Positions 1 through 64,000 of a DNA stretch of 64,000 bases are shown one piece after another. The stretch's first letter is position 1, and the number at the start of each line of letters is the position of its first letter. The notes under the pieces are model-generated. The model was not told the origin of the DNA, did no database searches, and was given only the letters and a program-made list of their open reading frames with translations. A program made the translations under genes and the position numbers. This DNA is from Kushneria avicenniae (GTDB lineage: Bacteria > Pseudomonadota > Gammaproteobacteria > Pseudomonadales > Halomonadaceae). Where the stretch lies: NCBI RefSeq assembly GCF_900112585.1, contig NZ_FOLY01000009.1, positions 1-64,000 on the forward strand, in the 5' to 3' direction.

Positions 1-83
1 CTCTTGACGAGTGTTCGTCTGCTCGAATATCTATGTGACTGGTGTCACGCGAGCCAGACGCCCACACAAATTGCCTGATCGAC

Positions 84-137
84 TTGTTAAAGAGCGTCTC
101 GAAGATGTTGTCAGCGCCGTTGGCGGCTGCTTCGAGA
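84..137 (-). promoter_or_regulatory. rRNA operon leader: boxB-like hairpin and boxA antitermination site
   Basis: Read on the minus strand, an 8-bp stem (arms 130-137 and 97-104) forms a boxB-like hairpin. It is followed by GCTCTTTAACAA at 84-95, which matches the boxA core of gammaproteobacterial rRNA leaders. The order boxB then boxA is the one seen in E. coli rrn operons, where NusB/S10 bind boxA to prevent premature termination. Positions 1-83 then read as the pre-16S leader, so a 16S rRNA gene should start just outside the window. The 16S gene itself is not visible, so this is inferred from the leader. Confidence 0.8.
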
Positions 138-138
138 G

Positions 139-173
139 AGTGGGCATTTTACAGCCCTGCATCGAAAAGTCAA
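139..173 (-). promoter_or_regulatory. rRNA operon promoter, proximal
   Basis: On the minus strand TTGACT (168-173) and TAAAAT (146-151) are separated by 16 bp. They are followed by GCCCACTC, a GC-rich discriminator of the kind found in stringently controlled rRNA promoters. Transcription would begin near 139-140, immediately ahead of the boxB/boxA leader. Confidence 0.7.
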
Positions 174-308
174 CCTCTTTTTTTTCGATGCGGAAGCAAG
201 CGACTGGAATCGAATCCGATTGAAGTGACCAAAACCCAAGTCAAAACAATCACCTGCAGACTTCCCCGCTGCCTCGTCGCCGTGTGCTCCGTGGCAGCGG
301 ATGCGTAC

Positions 309-335
309 TTTATAGATCACCCACTGGAGACGCAA
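309..335 (-). promoter_or_regulatory. rRNA operon promoter, distal (candidate)
   Basis: On the minus strand TTGCGT (330-335) and TATAAA (309-314) are separated by 15 bp. Tandem promoters spaced 100-200 bp apart are usual for rrn operons, and this would be the upstream one. The spacer is shorter than ideal, so confidence is moderate. Confidence 0.5.
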
Positions 336-443
336 CCCCTTTTTTCAAAAAGATTTACCGAGGTGGTTTTATATCTTCTGCCGGGGTTACTACACGTGGA
401 TCATCGTGCCTTCGTTGAAGGCCTCCACTCCTTATAAAGAAAA

Positions 444-474
444 GGCCCGCAGCTGATTTCGGCTGCGGGCCTTT
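444..474 (-). terminator. Intrinsic terminator of tyrS
   Basis: A perfect 10-bp stem (444-453 with 462-471) and an 8-nt loop are followed on the minus strand by TTTTCTTT. It lies downstream of tyrS and upstream of the rRNA promoters, so it insulates the two transcription units. Confidence 0.8.
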
Positions 475-669
475 GGATCTTCCCGATCCTGAAACACCAC
501 CGTCCATGGTGATGTCTGAAATTTACACCAAGGCTTCCCTTCCATGGGTGCAACGCTTCCGTGCGCTCGCTGCCTCGGTGTGTGTACAAAGCTACCTGAC
601 TGTAGCGGTAATGTCCAAATTTTTTGCGTCAAAAACTGCTGCAGATGTATGACTTGTCCAGGAATAGAG

Positions 670-1875
670 TTATGCCCTCTGCACACGGACTCTGGCATAG
701 CGCTTTTTACCGGCCTGAATCACGTATTCGTTATCCACTGCCAGCATGTGCCCCGGCTCGACACTACTACCGTCTACCCATACCCGGGCGTTTTTCAGCA
801 TGTCCTTTGCCTGAGCGCTGTTGGTGGCAAGACCGGCGCGATTCAGGATCAAGCCAATGGGCGCTTCTTCCATATCCTCGATGTCGACTGCCACTTCAGG
901 CAGGTCATCGGGCAGCTCCCCTTCCTTGAGCTGGTTGCCACTGGCACGGTGCGCGCCGGCAGCAGCCTCCTCACCATGAAATCGAGCGACCAGCTCGCGT
1001 GCCAGCACCATCTTGATATCGCGCGGGTTGGCGTCGTTGTCGATATCACTCATCAACGATCTGACTTCATCCATTGGCTTGAGCGAGAGCAGCTCAAAGT
1101 AGCGCCACATGAGCGAGTCGGGCATGGAGACGATCTTGTTGAACATTTCACCGGGGCGATCGGTAATACCGACATAGTTGCCCAGCGACTTGGACATCTT
1201 CTGTACGCCGTCCAGACCCTCCAGCAGCGGCATGGTCAGAACAACCTGTGGTGACTGCCCGTAATGCTTTTGCAGCTCACGCCCCATTAACAGATTGAAC
1301 TTCTGATCAGTACCACCAAGTTCGATATCAGCTTCCAGCGCTACAGAGTCGTAGCCCTGTATAAGGGGATAAAGGAACTCATGGATGGCGATGGGCTGAT
1401 TGCCCCGATAGCGCTTTTCGAAATCATCACGCTCCAGCATACGCGCCACGGTGCTCTGGGCGGCCAGGCCAATCAGATCGGCAGCAGACATCTCGCCCAT
1501 CCACTGTGCATTGAAGACTACCCTGGTACGTTCAGGGTGAAGCACCTTGAACACCTGCTCCTGATAGGTCCGCGCGTTGGCCATGACGTCTTCTTCCGTC
1601 AAAGGCTTTCGCGTCACACTCTTGCCGGTGGGGTCGCCAATACGCCCGGTAAAATCGCCGATCAGAAACAGCACTTCATGGCCGAGGTCCTGAAACTGAC
1701 GCAGCTTGTTCAGAAGCACCGTATGCCCCAGGTGAAGGTCAGGCGCCGTGGGATCAAAGCCTGCCTTGATGCGCAGTGGCCGTCCCAGCGAGAGCTTTTT
1801 CTCCAGCTCTTCTTCTACCAGTACCTCGTGGACGCCACGCTTGATCAGCGCCAGCGCATCGGCAACATCGGCCAT
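670..1875 (-). CDS. tyrS: Tyrosyl-tRNA synthetase
   Basis: Class I aminoacyl-tRNA synthetase that charges tRNA-Tyr with tyrosine in the cytoplasm. Counting from an upstream ATG at 1884, the HIGH-type motif HLGH is at about residues 51-54 and KMSKS at about 229-233. A C-terminal S4 RNA-binding domain fills roughly the last 60 residues. The sequence resembles the second TyrRS subtype (about 400 aa, [14 protein letters not shown] region) common in Pseudomonas relatives rather than E. coli TyrS. I place the start at 1875 (MADVAD...), because the AGGAG ribosome site abuts the ATG at 1884 but is correctly spaced from the one at 1875. The gene is monocistronic, with its own terminator before the rRNA promoters. 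Confidence 0.95.
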
Positions 1876-1996
1876 GACCTGCATCTCCTGTTTTCAGGTT
1901 GTCGCAACTGTTCATCCCGGTGCATGGGGACAGCGAGAAATGTGGGCCATGATAGCATGGCGTCAAACGCGGAGACGCCCTGGCAGGAGTAAGCAG

Positions 1997-3112
1997 ATGA
2001 GTCTTGTAATAGGCCTGATGTCCGGCACCAGTCTGGATGGTATTGATGCAGCCCTGGTGGAATGCAGCCACCATCAGCGACCTGTACTGCTGGAGGCGAC
2101 AGGCATTGAAATGCCGGAACCGCTGCGCCGCCAGCTGTGGCAGCTGTGCCATGCCGGAGAAGCCAGCTTTGAACTGCTGGCCGAAGCCGAAGAAGCGTTT
2201 TGTCAGCTTCAGGCCAGGGCTGTTCACGCATTGCTGGATAAAAGCGGCCACGATGTCGAGTCCATCAAGGCCATCGGCAGTCATGGCCAGACCATCGAGC
2301 ACCGACCGGACGGCCCCTTTCCCTACACATGGCAGCTCGACAACCCATCGCGTCTGGCCGAGCTGACCCGCTGTCGTGTCGTGGCCGACTTTCGGCGTCG
2401 GGACCTTGCCGCCGGCGGTCAGGGGGCGCCACTGGCGCCGGCCTTTCACGAGGCGCTCTTTCGTGACCAGAACCAGTGGCGAGTACTGCTTAATCTGGGT
2501 GGGTTTGCCAATATTACCCTGCTGCCGCCCGAGAACAGCGAGACGCCGGTTACAGGGTTTGATACCGGCCCGGCCAACGCCCTGCTGGACGGATGGTACG
2601 CCCGCTACCAGAAAGGTCGCTTTGATCGCGACGGTGCTTGGGCCATGAAGGGCAACTGCCAGCAGCCCCTGCTGGCGCGGCTGTTGAGTGATCCCTTTTT
2701 TGAAACACCGCCTCCCAAGAGTACCGGTCGCGAGCACTTTCATCTGTCGTGGCTGGAGGCGCGTTTAAACGGTGAGTCACCGATCGATGTTCAGGCTACG
2801 CTATTGACGCTGACCGTGGAGAGCATTGCTCGGGCACTGGAGCGCCATTTAAAGGCCGACACCCGCGCCAACACCTGTGTGGTCCCCTGCGGCGGCGGTG
2901 CCCATAATGACGCCCTCATGAATGCACTGGCCCGTCGGCTTTCGCCGGTCAGACTCGAGCGCTGTGAATCACTGGGCTGGTCACCGGACTGGCTGGAAGC
3001 CGGCGCCTTTGCCTGGCTTGCCTGGCGGCGACTGGAAGGATTGCCTGGCAATCTGGCGCCGGTGACCGGCGCAGCCGGACCGCGCATTCTGGGCGGTGTT
3101 TACGAGCGCTGA
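1997..3112 (+). CDS. anmK: Anhydro-N-acetylmuramic acid kinase
   Basis: Phosphorylates and opens 1,6-anhydro-MurNAc during cell-wall recycling, giving MurNAc-6-phosphate. The N-terminus MSLVIGLMSGTSLDGID is the family signature (ATP phosphate loop), GFDTGPAN sits mid-protein, and a CGGGAHN motif lies near the C-terminus. Length (371 aa) is typical. The open frame extends upstream to 1748, but that part overlaps tyrS antisense. The ATG at 1997 has a proper GGAG site and begins the conserved sequence. It is divergent from tyrS, as in many gammaproteobacteria. Confidence 0.94.
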   Translation: MSLVIGLMSGTSLDGIDAALVECSHHQRPVLLEATGIEMPEPLRRQLWQLCHAGEASFELLAEAEEAFCQLQARAVHALLDKSGHDVESIKAIGSHGQTIEHRPDGPFPYTWQLDNPSRLAELTRCRVVADFRRRDLAAGGQGAPLAPAFHEALFRDQNQWRVLLNLGGFANITLLPPENSETPVTGFDTGPANALLDGWYARYQKGRFDRDGAWAMKGNCQQPLLARLLSDPFFETPPPKSTGREHFHLSWLEARLNGESPIDVQATLLTLTVESIARALERHLKADTRANTCVVPCGGGAHNDALMNALARRLSPVRLERCESLGWSPDWLEAGAFAWLAWRRLEGLPGNLAPVTGAAGPRILGGVYER

Positions 3113-3144
3113 TCGAGCAAAACCATTCAGGTCAGAAAAACCGA

Positions 3145-4155
3145 CTAGCCACCATGCTCGTCGCGCACGATCAGCCCATCGGCCGCCAGCCTCGACATGG
3201 CCGTCTCCATGGTCTGCATGCCCAACCCGCCACCGGTCTGCAGCGCTGAGTAGATCTGCGCCACCTTGTCCTCGCGGATCAGGTTGCGGATGGCAGGCGT
3301 GGCAATCAGAATTTCGTGGGCGGCGATCCTGCCGCCGCCGATACGGCGCACCAGCTGCTGGGAAATGACCCCCTGAAGCGACTCGGACAGCATGGCGCGC
3401 ACCATCGCCTTTTCATCTCCCGGAAAGACATCGACAATACGATCCACCGTGCGAGCCGCTGACGTGGTATGCAGCGTGGCGAGCACCAGATGGCCGGTCT
3501 CGGCCGCTGTCAGGGCCAGGCGCATGGTTTCCAGATCACGCATCTCGCCGACCAGAATCACATCGGGATCCTCACGCAGCGCCGAGCGCAGAGCGCTGGT
3601 CACGCAGTGCGTGTCACGCTCCACTTCACGCTGGTTGATCAGCGCCCGTCGAGAGTGGTGCACAAACTCGATGGGATCCTCGATGGTCAGCACATGCTGG
3701 GCGCGGGCGCCGTTGATGTGATCGACCATCGCCGCCAGCGTCGTGGACTTGCCCGACCCTGTCGGCCCTGTCACCAGCACCAGACCATGCGAGCAGGACG
3801 CCAGCCGGCGAAAGGCTTCACCGAGCCCCAGCGATTCAAGGCTCGGCACATGGGAGGGAATGGTACGAAAGACGCCGGCAACGCCCCGGTCCTGATGAAA
3901 GGCGTTGACCCTGAATCGGGAGACACCGGGAATATCAACGGAGAAGTCGAGCTCCAGCGACGTCCTGAAGGCCTGCTGTTGCGCCTCGCTCATCACAGCC
4001 GCCAGCAGACGATGGACATCGCTACTGTCCAGTGCCGGGGCATTGAGCCGACGAATGTCACCATCGACACGCATCATGGCCGGCAAGCCTGCCGACAGAT
4101 GCAGATCCGAGGCCCCCTGTTTTGCCGTAAAAGCCAGCAGTTCGGTAATATCCAT
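3145..4155 (-). CDS. pilT: Type IV pilus retraction ATPase PilT
   Basis: Hexameric ATPase that powers pilus retraction (twitching) at the inner membrane base of type IV pili. The 336-aa protein shows an N-terminal PAS-like region (ASDLHLSAG), Walker A GPTGSGKST at about residue 135, an Asp box (EDPIEFVHH), a Walker B/His box region (DPDVILVGEMRD; TGHLVLATLHT), and the AIRNLIRE motif typical of PilT rather than PilB. It is divergent from yggS-proC-yggT, the same pairing as in Pseudomonas. No pilU follows it here. Confidence 0.93.
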   Translation of the reverse strand: MDITELLAFTAKQGASDLHLSAGLPAMMRVDGDIRRLNAPALDSSDVHRLLAAVMSEAQQQAFRTSLELDFSVDIPGVSRFRVNAFHQDRGVAGVFRTIPSHVPSLESLGLGEAFRRLASCSHGLVLVTGPTGSGKSTTLAAMVDHINGARAQHVLTIEDPIEFVHHSRRALINQREVERDTHCVTSALRSALREDPDVILVGEMRDLETMRLALTAAETGHLVLATLHTTSAARTVDRIVDVFPGDEKAMVRAMLSESLQGVISQQLVRRIGGGRIAAHEILIATPAIRNLIREDKVAQIYSALQTGGGLGMQTMETAMSRLAADGLIVRDEHGG

Positions 4156-4182
4156 GTGTTCACAGTTCCGGACGTCACAACA

Positions 4183-4194
4183 GAGTGATCACTC
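4183..4194. promoter_or_regulatory. 12-bp perfect palindrome before yggS
   Basis: GAGTGATCACTC lies directly before the yggS ATG, in the 39-bp gap between the divergent pilT and yggS genes. Its position would let it act as an operator or a translation-affecting hairpin, or it may be chance. It also overlaps the expected ribosome-binding position. Confidence 0.4.
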
Positions 4195-4923
4195 ATGAGC
4201 GATCAGCCAACACGCGCGACCCCGGATCAGGGCCGCCTGATATCACACACTATCGTCGCGGCACGCCATCGACTTGAGCAAGCTCTGGTCGATGCCGGCA
4301 GACCGGCCGACAGCGCAGCAGTACTGGCGGTCAGCAAGACCAAACCGGCGGCGCTGCTGAGAGAGGCGTTCGAGGCCGGCCAGCGCCTTTTCGGTGAGAA
4401 CTATCTACAGGAAGCGATGGAGAAGCAGCGTTCGCTGGCAGATCTTGAGGAGATCGAATGGCACTACATCGGCGCACTTCAGTCCAACAAGACGCGTGAC
4501 GTGGCCGAGCATTTCAGCTGGGTCCATACCGTGGATCGCGAGAAGATTGCGCGGCGCCTGAGCGAGGCACGTCCGGACACCCTGACGCCTCTCAATATCT
4601 GCCTGCAGGTCAATATCAGTCGAGAGCCTTCCAAATCGGGCGTAACGCCCGAAGCGCTGCCGGCACTGGCTGAACAGGTACTGGCACTGCCGAATCTGAA
4701 ACTGCGCGGTTTGATGTCGATTCCGGCCATCAGCGATGATCCATCACGGCAGCGTCTTCCTCACGCCGCCCTGCGTGAGCTTTTCGAGGACCTGGTCGGG
4801 CGCTATCCCGAGGCACCTCTGGACACGCTGTCCATGGGCATGAGCGGTGACATGGAAGCCGCCATTGACGAGGGCGCCACGCTGGTCAGACTTGGAACAG
4901 CCATCTTCGGCAGCCGCGACTGA
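4195..4923 (+). CDS. yggS: PLP-binding homeostasis protein YggS (PLPBP/COG0325 family)
   Basis: Binds pyridoxal 5'-phosphate and maintains B6 and amino/keto-acid balance; no catalytic activity is known for the family. The PLP lysine is in AVSKTKP (K48, equivalent to E. coli K36). The family motifs FGENYLQE, WHYIGALQSNK and SMGMSGDMEAAI are all present, and 242 aa is normal length. It leads a plus-strand cluster with proC (26-bp gap) and yggT, an arrangement shared by most gammaproteobacteria. Confidence 0.95.
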   Translation: MSDQPTRATPDQGRLISHTIVAARHRLEQALVDAGRPADSAAVLAVSKTKPAALLREAFEAGQRLFGENYLQEAMEKQRSLADLEEIEWHYIGALQSNKTRDVAEHFSWVHTVDREKIARRLSEARPDTLTPLNICLQVNISREPSKSGVTPEALPALAEQVLALPNLKLRGLMSIPAISDDPSRQRLPHAALRELFEDLVGRYPEAPLDTLSMGMSGDMEAAIDEGATLVRLGTAIFGSRD

Positions 4924-4949
4924 ACCTCCCGACAACAAGGATATCCTTC

Positions 4950-5777
4950 ATGGCAAGTCAATTGACCTTTATTGGCGCCGGCAACATGGCCAGCGCCATC
5001 TTTGGCGGGCTGATCGACAATGGCTATCCGGCCGAGGCCATTACGGCGACGTCTCCGGATGAATCCATGCTCGAGCAGCATCGGGCGCGCTACGGCATTC
5101 ATACCACTACCGACAATGTGGCAGGCGTCAGCGACGCCGATGTCGTCATTCTGGCCGTCAAGCCACAGATCATGCGCGAGGTCTGCGAGCCGCTTCAGGA
5201 AGCGCTGCAGATCAGTCGACCGCTGATCATCTCCATTGCGGCCGGGCTGACCATCGACACGCTGAGCCAGTGGCTGGGCGATGACAGCCTGCCGATCGTG
5301 CGCTGCATGCCCAATACGCCAGCACTGGTGGGCAAGGGCGCGACAGGCCTTTACGCCCCCCCCGGTTCTGGCGAGGATCACCGGGCGCTGGCCAGCGATC
5401 TGCTGTCGGCTGTGGGAATCGTTGAATGGGTCGAGGAAGAGACCCAGCTCAGCGCCGTGACGGCGATCGCCGGCAGCGCGCCTGCCTACTTTTTCTACAT
5501 GCTGGAAGCGATGGAAAATGCCGGCGTGGAACGGGGGCTGTCACGCGAAACAGCACGGCGGCTGGCCATCCAGACAGCACTGGGCGCCGCCAACATGGCC
5601 AGCGAAAGCGAACATGACCCGCAAACGCTCAAGCAACAGGTCATGTCGCCGAAAGGAACTACGGAGCGCGCCATTGCCAGTTTTGAACAGGCCGGCTTCG
5701 AGAAAATGGTGGATGATGCCACACTGGCCTGTTTCGAACGTGCCGAATCGCTGGCACGTGAACTGCGGGATCAGTAA
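4950..5777 (+). CDS. proC: Pyrroline-5-carboxylate reductase
   Basis: Last step of proline synthesis: NAD(P)H-dependent reduction of pyrroline-5-carboxylate. The N-terminal Rossmann motif FIGAGNMASAI (about residues 6-16) and the C-terminal dimerisation helices with TAIAGSAPAYFF and PKGTTERAI are diagnostic, and length (275 aa) is typical. It lies 26 bp after yggS behind an AAGGA site. In halophilic relatives proline is also a compatible solute, which is general knowledge and not something the sequence shows. Confidence 0.96.
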   Translation: MASQLTFIGAGNMASAIFGGLIDNGYPAEAITATSPDESMLEQHRARYGIHTTTDNVAGVSDADVVILAVKPQIMREVCEPLQEALQISRPLIISIAAGLTIDTLSQWLGDDSLPIVRCMPNTPALVGKGATGLYAPPGSGEDHRALASDLLSAVGIVEWVEEETQLSAVTAIAGSAPAYFFYMLEAMENAGVERGLSRETARRLAIQTALGAANMASESEHDPQTLKQQVMSPKGTTERAIASFEQAGFEKMVDDATLACFERAESLARELRDQ

Positions 5778-5822
5778 ATTCACTGTATCTGTCATCTTGT
5801 GACGACATAACGGAGAGTCTCC

Positions 5823-6404
5823 ATGGGGAGCGCACTGGGCGATACCGGCATCATGCTGGTCAATACCCTGATCAACCTTTATCTGTTTGTGCTGATGCTG
5901 CGCTTTTTGCTGCACGCCTCACGTGCCGACTACTACAACCCCATCAGCCAGGCAATCGTCAAGGCGACCTCGCCGGTGGTGGGCCCCCTTCAGCGCGTAT
6001 TGAGACCTGCCGGACCGATCGATATCGCAACGCTTGTGGTCGCGCTGGTGTTCAAGATGGCGGGTATTGCCCTGATCTGTATGGCCATCTTTGGCTTCCC
6101 GCCCATCGGGCTTCTGGCCATTGCGGCGCTGGCCGGCGTGATCAATGCCATTTTGAAGATCTATTTCTTTGCCATGATCATCATGATCATCCTGAGCTGG
6201 GTCGCCCCCCAGTCCGGCCATCCCGGTGCACTGCTGGTCTATCAGATCACTGAACCCATCATGGCGCCGGTACGGCGCGTCATTCCCTCCATCGGCATGA
6301 TCGATCTGTCTCCCATCGTGGTCTTTTTGCTGATCAACGTGCTCGACAGCTTTCTGGTGGGCACGCTCAGCCGCGCTGCCGGTCCGCTCGCCCCGCTGAT
6401 CTAG
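5823..6404 (+). CDS. yggT: YggT family integral membrane protein
   Basis: Two YggT repeats are visible, each with a pair of hydrophobic helices: about residues 10-30 and 65-100 in the first half, and 105-125 and 155-190 in the second. The motifs LRFLLHASRADYYNP and IMIILSWVAPQ are typical of the family. It is the third gene of the yggS-proC-yggT cluster. The family has been linked to osmotic/cation stress tolerance and envelope processes, but no biochemical role is established. Confidence 0.85.
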   Translation: MGSALGDTGIMLVNTLINLYLFVLMLRFLLHASRADYYNPISQAIVKATSPVVGPLQRVLRPAGPIDIATLVVALVFKMAGIALICMAIFGFPPIGLLAIAALAGVINAILKIYFFAMIIMIILSWVAPQSGHPGALLVYQITEPIMAPVRRVIPSIGMIDLSPIVVFLLINVLDSFLVGTLSRAAGPLAPLI

Positions 6405-6413
6405 CCATCGTCA

Positions 6414-6440
6414 GGCTGTCGTGTCCCGGACACGACAGCC
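6414..6440. repeat. 13-bp perfect inverted repeat after yggT
   Basis: Two 13-bp arms (6414-6426 and 6428-6440) flank a single base. No T-run follows on either strand, so it is either a weak terminator for the yggS-proC-yggT unit or a processing or regulatory hairpin ahead of metX. Confidence 0.55.
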
Positions 6441-6537
6441 GCCTTGATGCCTCTCCCCCGCCCCCTGCGGCAATATGCTACAGTGCGCCTCCGACGGTGG
6501 GTCATGACTCCGGCCTGCCCTGTCTGACCGGATTTGA

Positions 6538-7710
6538 ATGCTGATGCCCGAGACACTGTCTTCTACCTCGGCTGGCCTGGTAACGCCGCAGGTCGCCCGC
6601 TTCGATACGCCCCTGATGCTGGCCTGCGGCCGTGAGCTCCCGGCCTTTGAGCTGGTGTATGAAACCTATGGGACGCTCAACGAGACTGCCAGTAATGCGG
6701 TTCTGATCTGCCATGCCCTCTCGGGACATCACCATGCGGCCGGCTATCATCACGTCGATGATCGCAAGCCCGGCTGGTGGGATGCGCATATCGGCCCCGG
6801 CAAGAGCATCGATACCCGCCGCTTTTTCGTGATTTCGGTCAACAATCTCGGCGGCTGCCACGGCAGTACCGGTCCCTCGAGCGACAACCCGACCACCGGT
6901 CGCATCTGGGGCCCCGATTTTCCACTCATGACCGTCATTGACTGGGTCAACAGCCAGGCCATGCTGGCCGACCGGCTGGGCATCCAGCGCTTCGCGGCCG
7001 TAGTGGGCGGCAGTCTGGGGGGCATGCAGGTCCTGCAGTGGGCGATGAGCCTGCCCGAGCGGATTGCCAACGCAGCCGTGATTGCCGCCACGCCGAGGCT
7101 CTCGGCGCAGAACATTGCCTTCAACGAGGTCGCGCGTCAGGCCATTCGATCCGATCCCGAATTTTTTGACGGCTGGTACAGCGAGCATCAGACCCTGCCC
7201 CGACAGGGACTGCGGCTGGCCCGCATGGTCGGCCACATCACCTATCTGTCGGAGCACTCGATGGGGGCCAGGTTCGGTCGTGACCTGCGCACCGACAGCC
7301 TCAACTATGGCTACGACGTCGAGTTCGAGGTGGAATCCTATCTGCGCTATCAGGGCGATACCTTCTCGACGCGCTTTGATGCCAATACCTATCTGCTGAT
7401 GACCAAGGCGCTTGACTACTTTGACCCGGCCGGCGAGCACGGTAATGATCTACCCGGGGCGCTGGCCACCGCGACCTGTCGCTTTCTGGTCGTCAGCTTC
7501 ACAACCGACTGGCGCTTCGCCCCCGCGCGTTCGCGCGAGCTGGTGGACGCTCTGCTGCGCGCCGGCAAACACGTCAGCTATGCCAATATCGACTCCTCGC
7601 ACGGGCACGATGCCTTCCTTCTGCCCAACGAGCGTTACGAGGCCGTACTGGGCGGTTTCATGACGCGTATCGCCAACGACGTGGAACATGCTGCCGGGGA
7701 CCCTTCATAA
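6538..7710 (+). CDS. metX: Homoserine O-acyltransferase (MetX)
   Basis: Activates the hydroxyl of homoserine for methionine synthesis. It has the alpha/beta-hydrolase fold with nucleophile Ser159 in GGSLGGMQ, and a catalytic His near the C-terminus in [10 protein letters not shown] family-typical CHALSGHHH oxyanion region lies near residue 60. MetX enzymes paired with MetW in this group often use succinyl-CoA, but the acyl donor cannot be decided by eye. An alternative ATG lies two codons in (6544); ribosome-site quality does not separate them. Its stop overlaps the metW start by one base. Confidence 0.92.
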
Positions 7711-8300
7711 TGCGTGCCGATCTTGAACTGATCTATGGCTGGGTGCCTCAGGGCGCTCGCGTACTCGACCTGGGCTGCGGCGATGGCACCCTGCTGGCGG
7801 CGCTGTCCCGGCACAAGCAGGTCACGGGCTATGGTCTTGAGATCGACAGCGACGGCATTTCGCGCTGCCTTGAAAAGGGGGTGGACGTCATTGAGCAGGA
7901 CCTTGACCAGGGACTGGCCAATATTCCCGATGACGCCTTCGATCTGGTGGTCATGACTCAGGCACTCCAGGTACTGAGACGCCCCGACCTGATGCTTGAT
8001 GAAATGCTGCGGGTCGCCCATGAGTGCATCATCGCCTTCCCCAACTTTGCCTGGTGGCGTCACCGCCTGTCGCTGGGACTCAAGGGCCGCATGCCGGTAT
8101 CCCGTTCGCTGCCTCACGCCTGGTATGACACGCCCAATATCCACCTGTCGACCTTTCGGGATTTTTCCGATCTGTGTCGCATGCAGGGACACACCATTAC
8201 CGACCGTGCGGTGGGCAACGGCAGTCGTGAAGGGCAGTGGCGCCATCGGCGCTGGCCCAACCTGTTTGGTCAGGATGCCATATTCAGGGTGCGCCGCTGA
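7710..8300 (+). CDS. metW: Methionine biosynthesis protein MetW (SAM-dependent methyltransferase fold)
   Basis: Partner of MetX. A SAM-binding motif VLDLGCGDGTLL is at about residues 18-29. The family block with PNFAWWRHRLSLGLKGRMP and LPHAWYDTPNIH is present. It is translationally coupled to metX through a TAATG overlap. MetW is thought to be needed for MetX function or stability; no methylated substrate is known. Confidence 0.9.
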   Translation: MRADLELIYGWVPQGARVLDLGCGDGTLLAALSRHKQVTGYGLEIDSDGISRCLEKGVDVIEQDLDQGLANIPDDAFDLVVMTQALQVLRRPDLMLDEMLRVAHECIIAFPNFAWWRHRLSLGLKGRMPVSRSLPHAWYDTPNIHLSTFRDFSDLCRMQGHTITDRAVGNGSREGQWRHRRWPNLFGQDAIFRVRR

Positions 8301-8373
8301 TCCGGGAACGCCGAGCACCCTGGACTTTGGTATATTAAAGCCATTCTGCCAAGACGCTCAGCGAGGCCTGAAC

Positions 8374-8781
8374 ATGAACTTTCATACCCGCAAGTGGATC
8401 AAGCCCGAGGATCTCAACCCTAATGGCACGCTCTTCGGGGGAAGTCTTCTGAAATGGATCGATGAAGAAGCCGCCATCTACGCCGTCATCCAGCTGGACA
8501 ATTCGCGCGTGGTGACCAAATACATGTCCTCCATCAATTTTGTCTCCAGCGCGCGGCAGGGTGACATCATCGAGCTGGGTATCACAGCTACCCGTTTTGG
8601 CAAGACGTCGCTGACCCTGCACTGCGTGGTCCGCAACAAGATCACCCATAAAAACATTCTGACCATCGACGAGATCGTTTTCGTCAACATGGGCAATGAC
8701 GGGCGACCGGCGGCGCACGGCAAGACAAAAATCACCTATCTGCGCGACCGTGAGCTGGCAGGACCCGACAGCGCCACCTGA
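8374..8781 (+). CDS. Hotdog-fold acyl-CoA thioesterase (YciA/BACH-like)
   Basis: Hydrolyses acyl-CoA to free acid and CoA. The 135-aa protein has the N-x(2)-GTLFGG motif with the following catalytic-region helix (LLKWIDEEAA), and the strand pattern of a single hotdog domain. I start it at the ATG at 8374; the frame is open further upstream only because it shadows metW. It stands alone between metW and the convergent sfsA, with a 2-bp gap to sfsA. Confidence 0.85.
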   Translation: MNFHTRKWIKPEDLNPNGTLFGGSLLKWIDEEAAIYAVIQLDNSRVVTKYMSSINFVSSARQGDIIELGITATRFGKTSLTLHCVVRNKITHKNILTIDEIVFVNMGNDGRPAAHGKTKITYLRDRELAGPDSAT

Positions 8782-8783
8782 TC

Positions 8784-9476
8784 TCAGTGCAGGCGGCGAT
8801 AGCGCCGGGCTGTAATGTGCTCCGGCGTGATGTCACAGCCCAGCATGACCACTTCGACGCCGGCATCACACGCGGCACGAAAGGTCTGGGCATAGCCGGG
8901 ATCAAGATGCTCTGCCGGCTGAACACTCGCGATACCGCTGTGAGCGACCAGAAAGACCAGCATGGCCCGGTCGCCAGCCGCGCGCAGCGCCATCAGCGTT
9001 TCCAGATGACGCCGTCCGCGGGCGCTGACAGAGTCCGGAAAATAGCCACGGCCCGCCTCCTTTAATGTGACCTGCTTGACCTCGAGCCAGACGACCGCAC
9101 CGCTCGCCGATGTCAACCGAAAATCAAGCCTTGAATCTTCTACCCTGACCTCACGCTTCAGATCCCACGTCCTGTCACCAAAGAGGAGGCCGCCGCTTTC
9201 GATGGCCTCCTGTACCAGCGCATTGGCGCGCCCGGTATGAATGGAAGCCATCGCACCATCCGGAAGCTCGATCAGCTCCCAGGTCCAGGCCAGCCGCCTT
9301 TTGGGGTTGTCATGCCAGGACACCCAGACCCGGCATCCGGGCATGTTGACCGCGCGCATCGAGCCGGTATTGGGGCAGTGGGCCGTAATGACCCGGCCGT
9401 CATCAAGACGGATATCGGCCAGAAAGCGCTTGTAGCGCGCGATAAGCACACCGGACCAGAGCGGTGGCAGTTTCAT
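8784..9476 (-). CDS. sfsA: SfsA family protein (sugar fermentation stimulation)
   Basis: The 230-aa protein matches SfsA throughout: an N-terminal OB-like part with AHCPNTGSM, a nuclease-like core with DFRLT and WLEVKQVT, and PDSVSARGRRHLETL. DNA binding has been reported for the E. coli protein but its biochemical role is unsettled. The sfsA-dksA-gluQ neighbourhood is conserved from E. coli to Halomonadaceae, although here sfsA is divergent from dksA. Confidence 0.92.
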   Translation of the reverse strand: MKLPPLWSGVLIARYKRFLADIRLDDGRVITAHCPNTGSMRAVNMPGCRVWVSWHDNPKRRLAWTWELIELPDGAMASIHTGRANALVQEAIESGGLLFGDRTWDLKREVRVEDSRLDFRLTSASGAVVWLEVKQVTLKEAGRGYFPDSVSARGRRHLETLMALRAAGDRAMLVFLVAHSGIASVQPAEHLDPGYAQTFRAACDAGVEVVMLGCDITPEHITARRYRRLH

Positions 9477-9560
9477 GCGGCGTCACCCGTGATCAATATC
9501 GTATGCGCTGGAGATGTCATGGCGCCCTCTTCAGGCCCCTTGTCTTTCGTACAATGCAGG

Positions 9561-9587
9561 TTGCAATCGGCCTGGATATCCTATAAA
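9561..9587 (+). promoter_or_regulatory. Candidate sigma-70 promoter of dksA
   Basis: TTGCAA (9561-9566) and TATAAA (9582-9587) are spaced 15 bp apart, about 90 bp before the dksA start. The spacer is short, so the exact -10 alignment is uncertain. Confidence 0.4.
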
Positions 9588-9675
9588 TAGCACTACCCTG
9601 AATCACGCGATGCGGTACTCAGAAAGACGCTTGCGGGCCTACGGCATCGCCACTACCTGCAGTGAGGCAATTCCC

Positions 9676-10107
9676 ATGGCAGTAGCCGAGACGCAGTCGC
9701 CTGATAATTTTACGCCCTACGAGCCATCGCCGGGCGAAGAGTACATGAACGAGCAGCAGCTGGCACACTTTCGCCGGATTCTGCTCGGCTGGAAAGCCGA
9801 TCTGATGGCCGAGGTGGATCGTACCGTTCGCCACCTTCAGGAAGACGCCAACAACTATGCTGATCCAGCCGATCGCGCCACGCAGGAGGAAGGCTTCAAC
9901 CTTGAACTGCGCACACGCGATCGCGAGCGCAAGCTGCTCAAGAAAATCAACGAGACCATCGAGAAAATCGACGAGGATGACTACGGCTTCTGTAACGCCT
10001 GTGGCATCGAAATCGGTATTCGCCGTCTTGAAGCCCGACCCACGGCGACGCTGTGCGTGGACTGCAAGACGTTATCGGAACTGAAGGAAAAACAGCTCGG
10101 AGGCTGA
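9676..10107 (+). CDS. dksA: RNA polymerase-binding transcription factor DksA
   Basis: Binds in the RNA polymerase secondary channel and, with ppGpp, mediates the stringent response. The coiled-coil tip motif DPADRA carries the acidic pair D63/D66, and the four-cysteine zinc finger is C106/C109 and C127/C130. The protein is 143 aa, close to E. coli (151). I start at the ATG at 9676; the frame is open to 9514 but the upstream part is not DksA-like. gluQ follows directly with no gap. The stringent-type rRNA promoters near position 150 are a likely target class. Confidence 0.96.
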   Translation: MAVAETQSPDNFTPYEPSPGEEYMNEQQLAHFRRILLGWKADLMAEVDRTVRHLQEDANNYADPADRATQEEGFNLELRTRDRERKLLKKINETIEKIDEDDYGFCNACGIEIGIRRLEARPTATLCVDCKTLSELKEKQLGG

Positions 10108-11019
10108 ATGCCGGGCACAGGATACGACAACGGCCCCGCGGTGGTTGGTCGCTTTGCGCCAACGCCCTCGGGGCCTTTGCATTTCGGGTCGCTTCTGGCG
10201 GCACTTGCCAGCTGGCTTGACGCTCGCGCCCGAGGTGGGCGCTGGCTGCTGCGTATCGAGGATATTGACCCGCCCCGCTGCCCGACCGGTGCCAGCGATA
10301 CCATTCTTGAACAGCTCGACGCCTTCGGCCTTGTCTGGGACGGCCCTGTCGAATATCAGCACGATCACGACACTGATTACCAGAAGGCACTGGCATCGCT
10401 CACGGCACAGAACCTGGCCTACCCCTGCAGCTGTACGAGAAAGGAGTGGCAACACTCGAGTATCTATCCGGGCTGGTGTCGCCACGGGTCAGGGCATCCC
10501 GAACGGGACTGTGCCTGGCGCCTGCGTACCGACCTCGGCGAGCCGGAAATCTGCTGGCAGGACAGACGGCTGGGGCAGCAGTGCTGGTCACTGCCGGCGC
10601 TGGGCGATGTCGTACTCAAGCGACGTGACGGCCTCTGGGCCTATCAGCTGGCCGTCGTGGTCGACGATGCTCGCCAAGGCATCACGGATATTGTTCGCGG
10701 CGCCGACCTGCTCGACAACACCCCCTGGCAGATTCGACTGCAGCAGGCACTGGGCTACCCAACGCCGGCCTATCTGCATTTGCCGCTGGTCATCGCCGGC
10801 AATGGCCAGAAACTTTCCAAGCAGAATCTGGCCCCCGCACTCCCCTGCCAGGATCACGCCGTTCGCCCGTTGCTGCACGAAGCACTGACACTGCTGGGAC
10901 AGTCTCCAGCGTCCGATCTGCGTCATGCCAGCGTGTTCGAACAGCTGAAAGCCGCCATCAATCACTGGCAGCCTCATAATTTGTCCATGCAGGATGTTCA
11001 GCGCACGACATCAAAATGA
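10108..11019 (+). CDS. gluQ: Glutamyl-Q tRNA(Asp) synthetase
   Basis: A truncated GluRS-like enzyme that attaches glutamate to queuosine-34 of tRNA-Asp. The N-terminal Rossmann domain has the HIGH-like PSGPLHFGS at about residues 20-28. Zinc-binding cysteines occur in CSCTRKEW and GWCRHG, and a KMSKS-like GQKLSKQN lies near residue 235. The anticodon-binding domain of GluRS is missing, as is normal for the family (303 aa). The ATG follows the dksA stop codon immediately, so it is probably coupled to dksA. Confidence 0.94.
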   Translation: MPGTGYDNGPAVVGRFAPTPSGPLHFGSLLAALASWLDARARGGRWLLRIEDIDPPRCPTGASDTILEQLDAFGLVWDGPVEYQHDHDTDYQKALASLTAQNLAYPCSCTRKEWQHSSIYPGWCRHGSGHPERDCAWRLRTDLGEPEICWQDRRLGQQCWSLPALGDVVLKRRDGLWAYQLAVVVDDARQGITDIVRGADLLDNTPWQIRLQQALGYPTPAYLHLPLVIAGNGQKLSKQNLAPALPCQDHAVRPLLHEALTLLGQSPASDLRHASVFEQLKAAINHWQPHNLSMQDVQRTTSK

Positions 11020-11026
11020 CCTATAT

Positions 11027-11047
11027 CGACCATCGTCGTCTTTTTTT
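11027..11047 (+). terminator. Weak candidate terminator after gluQ
   Basis: A 4-bp stem (11027-11030 with 11035-11038) with a 4-nt loop is followed by TC and seven T. The T-run is convincing but the stem is short. Confidence 0.35.
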
Positions 11048-11087
11048 ACGTCATATTGCGCGTATGCTGACCCTAGCCAACAAGGAC

Positions 11088-11138
11088 AGTGCACTAATAA
11101 AAGGCATTAGCGCATCATTTCTGCACTACGTAAGTGCA
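11088..11138 (+). promoter_or_regulatory. Palindromic upstream sites (candidate enhancer for a sigma-54 activator)
   Basis: Two related palindromes: AGTGCACT at 11088-11095, and TGCACT-N5-AGTGCA at 11122-11138. They lie about 125-175 bp upstream of the predicted start of the CrcZ-like RNA. That is the range used by sigma-54 enhancer-binding proteins such as CbrB. An AT-rich stretch (about 11208-11234) lies between them and the promoter and could bend. Which protein binds is inference. Confidence 0.5.
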
Positions 11139-11235
11139 ATAGAAGATATGACGTATTTTTTCTTCGTCTCCACTGATGCCGCGCAGCACTCGTAAAAACA
11201 GGCAGCCTTTTGAAAATAAAAGTTATTTTTTAATG

Positions 11236-11251
11236 TGGCACGTATTCTGCT
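11236..11251 (+). promoter_or_regulatory. Sigma-54 (RpoN) -24/-12 promoter of the CrcZ-like RNA
   Basis: TGGCACgtattCTGCT has GG at -25/-24 (11237-11238) and GC at -13/-12 (11249-11250) with exact sigma-54 spacing. The consensus is TGGCAC-N5-TTGCA. It predicts transcription from about 11262. crcZ in Pseudomonas is transcribed from an RpoN promoter activated by CbrB. Confidence 0.8.
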
Positions 11252-11302
11252 CCAACCAAAGCGACTGAAGAAGAATAAAACCGATCGCACGTGCCGGCCA
11301 CC

Positions 11303-11620
11303 AACAAGAACAACAACGGTCAGGCATCGATCAGACAGCCTGTCACAACAACAATAAACAAGGCATGTCATGAACATGCTGGTTGTCAGGGCCCGAATAA
11401 CAACAACAGGGGGCTGGCAACACTGGAGGCGCCAACAACAACAATAATCGCCTCCCGCTCTCGGAATACGATGTCCCTGCAGTGGTTGTACGACAACAAC
11501 AACATAACCCTGCGACACTCCAGAACAACAACAAGATCACTGGAGCAGCCCTATGGCTGTCGTCATGGAAGATTGTTTTGAATACGAGATGTTCACAGCC
11601 GTCAGAACACAACAACAAGA
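11303..11620 (+). repeat. Seven AACAACAA-type CA-motif clusters
   Basis: The clusters are at 11303-11317, 11345-11361, 11396-11408, 11434-11448, 11493-11507, 11524-11536 and 11607-11620. Flanking complementary arms include 11425-11431/11449-11455 (7 bp), 11518-11523/11540-11545 (6 bp), 11598-11602/11625-11629 (5 bp) and 11479-11487/11506-11513 (8 bp with a bulged T). Spacing between clusters is irregular (about 30-85 nt), so this is not a tandem repeat or CRISPR. Confidence 0.9.
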
Positions 11621-11704
11621 CACCACGGCATGATGACTTTGGTGAACATGGTACGTATTCAGGGCGATGCGCCATCACGAAAAAATCATAATAAAGCACG
11701 ATTG

Positions 11705-11732
11705 CGGGGAGACGAATTGTCTCCCCGTTTTT
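11705..11732 (+). terminator. Intrinsic terminator of the CrcZ-like RNA
   Basis: A 9-bp stem (11705-11713 with 11719-11727) with a GAATT loop is followed by TTTTT. It ends the small RNA about 165 bp before pcnB. Confidence 0.92.
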
Positions 11733-11765
11733 ATTGCCGGACATCGGGTTGTATGACAGCCTGCT

Positions 11766-11793
11766 TTGCAAGCTTTTGTTGCTCGGCTACACT
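11766..11793 (+). promoter_or_regulatory. Candidate sigma-70 promoter of pcnB-folK-panB-panC
   Basis: TTGCAA (11766-11771) and TACACT (11788-11793) are separated by 16 bp. They lie after the small-RNA terminator and before pcnB, so pcnB can be transcribed independently of the RNA. Confidence 0.5.
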
Positions 11794-11897
11794 GAGCTTC
11801 TGATCGGCGTTCCGATGCAACAGGGCGCAAACAGATCGGAGCATGATGGCCAAAACGGTCGGCTCCGGAATTTTCCTCAGGTCAACATGGCTTCACC

Positions 11898-13238
11898 TTG
11901 ACGCCCACCATTCTTCCTCGTGATCAACACCCCATTTCCCGGCGAATGCTCAGCGACAATGCGCTGAAGGTACTCTATCGCCTTAACCAGGCGGGCTTTG
12001 AAGCCTATCTTGTCGGGGGGTGCGTCAGAGATTCCCTGCTCGGGCAGGTTCCCAAGGATTTCGATGTGGCGACCAACGCCACCCCGGAGCAGGTTCGCGG
12101 CGTCTTTCGCAACGCCCGTTTGATCGGCCGCCGCTTTCGCATTGTTCATGTCCGCTTTGGCCGTGAAATCATTGAGGTCACCACCTTCCGCGGTGGCCAT
12201 GACAACGACCAGGCCGATCGCCATTCGCATCAGTCCGAAGAGGGACTGCTGCTGCGCGACAACGTCTGGGGCAGCGTCGACGAGGATGCCCTGCGCCGCG
12301 ACTTTACCGTCAACGCGCTCTATTACAGCGTCCGCGACTTTGCCATTCATGACTGGACCGGCGGCCTGGAGGATCTCGAGCATCGCGTGCTGCGTCTGAT
12401 CGGCGATCCCGATCTTCGCTATCGTGAAGACCCGGTGCGCATGCTTCGTGCCGTTCGCTTTGCCAGCAAGCTGGATTTCACCCTGGCCGCCGAGACCGAA
12501 GCGCCGCTTGAAACCTGTGCGCCGCTGCTGCTGCAGATTCCACCGGCGCGACTGTTTGAAGAGGTCCTCAAGCTGTTTCTCTCCGGTCATGCCCTGAGCA
12601 CCTTCCATGCGCTAAGGCGTCACGGCCTTTTTGCCATGCTGTTTCCGGGCACCGAGGAGTCGTTTGATCAATTGGACTGGGCGCTGCCCATGGTCGAACA
12701 GGCACTGATCAATACTGATGAGCGCATTCGGGCCGACAAGCCGGTGACACCGGCCTTTTTATATGCCGCACTGCTCTGGCCGGCCACGGTGGCGCAGACC
12801 GCCCGGCTGATCGAGGACGGCATCCCGCCGGTGCCGGCAGCCCAGCAGGCCTCTCAGCAGGAACTCAATCGGCAGCTGCAGCATACGTCCATTCCGAAAC
12901 GTTTCAGCCTGCCCATGCGTGAAATCTGGGACATGCAGCTGATGCTGCCGCGCCGACGAGGCAAACGTCCGTTCCAGACACTGGCACATCAACGCTTTCG
13001 CGCCGCCTATGATTTCCTGCTGCTCAGAGAATCCGCCGGCGAGATTGCTTCCGGTCTGGGGCAGTGGTGGACGCGCTTTCAGGACGCCAGCGAAAGCCAG
13101 CAGCGCGAAATGGTGCAAAAGGTCGAGCAGGGGCACGACGATGCTGCCATCGATGACGATGCGCCCGAGAGCATGCCCATGCCGACCCGTAAACCCAGAC
13201 GTCGTCGGCGCCGCCGCCCCAGGGATCAGCAGGAGTGA
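11898..13238 (+). CDS. pcnB: Poly(A) polymerase I
   Basis: Adds 3' poly(A) tails that mark RNAs for decay. The class II nucleotidyltransferase core YLVGGCVRDSLLG and DFDVAT lies at about residues 33-55, and the RNA-binding domain follows. The C-terminus is very basic (PRRRRRRRPRD), as usual. A TTG start at 11898 is chosen: the frame is closed by a stop at 11844, no ATG/GTG precedes, and the conserved RDQHPISR block lies before the first internal ATG at 11946. Its stop overlaps the folK GTG start. The pcnB-folK-panB-panC order matches Pseudomonas. Confidence 0.93.
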   Translation: MTPTILPRDQHPISRRMLSDNALKVLYRLNQAGFEAYLVGGCVRDSLLGQVPKDFDVATNATPEQVRGVFRNARLIGRRFRIVHVRFGREIIEVTTFRGGHDNDQADRHSHQSEEGLLLRDNVWGSVDEDALRRDFTVNALYYSVRDFAIHDWTGGLEDLEHRVLRLIGDPDLRYREDPVRMLRAVRFASKLDFTLAAETEAPLETCAPLLLQIPPARLFEEVLKLFLSGHALSTFHALRRHGLFAMLFPGTEESFDQLDWALPMVEQALINTDERIRADKPVTPAFLYAALLWPATVAQTARLIEDGIPPVPAAQQASQQELNRQLQHTSIPKRFSLPMREIWDMQLMLPRRRGKRPFQTLAHQRFRAAYDFLLLRESAGEIASGLGQWWTRFQDASESQQREMVQKVEQGHDDAAIDDDAPESMPMPTRKPRRRRRRRPRDQQE

Positions 13239-13720
13239 GTCATGCCGCATGGATCGGGCTGGGCAGTAATCTGGGCCATCCTCGTCAGCAGATACTGACG
13301 GCGCTGGAGGATCTGGCAGCGCTCCCCCTGACCACGATCAAGGCGCGCTCTTGCCTTTACAGCAGTCGCCCGGTCGGCCCTCAGGATCAGCCCGATTTCA
13401 TCAATGCCGTGGCGGTTCTGAGCACCCGCCTCTCACCGCTTGCACTGCTGGATCAGCTGCAGGCGCTGGAGCAGCGCCATCGACGCGTGCGAGAGCGTCA
13501 CTGGGGGCCGCGAACGCTGGATCTTGACCTGCTGCTGTATGACGATCAGATGCTCGATCTGCCGCGGCTGGTGGTGCCTCACCCCTGGCTTGGCGAGCGC
13601 GCCTTTGTGGTCCACCCCATGCTGGAGATCACCCCCGATTTCTGCCTGCCGGACGGCCAGCGCCTGGATCAGTTGCCGGCCGCGCAGCCCTCGAATGACT
13701 TGAAGCGCCTGTCACTCTGA
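13235..13720 (+). CDS. folK: 6-hydroxymethyl-7,8-dihydropterin pyrophosphokinase
   Basis: Transfers pyrophosphate from ATP to hydroxymethyl-dihydropterin in folate synthesis. The motifs GLGSNLGHP at the N-terminus, RPVGPQDQPDFINAV, and the signature GPRTLDLDLLLYDD are present; 161 aa is typical. It begins with GTG at 13235, overlapping the pcnB stop (GTGA) behind an AGGA site. The next folate enzyme, FolP, is encoded elsewhere in the window. Confidence 0.95.
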   Translation: MSHAAWIGLGSNLGHPRQQILTALEDLAALPLTTIKARSCLYSSRPVGPQDQPDFINAVAVLSTRLSPLALLDQLQALEQRHRRVRERHWGPRTLDLDLLLYDDQMLDLPRLVVPHPWLGERAFVVHPMLEITPDFCLPDGQRLDQLPAAQPSNDLKRLSL

Positions 13721-13766
13721 CTCTAGACTCGAGCTGCCACACCGGCTGTCGAGTATCGAGGACTGC

Positions 13767-14561
13767 ATGCGTCACCCCATTACCCTTCAGACCCTGAACG
13801 AACGTCGCAGGACCGGACAGCCGTTCAGTTGCCTGACTGCCTATGATGCTACCCTGGCGACGCTGGCCGGCAATGCCGGCATCGAGGTTCTTCTGATCGG
13901 CGACTCGCTGGGCATGGTCCTGCAGGGCCATGCTTCCACCCTGCCCGTAACGCTTCAGGACATGATCTATCACACCCGCTGCGTGGCGCGGGCCGATACG
14001 ACCAGCCTGATCATGGCGGATCTGCCCTTCATGACCAATACCACAACGGTCCAGACCCTTCAGGCGGCCGGGCAACTGATGCAGGCCGGTGCGCACATGG
14101 TCAAGCTCGAAGGCGAGGCGTGGCTTGCCGAGACGGTCACAGCGCTGACACAGCGCGGCGTGCCCGTCTGTATTCACATGGGGCTGACACCACAAAGCGT
14201 TAACGCGCTCGGAGGCTATCGCGTTCAGGGCCGCAACGCACAGCAGGCAGAAGCCATGCTCGAGGCCGCCAAAACCCTGGAGCAGGCCGGCGCAGCCGTC
14301 ATTTTGCTGGAGTGCGTGCCCCGCGAACTGGCCGGGCGCATTCGTGACGCCCTTGAAGTGCCGGTCATCGGCATCGGCGCCGGCCCTGACGTGGACGGAC
14401 AGATTCTGGTCATGCACGACATGCTCGGGGCAACCACCGGTCGGGCACCGCGATTTGTCAGGGACTTCATGGCAGACACCGGCAGCATCAGCGCTGCCTT
14501 CAGGGCCTATCACGAAGCAGTCACAACGCGCAGCTTTCCCTCCCCGGAACACTGCTTTTAA
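13767..14561 (+). CDS. panB: 3-methyl-2-oxobutanoate hydroxymethyltransferase
   Basis: First committed step of pantothenate synthesis, forming ketopantoate. The 264-aa protein has GDSLGMVLQGH (substrate/metal site), HMGLTPQSVNALGGY, and the catalytic-region EGEAW and LLECVP motifs. It lies 46 bp after folK and 18 bp before panC, so it is probably one operon. Confidence 0.96.
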   Translation: MRHPITLQTLNERRRTGQPFSCLTAYDATLATLAGNAGIEVLLIGDSLGMVLQGHASTLPVTLQDMIYHTRCVARADTTSLIMADLPFMTNTTTVQTLQAAGQLMQAGAHMVKLEGEAWLAETVTALTQRGVPVCIHMGLTPQSVNALGGYRVQGRNAQQAEAMLEAAKTLEQAGAAVILLECVPRELAGRIRDALEVPVIGIGAGPDVDGQILVMHDMLGATTGRAPRFVRDFMADTGSISAAFRAYHEAVTTRSFPSPEHCF

Positions 14562-14579
14562 CAGCGGACAGGACAAGAC

Positions 14580-15425
14580 ATGCAAACGTTCGAGGATGTG
14601 GCAGCGCTCTGGCAGGTACTGGCCGACTGGCGCCGTGAAGGTCTCAGAATGGCGCTGGTACCCACCATGGGCAATCTTCATGAAGGCCATCTGAGACTGG
14701 TGGATGCGGCTCTTCAGCATGCTGATCGCGTCGTGGCGACCATTTTTGTCAATCCACTGCAGTTTGGTCCCGATGAAGATCTGGCCCGCTATCCGCGCAC
14801 CCTGGCAGATGATCAGCGCGCACTGGCCGAGCGCGGCTGCGACCTGCTGTTTGCACCAGCGGTCGAAACGCTCTATCCCGAGGGTCAGGAAGGGCTGACG
14901 CGGGTCAGCGTGCCGCAGGTCTCGCAGGGACTCTGCGGCGACCATCGGCCGGGCCATTTCGATGGCGTTGCAACGGTGGTCAGCCTGCTGTTCAATCTGA
15001 CCCGTCCGGATGTCGCCTGTTTCGGCGAAAAGGATTTCCAGCAGCTGGCGGTTATTCGCAAGCTGGTCCGCGATCAGCACATGCCCATCGACATCATTGG
15101 CGTTCCCATTGCACGCGACCATGATGGACTGGCGCTCTCTTCGCGCAATGGCTATCTGGATCGCGACGCACGAACCCGAGCCAGTCAGCTGTATCAATGT
15201 CTTGCCGACAGCGCGCAACGCCTTGAACGCGGTCAAGACAGCGAAGCGGTACTGACGCAGGGTCGACGGCAGCTGGAGGCCGCAGGGTTTCGGCCCGACT
15301 ATCTGGCCCTCTGTGACGCCACGACCCTGCAGCCCGTCAGCACCTGGCAGCCCGGGTCGGTGCTACTGGCCGCGGCCTGGCTGGGCAATACCCGGCTGAT
15401 CGACAATCTACCCTGCCGCTCATGA
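14580..15425 (+). CDS. panC: Pantothenate synthetase
   Basis: ATP-dependent condensation of pantoate with beta-alanine. The HIGH-like [10 protein letters not shown] is at about residues 28-37, and FGEKDFQQL and SSRNGYL (KMSKS-equivalent) are present. It is 281 aa. The stop overlaps the ATG of the following GNAT frame (ATGA). panD is not in the window. Confidence 0.96.
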
Positions 15426-15884
15426 CGCTCTGGCGCCGCGCTCGGCCCGAGGACATGACGGCGCTGATCAACTGGATCGACTCGCCGGCAACGCTTTTCA
15501 GGTGGGGCGGCCCCTCGCTCACGTGGCCGGCAACGTCTGATCAGCTGTGGCAGCACATTGAGGCGGCCTTCTTACCCTCCTTTTCTCTGGAAGAAGATGA
15601 CGCACTTCTTGCCTTCGGTCAGCTGGCACTTCGTGAACAGGGCATACCGCAGCATCTTTGTCGGCTTATCGTAGCGCCTCACCGGCGGGGCCAACAGCTG
15701 GGGGGAAAGGCTTTGTCACCATCTCATGGCGCACGCCGCACGGATGGGCGCCACGCAGGCCATGCTCAATGTTGCCATGACCAATGAGCACGCCGTTCGG
15801 CTGTACAAGCGTCTCGGCTTCGTCAATGTCGGGCCTGTCAGCGAACGCGGTATACAGGCCATGACGCGCCCACTCTGGTCATGA
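15422..15884 (+). pseudogene. GNAT-family N-acetyltransferase, frameshifted
   Basis: The first frame starts at 15422 with [16 protein letters not shown] and runs through the acetyl-CoA loop (IVAPHRRGQQL). It then loses similarity after a run of six G at 15700-15705. The +1-shifted frame resumes a perfect GNAT C-terminus (MAHAARMGATQAML, NEHAVRLYKRLGF) and stops at 15884. One fewer G restores a protein of about 154 aa. It is coupled to panC by an ATGA overlap. It could be a recent pseudogene, a slippery or phase-variable site, or a sequencing error. Confidence 0.85.
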
Positions 15885-15944
15885 CACTGTTTTATAGCCA
15901 TGGCACTGCCGCCACAGCCTTGCGCCGCCGATCAATCATGAAAG

Positions 15945-15980
15945 AGGGCCTGACCCCGAAAGATGTCGGAATCAGGCCCT
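15945..15980 (-). terminator. Candidate terminator of pnp
   Basis: A 9-bp stem (15945-15953 with 15972-15980), with extra CCGA/TCGG pairing inside, is followed on the minus strand by CTTTC. The T-run is weak. Confidence 0.5.
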
Positions 15981-16041
15981 GAACTGCCGCATGACCAAAG
16001 CACCCGTTCAACAAGCGCCGTGATTCAGCAACACTGGAAGA

Positions 16042-18165
16042 TTACTCTTCCAGAGTCGCTTCAAAGGCGGACTTTTCTTCTTCACCGACTTCCTTGATGG
16101 ACAGCTTGACGCGGCCGCGGTTATCGATGTCCAGCACCTTGACGGTCACCATCTGGTTCTCGCTGAGGTAATCGCGAACATCGTTGACCCGCTCAGGGAC
16201 GATCTGGGAGATGTGTACCAGCCCATCAGTGCCCGGCATGAAGTTGACGAAGGCGCCAAAGTCGGCAATACGTACCACCTTGCCGCGATAGAGCTTGCCA
16301 ACTTCGGCTTCAGCCGTGATGCCGAGCACGGTGTCCATCGCCTTCTGGGCGCCGGCCTTGGTTTCGGCGTAGATCCGGACGCTGCCGTCATCGTCGATGT
16401 CGATCGAGGCGCCGGTGTCTTCACAGATCTGGCGAATGGTCGCGCCGCCCTTGCCGATCACGTCACGAATCTTCTCGGGATCGATCTTGAGACGGGCCAT
16501 GGTGGGCGCATGCTCGGCCACTTCGCCACGACTCTGCGCGATCACGTGATTCATTTCGCCCAGGATATGCTGGCGCGCATGGAAGGCCTGCTCCAGCGCC
16601 TTTTCCATGATCTCTTCGTTGATCCCTTCAATCTTGATGTCCATCTGCAGCGCCGTGATGCCCTCTGCGGAACCGGCCACCTTGAAATCCATATCACCGA
16701 GGTGATCTTCATCACCCAGGATATCGGTCAGAACGGCAAAGCGCTCGCCTTCCTTGACCAGACCCATGGCGATACCGGCAACCGGCGCCTTCAGCGGCAC
16801 GCCGGCATCCATCAGCGCCAGCGAGGAGCCACAGACTGAGGCCATCGAGCTGGAGCCGTTGGATTCGGTAATCTCGGAGACCACGCGGATCGAATACGGG
16901 AAGTCATCGGCAGACGGCAGCATGGCAGAAACGCCACGGCGCGCCAGACGACCATGACCGATTTCGCGACGCTTGGGAGAGCCGATGAAGCCGGCCTCGC
17001 CCACGCTGTAGGGTGGGAAATTGTAGTGCAGCATGAAGCGGTCATGGCGCTCGCCATCCAGACCTTCAACCAGCTGCGCATCCCGGGTAGTGCCCAGCGT
17101 CGTGGTCACGATCGCCTGGGTTTCACCGCGAGTAAAGATGGCCGAACCATGCGTACGCGGCAGAGCCCCTACTTCGATGTCCAGCGCGCGAACGGTGGAA
17201 TGATCGCGACCATCGATACGCGGCTCACCGTTGAGCACGCGCTCTCGCACGATGCGCTTTTCAAGTTTGGCAAAGCCATTGCTGACGTCTTCGCCGCTAT
17301 AGAGCGCTGCATCGCCTTCGCAGAGCTGAGTCTTCGCCTGCGCCTTGAGCTCATTCAAGCAGTCCTGACGCGCCATCTTGTCGGTAATCCGATAGGCCTC
17401 GCCGATGCCCGCTTCATAGCCGTTGGCCAGCGCATCCTTGAGCGCCGAGTTATCGGCCTGGGGCTGCCAGTCCCATCTGGCCTTGCCACCTTCACTCACA
17501 AACTCGTTGATGGCCTTGATGGCCACCTGCATCTCTTCGTGGGCGAACAGGACGGCGCCGAGCATTTCGTCTTCGGAAAGCTCTTTGGCCTCGGACTCAA
17601 CCATCAGGACGGCCTTTTCGGTGCCGGCCACGACCATGTCGAGTTCAGAAGCCTGCAGCTCTTCCTGAGAAGGGTTGATGAAGTACCCGCGCTCGTTGGT
17701 ATAGGCCACGCGCGCCGCACCGATCGGGCCGGCAAAGGGCACACCGGAGATAGCCAGTGCCGCGGAAGTGCCCAGCATGGCAGCGATGTCAGGATCCTGA
17801 TGACGTTCGGCCGAGAGCACCGTGCAGACCACCTGCACTTCGTTCATGAAGCCCTTGGGAAACAGGGGGCGGATCGGGCGATCAATCAGGCGTGAGGTCA
17901 GCGTTTCCTTCTCGCTGGGACGCCCTTCACGTTTGAAAAAGCCGCCTGGAATCTTGCCGACCGAATAGGTCTTTTCCTGATAGTGCACGGAAAGGGGAAA
18001 GAAATCCTGACCGGGCTTGATGTCCTTTCTGGCAACAACCGTACACAGCACCACCGTGTTGTCCATGGTGACCAGGACGCTGCCGGTGGCCTGACGTGCC
18101 AGACGACCGGTTTCCAGCGTGACGCTGTGGTTGCCGTATTGAAATGTCTTTTTAACCGCGTTCAA
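16042..18165 (-). CDS. pnp: Polynucleotide phosphorylase
   Basis: Phosphorolytic 3'-5' exoribonuclease and degradosome component. It has two RNase PH domains, with the active one in the second half, then a KH domain ([15 protein letters not shown]) and an S1 domain ([15 protein letters not shown]) near the C-terminus. An upstream ATG at 18195 exists. I prefer the TTG at 18165, because it has an AAGGA site at correct spacing and the conserved N-terminus (AVKKTFQYG) begins there. It follows rpsO across a strong terminator, so expression needs read-through or its own promoter, as in E. coli. Confidence 0.95.
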
Positions 18166-18253
18166 TGCGTTGTCCTTTTCTCGTAAACCATTCATTCACT
18201 TTCGACGTCATCTTAAAATCAAACGTCTCGAGTGTCACTCTCGCCACGGGCCA

Positions 18254-18290
18254 TAACAAAAACAGGCGGCTCCCGAAGGGAGCCGCCTGT
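18254..18290 (-). terminator. Intrinsic terminator after rpsO
   Basis: A 13-bp perfect stem (18262-18274 with 18278-18290) is followed on the minus strand by TTTTTGTT. It lies between rpsO and pnp and would attenuate transcription into pnp. Confidence 0.92.
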
Positions 18291-18316
18291 CAGTACCTGC
18301 CGGAAAGGCGACGCAA

Positions 18317-18586
18317 TCAGCGACGCAGGCCCAGACGAGAGATGATCTGCTGATAGCGATCAAAATTCTTGCGCTTGAGATAATCCAGCAGCTTGCGGCG
18401 CTGGTTGACCATGCGGATCAGGCCACGACGCGAGTGGTGATCCTGCTTGTGATCCTTGAAGTGGCTCTGCAGGGTAACGATATTGTCAGTCAGCAGGGCG
18501 ATCTGGACCTCCGGCGAACCGGTGTCGTTGTCACCCGTACCAAATTCCTTGACGATCTCGGCCTTGCGTTCGGCAGTCAGTGCCAT
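18317..18586 (-). CDS. rpsO: 30S ribosomal protein S15
   Basis: Primary 16S-binding protein of the 30S platform. It is 89 aa, with [41 protein letters not shown] and the C-terminal ISRLGLRR all canonical. The start is the ATG at 18586 (MALTAERK); the longer open frame upstream is not S15. It is followed by a strong terminator and then pnp, the same order as E. coli. Confidence 0.97.
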
Positions 18587-18660
18587 GTTACTTCTCCAGT
18601 TTAATATGCCTGAGCATTGATAAGTGTCGAAGACCACGCATATTTGCAGTCTTCGCGAAA

Positions 18661-19581
18661 CTACCGGTCCTCACCGGCAGTATTGATCAGTCGACGCGGG
18701 GAACACTGCCCCGGCCCGCTGACCGTGACCACGCCCAGAAGCGCGTGATCGTGATAAAGCCTTGCAACACTGCCTTCTTCCAGCCCATTGGTATCCAGCG
18801 ACACGGGCTGACCGTGCAGGATGCGCTGGGCACCGTCATCATCGGTATCAAGTTGCGGCAGATGATTGATCAGCGCATCGACCGGCAGCAGCTTCTCGAG
18901 ACGCTGCTCGTCGCTCATGGCTTCCAGCGCTTCGAAATCCAGCATGTTGCCGTCATTGAAGGGACCGGTTCTGAGTCGACGCAGTCCTTCAAGATGGGCC
19001 CCACAGCCAAGACGCTCGCCGATATCCTCGGCCAGCGTACGAATGTAGGTGCCCTTGCTGACGCTGACATCCAGTGAAAAACCCCGGGCATGTCGCGACG
19101 TGAGCGCAATATCATAAATGCTCACGCGTCTTGGTGCACGCTCAAGCTCCCGTCCGGCGCGGGCATGGGCATAGAGCGGCTGCCCCTGATGCTTGAGCGC
19201 CGAATACATGGGCGGCACCTGCTCGATCTCGCCGACAAAATCGGCCAGCACAGTCTCGATGTCGCCATCCTCCAGATCGGGAACGCTACGCTGTTTGAGC
19301 ACTTCGCCTTCCCGGTCCCCCGTATCGGTCACCACACCGAGACGAATGCTGGCCAGATAGCGCTTGTCGGCATCCAGAAGCCAGGAGGAGAACTTGGTGG
19401 CCTCACCCAGACAGATGGGCAGCAGACCGGTCGCCATGGGATCAAGCGTTCCGGTGTGCCCCGCCTTCTGCGCCTGGTAAAGCCCGCGTACCTGCTGCAG
19501 TGCGCGGTTGGAGCTTACGCCTTCGTGCTTGTCCAGCAGCAACACCCCGTTGATGGGACGCCCGCGACGTCGTCTTGCCAT
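18661..19581 (-). CDS. truB: tRNA pseudouridine-55 synthase
   Basis: Makes pseudouridine 55 in the T-loop of elongator tRNAs. The catalytic Asp is D47 in [14 protein letters not shown]-terminal PUA-like region fills the last 60 residues. The N-terminus [19 protein letters not shown] is typical. The gene starts at the base where rbfA ends (19581), so the two are coupled. It is part of the rimP-nusA-infB-rbfA-truB-rpsO-pnp block. Confidence 0.96.
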
Positions 19582-19985
19582 CAGTCGCCGCGCTCCGGGC
19601 CTGTCTCATCATCTTCACCAGTGCGGTCACGGTCGGACTGCACGGCGCGCTCGATCAGACTCGACAGCTCATGACCGCGAGTGACGGATTCGTCAAAGTG
19701 GAAACGAAGCTCCGGCACGTGGCGAAGCTTCATGGTCCGGGCAACACGAGACCGCAAAAAACCACTGGCGCGCTTGAGCACCCCAAGGTTTTCACGGATG
19801 CGCTCCGGATCATTTTCCCCCATCAGGGTGACGTGAACATCGGCATAGCTCAGGTCACGACTGACGTCGGCCGACGTGACCGTCACCATGCCCAGCCGGG
19901 GATCCTTGATCTCACGCTGGATCAGCTGGGCCAGCTCGTGGGCCAGCTGCTCGCCGACCCGATCCGTACGATTGAATTCACGCAT
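19581..19985 (-). CDS. rbfA: 30S ribosome-binding factor A
   Basis: Late 30S maturation factor with a type-II KH-like fold. The 134-aa sequence has the family pattern RVGEQLAHELAQLIQREIKDPRL at the N-terminus and PELRFHFDESV before an acidic tail. It lies 27 bp after infB and overlaps truB by one base. Confidence 0.95.
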   Translation of the reverse strand: MREFNRTDRVGEQLAHELAQLIQREIKDPRLGMVTVTSADVSRDLSYADVHVTLMGENDPERIRENLGVLKRASGFLRSRVARTMKLRHVPELRFHFDESVTRGHELSSLIERAVQSDRDRTGEDDETGPERGD

Positions 19986-20012
19986 GAGACGCTCCCGTCA
20001 TGGAGGCAGCAC

Positions 20013-22553
20013 TCACAGGGAGCGCTGGACCTCGACCTGGTCGAAGACTTCGATCTTGTCGCCGACCTGGACATCATTGTAGTTACGAACGCCGATGCCA
20101 CACTCCATGCCGTTGCGCACTTCGTTGACGTCGTCCTTGAAGCGGCGCAGGGATTCGAGCTCACCTTCGTAGACCACGACGTTCTCACGCAGAACACGGA
20201 TGCGCTTGTTGCGGTGCACGGTACCTTCGATGACCATGCAGCCTGCGACAGCACCGATCTTCGGTGCGCGGAAGACATCACGCACCTCGGCCACGCCCAC
20301 GATATCCTCACGCCATTCCGGCGCCAGCATACCGCTCATTGCCTGCTTGACTTCATCAATGAGGTGATAGATGACGCTGTAGTAGCGCAGGTCCAGCCCT
20401 TCACGGTCGACGATGTCACGCGAGGAGGCATCGGCACGAACGTTGAAGCCAACGATGATGGCATTGGAAGCCACGGCCAGGTTGGTGTCGGTTTCGGTGA
20501 TACCACCGACACCGGAAGACACGACTGCAACCTTGACTTCATCGGTCGAGAGCTCTTCAAGCGCGCCGCGGATGGCTTCGAGCGAACCCTGTACGTCGGC
20601 CTTGAGCACGATATTGACGGTAGCGGTCTCGTCCTGGCCCATCTGGCTGAACATGTTCTCCAGCTTGGCCTTCTGCTGACGCGCCAGACGCACTTCGCGA
20701 TACTTGCCCTGACGGAAGTTGGCGACTTCACGCGCCTTCTTCTCATCAGCCAGCACCATGAAGTCGTCACCGGCTTCCGGCGTACCGCCCAGACCGAGGA
20801 TCTCGACCGGCATGGAGGGCCCGGCTTCATCGACCTGCTTGCCCAGTTCGTTGACCAGTGCCCGCACGCGACCGTAGTGGAGTCCGGCCAGTACCACATC
20901 GCCCTTTCTGAGCGTACCGGTCTGTACCAGGACGGTGGCAACAGGGCCGCGACCGCGGTCCAGACGGGACTCGACCACAACACCCTTTCCGGGCGCTTCA
21001 GGAACGGCCTTGAGCTCCAGTACTTCGGAGACCAGCAGTACCGCTTCCAGCAGTCCGTCAATGTTCTCGCCGCTTTTGGCGGAAACATGAACAAACTGGG
21101 TATCACCGCCCCACTCTTCCGAGATCACGCCGCGCTGCGACAGCTCGTTGCGCACGCGATCCGGATCAGCACCTGGCTTGTCGATCTTGTTGACCGCCAC
21201 GACCAGCGGTACACCGGCAGCCTTGGCGTGCTCGATGGCCTCGACCGTCTGCGGCATGACGCCGTCATCGGCGGCCACCACCAGGATAACCACGTCAGTG
21301 GCCTGTGCACCGCGAGCACGCATGGCGGTAAAGGCCGCGTGACCGGGCGTATCCAGAAAGGTCAGGTCGCCGTTTTCATGTTCAACGTGATAGGCGCCGA
21401 TATGCTGGGTAATGCCGCCGGCTTCGCCGGTGGCGACCTTGGTGCGACGGATGTAGTCCAGCAGCGAGGTCTTGCCGTGGTCAACGTGACCCATGACGGT
21501 CACCACCGGCGCACGCGTGATCTGCTCGCCTTCATAGGAGATGTTTTCGAGCACTTCGGTCTCGAGCGCATCTTCTTTAACCAGTCTGGGCGTATGCCCC
21601 ATCTCTTCGACCACGATCGCGGCAGTATCCTGATCGATGGTCTGGTTGATGGTCACGGCGGCGCCCATCTTGAACATGGCCTTGATGACTTCGTTGGCCT
21701 TGATGGCCATCTTGTCAGCCAGGTCCGCCACGCTGATGGATTCAGGGATAGGCACTTCACGCACGATATTCTGCACCGGCTTCTGGAAACCATGGGCATT
21801 GTCGCTGCGGCTGCTGCCACCACGGCGGCTGCCACGGCGCTGCTCGGCCCGCTTGACCTTCTTTCCACCACGCTTGCGCTCGTTACGCTCGCTGCGCTCG
21901 TCGGCATCATCGCGGCGCTCGTCACGACGACCGCCGGCAGACTTGCCGCCTTCGCCACGACGGGTATTGCGCCGGCTGTTGTCATTACGCGGCTCACGTG
22001 GCGGTGCCTCGACGGCCGGAGCGCCTTCTTCAGCACTTTCCGGAACCGGCGCCTCGACAGCTTCTTCTAACGGTGCGGCCTTGTCGCTGACAGGCTGCGC
22101 CTGTTCGGTGCTTTCCTGAGCGGGCGCCGCTTCGCCAACTGCCGGTGCCTCGGTAGAAGCACTGACGGCCTGCTCGGTCGTGGCAGCCTGCTCTGCGGCA
22201 GGGGCCTGAGCGTCCTGCTGCTCCTGCTCGCCGTTTTCTTCATCGCCACGCTTGACGTAGGTACGCTTTTTACGCACCTGCACTTCGATGGTCTTGTTGC
22301 GACCATCACCGGTGCGAATCTTGCTGCGGGTCTTGCGCGTCATGGTGATACGGTTCTTGTTACCGTTGTTACCACGCGCACCAGCGCCCCCGTGGCTTCT
22401 GGTGAGATAGTCGAGCAGCGTCTGCTTGTCTTCTTCGGAGACCGCATCGTTTTCTGCCTTATGCGGCAGACCTGCTTCACTCATCTGCTCGAGCAGGCGG
22501 CTGACATCACGCCCCACCTTGCCGGCAAATTCCTTGACTGTTGTTTCTGCCAT
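20013..22553 (-). CDS. infB: Translation initiation factor IF-2
   Basis: GTPase that brings fMet-tRNA to the 30S subunit. It has an N-terminal IF2-N helix bundle, a long low-complexity charged Ala/Glu/Arg linker (about residues 100-250), and a second IF2-N domain. G1 (GHVDHGKT) is at about 355-362, DTPGH near 402 and NKID near 454; domains II-IV follow. Length 846 aa is normal. Several long antisense frames here are artefacts of its codon pattern. The gene follows nusA by 41 bp. Confidence 0.97.
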
Positions 22554-22594
22554 TTATGACCTCCTGAGCCCGTGACCTGTCGCGATACGATGGA

Positions 22595-24079
22595 TTATTC
22601 GAACCACGGCGCCCGGGCCGTCATGATCAGTGCCGCAGCACGTTCTTCATCCATCCCCTCAATGTCCTTGAGGTCTTCAATGGATTGCTCGGCAAGATCT
22701 TCCATGGTGATAATTCCTCGCCCGGCCAGCCGGTAGGCAAGATGCTGATCCATGCCCTCCATCGAGAGCAGATCCTCGGCGGGCGCGGTGCCGTCCAATT
22801 CTTCTTCGGATTTGATCGCCAGATTGAGCAATTCATCCTTGGCCCGCGCGCGCAGCTCCTCGACCAGCGACTCGTCAAAGCCTTCGACTTCCAGCATCTC
22901 TTCCAGCGGGACGTAGGCGACTTCCTCAAGCGAAGTAAAGCCTTCCTCGACCAGCAGCCGCGCCATCTCTTCATCAACATTGAGGTGATTGATGAAGTAC
23001 TCGATATAACTGTCGAGCTCCTGATCGCGACGTCCCTGGGCTTCCTCCTCCGTCATGACGTTGAGCGTCCAGCCGGTCAGTTCACTGGCCAGACGTACGT
23101 TCTGTCCGCTGCGGCCGATGGCCTGGGCCAGATTGTCTTCGCCGACCGCAACGTCCATGGCGTGAGTGTCCTCATCCACCAGGATGGAGGCCACGTCGGC
23201 GGGCGCCATGGCATTGATGACCAGTTGAGCCGGATTATCGTCCCAGAGCACGATATCCACACGCTCGTTGCGCAGCTCGTTTGAAACGGCCTGCACCCTG
23301 GAACCACGCATGCCGACACAGGCACCAACCGGATCGATGCGGCGGTCGTTGGTCTTGACGGCAATCTTGGCACGAGAGCCTGGATCGCGTGCAGCGCCCT
23401 TGATTTCGATCAGCTGCTCCGAAATTTCGGGAACCTCGATGGTAAAGAGCTCCACCAGAAATTCGGGGCGTGTACGAGACAGGATCAGCTGCGCACCACG
23501 CGCTTCAGGATCCACACGCCAGAGCAGTGCCCTGACGCGTTCGTTGAGGCGATAGCGCTCACCCGGGATCATTTCACCGCGCGGCAGGAACCCTTCCGCG
23601 TTGTCGCCCAGATCAATGATCAGGCCATCACGTGTGGTTTTCTTGACATTGCCGCCCACCAGCTCGCCTTCGCGCTCGGCATACTGGCGCACGATTTCGG
23701 AGCGCTCGGCTTCACGCACCTTCTGAACGATGACCTGCTTGGCCGTCTGAGCCGCAATCCGACCGAATTCGGCGGATTCGATCTGCTCTTCCACGACCTC
23801 ATTGAGCGCCAGCGGATCATCACGCTCTTCGGCAGCGCCCAGCGGAATCTGGCGTGCCGAAGTGGTGTAATCCTCGTCGGGCACGACTGTCCAGCGCCTG
23901 AAGGTTTCGTAATCGCCGGTATTGCGATCGATACGCACACGAATATCGACATCCTTGCCTTCGTAGCGCTTTCTTGAAGCGCTGGCCAGCGCTGCTTCAA
24001 CGGCTTCGAAAATAATATCGCGGGGAACACCCTTTTCGTTCGATATCGCATCGACGACCAGCAAAATGTCCTTGCTCAT
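22595..24079 (-). CDS. nusA: Transcription termination/antitermination factor NusA
   Basis: RNA polymerase-associated factor acting in pausing, termination and rRNA antitermination. It has an N-terminal polymerase-binding domain, S1 ([19 protein letters not shown]), two KH domains (including [15 protein letters not shown] and [12 protein letters not shown]), and two acidic C-terminal repeats as in E. coli. It is 494 aa. It fits functionally with the boxA leader at the start of the window. Confidence 0.97.
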
Positions 24080-24119
24080 GCCTGTGCCTCGCCAGAAAAG
24101 TCCTTGTTGTCATCAAGCA

Positions 24120-24581
24120 TCAGTTATCAAACCCGGGCACGACGCGTGCCTGCTCAATGGTCTCGATAGGAAATCCATACTCTTCGTCGTTGAACTGCAG
24201 CAGCACTTCATCGCCATCCACACCGGCCAGCAGCCCCTTGAAACGACGCTGACCCTCAAAGGGCGCGCGCAGTTTCAGCGTAATGGTATGACCGGCAAAC
24301 CGGGCAAAATGTGACAGGGAATAAAGCGGGCGATCCATCCCGGGAGAGGACACTTCAAGCTGATACTGTCCGGGGAGAGGGTCTTCTACATCCAGCAGGG
24401 CACTGACCTGCCGGCTGACATCGGCACAGTCTTCAACGCTTACACCATTGTCATGATCGATATAAACGATCAGTCTGGAATGTTTGCCCTGAGCATTGTA
24501 ATCAATGCCCCAGAGCTCGAAACCGAGCGCTGCGACGGCGGGCTCTATCAGCGTATGCAGTGTTTCTTGCCTGGTTGGCAC
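24120..24581 (-). CDS. rimP: Ribosome maturation factor RimP
   Basis: Needed for 30S assembly. The 153-aa protein has LGFELWGIDYNAQGK, VSVEDCADVSRQVSALLDVEDPL and the LEVSSPGMDRPL motif. It starts at a GTG (24581) with GGAGG seven bases upstream. The open frame continues upstream through the fMet tRNA, which is clearly not coding. It begins the rimP-nusA-infB unit, preceded by tRNA-fMet, as metY precedes rimP in E. coli. Confidence 0.94.
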   Translation of the reverse strand: MPTRQETLHTLIEPAVAALGFELWGIDYNAQGKHSRLIVYIDHDNGVSVEDCADVSRQVSALLDVEDPLPGQYQLEVSSPGMDRPLYSLSHFARFAGHTITLKLRAPFEGQRRFKGLLAGVDGDEVLLQFNDEEYGFPIETIEQARVVPGFDN

Positions 24582-24672
24582 GACATGGCCTCCTGCAGTG
24601 GCATCAGGCACCCGAGCGAAAATACAGGAGAGCAGATGAGGTGACTGATGAGCGATCTTGTTGCGCTGTAAC

Positions 24673-24701
24673 AAAAAGCCCCTTCGATGGAAGGGGCTTT
24701 T
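24673..24701 (-). terminator. Terminator between tRNA-fMet and rimP
   Basis: A 12-bp stem (24674-24685 with 24690-24701), A/T-flanked, gives a T-run (TTTTTGTT) on the minus strand. It lies 3' of the tRNAs and about 90 bp before rimP, so it would end or attenuate the tRNA transcript. Confidence 0.8.
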
Positions 24702-24733
24702 CGGGGAAAAATTTCCATCCATTAACGCATGGA

Positions 24734-24810
<77 letters not shown>

Positions 24811-24885
24811 TCAATAGCGCAATCAGTATAAGGACTTTGTCCCGTCGAATCAACACGATCCGCCTGTCGCGACTTGCAGTTCCGA

Positions 24886-24972
24886 TGGTGCCGAAGGCGG
24901 GACTTGAACCCGCACGACCGTAAGGTCACTACCCCCTCAAGATAGCGTGTCTACCAATTCCACCACTTCGGC
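24886..24972 (-). tRNA. tRNA-Leu (GAG)
   Basis: 87 nt, CCA encoded. It is a class II tRNA with a long variable arm, and the anticodon loop reads CTTGAGG (anticodon GAG). In E. coli tRNA-Leu(GAG) also lies between secG and the rimP-nusA operon. Confidence 0.95.
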
Positions 24973-24981
24973 TTTCGGATC

Positions 24982-25111
24982 GACAGAATCAGGATTCTGT
25001 CACTTCTGACACTCTTTTGTCAGAAGAGTGATGAGGCGTTAACAAGAGAGCACCTCATCACTGGCGCGAGATTATGCACCTCCTGACCGGATTCGTCAAG
25101 CGATGCATAAT
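24982..25111. repeat. Cluster of four consecutive inverted repeats between secG and tRNA-Leu
   Basis: Perfect stems: 24982-24990/24993-25001 (9 bp, 2-nt loop); 25003-25011/25018-25026 (9 bp, 6-nt loop); 25027-25036/25053-25062 (10 bp, 16-nt loop); 25071-25078/25104-25111 (8 bp, 25-nt gap). None has a clear T-run. They fill the whole secG-tRNA-Leu gap and may be processing, termination or protein-binding structures. Confidence 0.8.
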
Positions 25112-25119
25112 TCTTTGCA

Positions 25120-25527
25120 TCAATTACCGTCGCCGTCATTCGTAGAAGGCACCGTCAGGCCACCGTTATCGTCACCGGCGTCCTGCTGCTGAGCGTCGGG
25201 AGCACGAGGGGCATCGTCGCCATCGTCCAGACTCGGCGCACTGCTGCGCTGCTGCTCGATGACACGCGCGTCGGGAATACCGCTCTGGGCATCACCGCCA
25301 CGGTCCACCAGCCAGGCAAGCCCGAGCGAAGTGATGAAGAAGAGCGCGGCCAGCACCGCCGTCAAGCGTGCAAGCGTCTTGGAAGCGCCCTGGGAGCCCA
25401 GCACCGTCTGCGAAGCGCCGCCACCAAAGGCAGCGCCCGCCTCGGCACCCTTGCCGCGCTGCAAAAGCACAAGCGTGATCAGGCTGATGGCAAGAAGGAC
25501 GTGAATCAGAATGATGGCAACGTACAT
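25120..25527 (-). CDS. secG: Preprotein translocase subunit SecG
   Basis: Auxiliary subunit of the SecYEG channel. There are two hydrophobic helices at about residues 3-22 and 52-72, with the family LLQRGKGAEAGAAFGGGASQ loop between. A long acidic, Gln/Asp-rich C-terminal tail makes it 135 aa, somewhat longer than E. coli (110). It is 4 bp from tpiA, so cotranscribed. secG next to tpiA and tRNA-Leu is conserved. Confidence 0.94.
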   Translation of the reverse strand: MYVAIILIHVLLAISLITLVLLQRGKGAEAGAAFGGGASQTVLGSQGASKTLARLTAVLAALFFITSLGLAWLVDRGGDAQSGIPDARVIEQQRSSAPSLDDGDDAPRAPDAQQQDAGDDNGGLTVPSTNDGDGN

Positions 25528-25531
25528 TTAA

Positions 25532-26281
25532 TCAACCTGCTGCGTGACAAATCGCAATGAAATCATCGGGTTTGAGCGAGGCGCCGCCTATCAGCCCCCC
25601 ATCGATATCCGGTCGGGAAAGAAGGTCGGCAGCGTTGTCGGCCTTCATGCTACCGCCATACAGCAGGCGCATGCCTTCTCCCAGCGCGGGATCCTTGTCT
25701 GACAACCATGCGCGAATCATGGCATGAACCTGCTGTGCCTGATCGGGTGTAGCCGTACGACCGGTACCGATGGCCCAGACCGGTTCGTAGGCGATCACCA
25801 GCTGCGAGCGCTCTTCGGCGGACAGGGCATCAAAAACGGCACTGACCTGACCAAGCACCACAGACTCCACCCGATCGGCCTCCCGCTCTTCAAGCGTTTC
25901 GCCAATGCACAGTACGGGCGTCAGCCCGGCAGCGAGAGCCGCCCTGACACGAGCCAGTACGGCCTGATCGTCTTCCCCGAACAGGGTCCGACGCTCCGAG
26001 TGACCCACCAGCACACAAGTGACACCGCACTGAACAAGCATGGAAGCACTGATCTCACCGGTATAGGCACCCGATGATTCAGGATGAAGCGTCTGGGCAC
26101 CGAGAGCGACCGGGCTGTCTGCCAGCAATCCCTGCGCCGATGTGAGCAGCGTAAAGGGGGGGATAATGGCAACGTCAACGCTGGAGGAGATCTGCGCCGA
26201 CGCCAGTGACTGCGTCATGGTCTCCAGCAGCTCCGGCGAGCCATTCATCTTCCAGTTGCCGGCAATCAGCGGCTTACGCAT
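25532..26281 (-). CDS. tpiA: Triosephosphate isomerase
   Basis: Interconverts dihydroxyacetone phosphate and glyceraldehyde-3-phosphate. The TIM barrel is seen through GNWKMNGS (catalytic Lys), GHSERR (catalytic His), YEPVWAIGTG (catalytic Glu), and the phosphate loop LYGGSM and GLIGGASL. It is 249 aa. It follows glmM by about 110 bp and precedes secG by 4 bp. Confidence 0.97.
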   Translation of the reverse strand: MRKPLIAGNWKMNGSPELLETMTQSLASAQISSSVDVAIIPPFTLLTSAQGLLADSPVALGAQTLHPESSGAYTGEISASMLVQCGVTCVLVGHSERRTLFGEDDQAVLARVRAALAAGLTPVLCIGETLEEREADRVESVVLGQVSAVFDALSAEERSQLVIAYEPVWAIGTGRTATPDQAQQVHAMIRAWLSDKDPALGEGMRLLYGGSMKADNAADLLSRPDIDGGLIGGASLKPDDFIAICHAAG

Positions 26282-26390
26282 GGTGACTTCTCCCTAGCCT
26301 GTCGAGAACAGGACAGTTTTGGTAGACGCCTCCGCAAGGAGGGCGATGGTAATGGAGCGATGGCGTGAACACAACCACGCCTCGCTGTCT

Positions 26391-27752
<1,362 letters not shown>

Positions 27753-27754
27753 TG

Positions 27755-28609
27755 CTATTTGCCTTCCTTGAGTACTGCACGTGTCATGCCAACGGCATCC
27801 GCACTGGCAGCGACATCATGTGTTCTGATAATCCAGGCGCCCTTGCTGACAGCCAGACTGGTCAGCGCCAGCCCGCCATAGAGACGCTCATCAACCTCGC
27901 GCGACAGCGCACGACCGATCATTCCCTTGCGAGAAGTGCCCACCAGCATGGGGTAACCCAGACGCTGGAGATACTCTAGGCGATTCATCAGACGCAGGTT
28001 GTGCGCAAGCGTCTTTGCAAAACCAAACCCCGGATCAACCAGCAGTCGCTCGGCAGCAATGCCTGCGTTGCGACAGCGCGTGATCTGCTGCTCCAGAAAG
28101 ATCACCACCTCTTCCTCGATGGGGCGCTCGTAACATGGGTCATTTTGCATGTTATCGGGCTCACCCACCATATGCATGAGACAGATGGGCAGCCCCGAAG
28201 CGGCCGCCGCCTCGAGCGCGCCCGGGCGTCTCAACGAGCGAACATCGTTGATCATGCCGGCACCTGCTGCGGCAACTGCCGTCATGACCTCCGCAGCGCT
28301 GGTGTCCACCGACACCAACGCCCCCAGCTCGCAGGTCAGTCGCTCGACAATCGGCACCACGCGATCCAGCTCCTGCTGCACGCCTACCGCCGCAGCTCCG
28401 GGCCGCGTGGATTCGCCGCCGACATCAATAATGCTGGCACCTTCCCGAAGCATCTCCTCAGCACGACGCAGTGCCGCATCACCGACGGCATGCCTGCCGC
28501 CATCAGAGAAGGAATCCGGAGTAACATTGAGAATACCCATGACGTGGGGCTCATTCAGTGACAGCCGGTGGCGTTTGCTGCACGCCATGGCATTGGCTGC
28601 ATTCGGCAT
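27755..28609 (-). CDS. folP: Dihydropteroate synthase
   Basis: Condenses hydroxymethyl-dihydropterin pyrophosphate (the FolK product) with p-aminobenzoate; target of sulfonamides. The motifs [33 protein letters not shown], and DPGFGFAKT are present, with a C-terminal RTHDV. It is 284 aa. An AGGAG site precedes the ATG at 28609. Order ftsH-folP-glmM matches E. coli. Confidence 0.96.
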
Positions 28610-28658
28610 GGTGACTCCTGAAACCTGAGGTGGCGACCTGCGTTGTAATCGGCGGACA

Positions 28659-28683
28659 TAAAAAAACCGCCCCGAAGGGCGGT
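28659..28683 (-). terminator. Intrinsic terminator after ftsH
   Basis: A 7-bp GC stem (28666-28672 with 28677-28683) with a TTCG-type loop is followed on the minus strand by TTTTTTTATG. It separates ftsH from folP. Confidence 0.85.
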
Positions 28684-28703
28684 CATGATACGCAAAACAT
28701 CAG

Positions 28704-30671
<1,968 letters not shown>

Positions 30672-30767
30672 GTCGTTCAAGGGGACACCCTCACTACGTG
30701 ATTCTGCCTGCCAGGCGTGGCCCGGTATGTGTCGAATAGCTTGGGGCGCGGCCTGTTGATTACAAGC

Positions 30768-31415
30768 TCAAGCGCGAAAACCGCGACCCAGCAGATATAC
30801 TTCTCGCGACCTCGGGCGAGAGGCCTCGGGTTTACGAGTAACCACCTTATCGAACCGGAGACGCATTTCCTTTAGATACTGATCAAAACCCTCTCCCTGG
30901 AAGATCTTGGTCAGAAAATCGCCGCCCGGCATCAGCACCTGCTGCGCCATGTCGAGCGCGAGCTCTACAAGATACATGGCTCCGGGCTGGTCGATGGCCA
31001 TCTGCCCGCTCATGTTGGGCGCCATGTCCGATAGCACCACGTTGACCGGTCGGTCGCCGAGCGCCTCGAGCATAGCATGCAGCGTCTGCTCTTCAGTAAA
31101 GTCACCCTGAATGAAATCCACCCCCGCGATGGCGTCCATTTCGAGAATGTCGGTGGCAATGACTCGACCGTGATCCCCCACACGGGCCATGGCGACCTGA
31201 CTCCACCCACCGGGCGCAGCCCCCAGATCCACCACGCTCATCCCCGGTGCAAACAGACGATCACGATCATCAATCTCGAGCAGCTTGTAACTGGCACGGG
31301 AGCGATAGCCATCGGACCAGCTGCGCTTTACCCAGACATCATCGAAATGTTCCTTCATCCAGCCATTGTCGGCTGAAGCCTTTTTGCCGGCAGACGGCTT
31401 TCTGGCGCGTGTCAC
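30768..31415 (-). CDS. rlmE: 23S rRNA (uridine-2552-2'-O)-methyltransferase RlmE (FtsJ)
   Basis: Methylates U2552 of 23S rRNA in the 50S A-loop. The SAM motif [15 protein letters not shown] and the active-site residues in the [25 protein letters not shown] and FLTKIF segments are present. It starts with GTG at 31415, giving 215 aa. The frame continues upstream without homology. Divergent from yhbY and upstream of ftsH, exactly as in E. coli. Confidence 0.94.
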
Positions 31416-31573
31416 ATTAACGTCCGAAAAGAGGAATTGCCGTGCTACTGCGATCAGACACCACCGTGCCAGCAGGAACAGGCGCCCAACGTGATACAAC
31501 CGTTGGCACCACTGCCGCTGTGTGGAGTAAGATGAGCGCACATGAAAAAGGGATCGAGAGTTTTCAACATATC

Positions 31574-31885
31574 ATGAGCCTTACAGCGGCACAAAAGAAA
31601 ACCCTGCGCAGCGTCGGCCACATCCTCGACCCGGTTGTCCGGATCGGTGACAAGGGCCTGACCGAGGGCGTCATGGGTGAGCTTGAGCGAGCACTTGCCG
31701 ACCACGAGCTGATCAAGATCAGCATCGCCGGCGCTGACCGCGACGAGCGCACCCACATCATCAATCACCTGCTCGAGCAGTCCGGCGCCGAGCTGGTTCA
31801 AAGCATCGGCAAGACCGCCCTTCTGTATCGTCACAACCCGAAGGCGGACCCCAGACTTTCCAACGTGGCACGCTATACTCAGTGA
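31574..31885 (+). CDS. yhbY: YhbY family CRM-domain RNA-binding protein
   Basis: Binds the pre-50S ribosome; a single CRM domain with LRSVGHILDPVVRIGDKGLTEGV and the GKTALLYR motif. The ATG at 31574 gives 103 aa (E. coli 97). The longer open frame from 31442 lies over the divergent promoter region and is unlikely to be translated. Divergent from rlmE. Confidence 0.92.
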   Translation: MSLTAAQKKTLRSVGHILDPVVRIGDKGLTEGVMGELERALADHELIKISIAGADRDERTHIINHLLEQSGAELVQSIGKTALLYRHNPKADPRLSNVARYTQ

Positions 31886-31927
31886 CCATCACGTCCGGCA
31901 CCTGATCAGACAGGGCCATCCGGATGC

Positions 31928-31957
31928 AAAAGCCCCCGACAGTGTCGGGGGCTTTTT
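31928..31957. terminator. Bidirectional terminator between yhbY and greA
   Basis: A 9-bp GC stem (31932-31940 with 31944-31952), flanked by A-run and T-run, serves both convergent genes. Confidence 0.9.
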
Positions 31958-31981
31958 TATGGTAACAACCGACACGCTGGA

Positions 31982-32464
31982 TCAGGCAATATGCTCAACG
32001 CTGTCGATTTCGTATTCCACGTCACCACCCGGCGTGCGTACATTGACGACATCACCTTCGGATTTTCCCACCAGCGCACGGGCAATGGGCGAATTGACCG
32101 AGATCTTGCCGCCCTTGATGTCGGCTTCATCCTCACCCACGATGCGATAGGCGACTTCCTCGTCGGTATCGAGATTCAAGAGCCTGACCGTAGTGCCAAA
32201 GATCACCTTGCCGGTATGCGGCACCTTTGTGACATCAATGACCTGTGAATTGGACAGGCGCGACTCGATTTCCTGAATGCGACCTTCGATGAACCCCTGC
32301 TGCTCACGCGCAGCATGATACTCCGCATTCTCCTTGAGATCGCCGTGCTCGCGTGCCTCGGCAATGTCTGCAATCACGCGCGGGCGATCAACGCCCTTGA
32401 GCTGGTTAAGCTCTTCACGCAGGGCCTGTTCGCCCTGCACCGTCATCGGAACCCTGGTGGTCAT
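31982..32464 (-). CDS. greA: Transcription elongation factor GreA
   Basis: Stimulates transcript cleavage by backtracked RNA polymerase. The N-terminal coiled coil carries the acidic tip ([20 protein letters not shown]), and the C-terminal FKBP-like domain has [14 protein letters not shown]. It is 160 aa. The ATG overlaps the carB stop (ATGA), so carA-carB-greA is probably one unit, as in Pseudomonas. Confidence 0.97.
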
Positions 32465-35400
32465 GCCGTTACACTCGTATGGAGTTCCTGAAGTCGCCGC
32501 ACGGTAATCTCGTTACCATACTCAAGCGCCATGCACACGGCGCGCGCCCCTGCCAGAGTGGTGGCATAAGGCACCTTGTGTGACAGCGCCGAACGACGAA
32601 TCATGGAAGAATCGTTAATGGCCTGCCGCCCCTCGGTCGTATTGACGATGTAGGCAACCTCATCGTTTTTGATCATGTCGACAATATGGGGACGGCCTTC
32701 AAACACCTTGTTGACCGGCTCGACCGGCAGACCGGCAGCTTCGAGCGCCTGTGCCGTACCGTGCGTGGCGATCAGTGTGAAGCCCAATGTTAACAGAGAA
32801 CGGGCAACGTCAATAACGCCCTCCTTGTCGGGATCACGAACCGACAGGAACGCCCGGCGGTCGCCACTGAGCGCCGGAATGGCTTCCCCTGCCCCCAGCT
32901 GCGCCTTGTAGAAGGCCTCGGCAAAGGTCGTTCCGGTCCCCATGACCTCGCCGGTCGACTTCATTTCCGGTGTCAGGATCGGATCCACGCCCGGGAACTT
33001 GTTGAACGGGAAGACCGCTTCCTTGACGCTGTAAAAGTCCGGAATGTGCTCGCGAGTAAACTCGAGCTCATCGAGTGTTTTGCCGGCCATGACGCGCGCG
33101 GCCAGCTGCGCCAGCGAACGACCGATACATTTCGAGACAAACGGCACGGTCCGCGACGCGCGCGGGTTGACCTCGATCACGTACACCTCGCCATCCTGCC
33201 AGGCCAGCTGAACGTTCATCAGACCCACCACGTTGAGCTCCAGCGCCATGCGCTGTACCTGATCACGCATGCGATCCTGAACCTCGGCCGGCAGCGAATA
33301 GGGCGGCAGCGAGCAGGCCGAGTCACCGGAGTGCACGCCAGCCTGCTCGATATGCTGCATGATGCCGCCGATCACGACTTTTTTGCCATCGCTGATCGCA
33401 TCGATGTCCACCTCGATGGCGGCATTCAGGAAGTGATCCAGCAGCACCGGCGAATCGTTGGAAACCTTGACCGCATGGGTCATGTAGTTCTCGAGCTCGT
33501 CGGCCGAGTAAACAATCTCCATGGCACGCCCGCCCAGTACATAGGAGGGACGTACCACCAGCGGATAGCCGATCCGGGCTGCCTTGACGAAAGCCTCATC
33601 GAAGCTGCGAGCCGTGGCATTGTTGGGCTGCTTGAGACCGAGCTTGTCGATCATCTGCTGGAAGCGCTCGCGGTCCTCGGCGCGGTCGATGGCATCCGGC
33701 GTCGTGCCGATGATGGGCACGCCTGCCGCTTCGAGATCACGCGCCAGCTTCAGCGGCGTCTGCCCCCCGAACTGGACGATGACGCCCGCCGGCTTTTCCG
33801 TTTCGACAATTGCCAGCACGTCCTCGAGCGTTACCGGCTCGAAATAGAGGCGATCGGAAGTGTCATAGTCGGTCGACACGGTTTCCGGATTGCAGTTGAC
33901 CATGATGGTTTCATAGCCATCTTCACGCATGGCAAGCGCGGCATGAACGCAGCAGTAGTCAAACTCGATGCCCTGGCCAATCCGGTTGGGACCGCCGCCC
34001 AGCACCATGATCTTCTGCCGATCGCTGGGGTCGGCCTCGCACTCTTCCTCATAGGTGGAGTACATATAGGCCGTCGAGGTCGGAAATTCAGCGGCGCAGG
34101 TATCGACCCGCTTGAAGACCGGGCGCACATCCAGCGACTGACGACGCTCACGAAACGCCTTCTCGCTGACGCCGATCAGACGGGCCAGACGCGCATCGCC
34201 AAAGCCGCGACGCTTGTAGAAATAGACCTGCTTGCGGCTGAGATCGCCCAGAGAGGCCTTGGCAATCTGGCTTTCCAGAACGATCAGCTCCTGAATCTGA
34301 ATCAGGAACCAGCGATCGATTTTGGTGAAGTTGAAGACTTCATCCAGCGAATGGCCGGCCCGGAAAGCGTCGGCCACGTAGAAGATGCGATCGGCACCCG
34401 GACGCTGCAGCTCGCCCTGCATCAGCTGACGCGACGCCTCGTCGAAGTTCGCAAGTTTCGGATCGAGCCCGTCAACGCCGATTTCGAGTCCCCGCAGCGC
34501 TTTCTGCAGCGATTCCTGGAAGGTACGGCCGATGGCCATGACCTCACCCACCGACTTCATCTGGGTCGTCAGGCGATCATTGGCCTGCGGAAACTTCTCG
34601 AAGGTAAAGCGCGGAATCTTGGTGACCACATAGTCGATGGCAGGCTCGAAGGAAGCAGGGGTGGCGCCGCCGGTGACCTCGTTTTGCAGCTCATCGAGGG
34701 TGTACCCTACCGCCAGCTTGGCGGCGACCTTGGCAATCGGGAAGCCGGTGGCCTTAGAGGCCAGTGCCGACGAGCGCGATACGCGCGGGTTCATCTCGAT
34801 GACCACCATGCGCCCGGTGTCCGGATCGACACCGAACTGTACGTTGGAACCGCCGGTCTCGACGCCGATCTCGCGCAGCACCGCAAGCGATGCGTTACGC
34901 ATGATCTGGTATTCCTTGTCGGTCAGCGTCTGGGCCGGGGCCACGGTGATGGAATCACCGGTATGCACGCCCATCGGATCGAAGTTCTCGATGGCGCAGA
35001 CAATGATGCAGTTGTCCTGTTTATCGCGCACCACCTCCATCTCGTACTCTTTCCAGCCCAACAGCGACTCGTCGATCAGAAGCTCATGGTTGGACGAGAG
35101 TTCAAAACCGCGATGGCAGATTTCTTCAAACTCTTCGCGGTTATAGGCTACGCCGCCGCCGGAGCCGCCCATGGTATAGGACGGGCGAATAATGCAGGGG
35201 AAGCCCAGCTCGCCCTGAATCTCCCATGCTTCTTCCATTGAATGCGCGACCTTGGCCTTCGGGCACTCAAGGCCGATGTTTTTCATCGCCTTGTCAAAGA
35301 GGTCACGGTCCTCGGCCTTCTCGATGGTCTGGGCATTGGCACCGATCAGCTCGACCCCGAACTCGTCGAGAATGCCGCGACGGTCCAGCTCGAGGGCGCA

Positions 35401-35691
35401 GTTCAGCGCGGTCTGGCCGCCCATGGTCGGCAGTACCGCATCCGGGCGCTCGCGCTCGATGATGCGCGCCACGGCCTCCCAGGTGACCGGCTCGATGTAA
35501 GTGGCATCGGCCATGACCGGGTCGGTCATGATGGTGGCCGGGTTGGAGTTCACCAGGATGACCCGGTACCCCTCCTCGCGCAACGCCTTGCAGGCCTGGG
35601 CGCCGGAGTAGTCGAACTCACAGGCCTGGCCGATAACGATGGGGCCGGCGCCAATGATCAGAATGCTTTTCAGGTCGGTACGTTTTGGCAT
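32461..35691 (-). CDS. carB: Carbamoyl-phosphate synthase large subunit
   Basis: Makes carbamoyl phosphate for arginine and pyrimidines from bicarbonate, ammonia and 2 ATP. It has two homologous ATP-grasp halves ([15 protein letters not shown] at the start and [13 protein letters not shown] mid-protein) and the C-terminal MGS allosteric domain. Starting at MPKRTDLK (35691) gives 1076 aa, matching the family; an extra 18 codons upstream are open but not conserved. A 731-aa antisense frame at 33046-35241 is a shadow. Confidence 0.97.
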
Positions 35692-35776
35692 GACGATTTC
35701 ACTGCGTCGAAAAATGGGATGCGGACAAGTCGAATACGAGGGCAAGCCGGTCGCCGCTGGCGGCGACCGGATCGAG

Positions 35777-36931
35777 TCAGGCCGGCTGGCGGCGTTTCTC
35801 CATCATGGCCACGAAGCGATCAAACAGCGGTGAAACATCATGTGGCCCGGGACTGGCTTCCGGATGGCCCTGAAAGCTGAAGGCCGGCGTATCGGTCAAT
35901 TCAATGCCCTGCAGGGTATTGTCAAACAGCGACCGGTGCGTCGCGCGAATATTGGCCGGAAGCGACGCCTCGTCAACGGCAAACCCGTGGTTCTGGCTGG
36001 TGATCATGACATGGCCACGATCGATATCCAGCACCGGATGGTTGGCGCCGTGGTGGCCCTGCTTCATCTTGACGGTGGTCGCACCGCCGGCCAGCGCCAG
36101 CAGTTGATGGCCCAGGCAGATACCAAAGACCGGCGTGCCGGTGGCCAGAATCTCCCGGATGGCCTTGATGGCGTAGTCACAGGGTTCGGGGTCGCCCGGC
36201 CCGTTGGCCAGGAAAACGCCATCGGGATTCATCGCCAGCACGTCACTGGCAGGCGTCTGGGGCGGCACCACGGTCAGACGACAGCCGCGGCTGGTCAGCA
36301 TGCGAAAGATGTTGTGCTTGGTGCCAAAGTCATAGGCCACCACGTGCCACGGACGCTCGCGCTGGCGAAAGTCGGCGTAGCCCTGGCCGAGCTGCCATTC
36401 ACCGTCGTCCCACTCATGGATCTCACGGGTGCCGGCTTCACGCGCCAGGTCCATGCCCTTGAGGCCGGGAAACTCACGAGCACCCGCCAGCGCACGCGCC
36501 ACGGCCTCATCGCCCTGAGCCTGCGCCCCGGCAACGATGGCACCGTTTTGCGCGCCCTTGTCACGCAAAAGGCGTGTCAGACGGCGCGTATCGATATCGG
36601 CGATCCCCAGAATGCCATGGGCGGCCAGATAATCATCAAGGGCACGGACGCTGCGGAAGTTGCTGACCAGGCGCGGCAGATCGCGGATGACCAGGCCGGC
36701 GGCATGAATGCGATGGGATTCGACATCTTCTTCGTTGATGCCGGTATTGCCGATATGGGGATAGGTGAGCGTGACAATCTGGCGAGAATAGGAAGGGTCA
36801 GTCAGGATCTCCTGGTAGCCTGTCATGGCCGTATTGAAGACCACCTCGCCACTGGTTTCTCCGTCGGCGCCAATGGAGACACCGTGAAATACGCTGCCAT
36901 CCTCGAGCGCCAGAATCGCGGGTTTGATCAA
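35777..36931 (-). CDS. carA: Carbamoyl-phosphate synthase small (glutaminase) subunit
   Basis: Class I glutamine amidotransferase that feeds ammonia to CarB. The nucleophile Cys lies in [12 protein letters not shown], and the His/Glu pair in [13 protein letters not shown] choose the TTG start at 36931, because GGAGG lies correctly upstream and the conserved sequence ([11 protein letters not shown]) begins there. This gives 384 aa versus 382 in E. coli. The open frame continues 57 codons upstream through a terminator hairpin and is not real. An 85-bp gap separates it from carB. Confidence 0.95.
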
Positions 36932-37073
36932 TGCAACGTCCTCCACAGGGCAAAAGAAACTGTCAGCGAAAGCGACATACCACAACGCTGAACGCAAAAC
37001 CGGCCGTCTGGCGACCCCGTTGACCATGCCCCTTCGCACGCCATGACAAAAAGCGCGAGCGCGGGCTGTAAAA

Positions 37074-37112
37074 AAGCGGGACGAAACCCCGAAGGGTTTC
37101 ATCCCGCTTTTG
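37074..37112 (-). terminator. Terminator between dapB and carA
   Basis: A long stem (about 37074-37090 with 37095-37111, one C-A mismatch), A/T-flanked, gives CTTTTTT on the minus strand. It ends the dapB transcript about 145 bp before carA, so carA must have its own promoter in 36932-37073, which I could not resolve. Confidence 0.88.
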
Positions 37113-37228
37113 TTATCGCCATGGTCTGCGGGTTCGACCCGGCCAAATTGCGCCGATAATATCGGATTTCATCGGCGCGTGCCATCACGCGATGACCATC
37201 GGTGGTCGATACCGTCGACAGGTGCTGT

Positions 37229-38074
<846 letters not shown>

Positions 38075-38126
38075 CTATTCCATGCGTGCCACTATAACGC
38101 ATCCTCGCTTGCGATCGGACGACCCC

Positions 38127-39110
38127 ATGACCCTCAGGCCTCTTCAACAGATCCTCGTCACGACAACGCTGGCGCTGTGCCTGACGCTGCTGCCCGGCTG
38201 TACCCGAGCCGGCATTGTCGACCCCGGCGGCCCACCTGGAGGATCGCATCCGGAACGGCTTGACTGGTGCGGCATGCTGGAACTGCCGGATCGCATGCCC
38301 GACGGCCAGCCACTGGGCGGACTTTCGGAGCTGGCCTTTGATCCGGACAGCAATCTGCTGTACATGCTCTCCGATCGCGCCCGGCTCTATCGCGCCCGAC
38401 CCCACTTCGATGACCATCAGCAGCTGAGTCGCCTCGAGCTGCTGGATTCGACGCCCCTGCGCGATCACGAAGGTCGACCGCTCAAGATGCCCCGGGCCGA
38501 CAGCGAATCGATGGCGCTGGTCCGGAACGAACACGGCAACCGCCAGTTGCTGATCGGCTTTGAGCGTCAGCATCGCCTGCAGCGTTTCACGCTCGACGGC
38601 ACGCCGCTGGGCGAGGCCATTCGCCCGGCGGCGCTGGAAGGCGCGCAGTACAACGGCAGTCTGGAAGCGCTGGTCAATCATCCTGTCCACGGCATCATCG
38701 CCGGGCTGGAATTTGCTTCAAGCGGCATGGCCTCCAGCGAAAGTCGTCTGTTCGATCTGGAAGGCCACCAGTGGCGCTGGCAGCGGGCCGGGGACAATAG
38801 CGGCCTCACCGCCATAGCCCCGCTGGATGATGATCTCCTGCTGCTGGAGCGTAATTTCAGGGTCGGCAGGCCGCTGCTCATCTCGCTGCGCCGCGCACGT
38901 ATTACCGGTGCCCCTGACAATAGCGTCATCCCCGGTAACACGATCGCCCGTCTGGTCAGCGACGAAGGCTGGCGGCTGGATAACTTCGAGGGTCTGACCC
39001 GTATTGCCCCGCGGCGCTACCTGATGATCAGCGATGACAATTTCAGCTGGCTGCAGCGCTCGCTGCTGGGATGCTTCGAGGTGCCCGACAGCACAGATCC
39101 CGGTTCGTGA
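38127..39110 (+). CDS. Lipoprotein with phytase-like esterase domain (PF13449 type)
   Basis: The signal peptide ends in a lipobox (LLPGC at about residues 24-28), so it should be a lipid-anchored envelope protein. The rest resembles the esterase-like activity of phytase family: LGGLSELAFDPDSNLLYMLSDR, ADSESMAL, and an NFEGLTRI block near the end, consistent with a beta-propeller. The ATG at 38127 gives 327 aa. It is divergent from dapB. The substrate is unknown; the family name does not prove phytase activity. Confidence 0.75.
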   Translation: MTLRPLQQILVTTTLALCLTLLPGCTRAGIVDPGGPPGGSHPERLDWCGMLELPDRMPDGQPLGGLSELAFDPDSNLLYMLSDRARLYRARPHFDDHQQLSRLELLDSTPLRDHEGRPLKMPRADSESMALVRNEHGNRQLLIGFERQHRLQRFTLDGTPLGEAIRPAALEGAQYNGSLEALVNHPVHGIIAGLEFASSGMASSESRLFDLEGHQWRWQRAGDNSGLTAIAPLDDDLLLLERNFRVGRPLLISLRRARITGAPDNSVIPGNTIARLVSDEGWRLDNFEGLTRIAPRRYLMISDDNFSWLQRSLLGCFEVPDSTDPGS

Positions 39111-39131
39111 GAGACCATTGCCATGGCAGTG

Positions 39132-40214
39132 TCACTCAAGGGCCGAGACGTTTTCCGCCAGCAGCGCCTCGAAGGTCGTGATGTCGCCACAGTGATCCGG
39201 TGCGTAGCCGTCGAGCGCGTTCACTCCCGCCAGAAATTCCTGCGAGCTCATATAGGCGATCAGCGCCTGCAGATTGTCCTGCGCCAGACGATCCCGATGA
39301 CAGATCAATAGATAGTGCTCGGTAGCCAGGGGCACAAACCCGAGCCCGAACCGGGCCGCCGCCGCCTCGACCCCGAAGCCCGCGTCAGCCATGCCGGCTG
39401 CAATATAGGCCGCCACCGCCGTGTGCGTGAACTCTTCATGCTGCGCGCCGTGCAGCTCGGCCCCCGCAATCTGATGCCTGTGCCGCAGCAGATCAAACAG
39501 CATGCGGGTGCCGGAGCGCTCGTTGCGATTTATGAACCGGACATCACTGCGCGTCAGATCGCTCATGCCGCGCACCCGCTCGGCGTCCTCACGGCGCAGC
39601 ATCAGACCCTGACGCCTTGTCACGAAGCGAATGACGGCCAGTTCCTGTGATACCAGCCAGGGGCGATAAAACGCCATCACCTCCTCTGCAAGCTCCGCGT
39701 CCCCGGGGACATGAAAGCTGGCCAGATCGCATTCGTCACGGCGCAATGCCTCGAGCGCCTCAATGGAGGAGCAGTAGCGCAGATCCAGATCCCCCGGAAA
39801 CTCCGGCAGCATCGATACGGCATAGCCATGACTGGCGTGCAGCCGCAGTACCGGGTGGGCGCCTGACAGCAGCTGCTGAAGCTGATGGTTGAGCTCGGAA
39901 GCCATGCTGTCGATCTGGGGCCCCAGTCGCGCCCTGACCCGCTGATCCGCCCACAGGAGCTTCTCCCCGAGCGGTGACAGCCGCGTGCCATGCCCCCGAC
40001 GCATCTCCACCAGCGCCATGCCGAAAAAGGCCTCGGCCCGATTGAGCAGATTCCAGGCATGGCGATAGGAGATGTTCGCCTCGCTGGCGGCATGGGTCAG
40101 CTTGCCGGTTTCGCGCAGGCCCGCCAGCAGCACGAAAAGCACCGGGTCCAGCAGCTCGCCATCATCGCGATAAAAACGCCAGGACGGAACGATGTTCAAC
40201 TTTGTGCTAAGCAT
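39132..40214 (-). CDS. ModE/LysR-type regulator with periplasmic-binding-like domain (FdsR-like)
   Basis: The N-terminal winged helix (about residues 20-100; GKLTHAASEANISYRHAWNLLNRAE) is ModE/LysR-like. The rest (about 120-345) is a substrate-binding-protein-like domain (PF12727 type) with a GTRMLFDLL motif. It is divergent from fdsGBAD with a 145-bp gap. FdsR proteins of similar architecture regulate formate dehydrogenase operons in other bacteria. So it most likely controls fds, perhaps sensing molybdate/tungstate or formate; the ligand is inference. Confidence 0.8.
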   Translation of the reverse strand: MLSTKLNIVPSWRFYRDDGELLDPVLFVLLAGLRETGKLTHAASEANISYRHAWNLLNRAEAFFGMALVEMRRGHGTRLSPLGEKLLWADQRVRARLGPQIDSMASELNHQLQQLLSGAHPVLRLHASHGYAVSMLPEFPGDLDLRYCSSIEALEALRRDECDLASFHVPGDAELAEEVMAFYRPWLVSQELAVIRFVTRRQGLMLRREDAERVRGMSDLTRSDVRFINRNERSGTRMLFDLLRHRHQIAGAELHGAQHEEFTHTAVAAYIAAGMADAGFGVEAAAARFGLGFVPLATEHYLLICHRDRLAQDNLQALIAYMSSQEFLAGVNALDGYAPDHCGDITTFEALLAENVSALE

Positions 40215-40359
40215 TTTCGTTCATATTTTGCAGCCGTATGGAGAGTGCTAATTTGGTCGCGAACGTGACCCTGACTTAAAGCAGTTATGAACAACGATTC
40301 CTATAAGACGATCGGATGAGCGCTGCTGCTCTAATCCTCCGACCTGATGAGATCCGGCA

Positions 40360-40866
40360 ATGTCACAGATTCATTCTCCCATCGCCGACGCCTGGACGCC
40401 GGCGCAGCTACAGGCTGTCATCGATGCCCATCGCCTGATGCCGGGCGCCATGCTGCCGACGCTGCACGCCATCCAGGATCGTTTCGGCTATATCCCCGAC
40501 GCCGCAGTCCCCATGATCGCCGAGGCCCTGCGCCATACCCGCGCCGAAGTGCACGGCATCATCAGCTTCTATCACCATTTTCGCACCCATCCGCCGGGCC
40601 GCAACGTGATCCAGATCTGTCGCGCCGAGGCGTGTCAATCGGTGGGCAGCCGTCAACTCGAGGCACATGCCAGACAGCGGCTGGGCATCGACTATCACCA
40701 GACCACGCCGGATCACGAGTACACGCTCGAGCCGGTCTACTGTCTGGGCAACTGCGCCTGCGGTCCTTCCGTGCGCGTCAATGATGACGTGATGGGCCGC
40801 ATGACACCCGAGCAGTTTGATGAACTGACCGATGAGCTGTCGGCGACCGTCGTGGAGGTGAAGTGA
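40360..40866 (+). CDS. fdsG: NAD-dependent formate dehydrogenase gamma subunit (NuoE-like)
   Basis: Thioredoxin-like [2Fe-2S] subunit. The cysteine pattern C-x4-C (CRAEACQSVGS) and C-x3-C (CLGNCACGPS) is the NuoE/FdsG signature. The 168-aa sequence also has GYIPDAAVPMIAEALRHTRAEVHG. It leads the fdsGBAD operon, and its stop overlaps the fdsB start. The 145-bp upstream gap should hold the operator and promoter; I see only a loose CATA-N11-TATG dyad at 40222-40240. Confidence 0.93.
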   Translation: MSQIHSPIADAWTPAQLQAVIDAHRLMPGAMLPTLHAIQDRFGYIPDAAVPMIAEALRHTRAEVHGIISFYHHFRTHPPGRNVIQICRAEACQSVGSRQLEAHARQRLGIDYHQTTPDHEYTLEPVYCLGNCACGPSVRVNDDVMGRMTPEQFDELTDELSATVVEVK

Positions 40867-42434
40867 TGGCGATAACCGTTTATGTCCCCCGGGACACCAC
40901 CGCGCTGGCGCTGGGTGCCGACCGGGTCGCGACCCGTCTCGAGCGCGGCGCCAGGGCGCGCAACATCGATATCAATATCGTGCGCAACGGCTCGCGCGGG
41001 CTTTTTTATCTGGAGCCGCTGGTCGAGATCGAGACACCCGAAGGGCGTCTCGCTTATGGCCCGGTCACTCCGAAAGACGTCGACAGCCTTATCGAGGCCG
41101 GCCTGTTAGAGGCGCGTCAGGACCATCCGCTGGCGCTGGGTTTGACCGAGGAGATCGACTATCTCAAGCGCCAGCAGCGCCTGACCTTCTCGCGTATCGG
41201 CATCACCGACCCGGTGTCGATTGAAGACTACACCACGCTGCGTGGCTTTGAAGGCCTGAAAAAGACGCTGGCGCTGGACAGCCAGGCCGTCGTCGATGAA
41301 GTCAAGACCTCCGGACTGCGTGGCCGCGGCGGCGCGGCCTTTCCGACCGGCATCAAGTGGCAGACCGTGCATGACCAGCCACCGGGGCAGAAATATGTGG
41401 TCTGCAACGCCGATGAGGGCGACTCCGGCACCTTTGCCGACCGGCTGGTAATGGAGTGCGATCCCTATCTGCTGATCGAGGGCATGACCATTGCCGGTCT
41501 CGCCGTCGGCGCCGAGCAGGGCTATATCTATCTGCGCTCCGAATATCCGCTGGCACACGCCATTCTCGACAACGCCATCGAGCGCGCCGTGGCGGCCGGC
41601 TATCTCGGTGACAACATTCTCGGCAGCGACCGCGCCTTCCATCTGGAGGTGCGTCTCGGCGCCGGCGCCTACATCTGCGGTGAGGAAACCTCGCTGCTGG
41701 AGAGCCTCGAGGGCAAACGCGGCCTGGTTCGTGCCAAGCCGCCGCTGCCCGCCATCGAAGGGCTGTTCGGGCGCCCCACTGTGGTCAATAACGTGCTGTC
41801 GCTGGCAGCCATCCCCTTCATCATGGATCAGGGCGGGCAGACCTACGCCGATTATGGCATGGGCCGTTCACGTGGCACGCTGGCCATTCAGCTGGCGGGC
41901 AACGTTCAGCGTGGCGGGCTGGTAGAGCTGGCTTTCGGCACCAGTCTGCGCGAACTGATGGAAGGCTTTGGCGGTGGCACCCACAGCGGCCGACCGCTCA
42001 AGGCGGTACAGGTCGGCGGCCCGCTGGGCGCCTATCTGCCCGAAAGCCAGTGGGACAACCCGGTCGATTACGAAGGCTTTGCCGCCTTTGGTGGCGTGGT
42101 GGGCCACGGCGGCGTGGTGATGTTTGATGACAGCATCGACATGGGCGATCAGGCCCGCTTTGCCATGGAGTTCTGCAGCGTTGAGTCCTGCGGCAAATGC
42201 ACGCCGTGTCGCATTGGTGCGGTGCGCGGTGTGGAAGTGATCGATCGCATTCGTGCCGGCGACGCAGCGGAGAAGAATCTCGTCCTGCTCACCGAGCTCT
42301 GCGAGACCATGGTCGATGGCTCCCTGTGTGCCATGGGCGGCATGGCGCCATTCCCGGTCCAGAGCGTCCTGCAGCACTTCCCTGATGATCTGACACCTCG
42401 ACAGGCCGTAATGGCAGGAGGTACAACATGCTGA
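40863..42434 (+). CDS. fdsB: NAD-dependent formate dehydrogenase beta subunit (NuoF-like)
   Basis: FMN/NAD-binding diaphorase subunit. An N-terminal ferredoxin-like region (about 1-110) precedes the NuoF core: GLRGRGGAAFPTGIKW, CNADEGDSGTFADR, GAGAYICGEETSLLESLEG. The C-terminal 4Fe-4S motif is ESCGKCTPCRIG plus a distal Cys. It is 523 aa. Start is GTG 40863 or the adjacent ATG 40866. It overlaps both neighbours. Confidence 0.94.
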   Translation: MMAITVYVPRDTTALALGADRVATRLERGARARNIDINIVRNGSRGLFYLEPLVEIETPEGRLAYGPVTPKDVDSLIEAGLLEARQDHPLALGLTEEIDYLKRQQRLTFSRIGITDPVSIEDYTTLRGFEGLKKTLALDSQAVVDEVKTSGLRGRGGAAFPTGIKWQTVHDQPPGQKYVVCNADEGDSGTFADRLVMECDPYLLIEGMTIAGLAVGAEQGYIYLRSEYPLAHAILDNAIERAVAAGYLGDNILGSDRAFHLEVRLGAGAYICGEETSLLESLEGKRGLVRAKPPLPAIEGLFGRPTVVNNVLSLAAIPFIMDQGGQTYADYGMGRSRGTLAIQLAGNVQRGGLVELAFGTSLRELMEGFGGGTHSGRPLKAVQVGGPLGAYLPESQWDNPVDYEGFAAFGGVVGHGGVVMFDDSIDMGDQARFAMEFCSVESCGKCTPCRIGAVRGVEVIDRIRAGDAAEKNLVLLTELCETMVDGSLCAMGGMAPFPVQSVLQHFPDDLTPRQAVMAGGTTC

Positions 42435-45373
42435 ACTACTTCGATCCCCAACAGCCGAATGCCCAATCCTTCAATGCAGGCCTGGGCGGCGTCGGTGAGT
42501 ATCAGAACACCTTCAATCCGGCCTTTTTCGACCGCGACATGGGCACGCCGGCGCGCACGTCGGAAACCCCGGTCGAGCTGACCATCGACGGCACCGCGAT
42601 TCGCGTACCGGCCGGCACCTCCGTCATGCGCGCGGCGGCGCTGGCCGGCATCACCATTCCACGCCTGTGTGCCTCGGACAATCTCGAAGCGTTCGGCTCC
42701 TGCCGACTCTGCGCCGTCGAGATCGAGGGTCGACGCGGCATGCCGGCCTCATGCACCACGCCGGTCACCGAAGGTATGGCGGTGACAACGCAGAACGCGA
42801 AAATCGCAAAGCTGCGCCGCAATATCATGGAGCTCTACATCTCCGATCACCCGCTGGACTGTCTGACCTGCCCGGCCAACGGTGACTGCGAGCTGCAGGA
42901 CATGGCCGGCGTCGTGGGCCTTCGCGAGGTGCGCTACGGCTATGAAGGTGCCAATCACCTTGACGCCGAGATCGACGACTCCAACCCCTATTTCAGCTTT
43001 GACCCCAGCAAGTGCATCGTCTGCTCGCGCTGCGTGCGCGCCTGCGGCGAAGTACAGGGCACCTTTGCCCTGACCATCGAAGGACGCGGCTTCGACTCCA
43101 AAGTGGCCGCCAGCCAGAATGAACCCTTCATGGATTCCGAATGCGTCTCCTGTGGCGCCTGTGTTCAGGCCTGCCCCACCTCGACGCTGATGGAAAAGAG
43201 CGTCATCGAAGAAGGCGTGCCGGAGCACAGCGTCGTGACCACCTGTGCCTACTGTGGCGTGGGCTGCTCATTCGAGGCACAGATGAAGGGTGACAAGGTG
43301 GTACGCATGGTGCCGTACAAGGGCGGCGATGCGAACCACGGCCACTCCTGTGTCAAGGGGCGCTTCGCCTTTGGTTACGCTACGCACAAGGATCGTATTC
43401 GCGAACCGATGATTCGCGATTCGATCGACCAGCCCTGGCGCGCCGTCTCCTGGGAAGAGGCCATCAGCTTTGCCGCCCGCCGTCTCAAGGAGATTCAGAC
43501 GCAGTACGGACGTGAAAGCGTTGGCGGCATTACCTCGTCGCGCTGCACCAACGAAGAGACCTACCTGGTCCAGAAACTGATCCGCGCAGCGTTTGGCAAT
43601 AACAACACCGATACCTGTGCCCGGGTCTGCCACTCTCCCACCGGTTACGGCCTCAAGACCACGCTGGGCGAGTCTGCCGGTACCCAGACCTTCGACTCGG
43701 TCATGAAGGCGGACACTATTCTTGTGATCGGCGCCAACCCGACCGATGCGCACCCGGTCTTTGCCTCGCAGATGAAGCGTCGTCTGCGCCAGGGCGCCAC
43801 CCTGATCGTGGCCGACCCACGTCGGATCGATCTTTTGAAGACGCCTCACGGCGGCGAAGGCATGCACCTGGCGCTCAAGCCGGGCACCAACGTGGCGCTG
43901 GTCAATGCGCTTGGCCATGTGGTGGTGACCGAAGGGCTGGAGGATACCGATTTCGTCGCCCGTCGCTGCGAGACCGAGGCCTACCAGCGCTGGCGCGAGT
44001 TCATCAGTGATGCTCGCCACGCACCGGAAGCTGTGGAAAGCGAAACCGGCGTATCCGCCGATCAGGTACGACGGGCGGCGCGCGCCTACGCCACCGCCGG
44101 CAACGGCGCCATCTACTACGGCCTGGGCGTGACCGAGCACAGTCAGGGCTCCACCACGGTCATGGCGATTGCCAACCTGGCGATGGCGACCGGCAACATC
44201 GGCCGCGAAGGCGTGGGCGTCAACCCGCTGCGCGGTCAGAACAACGTACAGGGTTCCTGCGACATGGGCTCGTTCCCGCACGAGCTGCCGGGCTATCAGC
44301 ACGTGGCCGATCCGGAGATCCGCCAGCGTTTTGAAGCCGTGTGGAAGGCTACCCTCGATGACGAGCCGGGACTTCGCATTCCCAACATGTTCGATGCCGC
44401 CATCCACGGCACCTTCAAGGCGCTTTACGTGCAGGGCGAGGATATCGCGCAGTCTGATCCCAACACCCAGCACGTCGAGTCGGCCCTATCGGCGCTGGAC
44501 TGCCTGATCGTGCAGGACATTTTCCTTAACGAAACGGCCAAATACGCCCACGTGCTGCTGCCGGGCGCCACCTTCCTTGAGAAGAACGGCACCTTCACCA
44601 ACGCCGAGCGTCGCATCAACCGCGTGCGCAGGGTCATGCCGCCGGTGGCCGGCAAGGAGGACTGGGAAATCACCCAGGACCTGGCCAACGCGCTGGGTTA
44701 TCCCATGCATTACAGCCATCCGTCCGAGATCATGGACGAGATCGCGACCCTTGCACCGACCTTCACCGGGGTGAGCTACGACAAGCTTGAGCGGCTGGGC
44801 AGCATCCAGTGGCCCTGCAACGATGACTTCCCGCTTGGCACCCCGACCATGCATGGGGTGGATTTCCCGATCGGCAAGGGACACTTCGCCATTACCGAGT
44901 ACGTGGCGACCGAGGAGCGGGTCAATCCGCGCTATCCGCTGCTGCTGACTACGGGGCGCATTCTCAGCCAGTACAACGTGGGTGCCCAGACCCGACGCAC
45001 CGACAACAGTGCCTGGCACTCGGAAGACGTGCTGGAGATTCACCCGACGGATGCCGAAGATCGCGGGCTCAACGATGGCGACTGGCTCGGCATTCGCAGC
45101 CGCGTCGGGCATACGGTACTGCGCTGTCGCATCAGTGACCGTATGGCACCGGGCGTGGTCTACACCACCTTCCACCACCCGGGCAGCGGTGCCAACGTGA
45201 TCACGACCGACAATTCCGACTGGGCCACCAACTGTCCGGAATACAAGGTGACGGCAGTGCAGGTCGAGAAGGTCTCGCAGCCATCGTCATGGCAGCAGCA
45301 GTTCCAGCGCTTCGACGAGCGCCAGCAGCGCTATCTGGCCAGTGCCGATGAACCGGAGCCGGCGCTCAAGTGA
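42428..45373 (+). CDS. fdsA: NAD-dependent formate dehydrogenase alpha subunit (molybdopterin, Fe-S)
   Basis: Catalytic subunit oxidising formate to CO2. An N-terminal [2Fe-2S] domain (CASDNLEAFGSCRLC) follows about 45 unusual residues. Next come a His-Cys3 cluster (DHPLDCLTCPANGDC), two ferredoxin-type motifs (CIVCSRCVRACG, CVSCGACVQACP), then CAYCGVGC and the bis-MGD domains. The active-site residue in NTDTCARVCHSPTGYGL is cysteine, not selenocysteine. At 981 aa it is typical for FdsA. A molybdenum or tungsten cofactor is expected. Confidence 0.95.
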   Translation: MLNYFDPQQPNAQSFNAGLGGVGEYQNTFNPAFFDRDMGTPARTSETPVELTIDGTAIRVPAGTSVMRAAALAGITIPRLCASDNLEAFGSCRLCAVEIEGRRGMPASCTTPVTEGMAVTTQNAKIAKLRRNIMELYISDHPLDCLTCPANGDCELQDMAGVVGLREVRYGYEGANHLDAEIDDSNPYFSFDPSKCIVCSRCVRACGEVQGTFALTIEGRGFDSKVAASQNEPFMDSECVSCGACVQACPTSTLMEKSVIEEGVPEHSVVTTCAYCGVGCSFEAQMKGDKVVRMVPYKGGDANHGHSCVKGRFAFGYATHKDRIREPMIRDSIDQPWRAVSWEEAISFAARRLKEIQTQYGRESVGGITSSRCTNEETYLVQKLIRAAFGNNNTDTCARVCHSPTGYGLKTTLGESAGTQTFDSVMKADTILVIGANPTDAHPVFASQMKRRLRQGATLIVADPRRIDLLKTPHGGEGMHLALKPGTNVALVNALGHVVVTEGLEDTDFVARRCETEAYQRWREFISDARHAPEAVESETGVSADQVRRAARAYATAGNGAIYYGLGVTEHSQGSTTVMAIANLAMATGNIGREGVGVNPLRGQNNVQGSCDMGSFPHELPGYQHVADPEIRQRFEAVWKATLDDEPGLRIPNMFDAAIHGTFKALYVQGEDIAQSDPNTQHVESALSALDCLIVQDIFLNETAKYAHVLLPGATFLEKNGTFTNAERRINRVRRVMPPVAGKEDWEITQDLANALGYPMHYSHPSEIMDEIATLAPTFTGVSYDKLERLGSIQWPCNDDFPLGTPTMHGVDFPIGKGHFAITEYVATEERVNPRYPLLLTTGRILSQYNVGAQTRRTDNSAWHSEDVLEIHPTDAEDRGLNDGDWLGIRSRVGHTVLRCRISDRMAPGVVYTTFHHPGSGANVITTDNSDWATNCPEYKVTAVQVEKVSQPSSWQQQFQRFDERQQRYLASADEPEPALK

Positions 45374-45413
45374 GCGCCGGAGGTCCTGCCCCTATCTGGA
45401 GAGCGGAATTGAC

Positions 45414-45677
45414 ATGAACGATCCCATTACACCGCTGATCAAAATGGTCAACCAGATCAGCGCCAACAATCGCCATCATGACAGCGATGAGGCGGCCGCC
45501 GAACAGATTGCCGGCCATCTCAAGAAGTTCTGGGCCCGCGACATGAAACGCCAGATCATCGACTATGCTGACCAGGACGGCAGCGAACTCGATCCCGTTT
45601 CAAGGCAGGCCGTCGCGCGATTGAAGACCATGTCAGGTGTGGTCAGGGACTGGGAGGAGACCTCCGACGCGGGCTAG
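45414..45677 (+). CDS. fdsD: Formate dehydrogenase delta subunit
   Basis: Small accessory/structural subunit found at the end of fds operons. The 87-aa protein has the family pattern LIKMVNQISANN, HLKKFWARDMKRQIIDYAD and LDPVSRQAVARL. It follows fdsA by 40 bp behind a GAGCGGA site. fdsC/fdhD, the sulfurtransferase usually needed for activity, is not in this operon. Confidence 0.92.
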   Translation: MNDPITPLIKMVNQISANNRHHDSDEAAAEQIAGHLKKFWARDMKRQIIDYADQDGSELDPVSRQAVARLKTMSGVVRDWEETSDAG

Positions 45678-45711
45678 CCGCAGTAGCACAAGTTCTCTCA
45701 TCACCCTATCG

Positions 45712-45748
45712 ATGGCCCCGTCTGCCCCTGCAGCCGGGGCCATTTTTC
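45712..45748 (+). terminator. Intrinsic terminator of fdsGBAD
   Basis: A 9-bp stem (45712-45720 with 45734-45742) is followed by TTTTTCTT. Confidence 0.9.
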
Positions 45749-45859
45749 TTCAGCAACTCTGAAATTCACAGGGTTCATGAAGGCATGAACACGCATCGTG
45801 GTCACTTCCGAGCTTCTGCGCGATGTCTATCAGGTCGAGAGGTACGCCGAGCGTTCAAG

Positions 45860-46270
45860 CTACTTCAGCACCTCGACCCTGACCGGTGCCACGCCGCTAC
45901 GGATCATGCCGATACGGTCAGCCGCTGCGCGGGACAGATCGATGATACGACCTCCGGAGAAAGGGCCGCGATCGTTGATGCGTACCACCGCCTGGCGCTG
46001 ATTGTTCAGATTGGTGACCCTCACCCGGGTGCCGAAGGCAAGCGTTCGATGAGCAGCTGTCATGGCATTCTTGTTGTATCGCTCACCGCTGGCGGTACGC
46101 GCGCCCTGATGTCGATCGCTGTACCAGGACGCCTCTCCCGACGAGGTGGCGCCCGGCGTATCGGACAGCTGGTGACCGGCGCAGCCACTCAGTGCCAGCA
46201 GACACAGCAGCGCTGCCAGACACTGCCCCCTGTTTGACCGGCCCGCGGCCGGCTTTGCCTTTATCGACAT
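45860..46270 (-). CDS. RlpA-like double-psi beta-barrel lipoprotein
   Basis: The signal peptide carries a lipobox (LALSGC, Cys near residue 30), followed by one DPBB domain with [19 protein letters not shown] and [22 protein letters not shown]. Full-length RlpA adds a C-terminal SPOR domain; this 136-aa protein has none. It is probably a cell-wall lytic transglycosylase-like lipoprotein; activity on peptidoglycan is inferred from the family. Starting at the ATG at 46270 is supported by the signal peptide. Confidence 0.85.
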
Positions 46271-46287
46271 GAGCTCGTGCTCTCCAT

Positions 46288-46332
46288 AAAAAAACGCCCC
46301 GCAGTCTATCAAAGCTGCGGGGCGTTTTTTAC
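46288..46332. terminator. Terminator between ohr and the RlpA-like gene
   Basis: A 12-bp stem (46293-46304 with 46315-46326), A-run on one side and T-run on the other, ends ohr on the minus strand. Confidence 0.88.
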
Positions 46333-46348
46333 GAGGCATCTTTGCGGG

Positions 46349-46753
46349 TTATTGCCCCTTCACTTCAATATCGACCTGAATGTTGCCGCGCGTGGCCTTG
46401 GAGTACGGGCACATTTCATGGGCCTGGGCAATCAGTTTTTCCGCTTCTTCCTGAGGCAGGTCCACTTTCGCCGTCAATTTGACCACCAGATTGTAATCAT
46501 GGTTTTCCGAATCCAGCGCCACATGAGCGGCCACCGGAATATCATCAAGCTTGTGACCCTGCTGACGCGCCACGCCCATGGCCGCGCTGGCAAAGCAGGC
46601 GGCATAGCCGGCGGCAAAGAGCTGCTCGGGATTGGTCGCGTCCGCGCCGCTGCCCGGCATGGCAAGATCGACATCAAGAATGCCATCATCGCTTCTGGCA
46701 TGTCCCTTGCGGCCGCCGGAAACATTGACGGTGGTTTCATACATGACTGCCAT
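46349..46753 (-). CDS. ohr: Organic hydroperoxide resistance protein Ohr
   Basis: Thiol peroxidase reducing organic and fatty-acid hydroperoxides with lipoyl electron donors. The redox cysteines are C53 (AACFASA) and C115 (MCPYSKATRGN), the Ohr-type arrangement within the OsmC superfamily. It is 134 aa. No adjacent ohrR regulator is seen. It is flanked by terminators, so monocistronic. Confidence 0.92.
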   Translation of the reverse strand: MAVMYETTVNVSGGRKGHARSDDGILDVDLAMPGSGADATNPEQLFAAGYAACFASAAMGVARQQGHKLDDIPVAAHVALDSENHDYNLVVKLTAKVDLPQEEAEKLIAQAHEMCPYSKATRGNIQVDIEVKGQ

Positions 46754-46830
46754 GATGCTCTCCCTGTGTTGAAAACCTGATGCAAGCGTAGCTGATCACA
46801 ATTCGAGACGCCTGCTCTGCAGACGGGCAT

Positions 46831-46862
46831 CAAAAAACCCTGCCGATCGGATCGGCAGGGTT
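46831..46862 (-). terminator. Intrinsic terminator of dnaJ
   Basis: A 12-bp stem (46836-46847 with 46851-46862) is followed on the minus strand by TTTTTTG. Confidence 0.9.
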
Positions 46863-46883
46863 CTGGTATCGACTCAGGCGCGC

Positions 46884-48035
46884 CTACGGGCGCATGTCAT
46901 CGAAAAACTTTTTCACGCCGTCGAACCAGCGGCTTTTACGTGGCGAATGGCGCGTATCCGTGCCGTCCAGACTTTCCTGGAACTGACGCAGCAGCTGCTT
47001 TTGCTCTTCATCGAGATTGACCGGCGTTTCCAGTACCACCTTGCACATCAGATCGCCCGGTGCGCCGCCGCGAACCGGCTTGACGCCCTTGCCGCGCAGG
47101 CGGAAGAGCTTGCCGGTCTGGGTCTCGGGCGGAATACGCAGCTTGACGCGACCTTCCAGTGTCGGTACTTCCAGCTCGCCGCCGAGCGTGGCATCCACAA
47201 AGTTGATCGGAACTTCGCAGTAAAGATCACGTCCGTCGCGCTCGAAGATGTCATGCGCCTTGATGGCCACCTGCACGTACAGATCGCCTGCCGGGCCGCC
47301 GTTGACGCCGGCTTCCCCTTCACCATTGAGGCGAATGCGATCACCGGTATCGACACCGGCCGGAATCTTGACCGACAGGGTGCGCGTTTCCTGAACGCGT
47401 CCTTCGCCCTGGCACTTGCGGCACGGTGTGTCGACGCTCTGCCCCTGACCATGACAGGTCGGGCAGGGCTGCTGCACGGCAAAGAAGCCCTGCTGCATAC
47501 GAACCTGCCCCATTCCATTACAGGTCGAGCAGGTACGCTTGCTGGTCCCGGGTTCGGCGCAGTCGCCGTGGCAGCGATCGCACTCGACCAGACGCGGCAC
47601 GCGGATATCGACAGTGGTGCCGGCCACAGCCTCCTCGAGATCGATCTCGAGGTTATAGCGCAGATCGCTGCCACGGGCGGCACCGCCCGGCCCGCGACGT
47701 CCGCCGGCACCCCCGAAGATATCGCCGAAGACGTCACCGAAGATATCGCTGAAGCCGCCCGCGCCACCGGCACCGCCAAAGCCGCCACCGCCGAAACCGC
47801 CGCCCTGACCGTCTACGCCGGCATGACCGAACTGGTCATAGGCCGCCCGCTTGTCGCTGTCGGCCAGCACTTCGTAGGCGTCAGAGACCTCGCGGAATTT
47901 TTCGGCAGCCGTATCATCATCCGGGTTGCGGTCGGGATGGTACTTCTGCGCCAGTCGGCGATAGGCCTTCTTGATTTCGCGGTCGTCAGCGCCGCGTTCG
48001 ACGCCGAGGACCTCATAGTAGTCACGCTTGGACAT
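46884..48035 (-). CDS. dnaJ: Chaperone DnaJ (Hsp40)
   Basis: Co-chaperone that delivers substrates to DnaK and stimulates its ATPase. The J domain has HPD at about residues 33-35, then a Gly/Phe-rich linker (about 74-115). Four CxxCxGxG zinc repeats lie mid-protein ([32 protein letters not shown]; the first ends GDC), followed by C-terminal substrate-binding domains. It is 383 aa. It is third in grpE-dnaK-dnaJ, 87 bp after dnaK with a hairpin between. Confidence 0.97.
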
Positions 48036-48068
48036 GGTGTAACGGATCCTCCGAAGTCTGACACCTGC

Positions 48069-48100
48069 AAAAACAACGCGGGAGCAAGGCCCCCGCGTTG
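48069..48100 (-). terminator. dnaK-dnaJ intergenic hairpin (attenuator)
   Basis: A 9-bp stem (48074-48082 with 48092-48100) is followed on the minus strand by TTTTTG. In this position it would reduce transcription into dnaJ or stabilise the dnaK mRNA 3' end. Confidence 0.65.
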
Positions 48101-48122
48101 GACAGCTCAGCCGTGAAAGGCC

Positions 48123-50045
48123 TTACTGCTTTTTCTGGTCGTCGTTGACTTCTTCGTAGTCCGCATCGACCACATCATCACCGCTCTTCTGACTGCCTTC
48201 CGGCTGCTCGCCCTGAGCCTGATCGCCCTGCTCGGCGTACATCTTCTGCGCCAGGTTGCCGGACGCTTCGGTCAGCGCATCAAGCTTCGGCTGAATCTGT
48301 TCCTGATCATCGGTCTTGAGCGCTTCTTCCAGCTCGGAGATGGCGCTTTCGATGTTCTGACGATCTTCATCGGACGCCTTGTCGCCGGCTTCTTCCAGCG
48401 TCTTGCGCGAGGCGTGGATCATGCCGTCGGCTTGGTTGCGCAGCTGCACGAGCTCCTCGAACTTCTTGTCCTCGGCCTCGTGGGCTTCAGCGTCCTGAAC
48501 CATCTGATCGATCTCTTCGTCGGAGAGACCGCCGGAGGATTTGATCACGATCGACTGTTCCTTGCCGGTCGCCTTGTCCTTCGCGGTAATGTTCAGGATA
48601 CCGTTGGCGTCGAGATCGAAGGCCACCTCGATCTGCGGCACGCCGCGCGGTGCCGGCGGAATGTCAGCCAGATCAAAGCGACCCAGCGACTTGTTCTGCG
48701 ACGCCTGCTTGCGCTCACCCTGCAGCGCATGGATGGTCACTGCGGTCTGGTTATCCTCGGCCGTGGAGAAGGTCTGCGTCTTCTTGGTCGGGATCGTGGT
48801 GTTCTTCTCGATCAGAGGCGTCATGACCCCCCCCATCGTTTCGATGCCCAGCGTCAGCGGCGTGACGTCCAGCAGCAGCACGTCCTTGACGTCGCCACCC
48901 AGTACGCCGCCCTGAAGCGCAGCACCCATGGCAACAGCCTCATCGGGATTGACGTCCTTGCGAGCGTCCTTGCCAAAGAACTCGGCAACCTTTTGCTGTA
49001 CCAGCGGCATGCGCGTCTGACCGCCGACCAGAATCACATCGTGAATCTCGCTGTTGGAGAGACCGGCATCCTGCATGGCAGTCTTGCACGGGCCGAGCGA
49101 GCGCTGGACCAGATCTTCCACCAGCGATTCGAGCTTGGCGCGAGTGACCTTGACGGCCATGTGCTTCGGACCGGTCTGGTCTGCCGTGATATAGGGCAGG
49201 TTGACTTCGGTCTGCTGAGCAGAGGACAGCTCGATCTTGGCCTTCTCGGCCGCTTCCTTGAGACGCTGCATGGCGAGCGAATCGCCGGACAGATCGATAC
49301 CGGAATCGTTCTGAAACTGTTGAACAAGATAGTCGATCAGCTTCAGGTCAAAGTCTTCACCACCCAGGAAGGTGTCACCATTGGTAGCCAGTACTTCGAA
49401 CTGCTTTTCACCGTCGACATCGGCCACTTCGATGATGGAGATATCGAAGGTACCGCCGCCCAGGTCATAGACCGCGATGGTGCGATCGCTGCCCTTGCTG
49501 TCCATGCCGTAGGCCAGCGCGGCCGCCGTCGGCTCGTTGATGATGCGCTTGACTTCGAGCCCGGCGATGCGCCCGGCATCCTTGGTGGCCTGACGCTGGG
49601 AATCGTTGAAGTAAGCCGGTACGGTGATGACCGCTTCGGTGACTTCTTCACCGAGATAGTCCTCGGCGGTCTTTTTCATCTTTTTCAGAACTTCAGCGCT
49701 GACCTGCGGCGGCGCCATCTTCTTGTCGTTGACCTGAACCCAGGCATCGCCGTTGTCGGCTTCGATGATGCTGTAGGGCACCATCTTGATGTCCTTTTGA
49801 ACAACGTCATCCTTGAATTTACGGCCGATCAGACGCTTGACCGCATACAGGGTGTTGTTCGGGTTGGTGACGGCCTGGCGCTTGGCCGCCTGACCGACCA
49901 GTGTTTCGCCATCATCGGTATAGCCGATGATTGAAGGCGTGGTACGTGCGCCTTCTGCGTTTTCGATTACGCGGGTCTTGTCACCATCGAGCACAGCCAC
50001 ACAAGAGTTGGTTGTGCCAAGGTCGATACCAATAATGCGTCCCAT
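48123..50045 (-). CDS. dnaK: Chaperone DnaK (Hsp70)
   Basis: ATP-dependent chaperone. The nucleotide-binding domain starts [16 protein letters not shown], with [11 protein letters not shown] and the linker [15 protein letters not shown]; the substrate domain and helical lid follow. The acidic tail ends in [10 protein letters not shown]. The ATG at 50045 gives 640 aa (E. coli 638). It lies between grpE and dnaJ. Confidence 0.98.
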
Positions 50046-50119
50046 AGTGTCACCTCGAAAATTCTTCTGAACCAAAATTGCTTTCGATGCGCAGCCAACG
50101 CTGCGTGGATGTCTGCCTA

Positions 50120-50146
50120 TGTGTGGGCATTACGTCGCTTTTCAAG
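50120..50146 (-). promoter_or_regulatory. Candidate sigma-32 promoter of dnaK
   Basis: On the minus strand CTTGAAA (50140-50146), a perfect -35, is followed after 12 bp by CCCACACA (50120-50127). The -10 departs from CCCCATnT, so this is a weaker call than the grpE promoter. Confidence 0.45.
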
Positions 50147-50189
50147 ACCCCACACGACTCGTTGTCGACAAAACATCCGCTGATCGATA

Positions 50190-50816
50190 TCAGGCCTGCT
50201 TGCTCACCACCACCATCGCCGGACGCACCAGACGGCCGTTGAGCGTGTAGCCCTTCTGCATGACGTCCATGACCGTGTTGGGATCCATTTCCGGATTGGC
50301 CACCTGCGTCATGGCTTCATGGTATTGCGGATCAAAGGGCTCGCCGTGCGGGTCGATCTGCTCGACACCAAACTTGCCCAGCACATCAAGCTGCATCTTC
50401 AGCGTCATCGACACGCCTTCGCGATGGGTGTCACTGACGTCTTCGCTCATGCTCTCGAGCCCCTTCTCAAGGCTGTCCACGACCGGCAGAAGTTCCTTGA
50501 CGAACTTCTCCAGAGCGAATTTTTTCGCCTTGTCGGCATCCTGCTCGGCGCGACGACGGGCGTTCTGCGCCTCGGCCGCGGCCCGGACCTGCTGATCCTT
50601 TGCCTCGGCCAGCTGCTGCTCGAGCTCTGCCACACGACCGGCCAGCACGTCGGCTTCCTGATCACTCGTGTTCAGCATTTCCTCGTCATCGTCCTGCAGC
50701 ACGCCCTCGATATCCTCGATGGTTTGCGTGTTCTCGACGTCAACCGGTTGCGGTTCGGCATCATGCTCGGCGCGCTCGAGCTCTTCATCCTTTGGATTAT
50801 GCGGCTTGTCGGTCAT
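50190..50816 (-). CDS. grpE: Nucleotide exchange factor GrpE
   Basis: Releases ADP from DnaK. It has a long N-terminal acidic region and coiled coil (about residues 45-110) and then the beta domain ([41 protein letters not shown]). It is 208 aa. It is first gene of grpE-dnaK-dnaJ, behind a good sigma-32 promoter. Confidence 0.96.
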
Positions 50817-50937
50817 ACCCCACTCCTGAGTCGCTGTGTCGGCTTCAGATCATGGCGCTGCTTGGCGCGGTCAGGTCGCCACCGGCTGTCAGAGCGTCAT
50901 TCTGTAGAGCGACATTAATGCTGAAAACTGTTTACCC

Positions 50938-50966
50938 AGATGGGGCATCCAGACATCAATCTCAAG
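50938..50966 (-). promoter_or_regulatory. Sigma-32 heat-shock promoter of grpE-dnaK-dnaJ
   Basis: On the minus strand CTTGAGA (50960-50966) and CCCCATCT (50938-50945) are separated by 14 bp, close to the CTTGAAA-N13/14-CCCCATnT consensus. It lies about 120 bp upstream of grpE. Confidence 0.75.
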
Positions 50967-51019
50967 GCATGCGTACGATGAAATTACCAGTTCAGGGTAT
51001 TGAAGCCCGAACAGGGCAG

Positions 51020-51054
51020 CTGTATAAAAACACACTCACTGTATATAAAGTCAG
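51020..51054 (+). promoter_or_regulatory. Two LexA (SOS) box-like sites before recN
   Basis: CTGTATATAAAGTCAG (51039-51054) differs from the CTGT-N8-ACAG consensus by one base and resembles the E. coli recN box. CTGTATAAAAACACAC (51020-51035) is a weaker copy. Double boxes are usual upstream of recN. Confidence 0.7.
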
Positions 51055-51104
51055 TTTCTTATCCACTGAACCCAGTCATTTGCGATCACGCAACGGGAGT
51101 GGCC

Positions 51105-52778
51105 ATGCTGTCTCAGCTATCCATCAGTAACTACGCCATCGTTGAACATCTCGAACTGGATTTTCGGGATGGCATGACGGCCATCACCGGCGAGACCGGT
51201 GCCGGCAAATCCATTCTTCTGGATACCCTGTCACTGTGTCTTGGAGAAAGAGCCGACGCCGGCAGCGTTCGTCATGGTGCCAGCCGGGCAGACCTGGCCG
51301 CCCGTTTTGATATCGAACAGCTGCCCGACGCCCGTGCCTGGCTTGCCGAGCGTGATCTGGACGAGTCGGAATGTCTGCTGCGTCGCTCGGTGACGGCCAA
51401 TGGCCGTTCGAAGGCCTGGATCAATGGCGTGCCGGCCACGCTGGCCGATCTCAAGGCGTTAAGCGAGCACCTGATCGATATCCATGGACAGCATGCTCAT
51501 CAGACGCTGATGCGCGAAGAGACTCATCTGCGCTTGCTGGATGACTTTGCCGGTCACGCCGATGAGGTCGAGCAGCTCACACAGATCCATCGCCAATGGC
51601 AGCAGGCCAGCCGTCGTCTTAAAGCGGCGCGTGAAAACGGCGATGAGCAGCAGGCACGCAGCCAGTTGCTGCGCTATCAGGTGGAGGAGCTCGACAGTCT
51701 GTCGCTGGGAGAGGAGGAACTTGCCGCACTGGAAGATGAACAGACCCGACTGGGCAATGCCGAGGAACTCATCACGCAGGCACAGTTTGCCGCCGACTGC
51801 TGCGATGACGAGGAAAGCGGCGCGCTGACTCGACTGACTCAGGCAAGACAACGGCTTGAGCAGCTCCCCGGCAGCGACAGCGGCGCGCTGATCAATATCC
51901 TGAACATGCTGAATGATGCCTGCATTCAGCTGCAGGAGGCCGGCTATGAGCTGCACCGCTACGTCAGCAATACCGAACTCGATCCTGATCGCCTGATGAC
52001 GGTTGAATCGCGCCTGGCGGAAATCCATCGCATTGCCCGCAAGCATCACGTCATGCCCGAAGAGGTGCCGGCACTGCATCAGCGTCTGCAAAAGGAGCTC
52101 TCGGCGCTGCAGAAGGGCGGAGAAGACATGGAGACGCTGATAGAGGCCACGGAAACGGCGCGTACCGCCTGGCGTGAACTGGCACACAGGATCTCTGAAC
52201 AGCGCGTTGAGGCAGCACAGCGCATGGGCGCAGAAGTGCAGTCGCAGCTGGCCTTTCTGGGCATGGAGAAGGCAAATTTCACCGTTGAAGTGGCGCGTCG
52301 GGACAGTGCTCAGCCGGAAGGCATGGATCGGGTCAGCTTTTTGATCAGCGCTAACCCCGGGCAGCCGGCTCGCGCTCTGACAAGGGTCGCCTCGGGCGGC
52401 GAACTCTCCAGGGTAAGCCTTGCCATCCAGGTGGTGGCAGCGCAGCACAGCACCATCCCGACGCTGGTCTTTGACGAGGTCGACGTCGGAATTTCAGGCG
52501 CCACGGCAGAAATTGTCGGACAGCTGTTACGTCAGCTGGGCAGTCACGGCCAGATCCTGTGCGTCACGCACCTGCCGCAGGTGGCGGCACAGGGACATCA
52601 GCATCTGCATATCGAGAAACAGGCAGATGAGCAGACAACCCACACCACCATGGCCATGCTTGATGAGGGCGGTCGCGTGCGAGAACTGGCTCGCATGCTG
52701 GGGGGCGTTCATCTATCCGAGCGCACGCTGGCCCATGCCCGGGAGATGCTGGACGTCAGCCAGCGCTCTGCTCACTGA
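51105..52778 (+). CDS. recN: DNA repair protein RecN
   Basis: SMC-like ATPase for double-strand break repair. Walker A GETGAGKS is at residues 29-36, a central coiled coil spans about 150-370, and the ABC signature (ASGGELSRVSLAIQV) and Walker B (TLVFDEVDVGISG) lie in the C-terminal lobe. The ATG at 51105 gives 557 aa behind a GGGAG site. It is divergent from grpE and SOS-controlled through the boxes upstream. Confidence 0.96.
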   Translation: MLSQLSISNYAIVEHLELDFRDGMTAITGETGAGKSILLDTLSLCLGERADAGSVRHGASRADLAARFDIEQLPDARAWLAERDLDESECLLRRSVTANGRSKAWINGVPATLADLKALSEHLIDIHGQHAHQTLMREETHLRLLDDFAGHADEVEQLTQIHRQWQQASRRLKAARENGDEQQARSQLLRYQVEELDSLSLGEEELAALEDEQTRLGNAEELITQAQFAADCCDDEESGALTRLTQARQRLEQLPGSDSGALINILNMLNDACIQLQEAGYELHRYVSNTELDPDRLMTVESRLAEIHRIARKHHVMPEEVPALHQRLQKELSALQKGGEDMETLIEATETARTAWRELAHRISEQRVEAAQRMGAEVQSQLAFLGMEKANFTVEVARRDSAQPEGMDRVSFLISANPGQPARALTRVASGGELSRVSLAIQVVAAQHSTIPTLVFDEVDVGISGATAEIVGQLLRQLGSHGQILCVTHLPQVAAQGHQHLHIEKQADEQTTHTTMAMLDEGGRVRELARMLGGVHLSERTLAHAREMLDVSQRSAH

Positions 52779-52802
52779 TCGGCACAGCTCGCTTTCGACG
52801 TT

Positions 52803-52830
52803 AAAACGCCGCGACATGTCGCGGCGTTTT
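52803..52830. terminator. Bidirectional terminator between recN and fur
   Basis: A perfect 14-bp palindrome arm pair (52803-52816 with 52817-52830) bounded by AAAA and TTTT serves both convergent genes. Confidence 0.9.
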
Positions 52831-52859
52831 CATGATCACCCCGGTCTGCATAGCACCAG

Positions 52860-53309
52860 TCAACGACGATTGCCGCCGTCCTGACGCGTGGCGCTGGACC
52901 CCTTGGGTCGGACATAGAGTACCAGGGCGTGATCGACCAGCTCATAGCCACGCTCTTCGGCCAGTTCACGCTGGCGACGTTCGATGTCACGATCAAAGAA
53001 CTCGACGACCTCACCGGTCTCCAGACACAGCATGTGATCGTGATGCTCTTCCTGAGACATCTCAAATACGGCGTGGCCACCATCAAAGTTATGGCGCACC
53101 ACAAGGCCTGCAGATTCAAACTGGGTCAACACACGATAGACCGTGGCCAGGCCAACGTCCTCACCGGAATCCAGCAGCGCCTTGTAGACGTCTTCTGCGC
53201 TCATGTGCAGATCCTCTTCCCGGGTTGCCTCGAGGATCTGAAGGATTTTTACGCGCGGCAGGGTCACCTTGAGCCCCGCCTTGCGTAACTCCTGATTTCT
53301 ATCGGCCAT
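52860..53309 (-). CDS. fur: Ferric uptake regulator Fur
   Basis: Fe(II)-dependent repressor. The N-terminal winged helix (GLKVTLPRVKILQILE; VGLATVYRVLTQFE) is followed by the metal/dimer domain with EEHHDHMLCLETGEVVEF. The first structural CxxC of E. coli Fur is replaced by a single Cys here, as in Pseudomonas Fur. The ATG at 53309 gives 149 aa. It is divergent from bamE, a conserved pairing. Confidence 0.96.
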   Translation of the reverse strand: MADRNQELRKAGLKVTLPRVKILQILEATREEDLHMSAEDVYKALLDSGEDVGLATVYRVLTQFESAGLVVRHNFDGGHAVFEMSQEEHHDHMLCLETGEVVEFFDRDIERRQRELAEERGYELVDHALVLYVRPKGSSATRQDGGNRR

Positions 53310-53382
53310 GGTAGCTCTTCGCAGTCTCTGGATGTATCGGGTATGATCGATCAAGGCAAACGATAGGGAAAGTCCCAGGCAA

Positions 53383-53823
53383 ATGCAAAAAACGCTCAAG
53401 CTTATAATTTTTTCTTTTCTGTTCAGCCTGTTAGCAGCGTGCGTCTATAAGCGCGACCTGCCACAGGGCAACCTCATCACTCCCGACATGGTGTCGCAGT
53501 TACAGCCCGGCATGAGCCGTCAGCAGGTCGTACAGGTCATGGGCAGCCCCCTGATGTACAACGCCTTTGACGATGCACGCTGGAACTATATCTATCGGCT
53601 CAAGGATGCTGACGACAATATCACTGAAAAGCAGGTCGCGCTTGTCTTTAATGGCAATCAGCTTGCCGACATCGAGACCAGTGGTGACATCGACGCCAGC
53701 CCGAGAATGCAGCAGCGCGATGCGCCTGCCTCTGCCGCCGCTGCGGGTCCGGGAGAAAACATCTCGCCGGTGGGCACCCCCACCTCCAATCCTGAGGGCG
53801 GCTCCGCTGACCCCACGCTGTAA
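53383..53823 (+). CDS. bamE: Outer membrane assembly lipoprotein BamE (OmlA/SmpA)
   Basis: Lipoprotein of the BAM complex that inserts outer-membrane beta-barrels. It has a signal peptide with lipobox LLAAC (Cys about residue 20), then the BamE domain: GNLITPDMVSQLQPGMSRQQVVQVMGSP and WNYIYRL. A Pro/Ala/Gly-rich C-terminal tail makes it 146 aa, longer than E. coli (113). It is divergent from fur with a 73-bp gap. Confidence 0.94.
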   Translation: MQKTLKLIIFSFLFSLLAACVYKRDLPQGNLITPDMVSQLQPGMSRQQVVQVMGSPLMYNAFDDARWNYIYRLKDADDNITEKQVALVFNGNQLADIETSGDIDASPRMQQRDAPASAAAAGPGENISPVGTPTSNPEGGSADPTL

Positions 53824-53849
53824 GCCATCGCAGCATTTTCCTTTCAGGT

Positions 53850-54152
53850 CTATCGTCGGGCTCTGGCCCGGCGAGCCTGTTTGGGATCGATCTGAAGCGG
53901 TCGGTAAATCTCGATGCGATCCCCCTGCCGCACGATTCGATCTTCCGGTGCCTTGATATGCTCGCCAAAAATGCCCAGCTGCAGCAACTCGATCGGGATA
54001 TCTGCAAGCTCGTTGATCCGGCAACACAATCCTGACATTTCCAGCGCAGCCAGAACCGTCGTTCCCTGAGGCACAGCGACGGTTTCAAGATATTGCCTTT
54101 CAGGCGTCGCCCAGGCAACTTCACAGGTAATACTGCCTTCTTTCTCCTGCAT
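53850..54152 (-). CDS. rnfH: RnfH family ubiquitin-like protein
   Basis: The 100-aa protein has the beta-grasp RnfH pattern (EVAWATPERQYLETVAVPQGTTVLAAL; VRQGDRIEIYRPL), with a basic tail RRARARR. Its function is unproven. It overlaps the ratA stop by ATGA, the near-universal ratA-rnfH pair. Confidence 0.9.
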   Translation of the reverse strand: MQEKEGSITCEVAWATPERQYLETVAVPQGTTVLAALEMSGLCCRINELADIPIELLQLGIFGEHIKAPEDRIVRQGDRIEIYRPLQIDPKQARRARARR

Positions 54153-54586
54153 CAGCGTCCATACACCCTGTCTGCGCGCTCAATAAAGGCATCGACCAGC
54201 TGACCTGCCAGCTGATTGAAAAGGCGCCCGAAGGCCATTCCCAACAGACGGCTCGAGAATTCAAACTCCAGATGCAGCTCTACCCTGCAGGAGCGATCAT
54301 CCAGCGACACGAACTTCCAGTAACCCTCAAAACGCTTGAAGGGACCGCTGGCCAGCGACAGGTCGACACGATCAAAGGGTGTCAGCTCGTTGCGGGTACG
54401 AAAGGTCTGCTCAATCCCTCCCTTGCCCAGCGTCAGTTCACCTATCAGGTGGCTCTCTCTTCTTTCCACCGTCCTTGCATTGCGGCAGTTGGGTAAAAAC
54501 TCGGGATAGCGCTCAAAATCATTGACCAGATCAAACATTTGCTGATCGGTGTGGCGCACCATCGCGGAGCGATCAACGGTGGGCAT
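54152..54586 (-). CDS. ratA: RatA/Coq10-type START-domain protein
   Basis: SRPBCC fold, with AMVRHTDQQMFDLVNDFERYPEFLPNC, GPFKRFEGYW and a C-terminal helix. The E. coli homologue is reported as a 50S-binding toxin; relatives bind ubiquinone. The ATG at 54586 gives 144 aa. It is divergent from smpB and next to ssrA. Confidence 0.92.
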   Translation of the reverse strand: MPTVDRSAMVRHTDQQMFDLVNDFERYPEFLPNCRNARTVERRESHLIGELTLGKGGIEQTFRTRNELTPFDRVDLSLASGPFKRFEGYWKFVSLDDRSCRVELHLEFEFSSRLLGMAFGRLFNQLAGQLVDAFIERADRVYGR

Positions 54587-54739
54587 GCCCTTCTCCCATG
54601 ACGCAGGCACGCTCAGAGCGTACCATGGTTGACGTTTATTCACACATGCTTGAATGATATCACGCCTCCCCCCATTTCAAGGTGAGACCGCGCATGTGAT
54701 GGTTTGCATGATTTTTATAGTCAAGGAGATGACATTTCG

Positions 54740-55216
54740 ATGGGCAAGAAGAAACATCAGCCCTCAGGCAATCTGATTGCCCAGAACCGCAAGGCACGCC
54801 ATGAGTATCACATTGAAGAAGCCTTTGAGGCAGGTCTGGCGCTGTCAGGATGGGAGGTCAAGAGCCTGCGTGCCGGCAAGGCGCAGTTGACAGACACCTA
54901 CATTCTGGTACGCCGCGGTGAAGCCTGGCTCATGGGTTCTCATTTCACGCCGCTGAGCACCACCAGCACGCATGCCGTGGCAGAGCCTGATCGGACGAGA
55001 AAACTTTTGCTGCACAAAAAGGAGATCGCCAGAATCTTCTCACGCACCCAGGACAAGGGGCATACCTGCGTGCCACTGCGCCTTTACTGGAAAGGGCATA
55101 TCGTCAAGTGCGAACTGGCGCTGGTGGTCGGCAAGCAAAAACATGACAAGCGGGAAACCGAAAAGCGTCGTGACTGGGATCGTCAGAAGGCCCGCGTCAT
55201 TCGTGAACAGCGCTAG
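54740..55216 (+). CDS. smpB: SsrA-binding protein SmpB
   Basis: Partner of tmRNA in trans-translation. The OB-fold has [29 protein letters not shown], and the basic C-terminal tail ([20 protein letters not shown]) enters the empty mRNA channel. The ATG at 54740 gives 158 aa. The ssrA gene follows 110 bp downstream on the same strand. Confidence 0.96.
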
Positions 55217-55284
55217 CCTGCAGACACGTCAGCGTCACCGCTGATCACTCGCAGGGTATAACGTGCCGTTTACTCAGGAAGCGA

Positions 55285-55313
55285 TTGGCGCCAGCGGGGA
55301 TTGTTGCTACAAT
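55285..55313 (+). promoter_or_regulatory. Promoter of ssrA
   Basis: TTGGCG (55285-55290) and TACAAT (55308-55313) have a 17-bp spacer. Transcription would begin a few bases before the mature tmRNA 5' end. Confidence 0.7.
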
Positions 55314-55326
55314 CCTTCGGTGATCA

Positions 55327-55708
55327 GGGGGCGTTCTGGATTCGACGCCGGTTGCAGATCCTGAGGTGCATGCCGAGAGCGTAACGTATCTCGTAAATCC
55401 CACGTTACTTTAAAATAGTCGCAAACGACGAAAACTATGCTCAAGAGGGCGCGCTGGCAGCATAAACCCTGCTGGTAACCTTCTTACCCCGAAGCGATGT
55501 GCCTGTTCATCGTGACGGGGCTACGAGCTAAAGCTGACAGGATCGCGATTGATTTTGTTCTCGCGTCAATTGCTAAACATTAGAGAGCCCGTTGCATCGG
55601 ATCCTGCTCGTCGGAGCCGATGCGGTTGAATCAAAAGACGAAACTAAGCATGTAGAGCTGATGGACGAGTGCCGGCGGACGGGGGTTCAACTCCCCCCGC
55701 CTCCACCA
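55327..55708 (+). ncRNA. ssrA: tmRNA (transfer-messenger RNA)
   Basis: One-piece tmRNA, about 382 nt. The 5' end (GGGGGCG at 55327) pairs with CGCCTCC before the encoded CCA at 55706-55708. The tRNA-like T-arm (GGGGGTTCAACTCCCCC) and the 5' TTCTGGATTCGACG are conserved. The internal frame at 55421-55465 encodes the degradation tag. It rescues stalled ribosomes with SmpB. tmRNA 3' ends are common integration sites. Confidence 0.96.
55421..55465 (+). other. tmRNA proteolysis-tag reading frame
   Basis: The resume codon GCA at 55421 begins ANDENYAQEGALAA followed by TAA. The ANDENYA start and the ALAA end match the gammaproteobacterial tag recognised by ClpXP and related proteases. This tag is four residues longer than E. 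coli's ANDENYALAA. Confidence 0.92.
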
Positions 55709-55715
55709 AACATTG

Positions 55716-55748
55716 AAAAGGCCGCTGATTTTTTCAGCGGCCTTTTTG
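55716..55748 (+). terminator. Intrinsic terminator of ssrA
   Basis: A 9-bp GC stem (55720-55728 with 55734-55742), A-flanked and followed by TTTTT. Confidence 0.92.
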
Positions 55749-56383
55749 ATACCCATCACTTTATCAATCAACATTTATCGTCCTGACTATAAATTCTGGA
55801 CATGGCATTCCTTTTAAAAAAATTATTTTAATGGCTCAAATTATGTCGCCATATTTTAATATTTCTATATACATCCAGGATACAATCCTTGGATTTTTCA
55901 AATGACATACTGATTTATTATCAGGGCCACGTATTTGAAACCGGTCTGCTATCCTCGCGTTTCCTGATGGCGCTCTTGCGCGTTCCGGCCTACCTGTCAT
56001 GGCAGGTAACGCGCTCTAATAATACGAGCCATTCAAGCTGTTTTTTAATTTTCCCTGCTCGTCAGCCGCCGATTATGCCGAAAGTAACGAAAGTTACATA
56101 ATATGATCAACAACACCACTTCGGCACATTTCGGCAACAAGTACGCTGCCAATATAACGCTATTGCAGCCAGCATATCGGAATGATGTTTTCATGAATGG
56201 CGCCGTATGATTTTTCGGAGCAAACTGAAAAATCATACGGATACCTTCATACACGGTTCAGCGAAGTTTAATTTATTCGTTAACCGGCAGGGTTATTCAT
56301 GGCCATCAAGGACATTGCCCGATACATCAGCCAATTATCAGGCAGGGCTGTATCGCAGGGTATCCAAGAATGAAGGAGGGCAT
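55749..56383 (+). other. AT-rich intergenic stretch after ssrA with inverted repeats
   Basis: About 635 bp with no convincing gene; base composition is visibly more A/T-rich than the flanks. It contains an imperfect hairpin at 55978-56014 (GCGCGTT/AACGCGC outer arms, ACCTG/CAGGT inner arms) and a 14-bp perfect inverted repeat at 56203-56240. A small open frame at 55889-56101 has no ribosome site and no recognisable features. It may be a decayed mobile element or a long 5' region of the following gene. Confidence 0.6.
56203..56240. repeat. 14-bp perfect inverted repeat
   Basis: Arms 56203-56216 and 56227-56240 (CCGTATGATTTTTC and its complement) are separated by 10 bp, about 145 bp before the ATP-grasp gene. 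It could be an operator or the remnant of a mobile element. Confidence 0.8.
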
Positions 56384-57355
56384 ATGCCCAGGGCCGTAAA
56401 AAACCTGTTTGCCGACTCGCTGACGGCTGATTCGGAGCCTCAAATGAAGAAGCAGGACAGCGGGGCTGTCGATGTGGAGAAGAAGGACCACATCGGTGAA
56501 TACTTGCGTCTGGCGCGTCGCAGCATCATGAGTGTCCTTCCTGACAAGTGGCATACGGCGCTTCGCTATCGACGGGTATTCGGTGAATTCCCGGATCTGA
56601 AAAATCCGCGCACGTTCAATGAAAAAATCTGTCATCGCAAAATCAATCCTCAGCCCATCTATTCCGTGCTGAGCGACAAGATTGCGGCACGTGATTATGT
56701 GGCACACACCATTGGTGAACAGTATCTGGTCCCCTGCTATGCCATAGAGTCCGAGCCTACGCCGGCGACCTATGCCGCGCTGCCGGAAAGCTTCGTCATG
56801 AAGGCCAATCACGGCTTTGGTTACAACCTGCTGGTGCGCGACAAGGTCGATCATCCGTTCCCCCAGATCTACAATCTAGGGCGGCACTGGCTGGGTCAGG
56901 ACTTCTACGATACATGCCGCGAAGCGCACTATCGCGAGATCAAGCCGCGCCTGATCTTTGAAAAGCTGCTTCTGGATGATCTCGGCAACATTCCCAAGGA
57001 CTTCAAATTCCACTGTTTCCAGCGTGAAGGCGAAGACCCGGTTGTTTTTATTGAGGTAACCCACGACCGTTTTACCAACTACAAGGTCGATTTTTATAAT
57101 CAGGACTGGGAACTGGTTGAAATTCGTCGACCCGAGGTCAGCACCGGGCAAGCCATGCCTCGCCCGCAGCAGCTTGACGAAGCTCTTGATCTGGCACTCA
57201 AGCTTGCCAACGGATTCTCCTACGTACGCGTGGATTTTTATCTCGTGGGTGACGCCATCTATTTTGGCGAAATGACCTTTACACCCACGGCCGGACTGAC
57301 CAAGTTCAAGGATCGCGAAACCGATCGTCAGTGGGGCGCTCTGTTCGACGTCTAG
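56384..57355 (+). CDS. TupA-like ATP-grasp family protein (ATP-grasp fold amidoligase type)
   Basis: The 323-aa protein resembles PF14305: YRRVFGEFPDLKNPRTFNEKI near the N-terminus, DKIAARDYVAHTIGEQYLVP, FVMKANHGFGYN, and the ATP-grasp end YVRVDFYLVGDAIYFGEMTFTPTAG. Members usually sit in surface polysaccharide clusters. The ATG at 56384 with GGAGG upstream is preferred; the frame is open to 56207. Here it stands alone next to tmRNA, suggesting acquisition or displacement from a polysaccharide locus. The substrate is unknown. Confidence 0.75.
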   Translation: MPRAVKNLFADSLTADSEPQMKKQDSGAVDVEKKDHIGEYLRLARRSIMSVLPDKWHTALRYRRVFGEFPDLKNPRTFNEKICHRKINPQPIYSVLSDKIAARDYVAHTIGEQYLVPCYAIESEPTPATYAALPESFVMKANHGFGYNLLVRDKVDHPFPQIYNLGRHWLGQDFYDTCREAHYREIKPRLIFEKLLLDDLGNIPKDFKFHCFQREGEDPVVFIEVTHDRFTNYKVDFYNQDWELVEIRRPEVSTGQAMPRPQQLDEALDLALKLANGFSYVRVDFYLVGDAIYFGEMTFTPTAGLTKFKDRETDRQWGALFDV

Positions 57356-57403
57356 TGCACAGGATATGACATGGCAATCAGTAGATTGCCATGTCGCGTG
57401 CGG

Positions 57404-58114
57404 TTACCGCTCATTGCCACCAGCTGAATTCAATGGCATACGAAGGTCACGCTGCCACCGGCGCACCTTCAAGCGTTGACGGCGCTTGCCCAGCTGCTGA
57501 GTGCCGATTGTCTCAGGCACAAGACTCAGTTTTTTGTCGTCATCGTATTTCATATTGAAGCGCCGACTGGCGCCGATCGGACTTGTTTCTGCCCCGAAAA
57601 TCATGATCAGGCGAATTTCGACGTTACTGAACCCTGCCTCACCGGTCGGCCGGCAGCTTTCGTCCACACTGATACCATGTTCACTGGCTACCTTCTGCAG
57701 CAGCGTTCTGAAAGTACCCGCATTCATGTACTCCCCTGACCCAAGCGGCCCCTGTCGTGTGACCTGACGTAACTCCTTCGCGTCTACCTCATTGCCGCCC
57801 TCGCCCTGCTTGTCGACGGTGTCGGTAACGTCAGTCACATACTGCCCATCACTGGTTTCAAGCTTGACGATAATGCTGTCGACGAATACTGCCGACTGAC
57901 TCATGTTGCTGACGATACAGCGCGAATCGATACCACGCCCATAGCCGTGGTTGATGATGATCTGGGGACGCCGCTGCATGCGAAAGTTATGTAAAAGCAG
58001 CTGCAGATAGACACCCCATATCACCAGCATGCCAACGCTGGTCAGGCCACTGAACACCGTGGCGTTTTCCTGTATCCAGCTCCACAGATTGCTCAAAAAA
58101 TAGATCACTTTCAT
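57404..58114 (-). CDS. Uncharacterised protein with one N-terminal membrane helix
   Basis: I do not recognise the family. A hydrophobic helix at about residues 18-40 (SGLTSVGMLVIWGVYLQLLL) is followed by a soluble domain of about 190 residues with beta-strand-like segments and a basic C-terminus (GKRRQRLKVRRWQRD). The start is uncertain: the ATG at 58114 (MKVIYFLSNLW) is adjacent to AGGGG; an ATG at 58165 is also open. It is convergent with the ATP-grasp gene and divergent from the Yip1-like gene. Confidence 0.55.
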   Translation of the reverse strand: MKVIYFLSNLWSWIQENATVFSGLTSVGMLVIWGVYLQLLLHNFRMQRRPQIIINHGYGRGIDSRCIVSNMSQSAVFVDSIIVKLETSDGQYVTDVTDTVDKQGEGGNEVDAKELRQVTRQGPLGSGEYMNAGTFRTLLQKVASEHGISVDESCRPTGEAGFSNVEIRLIMIFGAETSPIGASRRFNMKYDDDKKLSLVPETIGTQQLGKRRQRLKVRRWQRDLRMPLNSAGGNER

Positions 58115-58382
58115 CCCCTGAAGGTCAGCATCCGGACACTCCCTCTGCCTTGTTCGCAAGGGCATGACACTCGTTGGGTCAAGCCTGGCTGAAAAGGGAG
58201 CTCTCTGCCTGTATCCATCTCTTTATCGACCAATGGATACCTTCTGCAGACTCATCGATCAGAAGCTCATGGCTATAGTATTGATGAGAGCGTCGCCATC
58301 CTGCGGTCAGCTGTATGACATGTGGCCCGCTCGCCTGCGATATCAACACGGTCTGGACCATAAAGGGTCCTGGGAGCGCATC

Positions 58383-58976
58383 ATGATTCATCATGTCTGG
58401 GGCCTGATGGCTCACCCTCACCGAGAGTGGAAGCACATCAAGGGAGAGCATGAAAGCGCAACACACATGTATGCCAGCCACGTTTTACTGCTGGCTGCTG
58501 TCCCTGTCGTCAGTGCCTTCATCGGCACCACCACCACGGGCTGGGATTTCGGTCGTTCTACTGTAGTCACCCTGTCGGTCATCAGCGCTCTGCAGCTGGC
58601 CATCATCTTCTATCTGGCCATTCTGGGAGCCATTGCCCTGATGGGGCTTGTCATCCATCGCATGGCGCAGCGCTATCCCTCTCATCCAAACCTGAATCAC
58701 TGCATCGTTTTTGCAGGATATGTGGCAACACCGATGTTTCTGGCGGGGCTTGTCGCCCTTTACCCACTATTGTGGCTGTGCGTTCTGGCGGGTATTGCAG
58801 GGCTTTGCTATACGGGATATCTGCTCTATCTGGGCATTCCGGGCTTTCTGGACATTGACAGTAAAGAAGGGTTCATCGTATCCAGCTCGACACTGGGTAT
58901 TGGCGTACTCGTACTCGAGGTGCTGCTTGCCATTGCCGTGCTGCTGTGGGGATATGGCGCGCATCTGGTCTACTGA
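58383..58976 (+). CDS. Yip1-family integral membrane protein
   Basis: The 197-aa protein starts MIHHVWGLMAHPHREWKHI, the typical N-terminal amphipathic part of Yip1/DUF1282 proteins. Five hydrophobic segments follow (about residues 33-50, 60-85, 100-125, 125-148, 165-195). Its function is unknown. The ATG at 58383 has a GGGAG site; the open frame continues to 58164 without similarity. Confidence 0.75.
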   Translation: MIHHVWGLMAHPHREWKHIKGEHESATHMYASHVLLLAAVPVVSAFIGTTTTGWDFGRSTVVTLSVISALQLAIIFYLAILGAIALMGLVIHRMAQRYPSHPNLNHCIVFAGYVATPMFLAGLVALYPLLWLCVLAGIAGLCYTGYLLYLGIPGFLDIDSKEGFIVSSSTLGIGVLVLEVLLAIAVLLWGYGAHLVY

Positions 58977-59009
58977 TGCATGAAGGGTAAACAAAAGCGA
59001 AGGATCAAC

Positions 59010-59047
59010 TTAAAAACAAAAAGGGAGCTGCCGATGGCAGCTCCCTT
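59010..59047 (-). terminator. Terminator of the cold-shock gene
   Basis: A 12-bp stem (59021-59032 with 59036-59047) is followed on the minus strand by TTTTTGTTTTT. Confidence 0.9.
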
Positions 59048-59071
59048 TACAGCAGAATTTAATCTACCGGA

Positions 59072-59275
59072 TTACTCGGGGCGAATGGCCGAGGCCTGCA
59101 GACCTTTCTTGCCCTGAGTGACGTTGAAGGAGACCTTCTGGCCTTCCTGCAGCGATTTGAAACCTTCTGCCTGAATTTCGGAGAAGTGTGCGAACAGATC
59201 GTCGCCACCATCATCAGGAGAGATGAAACCGAAACCCTTGCTGTCGTTGAACCACTTAACAGTGCCAGTTGCCAT
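59072..59275 (-). CDS. Cold-shock domain protein (CspA family)
   Basis: A single 67-aa cold-shock domain with RNP1 KGFGFISP and RNP2 DLFAHFS, and the N-terminus [14 protein letters not shown]. It binds single-stranded nucleic acid and acts as an RNA chaperone. Which paralogue (cspA, cspD or other) cannot be told from this window. It is preceded by a long gene-free region, as expected for a regulated 5' UTR. Confidence 0.94.
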
Positions 59276-59605
59276 GCTTTTGATACCTGTGCAATAAATT
59301 AATGATGGTTAGCCCCCAGCGGGCAGGAACAAGATAGCCATTCATATGCTCTCGACAGGATCGATTACAACTGACGATATACTGCCTTGTTAACCACCTC
59401 GGTCCATAGTGCACCTATCCCCCCACCCGGTCAAGTGGCCCTTTAGTAGGAAGTATAAAACGCACATCACGGGGTCTGCAGCCGACATGGTGGTCTGCTG
59501 AGGTAACAAATAAAGGGGCTCGGAAGACAGCAGATGCTTCTCTGTCTGAGACAGCAGGAGGGCTGCAGCAAGGTGGCATGAGTATTCGGCGGCTGACAGA
59601 GAGGC
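59276..59605 (-). other. Gene-free region upstream of the cold-shock gene
   Basis: About 330 bp without a supportable gene. The part next to the csp start probably holds its promoter and a leader; TTAACA-N18-TGTAAT on the minus strand near 59365-59395 is a possible promoter. I see no clear cold-box. The remainder shows nothing distinctive. Confidence 0.4.
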
Positions 59606-59632
59606 ACAAAAAAACCGCCGTAAGGCGGTTTA
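59606..59632 (-). terminator. Terminator of the tRNA-Phe/Gln/Thr cluster
   Basis: An 8-bp stem (59612-59619 with 59624-59631) with a 4-nt loop is followed on the minus strand by TTTTTTTG. Confidence 0.88.
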
Positions 59633-59664
59633 TTCTTTCGATATTGCCTGCGTGCAATTCGAAA

Positions 59665-59740
<76 letters not shown>

Positions 59741-59766
59741 ACGTTCAGCATCGTTGAACACTGAAG

Positions 59767-59841
59767 TGGCTGGGGTACCAGGACTCGAACCTGGGAATGC
59801 CGATACCAAAAACCGGTGCCTTACCACTTGGCTATACCCCA
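59767..59841 (-). tRNA. tRNA-Gln (TTG)
   Basis: 75 nt with encoded CCA; acceptor TGGGGTA, anticodon loop TTTTGGT giving TTG. It is second in the cluster. Confidence 0.95.
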
Positions 59842-59846
59842 GCAGA

Positions 59847-59922
59847 TGGTGGCCAGAGACGGAATCGAACCGCCGACACGGGGATTTTCAATCCCCTGCT
59901 CTACCGACTGAGCTATCTGGCC
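59847..59922 (-). tRNA. tRNA-Phe (GAA)
   Basis: 76 nt with encoded CCA; acceptor GGCCAGA, anticodon loop TTGAAAA giving GAA. It is first in the cluster, 73 bp after yggX, and may be cotranscribed with mutY-yggX. Confidence 0.95.
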
Positions 59923-59995
59923 GCTGCCAACGGCTGCGTATTAAATCGAAAACCTCTTCCCGGGTCAATACCCAATATCGAATTATTTCAAAAAA

Positions 59996-60268
59996 TTATT
60001 GGGACGGTGGCACATAGCCTTCGGCACTATCGGTCTCTTCATTGTTGAAAAAGCGCGTCATCTGCGCCATCAGATAGTTTCGCGTATCAGGGTCGAGCAT
60101 GTTGAGCCGCTTTTCATTGATCAGGCGGGTCTGCAGCGCCTGCCACTCCTCCCAGGCCTGTCTGGAGATATTATCGTAGATGTCCTGTCCTTTGGCGCCG
60201 GGCAGGGGCGGCATCTGCAGCCCTTCCATATCCTGCTGATATTTGCGGCAAAATACCGTACGAGTCAT
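59996..60268 (-). CDS. yggX: YggX family probable Fe(II)-trafficking protein
   Basis: A 90-aa protein with [17 protein letters not shown] and the family helices [22 protein letters not shown]. It protects Fe-S clusters against oxidants in enterics. It lies 26 bp after mutY, whose 4Fe-4S cluster may benefit; the mutY-yggX pair is conserved. Confidence 0.95.
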
Positions 60269-60294
60269 TGCAATACCCTTTATTCGATGCGTGC

Positions 60295-61383
60295 CTACAG
60301 GAGCGTAGATGATGACAGGGACTCAAGCAGCGCCTTGACCGGTGCCGCCAGTCCGATGCTGTCAGGCTGGTCCGGATCATACCATCGCCGACCGGCCAGG
60401 GCGCCGTCGTCACCGCGCCTGTGAAGATGCGCCCTGACCGGCGTGATTTCGAGTCGAAAATGCGTAAAGACGTGCGTAAAGCACTGCCATTGCCCCTCCA
60501 CCTCACTGCCCGGCTCTTCGTCCAACAGCCACGCTTCAAGCGCCTTCTGGTCATCAAACTGCGGCAACCCCCACAGACCACCCCAGAGACCGCTTGAAGG
60601 ACGCTGTTCGAGCAGCACGCGACCATCTGCATCACACAGCATGAGCATGATCGTCTGACGAACGGGCTTTTCCTTTTTGGGCCTTGATTCGGGAAAGCGC
60701 TGCTCCTCCCCTCGGGCATGGGCAACGCAATCCGCCTCGAAGGGGCACAACAGACAGCTGGGACGTCGACGCGTGCAAAGCGTGGCGCCCATGTCCATCA
60801 TGGCCTGGGTAAAGTCAGCGCAGCGCCAGTGCGGCGTATAGTGCTCCGCCAGCGCCCAGAGCCGGCGCTCGACCTCGGGCCGACCGGGCCAGCCCGTAAC
60901 GCCGTGCAGCCGCGTCAATACCCGTTTGACGTTACCATCCAGAATCGGCGCACGCTCGTCGGTGGCCTGGGCAATGATGGCTCCAGCCGTTGAGCGACCG
61001 ATGCCCGGCAATGCACTCAATGCCTCAACGCTTTCGACCGGAAACCGGCCGCCATGCTCATGCACCACGCATTGGGCTGCCCGATGAAGATTCCGAGCAC
61101 GAGCGTAATACCCAAGCCCCGTCCAGAGATGAAGCACCTCGTCCTGCTCAGCCGCTGCCAGCGCCTCGACATCCGGAAAGCGCTGCATGAAGCGCTCGAA
61201 ATAACCGATGACGGTCGCCACCTGCGTCTGCTGCAGCATGATCTCCGACACCCAGACGCGATAGGGGCTTCTATCCTGCTGCCACGGCAGATGAGTGCGA
61301 CCATATTGATCAAACCACGCCAGCAGCCGGATGCGAAAGTATTCGGCATCCAGCGGCTGCGGCGCTTCCACAAGAGTACTCAC
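60295..61383 (-). CDS. mutY: Adenine DNA glycosylase MutY
   Basis: Removes A opposite 8-oxoguanine. The helix-hairpin-helix [13 protein letters not shown] is present, the [4Fe-4S] ligands fit C-x6-C-x2-C-x5-C ([17 protein letters not shown]), and a C-terminal MutT-like domain ([14 protein letters not shown]) recognises 8-oxoG. It is 362 aa. It is followed by yggX and preceded by asmA on the same strand. Confidence 0.96.
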
Positions 61384-61412
61384 GAATCAACGCTCGTCCG
61401 GAAATGAAATGC

Positions 61413-61455
61413 AAAAAATGGTGATGCAGACGCCGCCACGATCGCGGCGTCTGCA
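61413..61455 (-). terminator. Hairpin between asmA and mutY
   Basis: A perfect 12-bp stem (61425-61436 with 61444-61455), with six T about six bases further on the minus strand, makes it a probable asmA terminator. Confidence 0.65.
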
Positions 61456-61466
61456 CTGCAAGAGAG

Positions 61467-63800
61467 TTACTGAAAAAGCCCTTTGATGGCATTTTTCAGG
61501 TTGTTGCCGGAATCCTCGCCCAGCTTCTCCTCGATACGCTGGCCCAGCCTGCCCTCGAGTTGATCATCAAGGTGCTCGCGCAGCTTCTGCTGCCCTTCGC
61601 TGGCTGCCGCCTTTTGCAGAATGACGCGAAAGGCATCGGTATCGAAGTGACACCATTGGGCCGGGGAAGCTTTCAGATCCCCGGAGCAGCGTATCGGCAA
61701 CTGTATCCGGCTCAGGCCGTGACTGACCGGGCACCCCTGGGTATCGGCAGTGTCGACCAGCCGGGCGGCCAGCGCCACGTCCAGATCCTGCGCTCCCAGG
61801 TCGATCTGACCACTGCCGGTCATGTCGATGCCAGGCAGCGACACTTCAAGGTCGTCATTCTTGACGACACCATCAGCAATATTGAAGGTGGCGGCGAGTC
61901 GGTTGAACTCGGTATCACTGCCCCATTCATGCGAGCTGCTGTTGCCCTGCAGCATGGCCGCCGTCGTGCACAGCTGTCCCGGGAGATTGATACCGATCAT
62001 GGCACCGTCGGTGACATTGAACGCCGCCTTGCCATCAAGGTGGGCCAGCAGCGAAGCCTCGTTATCCGCCGCCGCGGACAGGCTTGCACTGGCATCAAGC
62101 GTGCCGCGAAAGAGATCCTCACGCCCCAGAGCGTCGTGCAGCAGCGGCTGCAGCGCCACACCCGATAGGCGTGGCTCAAACGAGAATCCGGTGGATGAGG
62201 GGGCCAGGGTCATGGCGCCACTGGCCTTGAGCGTCCCCTGGTAGAGATCGGCCGCAAGCGTGGAGAGTCGATAGTGCCCGTCGCGCCCGTGAGCCTTCAG
62301 CGCGACGTTGTCGAGATGAAGGTCAAACGCCTTGAGCGCTTCCAGTCGCAGAGCAAGGTCAAGATCAAGCTTTTGGATCAGCGCTCGAGCGGCATCACCT
62401 GAGGCACCGTCCTGTTCGGTAGTAGGGGCTGTCTCGTCCTGCCCAGCCTGCGGCGCGCCATCCGGCTGCGTGGATTCTGCAGGCCGTGACGGCAGGTAGC
62501 GATCCAGATCCAGCGAGTCACCCTTGAGATCAGCGTGCAGAAGCGGTGATTCAAGGCCTGCCGAGGCGGCGCCCGTGAAAGCCGCGCCATCGATATCGAA
62601 GGCCAGATTCTTCAGCTGTGCCACGCGATCATTGCCCTCAAGATCGGTCGAAAAACCGACCTGCTGCAGCGCCTGTGCATCTGCCATTGGCGGCAGCTTG
62701 CCCAGTCGCTCCAGCCAGCTGCGAAGATCGAAAGGCGCCATCTCGATATGTCCTTTCCAGTGCGGCGCCTCATCAAGATTGCGAACCTCGCCGCTACCAG
62801 TCAGACGCAGCAGCTGGCCGCTGCTGAGCGTCAATGCGGTCAGTACCGCATGGCTGTCTTTCAGCGACACCTCAGCGCTGGCCTCGCCGCTCAACGGCAG
62901 AGCGTGCTCTCCCAGCGACGGTAAATAAAGAGTGCTGTCGAAGGCGGCGTCCCTGGCGATATAGCGCTGCTCTCCCGGATCAGCGGACAGCTTCGAGACA
63001 TTGAGACTGAAATTCTGGTCGTGCGCATCATCCAGCGCCGGCAGGTGAAGGGCGCCTTTCAGCGCCAGATTGTTCAGGGTGTAGACGGCGCTGTCGAGAT
63101 CAAGACTGGCCTGGCTTTTCAGACTGATGTTGCCCTTCATTTCAGGCCGGGCGCCTTCCACGGCAAAGGAGAGCTCCAGCGGGAAGGTATCCCCGGAGGT
63201 CACATTGGTGGCCTGCAGCGCCAGCGAGGAGAGCGTCACATCACGATCATGCTGATGATCCAAAAAGTGCACCTGCCCATCGCTGACCTGCACGCTGGCA
63301 ATGTCCATCGCCAACGGTCGATCGCCCGCTGTCGTCACGCGCCGGGGCCGGCGCGACGGAGAGGCCTGAGGCGCGCTGTCCTGACGGGCGATGGTATCGG
63401 TCAGCATCTGCCAGTTGCCACGCCCCTGCTCATCGCGCTGGAGATTGAGACGCAGCCCGTCAAGGGTAAAGCCGTCGACCTCGATATTGCCGCTCAGAAG
63501 AGGCGCAAACCGGATACGCGCCTCGGCCTGTTTGAAGGCGGCAAAGGGTGTCTCCTCATCGGTCTGGTCCGGAAGACGGGCCGAAGCGTCCTCGATGGTC
63601 ACCCCGATACGCGGATAAAATGTCCAGGACAGAGGCCCGTTGAGCGACAGTTCCAGCCCCGTGCGCTCGCGAACGGCGTCTGCCAGCCGCGGCTTGAGAT
63701 CGTTGGGGTCGAGAAAGGTCGTGGCATAAATGACCACGGCCACGGCCAGCAGTCCCAGCACGCCCATCGCCGCCAGCACTATCCTGAACAACGCTTTCAT
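61467..63800 (-). CDS. asmA: AsmA family protein
   Basis: A large (777 aa) envelope protein with one N-terminal membrane helix (about residues 7-28), then a long beta-rich region of the AsmA/chorein-like repeat type. It starts with RIVLAAMGVLGLLAVAVVIY and includes DVTDGAMIGINLPG and GSGQIDLGAQDLDVALAARL. The family affects outer-membrane biogenesis and probably lipid transport. asmA-mutY-yggX is conserved in Pseudomonas-like genomes. Confidence 0.92.
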   Translation of the reverse strand: MKALFRIVLAAMGVLGLLAVAVVIYATTFLDPNDLKPRLADAVRERTGLELSLNGPLSWTFYPRIGVTIEDASARLPDQTDEETPFAAFKQAEARIRFAPLLSGNIEVDGFTLDGLRLNLQRDEQGRGNWQMLTDTIARQDSAPQASPSRRPRRVTTAGDRPLAMDIASVQVSDGQVHFLDHQHDRDVTLSSLALQATNVTSGDTFPLELSFAVEGARPEMKGNISLKSQASLDLDSAVYTLNNLALKGALHLPALDDAHDQNFSLNVSKLSADPGEQRYIARDAAFDSTLYLPSLGEHALPLSGEASAEVSLKDSHAVLTALTLSSGQLLRLTGSGEVRNLDEAPHWKGHIEMAPFDLRSWLERLGKLPPMADAQALQQVGFSTDLEGNDRVAQLKNLAFDIDGAAFTGAASAGLESPLLHADLKGDSLDLDRYLPSRPAESTQPDGAPQAGQDETAPTTEQDGASGDAARALIQKLDLDLALRLEALKAFDLHLDNVALKAHGRDGHYRLSTLAADLYQGTLKASGAMTLAPSSTGFSFEPRLSGVALQPLLHDALGREDLFRGTLDASASLSAAADNEASLLAHLDGKAAFNVTDGAMIGINLPGQLCTTAAMLQGNSSSHEWGSDTEFNRLAATFNIADGVVKNDDLEVSLPGIDMTGSGQIDLGAQDLDVALAARLVDTADTQGCPVSHGLSRIQLPIRCSGDLKASPAQWCHFDTDAFRVILQKAAASEGQQKLREHLDDQLEGRLGQRIEEKLGEDSGNNLKNAIKGLFQ

Positions 63801-64000
63801 TGATTACTCTCCAGGAAATCCTGTTTCACTCGATCATGCCCTGACACGCCCGGCCGGCCTGCCCTGAAACAGCCTGCTGGCTGCGCTCACCAGTGTAGCG
63901 GATGGCGACTCCCCTTCTCTATAATGCCACGCTGGCGCAGCCCTCAGACGCTCGTCACAATATCCCGGCGCATCGAGCCGCGCAGGCGTGCCCCGCTTTT
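63801..64000 (+). promoter_or_regulatory. Terminal gene-free segment with a TATAAT element
   Basis: 200 bp upstream of asmA at the window edge, without a gene. TATAAT at 63920-63925 on the plus strand could be the -10 of a gene to the right; no good -35 is seen at 16-18 bp. In Pseudomonas the divergent neighbour of this block is hisB, but that cannot be verified here. Confidence 0.3.

What the first reader, a model, noticed from the sequence alone, without database searches (positions are those of the whole stretch)
11236..11733. CrcZ-like small RNA in a Halomonadaceae-type genome
Seen: a sigma-54 promoter with exact -24/-12 spacing, about 470 nt without a credible gene, seven AACAACAA-type clusters and a strong terminator, directly upstream of pcnB-folK-panB-panC. 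Known: Pseudomonas CrcZ sits at this position, is RpoN/CbrB-driven and titrates Hfq/Crc. Inference: this is a functional CrcZ counterpart that would relieve carbon catabolite repression. I know of no described CrcZ in Halomonadaceae but cannot search.
Basis: partly seen in the sequence, partly recalled or inferred. Interest (0 to 1): 0.93.

Follow-up and report, generated by a model that had tools for sequence, protein, structure and literature searches.

The report
Nitrogen-wired CrcZ-type decoy RNA
The salt-loving bacterium Kushneria carries a conserved stretch, studded with AACAACAA repeats and coding for no protein, that is predicted to yield a folded RNA that mops up the Hfq/Crc repressor of nutrient-uptake genes, and because this genome lacks CbrB, the carbon-sensing activator of the Pseudomonas counterpart CrcZ, it likely answers to the nitrogen regulator NtrC instead.

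Summary
In detail: sigma-54 -24/-12 element at 11236-11251, seven AACAACAA clusters (9 matches, all 9 of the 64-kb window, 9 of 83 in the genome), terminator at 11704-11728, between gluQ and pcnB. The reading is partly right. It is very probably a CrcZ-type Hfq/Crc decoy: Crc, a near-Pseudomonas Hfq and RpoN are present, RNA and promoter are conserved across Halomonadaceae, and 9 of 72 other AACAACAA places lie just before start codons, all 9 of uptake genes. It cannot be CbrB-driven: no CbrA or CbrB orthologue was found in this genome, and the CbrB site pair TGTTAC/GTAACA, present in 33 of 33 cbrB-bearing Halomonadaceae loci, occurs in 0 of 20 cbrB-less ones. Two NtrC-type boxes 32 bp apart stand there instead; in this genome such pairs beside sigma-54 elements mark glnA, an ammonium-transporter gene, a GntR/racemase cluster and this gene. 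A 3' hairpin domain with covarying pairs is shared by Halomonadaceae and was not detected in Pseudomonas loci; Rfam CrcZ scores 14 bits (cut-off 95). Papers read confine CbrAB-CrcZ to Pseudomonadaceae; I find cbrB-crcZ-like-pcnB more widely. New variant of a known kind. Transcription, Hfq binding and NtrC control remain untested.

The parts
11090..11106 (+). NtrC-type box 1, TGCACTAATAAAAGGCA (10 of 12 palindrome positions), -146 from the -24 element
   Evidence: consensus TGCACCAnnnTGGTGCA in PMC8743547 (passage)
11122..11138 (+). NtrC-type box 2, TGCACTACGTAAGTGCA (12 of 12), -114 from the -24 element, 32 bp from box 1
11236..11251 (+). sigma-54 -24/-12 promoter element TGGCAC-N5-CTGCT
11262..11733 (+). 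CrcZ-type non-coding RNA gene (start inferred about 11 nt after the -12 element; not measured)
11303..11317 (+). A-rich cluster 1
11347..11354 (+). A-rich cluster 2
11399..11406 (+). A-rich cluster 3
11425..11455 (+). 7-bp hairpin whose loop carries A-rich cluster 4 (11434-11444)
   Evidence: z -3.88
11495..11502 (+). A-rich cluster 5
11518..11545 (+). 6-bp hairpin whose loop carries A-rich cluster 6 (11524-11534)
   Evidence: z -3.73
11560..11680 (+). 3' structured domain: helices 11560-11568/11672-11680, 11572-11586/11654-11668, 11589-11596/11642-11649, with A-rich cluster 7 (11611-11618) in its apical region
11704..11733 (+). intrinsic terminator (stem-loop 11704-11728 and T tract)
10108..11019 (+). 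gluQ, upstream neighbour; in cbrA/cbrB-bearing relatives the cbr genes lie between gluQ and the RNA
11898..13238 (+). pcnB, downstream neighbour (longest reading of the start codon)

Best explanation
This is a conserved stretch with seven AACAACAA clusters, no surviving reading frame and a 3' domain whose paired bases covary, and it is likely transcribed from its sigma-54 element as a ~470-nt RNA, predicted to titrate Hfq/Crc off uptake-gene mRNAs like Pseudomonas CrcZ and, in a genome where no CbrB orthologue was found, likely switched on by NtrC. Shown by sequence: the clusters, the promoter element, structure-preserving substitutions, the presence of Hfq, Crc, RpoN and NtrB/NtrC genes, no CbrA/CbrB orthologue and no CbrB site pair, and two boxes matching the NtrC consensus. 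Inferred: under nitrogen shortage phosphorylated NtrC binds the two boxes, contacts RNA polymerase-sigma-54, the RNA accumulates, its A-rich loops occupy the distal face of Hfq (with Crc), and mRNAs with AACAACAA at the ribosome-binding site (ABC, TRAP, BCCT, SSS and permease genes) are freed for translation. In most cbrB-bearing Halomonadaceae examined the same promoter carries CbrB sites interleaved with NtrC-like half sites, so dual carbon/nitrogen control is the probable earlier state and Kushneria would have kept the nitrogen arm.
For: A-rich clusters; 448 sense against 30 antisense AAYAAYAA-type matches over 57 loci. Promoter element kept with and without cbrB. No reading frame. Structure: 31 pairs, 96.0% of cells paired against 27-49% when slid, covariation 0.161 against 0.110 (0 of 500 shuffles reach it) in 50 sequences; whole RNA z -5.56. 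Crc: best solved relative P. aeruginosa Crc 4jg3, E 4e-72, a match in 161 of 161 family genomes; Hfq: best relative P. aeruginosa Hfq, E 2e-39; RpoN; NtrC and NtrB above NCBIfam cut-off. Targets: 9 of 72 other AACAACAA places within 45 nt upstream of a sense ATG with Shine-Dalgarno, 1 of 72 on the antisense strand; all 9 uptake proteins by Pfam. CbrB orthologue in 6 of 6 cbrB-bearing and 0 of 10 cbrB-less genomes searched (one of the 6 is the query's own genome); CbrA full length in 2 of 16, not in G000. CbrB site pair: 33 of 33 cbrB+ loci, 0 of 20 cbrB- loci. NtrC: strict box exact at 3 places in the genome, among them this gene and upstream of ntrB; paired half-boxes at 7 places, 4 of them beside strong sigma-54 elements: this gene, glnA, an ammonium transporter, a GntR/racemase cluster; chance of 4 of 7 of order 1e-7.
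Against: No expression or binding data of any kind. The Rfam CrcZ model does not reach its cut-off in the window nor in any of 8 relatives. NtrC dyads beyond shuffles are mainly a Kushneria feature (best-site p at most 0.017 in 10 of 10 Kushneria loci); in the 10 other cbrB-less loci p is 0.02-0.72, while 6 of 33 cbrB-bearing loci also reach p at most 0.033. Paired half-boxes are not more numerous than the same pattern read backwards (7 against 10); only their company with sigma-54 elements is unusual. The GCACYA half site also stands in 26 of 27 cbrB-bearing loci outside three genera, so it might belong to another factor. The genome has 6 matches to CbrB-type regulators. One cbrB-less genus (L159) lacks the repeats at the locus while its genome keeps a Crc match, so the RNA is dispensable in some lineage. 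The 3' domain alone folds only modestly better than shuffles (z -2.45).
Confidence: 0.68

Rival explanations
1. A CrcZ-type Hfq/Crc decoy driven by sigma-54 but by another NtrC-family activator than NtrC (an orphan or cross-talking CbrB-like paralogue), the TGCAC boxes serving that factor.
For: Six CbrB-type matches in the genome; the half site is also present in most cbrB-bearing loci; boxes outside Kushneria are weak.
Against: The boxes fit the published NtrC consensus and the same paired layout lies before glnA and an ammonium-transporter gene in this genome.
Confidence: 0.2
2. Canonical CrcZ: RpoN/CbrB-driven, answering to poor carbon sources.
For: Same locus and promoter layout as Pseudomonas.
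Against: No CbrB or full-length CbrA found genome-wide; no CbrB site pair.
Confidence: 0.03
3. A structured 5' leader controlling pcnB rather than a free RNA.
For: It lies directly upstream of pcnB in the family loci examined.
Against: Terminator kept in Kushneria and ending about 165 nt before the longest pcnB frame; the distance from the last repeat to pcnB varies from about 250 to 790 bases.
Confidence: 0.05
4. A decaying relic of CrcZ left after cbrAB loss.
For: Activator genes absent; one related genus lacks the repeats altogether (L159).
Against: Promoter element, clusters and paired helices are kept in Kushneria, with changes on both sides of pairs.
Confidence: 0.03

Closest known systems
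CrcZ of Pseudomonas (Rfam RF01675) and CrcY/CrcX
   Same: Locus before pcnB, sigma-54 promoter element, several A-rich Hfq distal-face motifs, ~400-470 nt
   Different: Below the Rfam cut-off (14.3 of 95 bits); no CbrA/CbrB and no CbrB site pair; NtrC-type boxes instead; a 3' hairpin domain not found in the Pseudomonas loci searched
CbrAB-CrcZ-Hfq/Crc circuit (review PMC8871633, passages read)
   Same: Output side: Hfq, Crc, decoy RNA, A-rich motifs before uptake-gene start codons
   Different: Input side CbrA-CbrB not found; the review calls the synteny unique to Pseudomonadaceae
NtrC/sigma-54 nitrogen regulon (glnA, amtB; PMC8743547 and PMC4987338, passages read)
   Same: Paired 17-bp boxes about three helical turns apart, upstream of a -24/-12 element
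   Different: Here the driven gene would be a protein-titrating RNA, not a nitrogen-assimilation gene

Membership tests
Rfam RF01675 CrcZ | covariance-model score at or above 95 bits | tested here: not met
   14.3 bits in the window; no gathering-level hit in the window nor in 8 Halomonadaceae loci; in the order survey only 11 of 244 genomes pass
CrcZ-type RNA (functional class) | position directly upstream of pcnB | tested here: met
CrcZ-type RNA (functional class) | sigma-54 promoter | tested here: met
   sequence and conservation only; activity not measured
CrcZ-type RNA (functional class) | multiple A-rich Hfq distal-face motifs | tested here: met
   7 clusters; six A-rich stretches in P. 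aeruginosa CrcZ per PMC4063720 (passages)
CrcZ-type RNA (functional class) | activation by CbrB through TGTTAC/GTAACA subsites | tested here: not met
   subsites from PMC6296734 (passages)
CrcZ-type RNA (functional class) | binds and titrates Hfq (with Crc) and relieves repression | not testable with these tools
   partners present; binding not measured
NtrC regulon member | paired NtrC boxes upstream of a sigma-54 promoter | tested here: met
NtrC regulon member | expression depends on NtrC and nitrogen supply | not testable with these tools
   no expression data

The most novel reading that the evidence does not exclude
An Hfq/Crc decoy RNA that has changed masters: in Halomonadaceae the crcZ-like promoter carries interleaved CbrB and NtrC-type sites, and in the Kushneria/Salinicola-type lineages CbrA, CbrB and the CbrB sites vanished together while RNA, sigma-54 promoter and NtrC-type boxes stayed, turning the global carbon-repression valve into a nitrogen-starvation switch.
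Probability: 0.55. Interest if true: 0.85.

Novelty: new variant of a known kind. Interest (0 to 1): 0.74.

Why it matters
It would extend the CbrAB-CrcZ-Hfq/Crc circuit, which the papers I read confine to Pseudomonadaceae, across Halomonadaceae and several marine gammaproteobacterial groups (Halomonadaceae include industrial PHA and ectoine producers, recalled). The loss of cbrAB together with its binding sites is a rare, directly testable case of a global RNA valve swapping its input signal, here probably from carbon to nitrogen.

Tried and rejected
Small-protein reading: sense and antisense frames do not survive in relatives. pcnB leader: terminator and variable spacing speak against it. 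Other Rfam families: STnc240, DapZ and mir-338 matches lie far below their cut-offs. The best CbrB match in the genome (46-47%) is NtrC beside NtrB (NCBIfam). The best CbrA match in the genome covers only query residues 35-518 at 35% identity, in a 1325-aa open frame; matches of that kind occur in relatives too, so it is not CbrA. A second spot of three AACAACAA at C16:1039-1475 lies among coding frames without a sigma-54 element. The glyA-upstream palindrome (L170) has no sigma-54 element. IHF-like site: at about -33 in 16 of 20 cbrB-less and 27 of 33 cbrB-bearing loci (loose, recalled pattern; shuffles expect about 2 in each set), but not in the window. The tree of 54 loci does not resolve whether cbrB was lost once or up to three times. 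A hairpin around cluster 5 is no better than shuffles.

Rows dropped: of 57 loci (56 fetched plus the window) 4 (L152, L159, L160, L161) were left out of the promoter counts because no confident promoter or no repeat cluster was set; 50 of 57 entered the 3'-domain alignment, the other 7 were searched separately (5 match, L157 and L159 do not). The 56 loci are a choice of mine from 160 genomes with a pcnB match, two to six per genus or all of Kushneria; genera g114 and g130 were not fetched. In the target count, start codons other than ATG, frames under 100 aa and two overlapping matches were left out; 74 matches lie outside this gene, 72 stretches were examined. The proteins behind the nine target sites were read only as far as the fetched stretch reached.

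Full report
WHAT IS THERE. The window comes from a Kushneria genome (PcnB 94% identical to K. indalinina; the window is contig C9 of a 3.6-Mb, 16-contig assembly). Between gluQ (10108-11019) and pcnB (11898-13238; both above NCBIfam cut-off) lie a sigma-54 -24/-12 element at 11236-11251, seven AACAACAA clusters at 11309-11618 (9 matches, none elsewhere in the window; shuffles mean 0.65) and a terminator at 11704-11728. In the whole genome AACAACAA occurs 83 times, 9 of them here. The sense and antisense frames tested are not kept in Kushneria relatives.

CONSERVATION. I took the stretch before pcnB from 56 further genomes of the family, chosen from 160 with a pcnB match, and from 80 named loci of genome contigs (the best 80 of 146). 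Three or more AAYAAYAA matches stand before pcnB in 56 of 57 family loci (median 8; none in L159; 448 sense against 30 antisense matches in all). They also stand there in the named Terasakiispira, Motiliproteus, Microbulbifer, Gilvimarinus and Pseudomonas-type loci and, more sparsely, in Marinomonas (L056, L064 and L069 had none). A leader similar to AAGAAAAACAA (up to 2 substitutions) follows the promoter in 52 of 53 loci.

STRUCTURE. The RNA 11262-11733 folds at -149.2 kcal/mol, z -5.56. Two A-rich clusters sit in the loops of 6-7-bp hairpins. A 3' domain (11560-11680; alone z -2.45) has three helices; on 50 sequences 96.0% of pair cells are standard (27-49% when one strand is slid), six pairs change on both sides, and the covariation score is reached by 0 of 500 shuffles (the tool warns that relatedness can inflate this). 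The middle helix is nearly invariant, so its support comes from one-sided changes. A covariance model of this domain finds 17 of 17 named Kushneria, Salinicola and Cobetia loci and the window at 105-128 bits, Terasakiispira at 51 bits, and no other of the 93 sources on the + strand at E below 1, so none of the Pseudomonas, Marinomonas, Microbulbifer or Gilvimarinus loci searched. Genus g113 matches at 60-64 bits over the core, L116 at 96 bits, L157 and L159 not at all. Since the model was built from family sequences, their matches are partly by construction.

PARTNERS. The genome has one Hfq, closest to P. aeruginosa Hfq (E 2e-39); one Crc-like protein, closest to P. aeruginosa Crc 4jg3 (E 4e-72), with a match in 161 of 161 family genomes; RpoN; and NtrC and NtrB side by side.

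LIKELY TARGETS. Of 72 AACAACAA stretches outside this gene, 9 have the motif within 45 nt upstream of a sense ATG with a Shine-Dalgarno motif and 2 just inside a frame; on the antisense strand the numbers are 1 and 2. All 9 upstream cases precede uptake proteins by Pfam: TctC, two extracellular solute-binding proteins (one polyamine-like by NCBIfam), a sugar-type periplasmic protein, a dipeptide-type ABC ATPase, an amino-acid permease (ethanolamine-permease-like), BCCT, TRAP DctM and a sodium:solute symporter (NCBIfam scores are below cut-off because the stretches cut the proteins). This is the pattern expected of Hfq/Crc targets (A-rich motif at the ribosome-binding site, PMC4063720, passages), and it is independent of the RNA gene itself.

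THE ACTIVATOR. In Pseudomonas the order is gluQ-cbrA-cbrB-crcZ-pcnB. Among 57 family loci, 29 have cbrA and cbrB (one, L138, only a 148-aa cbrA match), 7 have cbrB alone, 21 have neither. Genome-wide, CbrB orthologues (65-100%) appear in 6 of 6 cbrB-bearing genomes searched (one being the query's own) and in 0 of 10 cbrB-less ones, whose best matches are NtrC-family paralogues at 44-46% (46-47% with the Pseudomonas query in the Kushneria genomes). Full-length CbrA appears only in the 2 genomes with both genes, out of 16. The published CbrB subsites TGTTAC and GTAACA (PMC6296734, passages) stand together upstream of the -24 element in 33 of 33 cbrB-bearing loci, mostly at -125 and -80, and never as a pair in 20 cbrB-less loci (2 carry one subsite, as chance predicts). 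Gene and sites went together.

What stands there instead is TGCACTAATAAAAGGCA and TGCACTACGTAAGTGCA, 32 bp apart. The NtrC consensus is TGCACCAnnnTGGTGCA (PMC8743547, passage). A strict version of the box occurs exactly at three places in the genome: here, upstream of ntrB, and before glyA. Paired half-boxes occur at 7 places; the reversed control pattern occurs 10 times, so the number is not remarkable. But 4 of the 7 lie 67-169 bp from a strong sigma-54 element, and these four elements precede this gene, glnA, an ammonium-transporter gene, and a GntR / Asp-Glu-hydantoin-racemase cluster beside a cytosine/purine/allantoin-type permease. Of the other three, two lie inside long frames (L187, L191) and one directly before a thiG gene (L189), none with a sigma-54 element within 260 bp. 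From the density of such elements in 357,506 scored positions the chance of 4 of 7 is 4e-8 for an 85-200 bp interval, somewhat more for the wider one. GCACYA stands at -150 to -122 in 18 of 20 cbrB-less loci, 26 of 27 cbrB-bearing loci of most genera, and 0 of 6 of genera g2, g113 and g128. In the non-Halomonadaceae loci whose promoter the script could set, half sites appear singly in 8 loci at varying places. So the NtrC-type site is probably older than the cbrB loss and abuts or overlaps the CbrB site in many Halomonadaceae; dyads beyond shuffles are mainly a Kushneria feature.

MECHANISM (inferred beyond the sequence facts). Nitrogen shortage, NtrC phosphorylation, sigma-54 transcription of the RNA, Hfq/Crc titration by A-rich loops, translation of uptake genes. 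A nitrogen-controlled decoy would make sense because several of these substrates carry nitrogen. I give the decoy function about 0.9 and NtrC control about 0.65-0.7.

RELATION TO WHAT IS KNOWN. It works like CrcZ but is not a member of Rfam RF01675 as defined (14.3 of 95 bits) and lacks CbrB control, so I file it as a new variant. Literature (CC-licensed PMC library only): the papers listed (lists capped: 40 of 68, 20 of 21, 15 of 360, 12 of 13; judged by title and start of abstract, passages read in fourteen papers in all) include none that I recognise as describing CrcZ or CbrAB in Halomonadaceae or direct NtrC control of crcZ. The two papers naming both CrcZ and Halomonas do so incidentally. 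PMC8871633 (passages) calls the synteny unique to Pseudomonadaceae; PMC6296734 (abstract) says exclusive of the Pseudomonads. One possible precedent: in P. stutzeri A1501 most ncRNAs of a set that includes CrcZ fell in ntrC or rpoN mutants (PMC6606865, passage); the passage does not single out CrcZ. PMC8871633 also reports overlapping CbrB and NtrC sites at hutU, a similar interleaving at another promoter.

VERDICT. Observation confirmed; interpretation right about the class of RNA, wrong about its driver. Interest 0.74.

Noticed in passing
window 11047-11056 and 11146-11155: A perfect 10-bp inverted repeat (TACGTCATAT / ATATGACGTA) brackets the two NtrC-type boxes; the right arm is not kept in other Kushneria.
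   Followed up: partly
L119, L124-L126, L131, L132, L140 (Halomonadaceae) and Marinomonas loci: cbrB without cbrA at the locus; in the four such Halomonadaceae genomes searched no full-length CbrA was found anywhere, so CbrB looks like an orphan regulator there.
   Followed up: partly
L159 (genus g125): A cbrB-less genus without gluQ and without the A-rich repeats at this locus, though its genome keeps a Crc match.
   Followed up: no
L032, L033, L049 (Gilvimarinus): CrcZ-like stretch with 17-22 AAYAAYAA matches before pcnB behind cbrA-cbrB, more than in the Pseudomonas loci.
   Followed up: no
window 59018-59346 (-): Rfam cspA thermoregulator match above cut-off (82.3 of 78 bits).
   Followed up: no
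window 55327-55708 (+): tmRNA gene.
   Followed up: no
L170 (own genome C12:52654): Exact TGCAC palindrome before a serine hydroxymethyltransferase gene without a sigma-54 element; owner unknown.
   Followed up: no
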